Source: Deltaproteobacteria bacterium RIFOXYA12_FULL_61_11
GTDB taxonomy: Bacteria; Bdellovibrionota_F; JAHFAK01; YA12-FULL-61-11
Reading direction: 5' to 3'
Assembly (NCBI GenBank): GCA_001799195.1
Contig: MGSU01000026.1
Coordinates: 151-19,294, forward strand
Length of the DNA stretch: 19,144 nt
Shown here: positions 1 to 19,144 of the stretch, piece after piece
Position numbering within the stretch: position 1 is the first letter of the stretch
Layout: every line of letters begins with the position of its first letter
Made by a program: the position numbers and the translations under genes
The notes under the pieces: generated by a model
What the model saw: only the letters and a program-made list of their open reading frames with translations
Databases searched by the model: none
Told to the model about the DNA's origin: nothing

Positions 1-26
1 TGCGAGAACGAGTCCGGAGGTGGGGG

Positions 27-2291
27 ATGACGATGAGGATGAGACCCGTGGGGAGCACCCTGCGCCGCGCGGCCTGGTGCCTGCTCTCGTCCGTCGTGCT
101 GGCAGGGTGTCCTGCTCCGACCCAGATCGATGATTTTCCTGGTGGTACCGGCGATACGACCCAGCAGCCCCCGAAACAACCCTTCATCCCGACCCCGATC
201 ATTCCCCCGGAGATAAACACCGGTTCTGGTAACTATCCGGGCAAAGATCCTTCCCTCCAACCGGTCGGCCCCGGCGACAACAGCTCCGACCCCACGGCCC
301 CCCAGGGTCCGCCGAGCGAAGAAACCCCCGACATCGCGGTACACGAGCAGGTCAAGGCCACGGTCGGCGACCTGGTCATCTTCCTCCTGCGCATGAACAA
401 CACCAGCACCGTGGGCTTCCGCTACCTGCTCGAGCCCAACACCAAGGGTGCGACCATGGACGAGGGGACCGGGCAGTTCCGGTGGCCCACCTCCTCGGAG
501 TACCTCGGCCAGCACAGCTTCCGGGTCATCGTGGCCAATGGCGAGATGAAGGATGAGGTCTTCCTGTCCGTGAAGGTTCAGCCGCCCGGGATCGACCCCG
601 GCGAGACCCCACCCGAGCCCGTGGTCGAGAACCAACCTCCCGTGCTCAGCCCAATCGGCAACCAGACCATCTACGAGCGCGAGACCGTGACCCTGACCCT
701 GACCGCCACCGATCCCGAGGGCGACCCCTTCGTCTTTGAGGCGAAGAACCTGCCCGATACCGCCGAGTTCGACCCCGCCACCGCGCGCTTCACCTGGACT
801 CCCGAGATCTTCGACGAGGGCACCCACAACGCCACCTTCGTGGTCAAGGACCAGAGCGACGACCGCCTCAGCGACGAGAAGGTGGTCAGCCTCACGGTGC
901 GCGATTTTCCATTCGTGCCAGAGAGTTACGAAGAACAGCGCTACCTGCTGCCGGTGTACAAGAGAGCCGCCGATTTCGACAGCGAGCTGGTTCTTTTCAA
1001 CAACGCGGCCACGGGCACGGCCACGGTCGTGGTCACCTACCGCAAGTCGGACGGGGTCGAGGTGGGCACCGAGAACGTGTCCCTGCCGGCCCGCGGGCAG
1101 CAGCGCATCCTCAACCGCACGACCGCGCAGATCGCGGACACCACATTCAGCGGTCTGGCCGTCATCACCTCCAACTCGCCGCTCAGCGTTGTGCTGCAGG
1201 CCGAGCGCGTGGACGTCGCCGATCCCGCTCACGACACCAACGACAGCTTCAGTTACCCGGCCTTCGCCACGGTGAGCAAGAAGCTGTTCATTCCGCTCCT
1301 GGAGAAGAACCGCACTCCCGGGGACTTCAATTCCGCGATCTCCGTTTTCAACCTCGGGGACGAGGACACCGCGGTCACGGTCAAGTTCCTAGCTCAGGTG
1401 AGCGGCACTGTTTACGACTCGGGTGTGCAAACGTTACCCCCGAACAAGAAGTTGACCCCGGCTGTGAGTGAAAATACCGACCTCCCGGACGGCCGGTTCA
1501 GCGCCGTGCTGCTCTCGACCAAGACCCCGATCGCGGCCTATGTCCATTCCGACTCCAATGCCTATGTCCCGGTCGGCACCGATCGCCTCCCCATGTACGG
1601 GATGCGCGGGTACGGGACCACCGCGCAACCGGCCCATAGCCCGCGCTTGATCCTGCCCTACGTGGCTAACGCCGCGGGTGGGTATACCAGCACCGTGGCG
1701 GTGCAAAACGCCGGCAGCGAGGCGGCCACCATCACGGTGACTTACTACAGCAAGGCCGGCGCCGTGGCCAAGACCGTGACCTCGGCCTCGATCTCGCCCG
1801 AGGCGGCCTGGATCTTCGCCACAAGCAGCACCGACGTTGCTCCGGCGGCCGGGTTCGACGGGTTGGCCGTGCTCGACAGCGACAAGGACGTGCGCCTGGT
1901 GGCCTCGGTGTTCTTGGACAACAATGCCGTCGATATCGGCATGGGGTACAACGGGGTCGCCCCTGTGGGTAAGACGCTGTTCCTCCCCGCCATTTACAAG
2001 GGTCTGGCCGGGCGGCAGAGCTGCATCCGCGTGGTTCATGACCAGGCCGCCCCGCTGGGGGTTGCCGTGGACTTCCACGGCGAGAACGGAGCCTTGGCGG
2101 CGCAACAGAGCGCCACGGTGCCGGTCAACGGGTACGCAGAATTCTGCACGTCCGGCATCGCGGCCCTGCCCGCGAACTTCGCCGGCTCGGCCGTGGTCAC
2201 CGCCGACCAGCCCATCGCGGCCTCGGTCACCTCGCCCAGCCCGAGCGAGGAGCGGGGTTTGTCCTACTCGACCGCCGGTTCGGAGGAGTAA
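27..2291 (+). CDS. Secreted lipoprotein with two Ig/cadherin-like domains and four beta-rich repeats
   Basis: Predicted 754-residue surface or periplasmic lipoprotein; the biochemical role is unknown. The ATG is preceded by GGAGG at 16-20, six bases upstream. Residues 1-28 form a lipoprotein signal: several Arg, a hydrophobic core, and lipobox L25-A-G-C28. Residues 30-100 are a Pro/Gly/Thr/Gln-rich linker. Residues 103-185 and 204-292 look like cadherin/putative-Ig beta sandwiches; the second has the phrase NQPPVL..IGNQ, then ATDPEGDP and FTWTP, which is characteristic of such domains. From residue 306 there are four degenerate repeats starting near 306, 420, 541 and 651. Each opens with an L-x-P strand, then a 'S-x-(V/I)-x-V-x-N' type strand, and closes with a 'G-x-A-V-(I/L)-x-S/A-D' type strand. 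Domain content suggests adhesion or a structural surface role. It lies co-directionally 452 bases before the Hint lipoproteins, but that gap argues against a simple operon. Confidence 0.85.
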   Translation: MTMRMRPVGSTLRRAAWCLLSSVVLAGCPAPTQIDDFPGGTGDTTQQPPKQPFIPTPIIPPEINTGSGNYPGKDPSLQPVGPGDNSSDPTAPQGPPSEETPDIAVHEQVKATVGDLVIFLLRMNNTSTVGFRYLLEPNTKGATMDEGTGQFRWPTSSEYLGQHSFRVIVANGEMKDEVFLSVKVQPPGIDPGETPPEPVVENQPPVLSPIGNQTIYERETVTLTLTATDPEGDPFVFEAKNLPDTAEFDPATARFTWTPEIFDEGTHNATFVVKDQSDDRLSDEKVVSLTVRDFPFVPESYEEQRYLLPVYKRAADFDSELVLFNNAATGTATVVVTYRKSDGVEVGTENVSLPARGQQRILNRTTAQIADTTFSGLAVITSNSPLSVVLQAERVDVADPAHDTNDSFSYPAFATVSKKLFIPLLEKNRTPGDFNSAISVFNLGDEDTAVTVKFLAQVSGTVYDSGVQTLPPNKKLTPAVSENTDLPDGRFSAVLLSTKTPIAAYVHSDSNAYVPVGTDRLPMYGMRGYGTTAQPAHSPRLILPYVANAAGGYTSTVAVQNAGSEAATITVTYYSKAGAVAKTVTSASISPEAAWIFATSSTDVAPAAGFDGLAVLDSDKDVRLVASVFLDNNAVDIGMGYNGVAPVGKTLFLPAIYKGLAGRQSCIRVVHDQAAPLGVAVDFHGENGALAAQQSATVPVNGYAEFCTSGIAALPANFAGSAVVTADQPIAASVTSPSPSEERGLSYSTAGSEE

Positions 2292-2449
2292 TGGCTCTCC
2301 TCGGTATGCCTTCAGTCTTGGGCAGATTGCAGGTTGATTGTCTCCACGTTGGGGTGGCACCGACGGGGGTCCCCCGCCACGCGCAAGGATGAGCATGGTG
2401 GGGGCGGCCGCAAGGATGCGGACCTCCAAGCGACGCGCAGGATGCCGCG

Positions 2450-2515
2450 GCGTCGGGGTGAGAGGTGACAGGACCCCTTATCTCGTTAAGACAGAAGAGT
2501 TACCTCACCCCGCGC
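2450..2515 (+). promoter_or_regulatory. Long imperfect hairpin upstream of Hint lipoprotein 1
   Basis: The core is a perfect 9-bp stem, CGGGGTGAG (2454-2462) with CTCACCCCG (2504-2512). It extends outward by three pairs (2450-2452 with 2513-2515) past a bulged T2453. It extends inward by five pairs, one of them G-T (2465-2469 with 2499-2503), past a two-base bulge. The loop (2470-2498) is AT-richer than its surroundings. No U-tract follows, so a simple intrinsic terminator is unlikely. Confidence 0.5.
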
Positions 2516-2552
2516 AAGGTCGGTGGTACTCTTGGACGAACTGTGGTATGGT

Positions 2553-2598
2553 CCCCGGGTTCCTCGGGGAAAGGTGCCGAGGAATGGCTCAGTCCTCG
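2553..2598 (+). promoter_or_regulatory. Chain of alternative hairpins, attenuator-like
   Basis: Three mutually exclusive stems can be drawn: CCCCG 2553-2557 with CGGGG 2565-2569; TTCCTCGG 2560-2567 with CCGAGGAA 2577-2584 (8 bp, 9-base loop); and CGAGGA 2578-2583 with TCCTCG 2593-2598. Each overlaps the next, so forming one blocks its neighbour. This is the layout expected of an attenuator or riboswitch expression platform, though GC-rich DNA can produce such pairings by chance. Confidence 0.35.
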
Positions 2599-2743
2599 CT
2601 GCGGGGCGTGGTGGTAGTATGTTGAAATGCTTGATGCAATGTGCGTCAAGCGCCCGGCACGAAGTCTGCAGTCCAGAAATGAGGGAGAATCCACCCGCCG
2701 AGAGGTAGGGTGTCGGTCATCGAACAGTATGGGGGGTATACGT

Positions 2744-4585
2744 ATGAACCGTTTTCTCATCGCAGGGATGATCCTGGGCTTCTGTCTGGTCGGGTGCGTC
2801 GATGACGGCGACGACGGGCTCTACCAGCAACCCCAGCAGCCTCAACAGACTCAGACACAGCCACCGGTCCTCGACAGTGCCTGGTTCCAGCAGACCAGCA
2901 ATGCCGAGGTGACCTTCGACGCCGAGGGAATTCCCGAGCACGTCCTCGAGCGGCATCAGAGCGGAGCCATCAGCCAGCTCAACTCGCTGCAGGACCTGTT
3001 CGTCTTCGAGGCCGGGGAGATGGCCGCCGGAGAGTATGAGACCGGTGAACAAGTTCCCCTCAAGCTGGCCTTCGACGTCAAGAAGGCCTCGCACATCGGC
3101 GAGTACAACCTGATCATCTCCAACACCACGGGGAAACCGGTCATCGCCACGGTCGAGCCGATCTCGGGCGGGAAACCCTACGCCTTCGTCGACCTCAGCG
3201 CTCAAGGCTTCGGGGCGACCAGCGAGACCGCGCCGAGCATCTTCGATCTCGACCTCGGCGTCCCGGCCTCGGGGGACGATCCCATCCCGGTGATCCTCTT
3301 CGTCTGTCTGGACTCCAACGACAACGGTCGCTGCAACGACGAGCGGATCAAGAACCTGAACTTCTACATCAACCAAGTGCCCAACGATATCGTCGCGGAA
3401 CAAGAGATCAGCAGGGAACTCGAGCGCATCCTCTCGGCCGACCTGGCCACGGATACGGAGACGGAAAAGCTCCTCAAGGGTATTCCGAGCAACCGCGGCT
3501 TGGTGTATTACGCCCAGAACGCGATCCTCGATCCCATCAAAGGTAAGTTGATGGATTACAACACCTTCACCAAGCAGGTGGGGGCTGAATTCTCCCAGTT
3601 CGGCGGTTTCGCTCCCAAATACTTCCGCGAGGGCGAGGTCAGTGGTGATGCGCCGCTGGCGTCCGGGGCCTTCGCCAGCACCGAGGCCGTCGAGACCGTG
3701 TTCACCATGGTCGACGAGATGTTGCGCAGCGAGAATGCCGCGATCGGCTCCGAGATGGTCTCGGTGGAAACCGGGGCGCCCCTGGAGATCACCATTCCCC
3801 TCGTCCAGTACGAGGCGACCCTCTTCTCTGCTGCCCCGACCGCGGGCGATGAATTTGCCCCGGCCGATCCCACGGGCGGCGAGACCGGTGGCGAGACCGG
3901 TGAGCTCGAGACCGGCGGCGACGAGTTCGATGATGCGGTCGAGGTTGTAGGTCCGGGCACGGGCAGCACCTGTTCGGCGGTATGTACCTGTCTGGCGGAC
4001 GGAAGTATGAAATGCGTGGTGTCCGGTCCGGTGAACGCCAGCCAGATCGGGCGATGCCAGGAGGCCTGTGCCTGTAAGGCGGCCGGGCAGAGCGGCCTGG
4101 TCTGCGAGCGGGAACCGCGCATCACGGGTTGTTTCGTCGAGGGTACCCTCCTCCGCACCGGGGAACAGGCCATGACGCCGGTCGAGAAGCTGATGCCGAA
4201 AGACACCGTCCTCGATGCCAAGAACCGGCCTCGGCAGGTCCTCAGGGCTGTCGCCGGGCCCGAGAAGGAAAAGGTCTTGTACCTTACCACGGTGTCGGGT
4301 CAACGACTCGGCGTCTCCGAGGGCCATCCGATGATGACCGCCAGGGGGCTGATCCTCGCCCGCGAGCTGACCCCCGCGGACAAACTGCTGCGCGCGAACG
4401 GCACCTACAGCGAGTTGGCTGGCATCGAACGGGTGCTCTACACCAAACTCGTCTACAACATCGCCCTCGACGGAACAGAGAGCGAGGTCGAGACCCATTT
4501 GCTCCAGTCGAACGGTTTGATCACCGGGGATCTCGTGTTGCAGAACTCGTTGGCAAAACCAGCGGCGACGGCCTCGGTGCGCTGA
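2744..4585 (+). CDS. Lipoprotein with one eight-Cys module and C-terminal Hint domain (paralog 1)
   Basis: Predicted 613-residue lipoprotein. The open frame extends up to 2627, but ATG 2744 is chosen because a G-rich ribosome site (2731-2736) sits 7 bases upstream and translation from there gives a proper signal peptide with lipobox L15-V-G-C18, followed by acidic residues and a Gln/Pro linker. Residues 40-360 are a body shared with the next gene. It includes an EF-hand-like loop D190-x-N-x-N-G-x-C-x-D-E200 that probably binds calcium. Residues 370-405 are an acidic Gly/Thr/Glu linker. Residues 410-454 hold eight cysteines in two 'CxxxCxC...C' halves resembling VWC-type modules. Residues 463-601 are a Hint domain: G462-C463-F464 entry, an EGT turn, block-B-like S-E-G-H528, and H585 with a NGLITGD terminus. 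There is no terminal His-Asn and no downstream extein or toxin. By family knowledge Hint domains activate the Gly-Cys bond for cleavage or transfer. The identity of the acceptor is unknown. Confidence 0.87.
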   Translation: MNRFLIAGMILGFCLVGCVDDGDDGLYQQPQQPQQTQTQPPVLDSAWFQQTSNAEVTFDAEGIPEHVLERHQSGAISQLNSLQDLFVFEAGEMAAGEYETGEQVPLKLAFDVKKASHIGEYNLIISNTTGKPVIATVEPISGGKPYAFVDLSAQGFGATSETAPSIFDLDLGVPASGDDPIPVILFVCLDSNDNGRCNDERIKNLNFYINQVPNDIVAEQEISRELERILSADLATDTETEKLLKGIPSNRGLVYYAQNAILDPIKGKLMDYNTFTKQVGAEFSQFGGFAPKYFREGEVSGDAPLASGAFASTEAVETVFTMVDEMLRSENAAIGSEMVSVETGAPLEITIPLVQYEATLFSAAPTAGDEFAPADPTGGETGGETGELETGGDEFDDAVEVVGPGTGSTCSAVCTCLADGSMKCVVSGPVNASQIGRCQEACACKAAGQSGLVCEREPRITGCFVEGTLLRTGEQAMTPVEKLMPKDTVLDAKNRPRQVLRAVAGPEKEKVLYLTTVSGQRLGVSEGHPMMTARGLILARELTPADKLLRANGTYSELAGIERVLYTKLVYNIALDGTESEVETHLLQSNGLITGDLVLQNSLAKPAATASVR

Positions 4586-4711
4586 AAGAGCCGAGGAGCA
4601 CCGGTTCCAACCGGGAGTGGGTGAACAGTGGGAAGCCGAGGAGAGGCGATGCTCGGGCGAGCGTTGTCTCCCCCGTTGGAGAAGGGCAAGGCGTTCGAGG
4701 GGGTACAAGGC
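4586..4711 (+). other. Short spacer between the two Hint lipoprotein genes
   Basis: This 126-base spacer holds a small GCTCG-GG-CGAGC inverted repeat (4651-4662) and the G-rich ribosome site of the next gene (about 4697-4703). I see no terminator with a U-tract, so the two genes are probably co-transcribed. Confidence 0.4.
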
Positions 4712-7222
4712 ATGAACACGATGGGGAAGTTGGTTCTGGTGCTGCTCCTGGGAGCTTTCCTGGGATGTGTCGATGACGGTAACGACGAGCAGGTGGGGGC
4801 GCCGCTCACGCCCGTGGACCAGCAGCCGGTGCAGCAGCCGGTCGATCCGGGCCAACAGGTCCCGGTCCTGGATACCGACTGGTTCCAGGGCAACAACCAC
4901 GCCCAGACCACGGTCAACATCGACGATGTGCCGGATCACTTGCTCCAGCGCGCGGGCGCGGGGGGCATCATCAACCAGCTCAATTCCTATCAGGACCTGT
5001 TCCAGTTCCACGTCGGGGAGGGCGATGCCAATCTCTCGTCCTGGACCGAGGCCGAACGGATACCGCTGAACTTGGCTCTCAACTTCGACCAACGCTATCA
5101 CCTGGGTGAGTACAACCTGATGGTCGCCGAGCCCAGCACGCACCCGATCATCGCCACGATCGAACCCGTGGTCGGCGGCAAACCCTTCCTCTCCTATAAT
5201 CTCACCCAGAACGGGTTCTCCACCTCGACCCGGGAAGAGACCGCGGGAGTCGATCCTCGCTACCAAGCCCGCTTCGACCTCCCGGCCGGGGTGACCGACC
5301 CCCTGGCCGTGCTGCTCTTCGTCTGTCTGGATGCGAACGAGAACGGGCGGTGCAGCGACGAACGGGTGATGAACCTCAACTTCTACATCAACCAGATCGA
5401 TCCCACGATCAAGAACGAGGCCGAGGTCCAGCAGGCGCTCGACACGGTCATCACCACGGCCAACAAGACCTACTTCCTCCAGGCCGGAGAGGCTCCGGGA
5501 ACCGTGTACTACGCCTTCCGCGCCATCCTCGATCCTGCCCGTAAGTCATTGTTGAGTTACAAGGATTTCTTCGCCACCAAGGGGATGGCCCTGCCGTCGA
5601 ACCACAAGCCCGCGTTGCCCGGGGTCAAGTTCTTCACCCTGGCTCCCGAGGGAGGCGAGGAGGTCGACGGCGCGGTCGAAGAGGCCCTCGACTTCGTGGA
5701 CGAGATGTTGCGCTCTGAAGAAGCCCAGTTCGCCGGCGGTTCCGAGATGGCCCAGGTCGGCGCGGAAGCCGAGCCCATCGACATCGATCTGCCCGTGATC
5801 CAGTACCAACAAGCGCTCTCCAGTACCCTGGGGGACGACTTCGCCGAGGCCGCGTACGACGCCGAGGCCGTGGCCGCGGCTTTGGCCGCCGATCCCTTGC
5901 TCTCGGACGAGGACAGCCAGTTCTTCGCGGCCTTCCAGGCCGAGGCTCTCGTGGCAGCGGAAGGGGTTGCCTCCTGCCTCGAGATCTGCCGCTGCATGCC
6001 CGACGGCACCGTGGACTGTGCTACGCACGACATGACTCCCGCCGGGCTCTATGACAAGGTCTCGATCTGCAAACCCTGCCGTTGCGACGCAGGTGAGACC
6101 GGCCCGGTGCTGAACTGCGGTGAGAACGGCACCGAGATGATGGCCTATACTCCTCCGGTTCTGCCCGAACCGACCAGCGAACGCCTCTGCGGGCAAGCCT
6201 GCATCTGCATGCCCGACGGCGAGGTCGTTTGCGGCAAGACCCCGGCCGGGCATTACAACAAGACCGCGCGCTGTCTGGCCGAGACGAGCCCTACCTGTAC
6301 CTGCGACAGCGCGGGGTACGAGGATGCGGTGACATGCCCCGATGTCAAGGCCTACGAAATCGCCAAACCGCCGACGACGACCAATCCCGCGGCCCATTGC
6401 TCCACGGCCTGCCTGTGTGCTCCGGACGGAACCGTCGTATGCGCGCGGCCGCCGTCAGGCTTCGTCGATAAAACCACCGCGTGTAAGACCAACTGCAACT
6501 GTGTGGCTCCGGGTTCGGATGATGCCATTGCTTGCAGCCCTGATCCCTACGCTTTCGAGGTCATCATTCCCGAAGGGCCCATCGAGAACGTGCCCGGTAC
6601 CGTCATCCACTGCTCGCAGGTCTGCACCTGCCGGGTCGACGGGACCAAGGTCTGTGTGCCGGTTGTCGGCAAAGAGAGCTTGATCGTCAAGTGTGACAGC
6701 GACTGCGCTTGCAAGGCTCCCGGGAAGAGCGGACTCGAGTGCGATCGCGACCCGCGGGTCAACGGCTGTTTCACCGAGGGGACGATGATCCTGGTCGGTC
6801 CGGACAGCTACAAGCCGGTCGAGCAGCTCACCACCCGCGACACGGTGCAGGACAAGCAGGGGCGAACCCGCGCGATCAGTCGTATCGTCGACGGGCCGGA
6901 GAAGTATCGGGTGGTGGTGCTCACCACGGTCGCTGGGCAGACCCTCGGCGTCTCGGAGACCCATCCGGTGATGACCCGCGCCGGCCTGAAGATGGCCCGG
7001 GAATTGACCGTCCTGGACAGCCTCCTCCGCACCGACGGGACCTATGTCGAGCTGGCCGGGATCGAGCGCCAAGTGCCGACCGGCCACGTCTACAACTTTG
7101 TCCTTGCCGGTGAGGGAGAAGAGGTCATGGACCACCTGATCGTAGCCAACGGTTTGGTCACCGGTGACCTGACCGTCCAGCATCGCCTCGAACAGGGCAA
7201 GGCTGTGGCCGCGGGTCGCTGA
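4712..7222 (+). CDS. Lipoprotein with four eight-Cys modules and C-terminal Hint domain (paralog 2)
   Basis: Predicted 836-residue paralog of the preceding gene. The frame is open from 4628, but ATG 4712 follows a GAGGGGG ribosome site by 8 bases and begins a lipoprotein signal ending in F16-L-G-C19, a weaker lipobox than in paralog 1. ATG 4721 is an alternative start. The shared body includes 'PVLD(T/S)(D/A)WFQ', 'HLGEYNL', 'A-T-I-EP', and the EF-hand-like loop D207-x-N-x-N-G-x-C-x-D-E217. Residues 375-420 form an acidic Ala-rich linker. Four tandem eight-Cys modules follow (C422-C469, C493-C542, C563-C608, C634-C677), against one in paralog 1. The Hint domain starts at G685-C686-F687 with block B S-E-T-H751 and ends H808 plus NGLVTGD. 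The last Cys module stops only eight residues before the Hint Cys. As in paralog 1 no cargo follows. Likely role: a membrane-anchored, self-processing surface protein (inference). Confidence 0.87.
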   Translation: MNTMGKLVLVLLLGAFLGCVDDGNDEQVGAPLTPVDQQPVQQPVDPGQQVPVLDTDWFQGNNHAQTTVNIDDVPDHLLQRAGAGGIINQLNSYQDLFQFHVGEGDANLSSWTEAERIPLNLALNFDQRYHLGEYNLMVAEPSTHPIIATIEPVVGGKPFLSYNLTQNGFSTSTREETAGVDPRYQARFDLPAGVTDPLAVLLFVCLDANENGRCSDERVMNLNFYINQIDPTIKNEAEVQQALDTVITTANKTYFLQAGEAPGTVYYAFRAILDPARKSLLSYKDFFATKGMALPSNHKPALPGVKFFTLAPEGGEEVDGAVEEALDFVDEMLRSEEAQFAGGSEMAQVGAEAEPIDIDLPVIQYQQALSSTLGDDFAEAAYDAEAVAAALAADPLLSDEDSQFFAAFQAEALVAAEGVASCLEICRCMPDGTVDCATHDMTPAGLYDKVSICKPCRCDAGETGPVLNCGENGTEMMAYTPPVLPEPTSERLCGQACICMPDGEVVCGKTPAGHYNKTARCLAETSPTCTCDSAGYEDAVTCPDVKAYEIAKPPTTTNPAAHCSTACLCAPDGTVVCARPPSGFVDKTTACKTNCNCVAPGSDDAIACSPDPYAFEVIIPEGPIENVPGTVIHCSQVCTCRVDGTKVCVPVVGKESLIVKCDSDCACKAPGKSGLECDRDPRVNGCFTEGTMILVGPDSYKPVEQLTTRDTVQDKQGRTRAISRIVDGPEKYRVVVLTTVAGQTLGVSETHPVMTRAGLKMARELTVLDSLLRTDGTYVELAGIERQVPTGHVYNFVLAGEGEEVMDHLIVANGLVTGDLTVQHRLEQGKAVAAGR
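5975..6742 (+). repeat. Four tandem eight-cysteine protein modules
   Basis: Modules lie at 5975-6118, 6188-6337, 6398-6535 and 6611-6742. Each follows C-x3-C-x-C-x7-C-x(12-16)-C-x(2-7)-C-x-C-x(9-10)-C, with 'PDG(T/E)VVC'-like text in the first half. The single module in paralog 1 is at 3971-4105. The pattern resembles VWC/antistasin-type disulfide modules, but I cannot assign a named family. Confidence 0.75.
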
Positions 7223-7245
7223 GTATTCCCAACCCTTCTTCCTGC

Positions 7246-8850
7246 CTACCCGCGCTGCTCCCTCGACTGCTCGAACGCTCGGGCCTCGACTTCGAAAGGT
7301 ATGGCGATACATGCCCCGGCCAGGTTCTTTCCCCCGAGGAGCCCTCTGAAGATGTGCAGGAGGTAGTGCGCGAAGACGCGGAGTTTCCCATAACGGTGGA
7401 ACTGGGCCAGGTGCAGGTATTCGTGCGTCGGGACCACGGCGGTCTTCGCGCCGGCGTAGAGGGTGCGGCCCCAGGTCAGGTAGGAGAGCCCCAGCTTCCG
7501 GGGCAGCCAATGTCCTTCGCAGAGGCGGAAGTCGCGGCCGGGGGTGAGGTCGAGGCGGTAGCCGCGCCACGAGAGAGGAGACCCGGCAACGTCCCAGGCT
7601 GGGCGCAGGTCTTTGTCGAAGCGCGCCGCGAGGTCGCTCGGGGGCAGGGCACAGAGACCGGGCCAGAGCCGTTCGCTTTCTGCGCGGCACAAGGGAAGCT
7701 CGCGGGCTGAAGCAAGGGTGGGGGCGACATCGTGGACCACGCAGCGGTTCACGGCATGGCGGCAGGGGCGACGCATCCTCTCCCAGATCAGGGGCAGGGG
7801 TTCTTCGGTCAGGTTGCCGAACCCGAGCTTGAGCAGTTCGCACGGCAAGACGTTGCCTCGGGCGTCGATGTAGAGCTTCTGCCCGGCGGTCGCGGTGCAG
7901 CCGAACTTGTCGGGTTCCTCGTTGTACCAGGGCATCGCGATGGAGATAGGCCGCCTCGAGGCGTTCTGCCGGCGGTAGAAGTCGATGAGCACCTCTTTCG
8001 TCTGACCGTCGAGAGCGAAGTCGCTCGGGCTTTCCGTCGCCCTCCCGACAGGGCGGATCTCGTTGAGCTGGATGGAGTGGCCGCCGAGACGCTCGGCGAG
8101 GTCGACCACGGCGAAGACGTCCCCGTTCGCGACCGTGCTCCGGGTCACACAGCAGACCACCGAGACGTAGAAGCCGAGTTTTCTGGCAAGGGTGATCGTC
8201 TCGCACGCCGAGGCAAATGCCCGGGTATTCCCACGCCGGCGGTTGTGTTCGGCTTCCAGATGGTGGTCGAGGCTCACGTAGATACCTTGGAGTCCGGCCG
8301 TGTGCAGCCGCCGCAGGCGTTCCTCGCTCGCCCCCACCCCGGAGGTGAATATTCGGGTTTCCATGGAAGGAGTTGCGGCTTCGACGAGGGTGACGAGGTC
8401 GTCGAAACGCTGGAAGGGCTCTCCTCCGACGAAGAAGAGCAAGGGGACGCCGAAGCCGGAAAGATCCTCGACCGCCCGGAGCAGCAGCGGCAAGGGCAGG
8501 TCCCCGGACTGCAGGTTCACGACGTGACAGTGGACGCAGCGACAGGGACAGAGGTTGGTGACGGCGAGCTGGCCGTAGATCGGTTGGTGTGGATAGGTCC
8601 TCCGACAGTTGTTTTCGAGCGCGAGGTTGAAGGCCGGACCCGGTACGGAGGGCGCGAAGGGATCGAGAAAAATCTGTCCGCCCGCGCGAACGTACTTGGC
8701 GTTCTTGAACTTTGCAGCAATGGCGAACTGCTTGCGCAGGGCAGCGCTAACCTCGAGAGGGGAACGCTTGCCCGACAGCAGCATCCCCGCGTTGCCGGCC
8801 AGGATCGAGGCGCTCACGGCCGCCCTGAGGAGATACTGGGTCCAGTGCAT
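7246..8850 (-). CDS. Radical SAM/SPASM-like protein fused to a C-terminal HExxH domain
   Basis: Predicted 534-residue protein. The ATG has GGAG five bases upstream. The N-terminus (about 5-28) is hydrophobic and may associate with the membrane. Residues 95-270 form a radical SAM core with the [4Fe-4S] motif C101-x3-C105-x2-C108 and a GGEP motif (142-145) typical of S-adenosylmethionine binding. Residues 318-370 carry further cysteines (C318, C337, C363, C370) around 'DARGNVLPCE', as in SPASM or twitch regions that hold auxiliary clusters. Residues 440-530 form a separate domain with H476-E-Y-L-H480 and a downstream 'FEVEA' (519-523), matching the zinc-ligand layout of DUF4157-like HExxH domains. 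Substrate unknown; possibly peptide or lipid modification. Last gene of the five-gene minus-strand operon, 25 bases after the acyltransferase. It ends 23 bases from the convergent Hint paralog 2. Confidence 0.85.
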   Translation of the reverse strand: MHWTQYLLRAAVSASILAGNAGMLLSGKRSPLEVSAALRKQFAIAAKFKNAKYVRAGGQIFLDPFAPSVPGPAFNLALENNCRRTYPHQPIYGQLAVTNLCPCRCVHCHVVNLQSGDLPLPLLLRAVEDLSGFGVPLLFFVGGEPFQRFDDLVTLVEAATPSMETRIFTSGVGASEERLRRLHTAGLQGIYVSLDHHLEAEHNRRRGNTRAFASACETITLARKLGFYVSVVCCVTRSTVANGDVFAVVDLAERLGGHSIQLNEIRPVGRATESPSDFALDGQTKEVLIDFYRRQNASRRPISIAMPWYNEEPDKFGCTATAGQKLYIDARGNVLPCELLKLGFGNLTEEPLPLIWERMRRPCRHAVNRCVVHDVAPTLASARELPLCRAESERLWPGLCALPPSDLAARFDKDLRPAWDVAGSPLSWRGYRLDLTPGRDFRLCEGHWLPRKLGLSYLTWGRTLYAGAKTAVVPTHEYLHLAQFHRYGKLRVFAHYLLHIFRGLLGGKNLAGACIAIPFEVEARAFEQSREQRG

Positions 8851-8875
8851 CAGCGCTCCGGGGTGGTGGGTCTCG

Positions 8876-9655
8876 TCACGAGGTTCTCCCGTCCTTCGGG
8901 GAGCAAGCCTCGGGGTTCGGCAGGGGTTCTCCGCGATGGAGCTGCCGGTGCAAGCAGAGATAGGCTTCCCGGACCGAGGCCTTCAGCTCCTCGAGGTCCT
9001 CGAGGCTCTGTCCGGCGGTTGGCCAGGGCTCGAGCTGGTGGACGGTCACGGTGCAAGGCCGTACCGCATGTCCCTTCCATGCGTTATCCTCGTGGGGAAT
9101 ATGGAAGTAGAGCGGTTGGAGGGGCACCCCGAGGGAGAGGGCGAGATGGAAGGCACCCCGATTGAACGGGCCGAGCTTCCCGTCGACCACGCGGGTGCCC
9201 TCCGGAGTGAGGAGGACCGATTCTCCGGTGGCGCGCAGCGTGCGCATGGCCTTCTTGAAGCAGGCCATGCGCTGGGCAGGACGGTCTTGGGGGGGGATGT
9301 GGAAGGTGCCCAGGAGCAGGGCGACCGCGGTGATGGGGAGGTATTTCAGGGTCCTGGTCGAGAGGAAGAAGCGGGTATCTGGCAACGCCAGCGCGCACAG
9401 GACGAAGAGGTCCACGGTGGAGCTGTGGTTGACCAGGTACACCACTTGGCCCGGGGGAGGCCGAAGGCGGTGGGCCTCGACCTTGACGCCGGCCAGGGCG
9501 AGGATGAGTTTCGCGGTCGGTTTCACGAGCAGGTCGCGGCGCAGTCGCCGCGCCGTCCGGGCGGGCAGCACGGCCAAGGGGAGGCACAAGAGGGCACAGA
9601 GGGTCTGCAGCAGGAGGACCGCCCCGAGGAAGAGACCGAGTCGAAACGACTTCAT
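8876..9655 (-). CDS. 1-acyl-glycerol-3-phosphate acyltransferase family (PlsC-like)
   Basis: Predicted 259-residue membrane acyltransferase, a normal size for the family. An N-terminal hydrophobic segment (about 6-30) precedes the catalytic motif N76-H77-S-S-T-V-D82 (HxxxxD) and the glycerol-phosphate-binding motif P151-E-G-T-R155, followed by FNRGAF. PlsC enzymes transfer an acyl chain from acyl-CoA or acyl-ACP to the sn-2 hydroxyl of lysophosphatidate at the inner membrane. The start lies four bases after the methyltransferase stop, with no strong ribosome site of its own, which suggests translational coupling. Given the neighbours (CarS-like, UbiA-like and dikinase), it may be a pathway-specific acyltransferase for an unusual glycerolipid rather than the housekeeping PlsC. 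That is inference. Confidence 0.9.
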   Translation of the reverse strand: MKSFRLGLFLGAVLLLQTLCALLCLPLAVLPARTARRLRRDLLVKPTAKLILALAGVKVEAHRLRPPPGQVVYLVNHSSTVDLFVLCALALPDTRFFLSTRTLKYLPITAVALLLGTFHIPPQDRPAQRMACFKKAMRTLRATGESVLLTPEGTRVVDGKLGPFNRGAFHLALSLGVPLQPLYFHIPHEDNAWKGHAVRPCTVTVHQLEPWPTAGQSLEDLEELKASVREAYLCLHRQLHRGEPLPNPEACSPKDGRTS

Positions 9656-9659
9656 AGTG

Positions 9660-10619
9660 TTAGCCGCGTGTTTCGCACACGGCGAGCTGCATTGCGACGT
9701 TGGCCTTTGCGAGGACCTTCATCAGGGGATAGGTCGCGAGCTGGCCGAGGAAATACGGCCCGACCATGGAGCGGAGGTCGAGGCCCTTCCCGCGGAGCAG
9801 CGAGAAGGCGCAGCCGGTGAAGAAGTAGAAATAGATGGGGAAGGACCCGTGACAGCGGTAGTCGAGGAGGGTGAGCCCCGCTCGGTCGACCAGGGCGCGG
9901 AGGGAGCGTTCCGTCAAGAGCATGGTGTGTTGCGGGGCCTGGAGGCCCGGCCAATGGGAACCGAAGAGTTTCCCGGTCAAGCTGTCGAGCCGGGGGACCT
10001 CGAGGAGCAGCCGACCTCCCTGGCGTAGCAGCGAACCCGCGGTTTTCAGCGAACGCAGGGGGTCGTAGCAATGTTCGAGAAAGTGCCACATGGTGATCAG
10101 GTCGAAGGTGAGGCCTTGGAAATCTTGCTCGTAGAACAATCCGGGATGGAAGTGCAGGCGGTCGAACCCGGGGAAGTGCGAGAGATCCTTGAAATCGACC
10201 CCGTGGACGGCACAACCGCAGCGGTCGTGGAGACTGAGGAGGAAACTGCCCACGGCACAGCCCACGTCGAGTACCCGGGAGGTCGGACCGAGCTGGGCGT
10301 AGTGTTGCGCGAGGCGTACCTTTGCTCGGTCCTGGGCCCCCATCGCGTGCCGGACGAGCGGGGTCAACGGCCCGAGGTTCTCGCTGGTCTTCCGGTGCGA
10401 AACGTAGTTGTCATCGTAGAACTCCTTCACCTCCTCGAGGGTGAGCCGGGGATTCTGGTAGACGAGGCCGCACTGCTTGCAGGTAACGAAGCGGAAGAGC
10501 CCGGGTTTTCCGGTGTAGTGGTCGCCGACGCGGAGGAAGTCCTCGGTATCATCGGCGCCGCAGAGGTAGCACGAGACGTACTCGTGGCAGTAAGGGAGGT
10601 GATCCATCGGTTGTTGCAT
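9660..10619 (-). CDS. Zinc-ribbon class I SAM-dependent methyltransferase
   Basis: Predicted 319-residue methyltransferase. The frame is open much further upstream, but ATG 10619 is chosen because GGAGG (10628-10632) lies 8 bases before it and the upstream residues are Pro/Arg-rich non-protein-like text. The N-terminus carries a zinc-ribbon-type pair, C17-x2-C20 and C47-x2-C50, with 'C-x-x-C-G-L-V-Y-Q-N-P', as in Methyltransf_23-type enzymes that act on sugars or lipids. Motif I is V116-L-D-V-G-C-A-V-G-S-F126, and 'WHFLEHC' is the usual post-II motif. A hydrophobic C-terminal third ('YFYFFTGCAFSLL') may contact the membrane. The substrate is unknown; context suggests a lipid head group or chain. 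Confidence 0.86.
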   Translation of the reverse strand: MQQPMDHLPYCHEYVSCYLCGADDTEDFLRVGDHYTGKPGLFRFVTCKQCGLVYQNPRLTLEEVKEFYDDNYVSHRKTSENLGPLTPLVRHAMGAQDRAKVRLAQHYAQLGPTSRVLDVGCAVGSFLLSLHDRCGCAVHGVDFKDLSHFPGFDRLHFHPGLFYEQDFQGLTFDLITMWHFLEHCYDPLRSLKTAGSLLRQGGRLLLEVPRLDSLTGKLFGSHWPGLQAPQHTMLLTERSLRALVDRAGLTLLDYRCHGSFPIYFYFFTGCAFSLLRGKGLDLRSMVGPYFLGQLATYPLMKVLAKANVAMQLAVCETRG

Positions 10620-10636
10620 ATCCGTTGCCTCCGTCA

Positions 10637-10653
10637 CCGGAGCAGGGCTCCGG
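10637..10653 (-). promoter_or_regulatory. Perfect hairpin between UbiA-like and methyltransferase genes
   Basis: CCGGAGC (10637-10643) and GCTCCGG (10647-10653) form a 7-bp stem with a three-base loop, just upstream of the methyltransferase ribosome site on the minus strand. The same 101-base gap has a second 10-bp palindrome, ACCGATCGGT (10685-10694). It may tune expression within the operon or mark an RNA processing site. No U-tract follows, so it is not an obvious terminator. Confidence 0.45.
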
Positions 10654-10720
10654 AGGAGTCTTGTAGGCTCCGAGGACCGTAGCGACCGATCGGTTGAATG
10701 GCAAGCGAGTTCCGAGGAGG

Positions 10721-11398
10721 TCAGAGAACCCCGGCGAGGTTCGCGAGCAAACCGAGGAGGAGGAGGAGCAGGGTGAGGCACCAGCAGAAGGTCAGGAGAG
10801 GCGCGGCCTGCCGGTACCTCGTATCGTGGAGGAACTCGTAGAGGAGGGTGACGCTGAGCACGGCCGGGAGGATCGGGGCGAGCCGGCTTCCCGAACCCTC
10901 CCCGGAACAGAGGGAGAGCGCGAGGACTAGGCCGGGGTACTTGCAGTGGAGGCAAAGCGCGGCGGCGTGGATCGACGAGAGCTTCCGGCGCAGCCGAGTG
11001 TACCAGGCGTGGAGCAGCGCGGTGAGCAGCAAGCCGCCGAGCAGGGGGACGAGACTACTCTGGAGCAGGCTCGCTCCGATCCAGGAACACAGAAGGAGGA
11101 GGTGGGAGATCCTCAGATACGCTCTCGGGTTGGCGCTGCGGCCCAGGACGCGGTCCGGGGTGCGCAGGCGGTCGAGCTCGACGTCGTGATAGTCGTCGAG
11201 GATGCGGAGGCCGAGCAAGGGAAGGAGCAGGACGAGGGTCAGCGTCAGGGTGGAGGATAGCGACAGCTCCCCCTTGCGGCCGAGTTCCACGGCGAGCGAG
11301 AGCAACAGGCTCAGCGGGAGGAAGACGGCCGGGGAGAAGCGCTCCCGGAGATAGGCCTGGAGTTCTTGCTTACCAACGAACCATGCCGCGCCCACCAT
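10721..11398 (-). CDS. Short UbiA-like prenyltransferase, integral membrane
   Basis: Predicted 225-residue polytopic membrane protein. The first Asp-rich motif D68-D-Y-H-D72-V-E-L-D76, followed by R-x-x-x-P-D82-R, matches the diphosphate/Mg-binding site of UbiA prenyltransferases, which join an isoprenyl diphosphate to an aromatic, glycerol-phosphate or other acceptor. Several strongly hydrophobic helices follow. It is shorter than usual (family about 280-300), and the second Asp-rich motif is not evident: the corresponding region reads L-H-D-T-R-Y-R, so activity may be altered. ATG 11398 overlaps the dikinase gene by 29 bases and has GAGG very close to it; GTG 11395 is possible with better spacing. 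The longer open frame to 11494 lies inside the dikinase coding region. Overlap indicates coupled translation. Confidence 0.72.
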   Translation of the reverse strand: MVGAAWFVGKQELQAYLRERFSPAVFLPLSLLLSLAVELGRKGELSLSSTLTLTLVLLLPLLGLRILDDYHDVELDRLRTPDRVLGRSANPRAYLRISHLLLLCSWIGASLLQSSLVPLLGGLLLTALLHAWYTRLRRKLSSIHAAALCLHCKYPGLVLALSLCSGEGSGSRLAPILPAVLSVTLLYEFLHDTRYRQAAPLLTFCWCLTLLLLLLGLLANLAGVL

Positions 11399-13982
11399 CC
11401 ACCTCGACGATGCTGCCCGGAGGGATGCGGGCGAAGCAACCAGCCGCGCCCACGACCGCGGGTATCCCGAACTCCCTGGCCACGATGGCGCCATGGGACA
11501 ACATGCCGCCGTGCTCGATCACCAGCCCTGCCAGGACCGGGAACAGGGTGGTCCATCCCGGGTCGGTCTGCCTGGTCACCAGGATGTCCCCCGGCTCCAG
11601 GGTCATCGCTTCACGGAGGTCTCGCACCACCTTGGCTCTGCCCCTGGCGAGGCCCGCGCTTGCGCCGATCCCCAGGAGTACCCGTCCTTCGGCTTCGGCG
11701 GCTTCGTCAGAGGGGTCGATTGGGTCTCCGGCTGGTGTAGTCGCGGGCAGGGTAGCGCCCTGTTCGAGCCAGAAGAGTTCGGGCGGTTCCCGCTCTGCCC
11801 ACGAGGAGGCCTGGCGTTGTCGCTCGCGGACGGTCTCCTGGACCAACTCGGGGAACTGGGCCGTCCCCTCGAGCAGAGCCCTGGCTTCTCGGTAAGACAA
11901 CCAGAAGAGGTCGTTGGGGGCACGGAGGCTGCCGAGCAGGACCTGCTGCCGCCCGAGGGCGAGAAGGACCTGACGGAAGGAGTGGTATAACCTCGCCTGG
12001 GCCGTGCGGGCTCGCTCTCGCCAGCGGATTGCGGCCATGGCTCCGCGATGGAGCAAGGCGAAGACCCAGCGCTCTGCCCTCCCGAGCAGGCCGCCCTCCT
12101 TCATGAGGGCTCTGCGCACGTCTTCGGTGTAGGACCTTCGCCGCTCGGCGAGTTCGAACATCCGGATACTCGGCCGGGTGGGCTTGGTCTGCAGATACGT
12201 CCGCAGCAGACCGGCGACGAGTTCGGGGCGCTCGGAAAAACTCGGGGTGGTGAGCATCAATTCTTCCGAGCCTCTGAAACCCCAGGTCGCGAGGTAGCGT
12301 TGGAACTCGGCCGCGAGGTCTTTCGCCTCGGGCCTCGTCTCCAACAGGGTCAGAAAAGTCCCTGCGTCCTCCAAGCAGGCTGCAGACAGTTCCGGCACCG
12401 AGCGGAGTTTCTCGGCCAGGACCCAGAGCGCCTCGCTGGGTTCCAGACTGACGAGCTCTCCGACCCCGAGCAAGAGCCGATTGACCTCGCTCTCCTTCGC
12501 CTGATCGGGGAAACGGGAGGCGAGGAACCCCTTGAGCAGGCCGTAGAAGATCATGGCCGCGGCGTCGGCCAAGGCGGGTTTTCTCCACTCGTGGAACCGG
12601 AGACGAAGGAATTGATTGTAGAGTTTCAATAGATTGGCATCGCAAGGGGCTGGGCGGTTCGGGGAGGTCACGGCCAGCACTTCTCCGGCATAGGCGGCGA
12701 TGATTGCTTCGGTCTTGGTCAGCCAGGAAGGGAAACGCACCAAGGCCGAGCCTAGCTTGTACATCGCGGTAAGCATCTCGGAGAGGGAGAGGCGTTTCGC
12801 CGGGGCTTCCCCTCGGGGCAGAGCCTCTGCTCCGCGAGCGCCGACGAACGAGGTGAAATAGGAACACAAACGGCTCCCGTAGGGGGCGCAGTGCAAGATC
12901 GCGTGGATGTTGCTGAGGTTGTAGTACAGGCGGCCTTGGTGAGCGCCGACCACGGCGGTCAGGAAAGGTTCCAGGCAAGCCCTGCGCTGCTCCGAGAGCC
13001 CAAAGCTCACGGCAAGGTTCCGGAAGTACCACTCATAGGCTTCCAGGGCGATGGAATAGAGCATCGGCGAGAGCGGGTGGGGGTAGTTCTCTTTGAGGTT
13101 GACGTTGGTCCAGCAGACGCGGTTCGCACCCGGCAAGGTGGTGATGGGGCGGGCCTGCAACAGGTAGAGGGTTCCTGCGGCGTCGACCAACCACTCGAGG
13201 TCCTGGGGAGCCCCGAAGCGTTGTTCGAGTTCGAGCCCCAGGGCCGCGAGTTGCTCGAGAGGTAGCTCATGTTCCTCGGGAAGGGGTTTGCCGAGACCTC
13301 CGAGCGGAACCCATTGTCTTCGCTCCCGCCGATAGCGGTAGCGCAAGGGGTCGATCGAGCCCTCGACGACCCCTTGACAGGATCCGAGGGTACCTTCGAG
13401 CAGCATGTCCTTGGAGGTCGAGATCGCCCGGGGATCGACCGTGAACAAGACGCCGGCCACGTCGGCCTGGAGGTACTCCTGGAGGATCAAGGCCAGGCCG
13501 TGGAGGTCCTTCTTCCTCGCCCGGCAGTATGTCCACAAGTGCTCGGAGGAGAGGGCCTCGAGAGCGGCCCGCAGGGCCTCGCTCACGGCCTGCACCGTGG
13601 GCTCGCACTGCACCGAAAGGAGCTGGCCGGCGAAACTCACCCCTGCTCCGTCCTCGCCGAGAGCCGAACTCCTGAGGATCACCCGGGGAGCAGCGAGGAA
13701 CTGGAGCGCGCGTTCCAGGGAGGCGAGCAGGGAGGTGGGGAGGCGAAGGGGTTCCGGGTTCTTTCCTCCGGCAGAGGGGGGGGGGCCAGACGCCACTCTG
13801 CAAAGACCTGGATTGGTGTCGCGGAGGCTCAGGATCGCGGGCGTCGGCAGGACGAAGCCCCTCGGGACCTTGTAGCCCGCTTCGACCAGTTGTCCCAGGC
13901 GTTGGGCCTTCGCGCCGACGAGGGTGTCCGGGTAGGTCCGGTCCAGGGGGAGCAAAATGGGAATCGCGCTAGTGCTCAGCAT
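11370..13982 (-). CDS. PEP synthase-like dikinase / PEP-utilizing phosphotransferase
   Basis: Predicted 870-residue three-domain phosphotransferase. The N-terminal ATP-grasp (PPDK_N) part spans about 20-285: G-x-K-A-x-x-L-G (23-30), G-Y-K-V-P-x-G-F (36-43), R104-S-S-A-L-G-E-D with S-F-A-G (116-119), and the closing 'QDLEW...LLQARPI'. The middle domain contains 'NLKENYPHPLSP', as in rifampin-phosphotransferase-like proteins. The C-terminal swivelling His domain ends with 'GGMLSH830GAIVAREFGIPAV', where H830 should be the phospho-carrier. Family members use ATP to phosphorylate pyruvate, rifampin hydroxyls or other acceptors, releasing AMP and phosphate. No C-terminal pyruvate-binding TIM barrel is present, so this is not a true PEP synthase; an alcohol acceptor is more likely (inference). 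ATG 13982 is chosen because upstream residues are low-complexity and unrelated. Its ribosome site is weak. First gene of the operon. Confidence 0.85.
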   Translation of the reverse strand: MLSTSAIPILLPLDRTYPDTLVGAKAQRLGQLVEAGYKVPRGFVLPTPAILSLRDTNPGLCRVASGPPPSAGGKNPEPLRLPTSLLASLERALQFLAAPRVILRSSALGEDGAGVSFAGQLLSVQCEPTVQAVSEALRAALEALSSEHLWTYCRARKKDLHGLALILQEYLQADVAGVLFTVDPRAISTSKDMLLEGTLGSCQGVVEGSIDPLRYRYRRERRQWVPLGGLGKPLPEEHELPLEQLAALGLELEQRFGAPQDLEWLVDAAGTLYLLQARPITTLPGANRVCWTNVNLKENYPHPLSPMLYSIALEAYEWYFRNLAVSFGLSEQRRACLEPFLTAVVGAHQGRLYYNLSNIHAILHCAPYGSRLCSYFTSFVGARGAEALPRGEAPAKRLSLSEMLTAMYKLGSALVRFPSWLTKTEAIIAAYAGEVLAVTSPNRPAPCDANLLKLYNQFLRLRFHEWRKPALADAAAMIFYGLLKGFLASRFPDQAKESEVNRLLLGVGELVSLEPSEALWVLAEKLRSVPELSAACLEDAGTFLTLLETRPEAKDLAAEFQRYLATWGFRGSEELMLTTPSFSERPELVAGLLRTYLQTKPTRPSIRMFELAERRRSYTEDVRRALMKEGGLLGRAERWVFALLHRGAMAAIRWRERARTAQARLYHSFRQVLLALGRQQVLLGSLRAPNDLFWLSYREARALLEGTAQFPELVQETVRERQRQASSWAEREPPELFWLEQGATLPATTPAGDPIDPSDEAAEAEGRVLLGIGASAGLARGRAKVVRDLREAMTLEPGDILVTRQTDPGWTTLFPVLAGLVIEHGGMLSHGAIVAREFGIPAVVGAAGCFARIPPGSIVEVDGGRGMVRW

Positions 13983-14071
13983 GGGTGTACTCGTGAAGAA
14001 TGTGCCGGCACGGTAGCGTCTCGGGGGCCCTCGAGCAAGAAGTTCCACGCATTGTTCATGGATACGTGGGG

Positions 14072-14182
14072 ATGGAGGATCCTCGGAGGCTTGACGCTCA
14101 CCGGTCTCTTCGATATCGATGCATACCAACAGCGTTGCTGCGGAGCAACGCACGGCGAGCGATGGAGAATCCTCGAAGACCC
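14072..14182. repeat. Near-identical 18-base direct repeats in the divergent intergenic region
   Basis: GATGGAGGATCCTCGGA (from 14071) and GATGGAGAATCCTCGAA (from 14161) differ at two positions and are 90 bases apart. The first contains the perfect palindrome GAGGATCCTC (14075-14084). They lie beside the CarS-like gene start, between divergent genes, and might be binding sites. Alternatively they could be a small local duplication. Confidence 0.35.
14132..14151 (+). promoter_or_regulatory. Perfect 8-bp hairpin upstream of the CarS-like gene
   Basis: GCGTTGCT (14132-14139), loop GCGG, AGCAACGC (14144-14151). It ends ten bases before the chosen start codon, so it would sit at or over the ribosome-binding region if transcribed. 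It may be an operator shared by the divergent operons, a translational control hairpin, or a REP-like element. Confidence 0.5.
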
Positions 14183-14773
14183 ATGTTCCCCTCCCGAGAA
14201 GAGTTGCACCTCATCGCCTTCCTGCTCGGGGCCTTCGTCCTCGGGGGCATCGCCCAGACCCTCTGGTTCCGCAGCCCCTCCTGCCGGTTGTTCGCCTATC
14301 CCCTCGATGGGGGGAGGACCCTGCGAGGGCGGAGGATTTTTGGCGACAACAAGACCGTGGCGGGCTTCCTGGTCTTCGTACCCGTGGTCTCCGGCTCGTT
14401 CGCGTTGCTCGGTTGGTTGACCGAACTCCAGGGGCTCGATTTCCTCTCCCGGGTGGGGTGGCCGGAACAGCCCTTGTCCCTGTTCTTCATCGGGCTCGCG
14501 GGTTCGTTTGGGTACATGCTCGCGGAACTGCCGAACTCGATGATAAAACGACAATTTTCTGTCGAACCTGGGGCGAGGCCTACCGGGTGGCTCCGCTACG
14601 TGACCTTCGCGATGGATCAAGGCGACTCGGTCCTCGGCGCGCTCCTCCTGCTCCATCTCGCCGCCCCCCTGCCTCGAACGACCTGGTTCTCCCTCCTCGT
14701 CCTGGCGGCCGTGGTCCATTGGCTCTTCAACGTCGTGCTCTATCTCCTGGGTGTGAAGTCCAAGCCGTGCTGA
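14162..14773 (+). CDS. CarS-family CTP transferase (CDP-archaeol synthase-like)
   Basis: Predicted 203-residue polytopic membrane protein. The segment at about 48-69 (L-D-G-G, then R-R-I-F-G-D-N-K-T and A-G-F), the 'E-L-P-N-S-x-I-K-R-Q' stretch and the later 'D-Q-G-D-S-V-L-G-A-L' match the CarS/DUF46 family. These transfer CMP from CTP to a phosphatidate-like lipid, giving the CDP-activated intermediate for head-group attachment. Archaeal members use unsaturated archaetidic acid; bacterial homologs exist but their lipid is less clear. The start is uncertain: 14162 is chosen, 14183 would remove seven residues, and the open frame continues to 14000. None has a strong ribosome site. It diverges from the dikinase operon with a shared short promoter region, which suggests co-regulation. 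Confidence 0.82.
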   Translation: MENPRRPMFPSREELHLIAFLLGAFVLGGIAQTLWFRSPSCRLFAYPLDGGRTLRGRRIFGDNKTVAGFLVFVPVVSGSFALLGWLTELQGLDFLSRVGWPEQPLSLFFIGLAGSFGYMLAELPNSMIKRQFSVEPGARPTGWLRYVTFAMDQGDSVLGALLLLHLAAPLPRTTWFSLLVLAAVVHWLFNVVLYLLGVKSKPC

Positions 14774-14858
14774 GGCGTGCCCGGGAGGCCAGAACCGAGC
14801 TGCCGGGAGAGGGTTCAGGAGGAAGTCCGAAGGATCGGACAAGGTATCGGAGGCGGTG

Positions 14859-16085
14859 TTAGTCGAAGGCCAGCTTGCGTTCGCGGGGTTTGGCGATGTT
14901 GATGCTGTAGTTGATCGTGCCCTCGTCGTCCTTGGGCAGTTTGTAGAAAATGGTCTGCGTGAGTTGGCCTCGCAGGCATTGTCCGAAGTCCCGGTCCTTG
15001 GAGACGGCGCTGCCGCCGAGGGAAATGTCGTTCGCCCGGCCGCTGCGTGCAAGGGCAAAGCTGTAGGTGACCGAGCCGTAGATGGACATCTTGTTCGGGT
15101 TGTCCATGCGGCACTGGTCGGTCATGGCATTGATGGTTTCGCGTAGGAAGTTCCGGAACTCGGAAGAAGAGACCTCGCGGATGGTCGAGGTGTCGTCCTC
15201 GTCGACGATGGTGATGGTGAGCGCGGCAACCTTGTCGATGGTGTGGGAACGTTCTGTCTTCACCGCGACGTTCTCACCGCGTTTCTCCACGCCACTGAGC
15301 GCGTTGAGGGCGGCGTGGATGCGATCCGAGTAGGTGACTTCGCGACGTGACTTGAACACGTCGTAGGTAATGCTGCCGCGTTTGTCGTCCGAGAGACTGA
15401 TCTTCTCGATGCGCGAGGGTGGGGAAGCATTGATGAGCGAGATGGCGGTGCTGATGGCTTGCCGGAGTTGTGGATCGGTGGTGGTGGGGCGCATTCTCTC
15501 GAGGACGTCGACGGCGTCCGTGACCCGCAGCCGACCGAGGGCCTCGACCACCTTGGCGCGAACGTTCTGGTTGCTGTCGTTGGCCGCTTGGAGCAGGACC
15601 GAGGTGATCTGCTCGTTGCCGATCAGCCCGAGCACCCAGGCGATGTTGCTGCGCAGCGAGGCGTTGTGCTCCTCGAGCAGGGCGCGGGACCAGTCTCGGG
15701 CATCGAAGAAGTCCTGCAGTTTGGTCAACTCGCGTTCGATCGTCTTCATCAACTCGATCTTGTAGACCTGGGTGCCCTTGAGGGCGATGAACAAGGTGGC
15801 CTCGAGGTTCTTGATCATGGCCAGACCGCTGATGATCGCGATCTTGACCAGGAAATCTTCTTCCTTGTTGAACGCTTCGCACATCCGGGGGACAGCTTCA
15901 TGATCTCTGAGGTTTCCCAGGGCCTGAGCCGCGGCGATGCGAACCTTGAAGCTGTCGCCCTGTTCGAGTTTCTCGAGGAGCAGGCTGGTTTTCTGGTTCA
16001 TGGCGAAGAGAGAAGTCGTCCAGAGCAGGCAGGTGAGTAAAAAGGTGAGATGTGCCTGCGAAATCATGCGGTCGGGTGCCACCAA
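14859..16085 (-). CDS. Secreted HEAT-repeat protein with Cys-paired C-terminal domain
   Basis: Predicted 408-residue exported protein from TTG 16085, which has GAGG 10 bases upstream; ATG 16067 would give 402 residues but lacks a ribosome site. Residues about 11-28 are a hydrophobic signal segment ending A-M. Residues 35-215 form HEAT-type helical pairs ('VRIAAAQALGNLRD', 'VRAKVVEALGRLR'), which usually act as protein-binding scaffolds. Residues 225-300 are a beta-rich linker. Residues 310-402 have C325 and C370 with 'G-S-V-T-Y-S-F-A-L-A-R-S-G-R' and end 'I-N-I-A-K-P'. This resembles the TonB-C/AgmX-like domain at the ends of myxobacterial envelope proteins ('G-x-V-x-x-x-F-x-I', Cys pair, then a Pro ending). 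Function unknown; an envelope scaffold is plausible. It converges with the CarS-like gene (85-base gap, no clear terminator). Confidence 0.8.
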   Translation of the reverse strand: MVAPDRMISQAHLTFLLTCLLWTTSLFAMNQKTSLLLEKLEQGDSFKVRIAAAQALGNLRDHEAVPRMCEAFNKEEDFLVKIAIISGLAMIKNLEATLFIALKGTQVYKIELMKTIERELTKLQDFFDARDWSRALLEEHNASLRSNIAWVLGLIGNEQITSVLLQAANDSNQNVRAKVVEALGRLRVTDAVDVLERMRPTTTDPQLRQAISTAISLINASPPSRIEKISLSDDKRGSITYDVFKSRREVTYSDRIHAALNALSGVEKRGENVAVKTERSHTIDKVAALTITIVDEDDTSTIREVSSSEFRNFLRETINAMTDQCRMDNPNKMSIYGSVTYSFALARSGRANDISLGGSAVSKDRDFGQCLRGQLTQTIFYKLPKDDEGTINYSINIAKPRERKLAFD

Positions 16086-16201
16086 CGAGTTCGGACCTCA
16101 CGATAGCATACTCGCGGGAAGCTAGGCAACCACCGTCGGAAGTTCGAACCCATTGAACTTTCTCAATCTGGGGAAAAATACTCGGTCGGGGAGCAAGGGG
16201 C

Positions 16202-16230
16202 TTGCAATGATCGCGGCTTTCTGCTAGCAG
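16202..16230 (+). promoter_or_regulatory. Candidate promoter for tRNA-Ser
   Basis: TTGCAA (16202-16207) and TAGCAG (16225-16230, with an upstream TG as in extended -10 sites) are 17 bases apart, followed by a GC-rich discriminator before the tRNA at 16256. The -10 overlaps a perfect CTGCTAGCAG palindrome (16221-16230), nested in ATCGCG/CGCGAT arms. The -10 matches the consensus only modestly. Confidence 0.35.
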
Positions 16231-16255
16231 TCGCGATGGATCGAGATCGCCGTCC

Positions 16256-16345
16256 GGAGAGATGACCGAGTGGTTGAAGGTGCACGACTGGAAATCGTGT
16301 GTATGCTCAAAAGGTGTACCGAGGGTTCGAATCCCTCTCTCTCCG
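16256..16345 (+). tRNA. tRNA-Ser (anticodon GGA)
   Basis: The acceptor arm GGAGAGA (16256-16262) pairs with TCTCTCC (16338-16344), with discriminator G16345. The anticodon stem CACGA/TCGTG encloses CTGGAAA, with anticodon GGA at 16290-16292. A long variable arm (about 16300-16320) marks class II (Ser) and the T arm is GAGGG-TTCGAAT-CCCTC. The CCA end is not encoded. It lies just upstream of the SRP RNA. Confidence 0.95.
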
Positions 16346-16436
16346 TGGCCTCGCCGCTCCGAAGCGGCCTGTTCACGGAGAGTGGGAGCGCGGACCTTCG
16401 CACGGCCGGTGCGGGGATCGAACAGAGAAGGATAAG

Positions 16437-16532
16437 AGAGCCAGACCCCAGGCAATAGGCTGCCGCGCACCCCGTCAGATCCGGAAGGAAGCAGCGGACG
16501 CGGTGGGTCTATGTGCCTGGCAAGTCTGGCTT
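16437..16532 (+). ncRNA. ffs: Small bacterial signal recognition particle RNA (4.5S type)
   Basis: The apical loop text GTCAGATCCGGAAGGAAGCA (16473-16492) is the conserved SRP domain IV that binds Ffh. The helix closes with AGCCAGAC (16439-16446) against GTCTGGCT (16524-16531), and CCAGGC (16448-16453) against GCCTGG (16515-16520). Length is about 96 bases, with no Alu domain. The closing stem runs into TTTT (16531-16534), so it may also end transcription. It lies between tRNA-Ser and dnaX, an order I know from several bacterial groups. Confidence 0.92.
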
Positions 16533-16575
16533 TTCTTCACTCCGACGGTGCGCCGAGGACGGAGGACGGTTTGTC

Positions 16576-17721
16576 ATGACCTACCAGGTCATAGCCAGGA
16601 AATTCCGGCCCCAGGTCTTCGAGGATTTGATTGGGCAACAGCACGTCACGCGCACCCTCTGCAATGCGATAGAGCAGGGGCGTATTCCCCATGCCTTCCT
16701 CTTCACCGGCACGCGCGGGGTCGGGAAGACCTCCGCGGCCCGGGTCTTGGCCAAGGCCCTGGTCTGCGAGCAGGGGCCGACCCCTCGCCCCTGTAACCTC
16801 TGCGAACACTGCCGCAGTATCACCGCGGGCAATCACCTCGACGTCTTTGAGATCGACGGCGCCTCGAACCGGGGGATCGACGAGATTCGCGATCTGCGCG
16901 AGAAGATCGCCTATATGCCCTCGAAGGCCCGCTTCAAGCTCTACATCATCGACGAAGTCCACATGCTCACCTCGGAGGCCTTCAACGCCCTGCTCAAGAC
17001 CCTCGAAGAGCCGCCCGAGCACGTCAAGTTCATCTTCGCCACCACGGAAGCCCACAAGATCCCCAGCACGATCCTGTCGCGGTGTCAGCGCTTCGATTTC
17101 CGGAAGATCGGGGTCGGCCTCATCGTCGACCGGTTGGTCGACATCTGCGAGCGAGAGGGAGTCGGCGCCGAACGCTCGGTGTTGACCACGATCGCCAGGG
17201 AGGCCGGGGGAAGCATGCGCGACGCCCAGTCCCTCCTGGACCAGGTCATTTCCTTCAGCGGCGGGAACCTGGGTGGAGCCGGATTGTCCGAGCTGCTCGG
17301 GCTGCACGACCAGGGCAAGGTCCTGATCCTGTTGAGGGCTCTCTTCGAGGGTGAGCTTCCCAGGGCCTTCACCCTACTCCGCGAGATCGACGAAGCCGGT
17401 CACGATTTCGGGCGCTTCCTGTTGGCCTTGATCGAGACGCTCAAAGACCTGATCGTGCTCTCGGTGGCTGGAGAAGCCGGAGCGGAGTCTCTCGATAGGA
17501 CGGCCGAAGAACTCGTGGAACTGCGCAGCCTCGCAGGGTTGCGTTCCACCGGGGAAGTGGAGTTGATCAACGACCTCTTCCTGCGCGGCCATCAACTCCT
17601 GCATGGTTTCGAACACCCGAGATTGCTGCTCGAGATTCTCGCGTACAAGGCGGTCCTGGTCGATGGGTTGATCCCGATAGAAGACCTGGTCCAGAGTGTC
17701 AGGGAAAAAAAAAAGACCTGA
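16576..17721 (+). CDS. dnaX: DNA polymerase III gamma-like short product
   Basis: The zero-frame product ends R-E-K-K-K-T then TGA (17719-17721), giving 381 residues with the ATPase and oligomerisation parts but no tau C-terminus. In organisms with this arrangement, gamma takes part in clamp loading alongside tau. The stop lies immediately after the slippery A run, as in E. coli and Thermus dnaX. Confidence 0.85.
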   Translation: MTYQVIARKFRPQVFEDLIGQQHVTRTLCNAIEQGRIPHAFLFTGTRGVGKTSAARVLAKALVCEQGPTPRPCNLCEHCRSITAGNHLDVFEIDGASNRGIDEIRDLREKIAYMPSKARFKLYIIDEVHMLTSEAFNALLKTLEEPPEHVKFIFATTEAHKIPSTILSRCQRFDFRKIGVGLIVDRLVDICEREGVGAERSVLTTIAREAGGSMRDAQSLLDQVISFSGGNLGGAGLSELLGLHDQGKVLILLRALFEGELPRAFTLLREIDEAGHDFGRFLLALIETLKDLIVLSVAGEAGAESLDRTAEELVELRSLAGLRSTGEVELINDLFLRGHQLLHGFEHPRLLLEILAYKAVLVDGLIPIEDLVQSVREKKKT

Positions 17722-18209
17722 AGGCCGCTCCGAGCGATCTTTGTATCCCCCGCCCGACCCGTCCAGAACGAGCGGCCCCGGTGCTGGTCCGGGAGAGTGA
17801 CGGCACGGACCAGGACCTCGAGCACTGGCGGCGCTTCGTCGACGAGTACAAAGAGCATGACCCGGTGGACGCGGGGTTGTTGCGTAAGGCCGAGCTGGTC
17901 AGACTGGATGATCGGGGGATCTCGCTGGCCTTCCCGACCGAGGGGGCTTTCACGGTACGGTTCGAGAGCGACGAACGGCGGAACGCCCTCGCGGGCTCCC
18001 TGGGACAATTCTGCGGACGGGAGCTCGAGGTCGAATTCGAGTTCCGGGCGTTGGTCGAGGGAGCGAGAACGATCGAAGCCCTGGAACAACGCGAGAGTGC
18101 CCTGCGAGCCGAGCAACTCCGCGCCTCGTGGTTGACCGATGAACGCGTTCGACTGCTAACCGGAGTATTCGATGTGACCCTGGAACGGGTTTTCGCCGAG
18201 GAGGATTGA
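16576..18209 (+). CDS. dnaX: DNA polymerase III tau subunit, made by -1 frameshift
   Basis: Full-length clamp-loader subunit, 544 residues if ribosome or polymerase slips -1 at the A10 run (17705-17714). The first 380 residues are the AAA+ part: Walker A G44-T-R-G-V-G-K-T-S52, zinc cysteines C64, C73, C76 and C79, D126-E-V-H129 Walker B/DExx, and S168-R-C170 sensor. After the slip, the -1 frame is open through 17715-18209. It encodes a 163-residue C-terminal region with 'EHWRRFVDEYKE' and a beta-rich end, as in tau C-terminal regions. Tau joins polymerase cores and contacts DnaB helicase at the replication fork. ATG 16576 has GGAGG (16561-16565) ten bases upstream. It is followed closely by ybaB and recR, the usual replication/repair trio. 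Confidence 0.85.
17705..17715 (+). other. Programmed frameshift/slippage site in dnaX
   Basis: Ten A residues followed by G. In the dnaX reading frame the end reads A AAA AAG (17709-17715), the same slippery heptamer used by E. coli dnaX. AGGG (17701-17704) directly precedes the run and could act as a Shine-Dalgarno-like stimulator, although it is closer than in E. coli. A 4-bp CGCT/AGCG hairpin (17726-17736) follows but is weak. Ten A's are also long enough for RNA polymerase slippage, the mechanism known for Thermus dnaX. Confidence 0.8.
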
Positions 18210-18213
18210 ACGG

Positions 18214-18537
18214 ATGGTCAACCTGCAGGACATGGTAGGCGAGGCGCTGCGCATAAAAGAACGGCTCGGGAAGTTACAAGAAGAACTTGCCGAACGCCGG
18301 ATCGAGGGGAGCGCGGGGGGCGGGATGGTGGTGGCTGTCGTCAACGGCCGCCTGGAGCTGCTCGAGTTGCGCTTCGAACCGGACCTGCTGACCAAGGAAG
18401 CCGCCGAGGTGGTACGCGACCTCGTCGTGGCCGCGGTCAACGACGGCCTTCGCCGGGCGCGCGACCTCGGGAAGAACGAACTCGGAAAACTCACCGGCGG
18501 CCTGGGCTTGCCGGGGCTCGGCAACCTCTTTTCGTGA
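18214..18537 (+). CDS. ybaB: YbaB/EbfC family nucleoid-associated protein
   Basis: Predicted 107-residue small DNA-binding protein, the normal family length. It starts with 'MVNLQDMVGEALRIKERLGKL' helix text and has the conserved G-G-G-M-V-V-A-V-V-N-G and 'L-E-L-L-E-L-R-F' strands, then a C-terminal helix and a Gly-rich tail. Family members bind DNA as dimers and are found between dnaX and recR. GGAGG (18200-18204) lies nine bases before the ATG, within the dnaX tau end. Its stop overlaps the recR start by one base, so translation is probably coupled. Confidence 0.92.
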   Translation: MVNLQDMVGEALRIKERLGKLQEELAERRIEGSAGGGMVVAVVNGRLELLELRFEPDLLTKEAAEVVRDLVVAAVNDGLRRARDLGKNELGKLTGGLGLPGLGNLFS

Positions 18538-19144
18538 TGACCATGGATGAACGCGATCCCCTCGAGAATCTTTGTGCCAACCTCCGGCGCTTGCCGGGTA
18601 TCGGCAGCAAGAGCGCCCGACGGTTGGCCCATTTCCTGTTGGAACAAGACGAGTCTCGCGTGCGCGAGTTGGCCGCGGCCCTGATAGAGGCCCGTACCGC
18701 AGTGCTCCGCTGCGAGGAGTGTTGCGGTCTGACCCTCCTTTCTCCTTGTTGGCGCTGTGCCGGAGGACGGCGGGACCGGTCGATCCTCTGCGTGGTCGAG
18801 AAACCCCAGGACCAGGAAGCCCTCGAGGCCGTCGGTATCTACCGGGGTTTGTACCACGTCCTCCATGGCTTGATTAGCCCGATCAACGGCATTGGTCCCG
18901 AGGCCCTGACCATCGGACGTCTCCTGCAGCGGGTCGATCGCGGGGACGTTCGCGAGGTCATCCTGGCGTTGGGTTTCCGCGTCGAGGGCGAGGCCACGGC
19001 CGTGTACCTCGAGGACGAGCTTCGCCGTCGCGGAGTGATCGTTTCGAGGATTGCCACCGGCATTCCGCTCGGTTCCGAACTCGAATACACGGATCCGCGC
19101 ACCCTGGGCCGAGCCCTGACCGAGCGCCGACGCAGCGGGGGGCA
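18537..19144 (+). CDS. recR: Recombination mediator RecR (3' end outside window)
   Basis: The first 202 codons of RecR, which acts with RecF and RecO to load RecA at single-stranded gaps. An N-terminal helix-hairpin-helix reads 'LRRLPGIGSKSARRLA'. A zinc finger of C-x2-C then C-x2-C type follows ('RCEEC...SPCWRC'). The Toprim domain has 'VVEKPQDQEALE', 'YRGLYHVLHG' and 'SPINGIGP'. Near the end are 'VEGEATAVYL' and 'GIPLGSELEYTD'. RecR is about 200 residues, so only the last few should be missing. ATG 18537 shares its A with the ybaB TGA; ATG 18543 is an alternative start two codons in. Confidence 0.93.
   Translation, partial: MTMDERDPLENLCANLRRLPGIGSKSARRLAHFLLEQDESRVRELAAALIEARTAVLRCEECCGLTLLSPCWRCAGGRRDRSILCVVEKPQDQEALEAVGIYRGLYHVLHGLISPINGIGPEALTIGRLLQRVDRGDVREVILALGFRVEGEATAVYLEDELRRRGVIVSRIATGIPLGSELEYTDPRTLGRALTERRRSGG

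Follow-up and report, generated by a model that had tools for sequence, protein, structure and literature searches.

Tandem predicted lipoproteins with a C-terminal Hint domain and a Gly-Asp-x-x-x-Gln motif in place of His-Asn

Introduction

N-terminal cleavage by inteins involves Cys1, Thr B:7 and His B:10, and B-type BIL domains, which are without block G, cleave without splicing (PMC4031507). Hedgehog proteins cleave themselves with a TxxH motif and Cys258, and D303 is needed for the attack by cholesterol (PMC9163320). The closest described bacterial proteins are those that Burglin, in the main text of the 2008 paper, sets apart from inteins, Hog and BIL domains: they carry a C-terminal Hint-like domain, some have signal peptides, two upstream Cys are conserved, and the members named are MXAN_6253, STIAU_1829 and proteins of Reinekea, Photorhabdus, Serratia and Yersinia, a group noticed earlier by Dassa and Pietrokovski (PMC2362128). 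In the open-access literature, with most subscription papers outside the scope of the search, we found no functional work on bacterial C-terminal or lipoprotein Hint proteins. Here we describe two such proteins, A and B, encoded in tandem in a window of 19,144 nucleotides from Deltaproteobacteria bacterium RIFOXYA12_FULL_61_11 (contig MGSU01000026.1), and compare them with these systems.

Results

Architecture of proteins A and B

Both ORFs were intact in the window by ORF calls and translation (Table 1), and the features that an earlier note on this DNA had named, a lipoprotein signal in each protein and a Hint domain entered by Gly-Cys-Phe, were found where it had placed them (G462-C463-F464 in A, with the Cys codon at 4130; G685-C686-F687 in B, with the Cys codon at 6767). 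The two proteins are ~48% identical overall and 54% in the Hint by pairwise alignment, and in both of them an acidic, Gln/Pro-rich linker follows the lipobox Cys. A strict lipobox pattern is passed by B and by the paralogues C and D; A carries LVGC18, which fits the canonical pattern and fails only this stricter one, because of Cys14. Judged from signal and lipobox, A and B would be bacterial lipoproteins that are exported and lipidated.

Table 1. Features of proteins A and B in the window, and their paralogues on other contigs of the same genome
Feature	Position	Strand	Basis and remarks
Protein A, 613 aa	2744..4585	+	ORF and translation; ATG 2744, stop ending 4585; lipoprotein signal, N-domain, one 8-Cys module, C-terminal Hint, 17-aa tail
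A predicted signal peptide, lipobox L-V-G-C18	2744..2797	+	Sequence; canonical [LVI][ASTVI][GAS]C
A N-terminal domain	2861..3946	+	Common to A-D; assigned to no known family; AF2 model uninformative
A EF-hand-like loop CLDSNDNGRCNDE with Cys188, Cys197	3305..3343	+	Conserved in A-D
A sole 8-Cys module, Cys410-Cys454	3971..4105	+	Cys pattern
A predicted scissile bond Gly462/Cys463	4127..4132	+	Cys463 at intein residue 1, structural alignment
A Hint domain, residues 463-596	4130..4531	+	Profile matches, AF2 model, structural alignment
A motif G595-D596-x-x-x-Q600, at the His-Asn place	4526..4543	+	Family alignment and structural alignment
A 17-aa tail LVLQNSLAKPAATASVR beyond Hint end	4532..4582	+	Translation, family alignment
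Protein B, 836 aa	4712..7222	+	ORF and translation; ATG 4712, stop ending 7222; A-like architecture, four 8-Cys modules
B predicted signal peptide, lipobox F-L-G-C19	4712..4768	+	Lipobox pattern
B N-terminal domain	4850..5974	+	Alignment of family N-domains
B EF-hand-like loop CLDANENGRCSDE with Cys205, Cys214	5324..5362	+	Conserved in A-D
B four 8-Cys modules, Cys422-Cys677	5975..6742	+	Cys pattern
B predicted scissile bond Gly685/Cys686	6764..6769	+	Alignment with A and structure model of A
B Hint domain, residues 686-819	6767..7168	+	Alignment with A, family profile
B motif G818-D819-x-x-x-Q823	7163..7180	+	Family alignment
B 17-aa tail LTVQHRLEQGKAVAAGR beyond Hint end	7169..7219	+	Translation
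Paralogue C, 1125 aa, eight 8-Cys modules	L011:8501-11875		Other contig
Paralogue D, 905 aa, N-domain and Hint kept, an unrelated 4-Cys repeat present eight times	L012:9739-12453		Other contig
Paralogue E, cut by contig start	L013:2-718		Other contig

The pair is in tandem, as the earlier note had said, and is not isolated, since the genome (4.64 Mb in 342 contigs, 87% complete) holds five Hint copies, A to E, and relatives occur in other phyla. The shared N-domain contains an EF-hand-like loop with the consensus CLDxNxNGRCxDE, and among the 290 genomes searched its profile was found in the own genome only, always together with a Hint. Profile comparison of the N-domain with solved structures found no homology (one comparison had no positive control), and an AF2 model built from two rows, A and B, was uninformative (pLDDT 35). 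Between N-domain and Hint, the 8-Cys module is present once in A, four times in B and eight times in C; D combines the same N-domain and Hint with its other repeat, and the stalk therefore seems to have been swapped as a block. The mature Cys other than the lipid Cys and Cys1 come in even sets (in A, Cys188/Cys197 and the eight of the module), which would leave Cys1 as a free thiol.

The product of the gene upstream of A (27-2291) is lipoprotein-like and has a putative Ig domain, and that of the gene downstream of B (7246-8850, minus strand) is a radical SAM/SPASM protein; in neither of these flanking genes was a partner of the Hint proteins recognised. Further along the window, the dnaX ORF (16513-17721, Pfam DNA_pol3_gamma3) ends just past a run of ten A (17705-17714, within 17703-17721), at which the -1 frame is open into the ORF 17781-18209. 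Slippage that yields the tau and gamma forms of DnaX is known for Thermus and E. coli, and the A-run looks like such a site giving two DnaX forms, an assembly error in the run being possible.

The C-terminal domain has a Hint fold

Single-sequence Pfam matches stayed below threshold (Hint_2 E 0.034, Vint E 0.038): against a gathering cut-off of 28.4 bits, Hint_2 (PF13403) scored 15.0 in A, 13.4 in B, 21.2 in D and 21.0 in E. At such scores, A and B would probably escape an automatic annotation. A profile built from 12 family Hints and compared with solved structures, on the other hand, matched best the C. thermocellum BIL domain 2lwy (E 2e-9), and also the Prp8 inteins (E 2e-8) and the Mtu RecA intein (E 6e-7), with Hedgehog at E 0.94 only. 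The earlier note had proposed structure prediction as a check on the fold, and the AF2 model of A residues 450-613 (pLDDT 87.2, pTM 0.81) passed it, its best VIA-align match being a Hint, the gp41-1 intein (Z 18.9), followed by BIL2 6y75 (Z 18.8), 2lwy (Z 18.2), the Mtu RecA intein 2in8 (Z 18.0) and Hedgehog (Z 17.4-17.6; 1at0 17.4). Rows within Z 1 of each other count as ties, and the top rows hold Hint structures only, the missing of other folds there not being counted as evidence. Hedgehog does not score above the inteins and BIL domains (Z 18-19), and the fold therefore does not favour it; the specific likeness to Hedgehog put forward in the earlier note found no backing in the profile values either.

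In the structural alignment, the model span 14..147 (C463..D596) was aligned to 1..440 of 2in8 and to 1..454 of 1lwt (PI-SceI), where residues 440 and 454 are, we take it, the final Asn of those inteins. Cys463 thus corresponds to intein residue 1, and Asp596 to the terminal Asn. Profile matches and a model with Hint as its best structural match argue that the assignment is not due to chance, and with the fold, Cys1 at the domain start and a block B [TS]xxH, A and B are confirmed to carry a C-terminal Hint domain each.

Conserved residues and the Gly-Asp-x-x-x-Gln end

Conservation was read from 20 non-redundant sequences below 75% identity, a set weighted to myxobacteria, in which Cys463, His528, Ala539, Gly553, Asn572, Gly595 and Gln600 (A numbering) are invariant; the block B position, aligned in 19 sequences, is always Ser or Thr. 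At the place of the intein His-Asn, a pair that A and B lack as the earlier note had stated, there is Gly-Asp: the penultimate residue is Gly in all 20 and never His, and the next is Asp in 18, with Ser in two myxobacterial sequences. No nucleophile is conserved at +1, where Leu, Ser, Ala, Asp, Asn and Tyr occur among the 20 sequences. Neither protein presents the arrangement of an intein, in which a Cys/Ser/Thr nucleophile comes after a C-terminal His-Asn (or Gln/Asp), in frame within a host protein; in A and B, Gly-Asp is followed by Leu and by nothing other than the 17-residue tail. Inteins have the fold and the N-terminal catalytic residues in common with A and B. The retained Cys1, block B Ser/Thr and His argue for an active thioester step, and the missing His-Asn and +1 nucleophile argue against splicing; N-terminal cleavage, which the earlier note had favoured, accordingly appears the likeliest activity.

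The earlier note had also stated that no toxin or extein follows. No cargo domain does, and yet a tail is present in both proteins, and the invariant Gln lies at +4, beyond the Hint end, from which we take the short tail to belong to the unit rather than to be a lost extein. In most myxobacterial relatives, and in the Pseudoalteromonas, Azospirillum and Embleya ones, the tail is ~35-45 residues long, with a similar D-[YF]-containing pattern. These data bear on the idea that Asp596/Asp819 cyclises as in Asp-ending inteins, the tail being cut off or ligated. Inteins ending in Asp, Gln or Glu do follow the class 1 route and A-type BIL domains are able to splice without a +1 nucleophile (PMC4031507), and Asp is largely kept at the terminal-Asn position; the constant Gly before it, the Ser found there in two relatives, and the +4 Gln and the long conserved tail of relatives, which point to a tail that is retained and acts together with the Hint, make this splicing or C-terminal cleavage quite improbable.

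The residue at block F:4 is Asn in the family, Asp being the commonest in inteins, and copies D and E have no block F His; the reaction could accordingly be slow, or no longer take place. A Hint that is no longer reactive and serves as a rigid C-terminal cap or binding domain would fit the Asn at F:4 and the absence of His-Asn, and Gly-Asp-x-x-x-Gln could be kept constant just to cap a helix. Such an inactive Hint seems unlikely to us, however, because Cys1 and the block B His would hardly stay invariant in 20 sequences from several phyla if the chemistry had been lost.

As for the entry, Gly-Cys-Phe is constant across the five own-genome copies; in relatives Cys1 is preceded by Ser, Ala, Val, Ile, Leu or Gly and followed by Phe, Leu, Ile, Met, Tyr or Val. 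Since both flanking positions vary, Gly-Cys-Phe was rejected as a diagnostic tripeptide.

Relatives in other bacteria

A and B are part of a wider family with a C-terminal Hint, and neither the five-copy set, nor the relatives in other phyla, nor the Gly-Asp-x-x-x-Gln motif had been seen in the earlier note. A first contig scan with the five own Hints as query returned no relatives, and a four-row Hint profile gave seven named myxobacterial loci. Matching C-terminal Hints occur in Myxococcota (often multicopy and in tandem), Gamma- and Alphaproteobacteria and Actinomycetota. The Hint profile was found at E <= 1e-10 in 62 of the 195 genomes of the phylum that contains Archangium and Corallococcus, with up to eight copies per genome, frequently in tandem. 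The longer myxobacterial Hint proteins mostly have ~640-690 aa, a lipobox by pattern in 14 of 17, and an N-domain unrelated to that of A and B (hhalign probability 0.1). The matching end also occurs in relatives encoded on large replicons of Pseudoalteromonas, Azospirillum, Tistrella and Embleya. For the last three, no obvious signal peptide was seen in the ORF as annotated or listed, and export is therefore not shared by all members. Weak relatives in phages resemble helicase inteins or head-protein Hints.

Upstream of the Hint, a Cys pair reads C-L-E-R-G...D-C-D-Y in myxobacteria and C-L-N-R...D-C-D-Y in Pseudoalteromonas. The N-domain loop CLD...C[NS]DE of A, B and their paralogues (3305-3343 in A) is faintly like this pair (N-domains of L071/L064), a homology that profile comparison did not support.

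Three loci deserve separate mention. Three adjoining myxobacterial proteins at L015 (G029:C33, ~72.8-80.2 kb; open frames of 355-398 aa) have a related C-terminal Hint with a Glu-Pro-Gly-Cys-Tyr entry and Gly-Ser for Gly-Asp, Gln being kept. Outside the own genome, L034 (G393:C97:8820-9293) is one of the closest Hint matches and has the GCF entry and the end NGIVTGDLYLQ; its open frame spans no more than 178 aa, one TGA was counted within the match, and the gene is possibly broken or recoded. On p3 of Azospirillum brasilense (L073:1861-6414), the Hint gene adjoins genes annotated as tryptophan 7-halogenase and LodA/GoxA CTQ-dependent oxidase.

The relatives also speak to a possible origin from a PT-HINT polymorphic toxin locus that has lost its C-terminal toxin cargo. 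PT-HINT and Hint_2 give weak profile matches, mostly below curated cut-offs: PT-HINT matches copy D at E 0.019 and barely reaches its cut-off in the relative L066 (27.8 against 27.7 bits). All five own copies and the relatives read, however, end soon after Gly-[Asp/Ser]-x-x-x-Gln without cargo, and no toxin or immunity candidates were recognised nearby. Loss of the cargo from all of them together with a conserved end is implausible; we give such a remnant very little credence and rejected lost toxin cargo as an explanation.

Discussion

A and B are best called proteins with a terminal Hint of a known kind, in which the N-domain and the Cys stalks are new. The Archangium, Corallococcus and Pseudoalteromonas relatives fit the bacterial group of Burglin 2008, including the Cys pair, as matched by description only; their N-termini are those to which the N-domain and Cys modules of A and B are unrelated. 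The main text of that paper does not describe the Gly-Asp-x-x-x-Gln end (PMC2362128).

Among the solved structures, BIL domains are the best sequence match, and like A and B they have no +1 nucleophile and would be expected to cleave. Type A BIL domains end in His-Asn, unlike A and B, where Gly-Asp stands (Gly595-Asp596 in A). Type B shows no likeness to block G and uncouples cleavage from splicing; in A and B, His-Asn is absent, and a constant motif that runs into the tail stands in the place of block G. A BIL type from Bdellovibrio was reportedly described by Dori-Bachash in 2009.

We think it somewhat likelier true than false that the Hint of A and B is an exported autoprocessing unit, which forms a thioester at Gly/Cys, cleaves, and is released from the anchored Cys-rich stalk. 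After export, Cys18 (A) or Cys19 (B) would be lipidated and disulfides would form in the Cys modules; Cys463 or Cys686 would then attack the carbonyl of the preceding Gly, and water or a small nucleophile would resolve the thioester. The products would be an anchored part, made of N-domain and Cys stalk and ending in a free Gly, and a Hint that is shed with its tail. Gly-Asp and Gln may close the active site in place of His-Asn, thereby allowing N-terminal cleavage without splicing of the intein type. Self-cleavage after export is probable, with hydrolysis as its likely outcome; the role proposed for Gly-Asp-x-x-x-Gln is an inference.

With Hedgehog Hog, A and B have in common the fold, the Gly-Cys-Phe entry, a TxxH equivalent and the C-terminal position in a secreted protein. 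The region of the motif-J Cys400 is occupied by Gly-Asp, and only 17 residues follow D596/D819 (~40 in relatives) where Hog has its sterol- or adduct-recognition region. In an alignment whose Hedgehog sequence is identical to 1at0, no conserved acid aligns with D46 of the Hint, the base D303; sterol attachment is therefore unsupported, and Hedgehog-type sterol transfer was rejected.

A broader form of conjugation, in which an amine or hydroxyl of another molecule attacks the Gly462/Gly685 thioester, would leave the stalk covalently attached by its C-terminus and lipid-anchored by its N-terminus; peptidoglycan, polysaccharide, lipid or another protein are possible acceptors. Hedgehog does this with cholesterol on the same fold (PMC9163320), Gly before Cys1 is constant in the own copies, the conserved tail of the relatives is placed like the Hedgehog adduct-recognition region, and stalks of graded length resemble spacers. 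Against these points, the substrate-activating base D303 has no conserved counterpart, the 13 residues past the invariant Gln in A and B are too short for an adduct-recognition domain, many relatives have no Gly before Cys1, and next to copies C and D no gene could be recognised as a partner, so we hold conjugation to be unlikely. Its fullest version, which we consider less likely still, would have the Hint thioesters couple the Gly C-terminus of lipid-anchored, Cys-rich stalks (1, 4 or 8 modules long) to a different molecule of the envelope, making doubly tethered or cross-linked proteins without sortase, with Gly-Asp-x-x-x-Gln as a new Hint end.

The signature that comes from this work is Gly-Asp-x-x-x-Gln replacing His-Asn, and among the relatives are members of named genera that can be cultivated (Archangium, Corallococcus, Pseudoalteromonas, Azospirillum). 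Were conjugation true, bacteria would have in these proteins a counterpart to the lipid attachment of Hedgehog, with a bearing on how that chemistry arose.

Follow-up and report, generated by a model that had tools for sequence, protein, structure and literature searches.

A widespread bacterial operon that most likely encodes an undescribed, archaeal-like route to ether-linked phospholipids

The synthesis of ether lipids in bacteria and the origin of the "lipid divide" between bacteria and archaea are open questions. In some bacteria that contain ether lipids, for example Acidobacteria, the enzymes forming the ether bond are still unclear (PMC11868695). In the myxobacterial elb operon, a reductase, acyl-CoA synthetase, ACP and acyltransferase are combined in a single protein, ElbD, accompanied by a HAD phosphohydrolase (ElbB) and epimerase-family proteins (ElbA and ElbE), while CarS, dikinase, UbiA and methyltransferase genes are not part of its content (PMC9131029). 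Bacteria of the FCB group that carry archaeal lipid genes possess GGGP and DGGGP synthases and lack CarS (Villanueva et al., PMC7852524).

Here, a locus within the window, that is, the whole 19,144-nucleotide stretch of DNA analyzed, is compared with these systems. All six gene families claimed by the first-pass annotation were located at their places by Pfam searches or, for the UbiA-like gene, by motif, profile and model, and start codons were corrected (Table 1). The dikinase start was moved to 13982, probably giving a protein of 870 aa, that of the methyltransferase to 10619, and that of the UbiA-like gene to about 11398, with a 29 bp overlap with the end of the dikinase gene. The radical SAM gene lies 25 bp from plsC and is operonic by position. 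CarS diverges from the dikinase in the window and is codirectional with it in most relatives; the region between them is presumed to be a shared, putative promoter region.

Table 1. Features of the locus, with window coordinates and supporting evidence
Feature	Position	Strand	Evidence
Radical SAM/SPASM protein, C-terminal HEYLH-containing domain	7246..8850	-	PF04055 1.1e-12, PF13186 2.2e-5
PlsC-family acyltransferase, NHxxxxD and PEGTR motifs	8876..9655	-	PF01553 1.9e-16
SAM methyltransferase, N-terminal CxxC..CxxC zinc-type domain	9660..10619	-	PF13489 4.3e-23
UbiA-fold membrane transferase, DDxxDxxxD diphosphate/Mg motif	10721..11398	-	alignment, hhalign, AlphaFold, Foldseek
Dikinase, rifampin-phosphotransferase architecture (ATP-grasp, substrate domain, phospho-histidine domain)	11370..13982	-	PF01326 4.9e-30, PF00391 2.3e-23
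Intergenic region separating the divergent dikinase and CarS starts (about 180-200 bp)	13983..14182	.	sequence
Predicted CarS-like CTP:lipid-phosphate cytidylyltransferase (CDP-archaeol synthase family)	14183..14773, alternative start 14162	+	PF01864 3.7e-12

The elb operon had been offered as a natural comparison, but direct homology is unsupported since the gene content differs. The likeness consists of an acyltransferase domain and, in many relatives, an adjoining ElbD-like set of fatty-acid-activating enzyme, ACP and acyl reductase. An ElbD-type multidomain protein is not present in the window, where PlsC stands alone; relatives carry a separate fatty-acyl-AMP ligase and ACP-reductase-kinase, and neither HAD phosphatase (ElbB) nor epimerase (ElbA/ElbE) genes occur among the window genes. 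The FCB-group systems (PMC7852524) likewise place archaeal-type lipid enzymes in bacteria, whereas here CarS, a UbiA-fold enzyme and dikinases are found and GGGP synthase is absent. The archaeal phospholipid pathway is resembled in its UbiA-fold transferase and CarS and, in relatives, also in an archaetidylserine-synthase-like transferase and PS decarboxylase; it differs in that GGGP synthase is absent here, PlsC and dikinases take part, relatives supply fatty-acid-derived alcohols, and the hosts are bacterial. The anaerobic ether-lipid reductase PlsA/Ger is similar in its proposed outcome, an ether lipid, but is a different enzyme. A possible PlsA/Ger-like gene was observed elsewhere in the window's genome. 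In the literature searched, no description of the present gene combination was found.

Approximately 85,000 genomes were scanned using the CarS-like protein alone as query, loci being picked by CarS similarity only. The gene set was encountered in at least five phyla. Type I comprises 22 CarS-selected loci in Planctomycetota, Myxococcota, Acidobacteriota, Gemmatimonadota and Pseudomonadota, usually in the order carS>dikinase>UbiA>methyltransferase>plsC. Type II, which fills the Clostridia, contains CarS, one or two dikinases, UbiA, an archaetidylserine-synthase-like transferase and PS decarboxylase, and a third version of the gene set is present in Paenibacillus. A dikinase of the window family occurs in 78 of the 80 loci selected by CarS similarity and, at E<=1e-30, in just 4 of 98 genomes of a whole-genome sample, indicating an association above chance. 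Distances among CarS, dikinase and PlsC are correlated (r 0.52-0.74, permutation p <=0.002), as are those of dikinase and methyltransferase (r 0.50). Viral contigs provided no match to dikinase or CarS in single-protein scans, and alignment scans of them were also without relatives. The expectation that six families would recur together thus held for CarS, dikinase, UbiA, methyltransferase and PlsC, found together in many phyla, and failed for the radical SAM protein; that these five form a conserved unit, a lipid operon, is well supported. It is very unlikely that the locus is a second gene set for ordinary diacyl phospholipids, next to which the UbiA-like protein and the dikinase do something unrelated. 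Diacyl lipids are possible substrates for PlsC, CarS, Pss and Psd, but an ordinary CdsA is already encoded separately in the window's genome, almost every CarS locus also holds UbiA and dikinase, and dedicated kinases and a reductase would have no reason.

The radical SAM protein has no homologue in any of the related loci (L057-L136), so that a core role for it is unsupported. It has homologues of about 30% identity in other genomes, none of which lies close to a further gene of the window, and it was rejected as a core member; it is probably accessory. Its C-terminal 144 aa have no Pfam match. The methyltransferase retains 45-54% identity across phyla, and its profile, searched against 386 genomes, recovered no cluster-type member elsewhere but only weaker relatives (<=195 bits vs 498), the best four of which have no cluster gene adjoining. 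PlsC is 36-46% identical to its counterparts in type I loci and matches TIGR00530 at 4.7e-15, under the model cut-off.

The CarS-like protein is 28-49% identical to its 80 bacterial relatives. It belongs to the archaeal-pathway CarS family by PF01864 (47 bits, cut-off 22), while its 64 bits do not reach the NCBIfam equivalog cut-off of 148; its family profile found a single PDB chain, CDP-archaeol synthase 5guf (E 3.9e-13). The UbiA-like gene gave no Pfam match. Nevertheless, the DDxxDxxxD motif is invariant in 20 homologues, with R65, D68, D69, D72, D76, K153 and P155 as alignment invariants, and the profile aligns with a Pfam-recognised Clostridial UbiA family (hhalign probability 96%, E 1.3e-9). 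For the AlphaFold model (pLDDT 89.8), Foldseek ranks archaeal DGGGP synthase 6m31 first (prob 1.00, E only 0.019), structural matches by Foldseek/VIA being 6m31, 4od5, 4tq4 and 8j8j, although none of the Foldseek matches attains E 0.001. In a second structural comparison, polyprenyl synthases score almost equal to UbiA, and a PDB profile search with the UbiA alignment (group A) found no match. The helical fold with its DDxxDxxxD-type Mg-diphosphate motif places the protein in the UbiA superfamily. Against the NCBIfam GGGP geranylgeranyltransferase model it scores only 18 bits.

The dikinase was described in the first-pass annotation as being without a pyruvate-binding barrel, and this is confirmed: PF01326 and PF00391 match and no barrel domain is reported, which together with the conserved His corresponds to the rifampin-phosphotransferase architecture. 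Its nearest solved structures are the RPH-type 5fbs and 5hv1, and K25, R104, E263, Q276, R278 and H830 are conserved in all clades. An ATP-grasp and phospho-histidine domain without PEP barrel and the conserved catalytic residues are shared with RPH and PigC/RedH. The dikinase is matched by the RedH, PigC and Rph models alike, and it might work in the manner of PigC/RedH or of an antibiotic phosphotransferase, the operon then yielding a lipid-linked small molecule and not a membrane lipid. The similarity of the fatty-acyl-AMP ligase and ACP-reductase of relatives to NRPS/PKS-type modules, and of the methyltransferase fold to the antibiotic-sugar C-methyltransferases MtmC, KijD1 and TcaB9, is consistent with such a secondary metabolite. 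However, the scores lie far under the curated cut-offs (RedH 247/1350; Rph 211/999, so that the Rph equivalog is not reached), and glycerophospholipid metabolism is where CarS, Pss, Psd, DagK and PlsC belong, which makes a secondary metabolite quite improbable. The window dikinase falls within the type I clade with 100% support, a clade of its own within lipid operons. A dikinase paralogue in the same genome (C243, L008) branches on the dik1 side of the tree; no cluster gene adjoins it, and it was set aside.

Further kinases accompany the relatives. Among 47 type II loci, 28 carry dik1, 16 a DagK-type kinase and none both (Fisher p 6e-10, an overstatement, since on the tree the swap happened once). 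This mutual exclusion implies that dik1 may be a lipid kinase; the substrate of DgkA could be diacylglycerol instead of a chain alcohol. The kinase motif H[NGH]D[FV]NPRN...YDWEL is common to the type I reductase fusions and the HMG-CoA-reductase fusions of Paenibacillus, indicating that the same kinase has been joined to two alcohol-forming reductases that are unrelated to each other.

The neighbours of the relatives strengthen the lipid reading of the first-pass annotation: a CDP-alcohol phosphatidyltransferase of archaetidylserine-synthase-like type, PS decarboxylase, a DagK-type kinase, fatty-acyl-AMP ligase and thioester reductase. The ligase is present in 14 of the 22 type I loci and an ACP-thioester reductase-kinase fusion in 15/22, which points to fatty-alcohol-type chemistry. 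For the CDP-alcohol transferases of two related loci (L058 and L085), archaetidylserine synthase models rank top with bacterial PssA behind, curated cut-offs not being reached. Genes for a reductase, a fatty-acyl-AMP ligase or head-group addition are lacking beside the window locus. In its own genome (87% complete), neither an FA desaturase nor a close ACP-reductase-kinase was found; the best NAD_binding_4 match (C118) is a stand-alone SDR by housekeeping genes and was rejected as a candidate.

Archaetidyl lipids are used by archaeosortase systems. Among the NCBIfam models is one for archaetidylserine synthases linked to protein sorting, and an exosortase-family gene (PF09721 1.6e-7) is located shortly before CarS-UbiA in one related locus (L083). 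A lipid anchor for a protein-sorting system would still be a far-fetched explanation, given that this exosortase gene has no homologue in any other locus and that no sortase gene was recognised within the window.

UbiA enzymes normally use allylic diphosphates, and a saturated alkyl diphosphate would call for different chemistry. The chemistry of the family, the resemblance to DGGGP synthase and CarS, and the HMG-CoA reductase fusion in Paenibacillus all favour a version in which UbiA transfers an ordinary prenyl diphosphate to glycerol phosphate, the dikinase phosphorylates glycerol or prenol, and a hybrid isoprenyl-ether/acyl-ester phospholipid results. Taken by itself, the Paenibacillus HMG-CoA reductase could be a sign of isoprenoids and so speaks against a fatty-chain pathway. 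This version is considered unlikely: the window's genome, 87% complete, has no PF01884 match, that is, no GGGP synthase, none is present among the annotated neighbours of related loci, most type I loci carry the fatty-acyl-AMP ligase and thioester reductase, implying fatty chains, and PlsC adds acyl chains.

CarS resembles CDP-archaeol synthase, UbiA resembles DGGGP synthase and the transferase resembles archaetidylserine synthase, enzymes that act one after another in the archaeal pathway. What the sequences themselves show are the families, the retained active-site residues, the gene order and the neighbours; from them we infer all substrates, including that of the dikinase, the two-step phosphorylation and the ether bond. 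The locus may thus form the central part of an undescribed pathway, widespread in bacteria, to an unusual and most likely ether-linked glycerophospholipid, following archaeal-style logic with chains from non-archaeal enzymes (probability about 45%). In the proposed sequence, an acid would first be activated and reduced to an alcohol, for which relatives use fatty-acyl-AMP ligase and ACP-thioester reductase, not found at the window locus. The alcohol would be phosphorylated by the APH-type kinase domain of the reductase fusion, a DagK-type kinase or the first dikinase, depending on lineage, and the core dikinase would carry the monophosphate on to the diphosphate. As a precedent, plants convert phytol to phytyl diphosphate by two successive kinases, after which it is used by a UbiA enzyme. 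Next, the UbiA-fold enzyme would use its Mg-diphosphate site (DDxxDxxxD) to attach the chain to a glycerol phosphate as acceptor, generating the ether bond. Subsequently, PlsC would acylate the other position, CarS would form the CDP-lipid, and the archaetidylserine-synthase-like transferase and PS decarboxylase, both in relatives, would provide the head group, while the methyltransferase, plus a desaturase in relatives, would tailor chain or head. More tentatively, bacteria of many phyla may convert fatty alcohol to alkyl or alkenyl diphosphate with RPH-type dikinases and join it to glycerol phosphate by UbiA, a non-isoprenoid, oxygen-independent ether route distinct from AGPS, ElbD and PlsA/Ger.

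The pairing of CarS and an archaeal-like UbiA with fatty-chain enzymes occurs in culturable Polyangium fumosum, Massilia glaciei, Paenibacillus and Ruminococcus flavefaciens, which makes the question of how bacteria form ether lipids directly testable. For the RPH/PEP-synthase-like "dikinases", which commonly carry the annotation phosphoenolpyruvate synthase, the proposed pathway would add a role in lipid metabolism.

With a probability of roughly 0.85, the locus is an operon dedicated to an unusual glycerolipid. All six gene families named in the first-pass annotation are located in the window, which represents nearly the whole of one 19.3 kb contig in a draft genome of 4.64 Mb (87% complete), from a class with a single relative among the genomes sampled. 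An ordinary CdsA is encoded elsewhere in this genome, which makes the CarS-like protein an additional enzyme with a dedicated role.

Features of the window and of selected related loci
Feature	Position	Strand	Remark
CarS-like gene	14162 or 14183 to 14773	+	divergent from minus-strand genes
Dikinase	13982-11370	-	first in minus-strand reading order
UbiA-like membrane protein	about 11398-10721	-	29 bp overlap with dikinase end
Methyltransferase	10619-9660	-	after UbiA-like gene
PlsC acyltransferase	9655-8876	-	4 bp gap from methyltransferase
Radical SAM/SPASM protein	8850-7246	-	25 bp gap from PlsC gene
C-terminal part of radical SAM/SPASM protein	7246-7680	-	HEYLHLAQF...FEVEARAF pattern
First tandem secreted-looking protein	2627-4585	+	large
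Second tandem secreted-looking protein	4628-7222	+	large; many Cys-rich repeats
tRNA-Ser(GGA) and bacterial small SRP RNA	16255-16534	+	consecutive, then dnaX-like gene
L076, Paenibacillus fusion	10640-13489	-	HMG-CoA reductase + APH/ecdysteroid-kinase-like domain
L083, MAG Dive96_bin1.51	7683-13799		exosortase-family gene, alpha/beta hydrolase, CarS-like, UbiA-like and MMPL/RND exporter, consecutive; without dikinase
L106, Roseburia inulinivorans DSM 16841	12991-15109		dikinase in three pieces in assembly; gene may be broken or mis-sequenced

A species-level genome collection was scanned once with a three-sequence CarS alignment, and the 80 loci returned, ranked by similarity to the window CarS, were then searched with the other window proteins. 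A dikinase of the window's family was found in 78/80 of these CarS-selected loci, among which three versions of the CarS-dikinase-UbiA operon can be distinguished. Type I (n = 22; Planctomycetota, Myxococcota, Acidobacteriota, Gemmatimonadota, Pseudomonadota and unplaced MAGs) usually displays the order carS, dikinase, UbiA, methyltransferase, plsC on a single strand, with methyltransferase identity of 44-55%. In three planctomycete loci plsC lies on the opposite strand, and in a further one (L070) it was not found; L060 and L071 lie on short contigs. The lipid route originally proposed for six genes is well supported for five, which form a recurrent unit, while the radical SAM gene was present in 0/22 type I loci. 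Across 14 non-redundant type I loci, most pairs among CarS, dikinase, methyltransferase and PlsC showed correlated distances (r 0.46-0.74, p <= 0.006), the weaker pair being CarS-methyltransferase (r 0.25, p 0.08), as would be expected for a unit inherited or transferred jointly.

The window dikinase combines ATP-grasp and phospho-histidine domains, the architecture of rifampin phosphotransferase, and the domain search reported no PEP barrel. Residues K25, R104, E263, Q276, R278 and H830 (window numbering), presumably those required for ATP binding and phosphoryl transfer, are retained in all dikinase clades. In the tree it falls within a clade of 100% support with the type I dikinases, its exact neighbour being uncertain owing to a long branch, and it groups with the UbiA-linked side (type I and dik2, the second dikinase of type II loci) and not with the first, dik1. 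No type II locus holds both dik1 and a DagK-type lipid kinase (dik1 only 28, DagK only 16, neither 3), suggesting that a dikinase can stand in for a lipid kinase; this swap falls on one branch of the dik2 tree, so the Fisher p of 6e-10 cannot be read as many independent events.

Regarding the UbiA-like protein, R65, D68, D69, D72, D76, K153 and P155 are common to the 20 type I sequences aligned. Comparison of the type I and type II profiles gave 96% probability (E 1.3e-9), and the top PDB match of the latter is an archaeal digeranylgeranylglyceryl phosphate synthase (E 5e-4). Foldseek, given an AlphaFold model of the window's UbiA-like protein (pLDDT 89.8), likewise ranks that enzyme first (probability 1.00, E 0.019). 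With a second aligner UbiA homologues ranked top (Z 12.6-13.1), closely followed by polyprenyl synthases, whose structure has the same helical bundle. The protein is taken here as an enzyme of the UbiA fold in which the Mg-diphosphate motif is intact.

Neighbouring genes in the related loci suggest where the chain may come from. A fatty acid desaturase gene occurs in 21/22 type I loci, mostly directly upstream of carS; a fatty-acyl-AMP ligase (FAAL) follows in 14/22, and a fusion of a reductase (NAD_binding_4) and an APH-type kinase in 15/22. The L058 ligase matches FAAL-type models, the L069 reductase scores above the thioester-reductase cut-off (278 vs 213 bits), and the fusions looked at (L058, L064, L069) carry an N-terminal ACP. 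Type II hosts are mostly Clostridia, plus Geothrix and Massilia atriviolacea. Their loci have CarS and one or two dikinases, usually accompanied by a CDP-alcohol phosphatidyltransferase, a PS decarboxylase, a Pfam-recognised UbiA protein and a GNAT-like protein, and in a subset by an AMP-binding enzyme or DagK-type kinase. For the phosphatidyltransferases of L058 and L085, archaetidylserine synthase models outscore bacterial PssA, with scores below cut-off. Type III (Paenibacillus) has the order dikinase, UbiA, CarS and adjoins an HMG-CoA-reductase/kinase fusion, the kinase motif of which (HNDFNPRN...YDWEL) agrees with the one in the type I fusions.

Several further observations were made. The gene row of L083 may connect lipids of this kind with export or with the anchoring of proteins. 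L129 (MAG labelled Candidatus Saccharibacteria) is a contig placed in Saccharibacteria that bears a type II operon, through either transfer or a binning error. The sole matches of the tandem proteins adjoining the window operon are weak and Hint/intein-like, and lie close to the C-termini (Hint_2 in the first, E 0.039; intein-containing RtcB model, E 0.13-0.15). The C-terminal domain of the radical SAM protein appears metallopeptidase-like by eye; no Pfam match was obtained even at E 10. In the same genome, a tandem BcrAD_BadFG + DUF2229 protein cut off by the end of contig C7 (L159) may be a PlsA/Ger-type ether-lipid enzyme or else an activator of 2-hydroxyacyl-CoA dehydratase.

The elb operon encodes epimerase-like ElbA/E, the HAD protein ElbB, ElbC (unknown) and multidomain ElbD (PMC9131029); the acyltransferase type is the sole element shared with the window. 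In the relatives, an ElbD-like set of activities is spread over separate proteins. Those FCB bacteria that carry archaeal lipid genes encode GGGP synthase and DGGGP synthase but no CarS (PMC7852524), and a recent survey of bacterial ether-lipid genes screened Mss, Ger, ElbD and Agps (PMC11868695), a list that excludes the window's gene set. No paper describing the CarS-dikinase-UbiA-methyltransferase-plsC combination was found in open-access full text, most subscription papers and preprints lying outside the search.

The full mechanism proposed here is tentative, at somewhat less than even odds. An acid would be converted to an alcohol by FAAL and the ACP-reductase, phosphorylated by APH, DagK or dik1, and then raised to the diphosphate by dik2 or the type I dikinase. 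UbiA would move the chain onto glycerol phosphate, followed by acylation by PlsC, CDP activation via CarS, and supply of the head group by the archaetidylserine-synthase-like transferase and PS decarboxylase. A precedent is plant phytol salvage, in which a UbiA enzyme is supplied by two kinases. Families, motifs and conserved neighbourhoods are seen directly in the sequences; which substrates are used, which phosphorylation comes first and that an ether bond is formed are inferences. For UbiA, an alkyl diphosphate with a saturated chain would be out of the ordinary and a 2-alkenyl or isoprenyl chain easier to use, so an isoprenoid lipid is a live alternative. In the window locus no reductase or head-group gene is nearby, and searches of the remaining draft genome (87% complete) yielded neither a fatty acid desaturase nor a close reductase-kinase homologue; the window's version of the pathway may therefore differ from that of its relatives. 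For such a dedicated glycerolipid operon, an ether lipid would be a plausible product.
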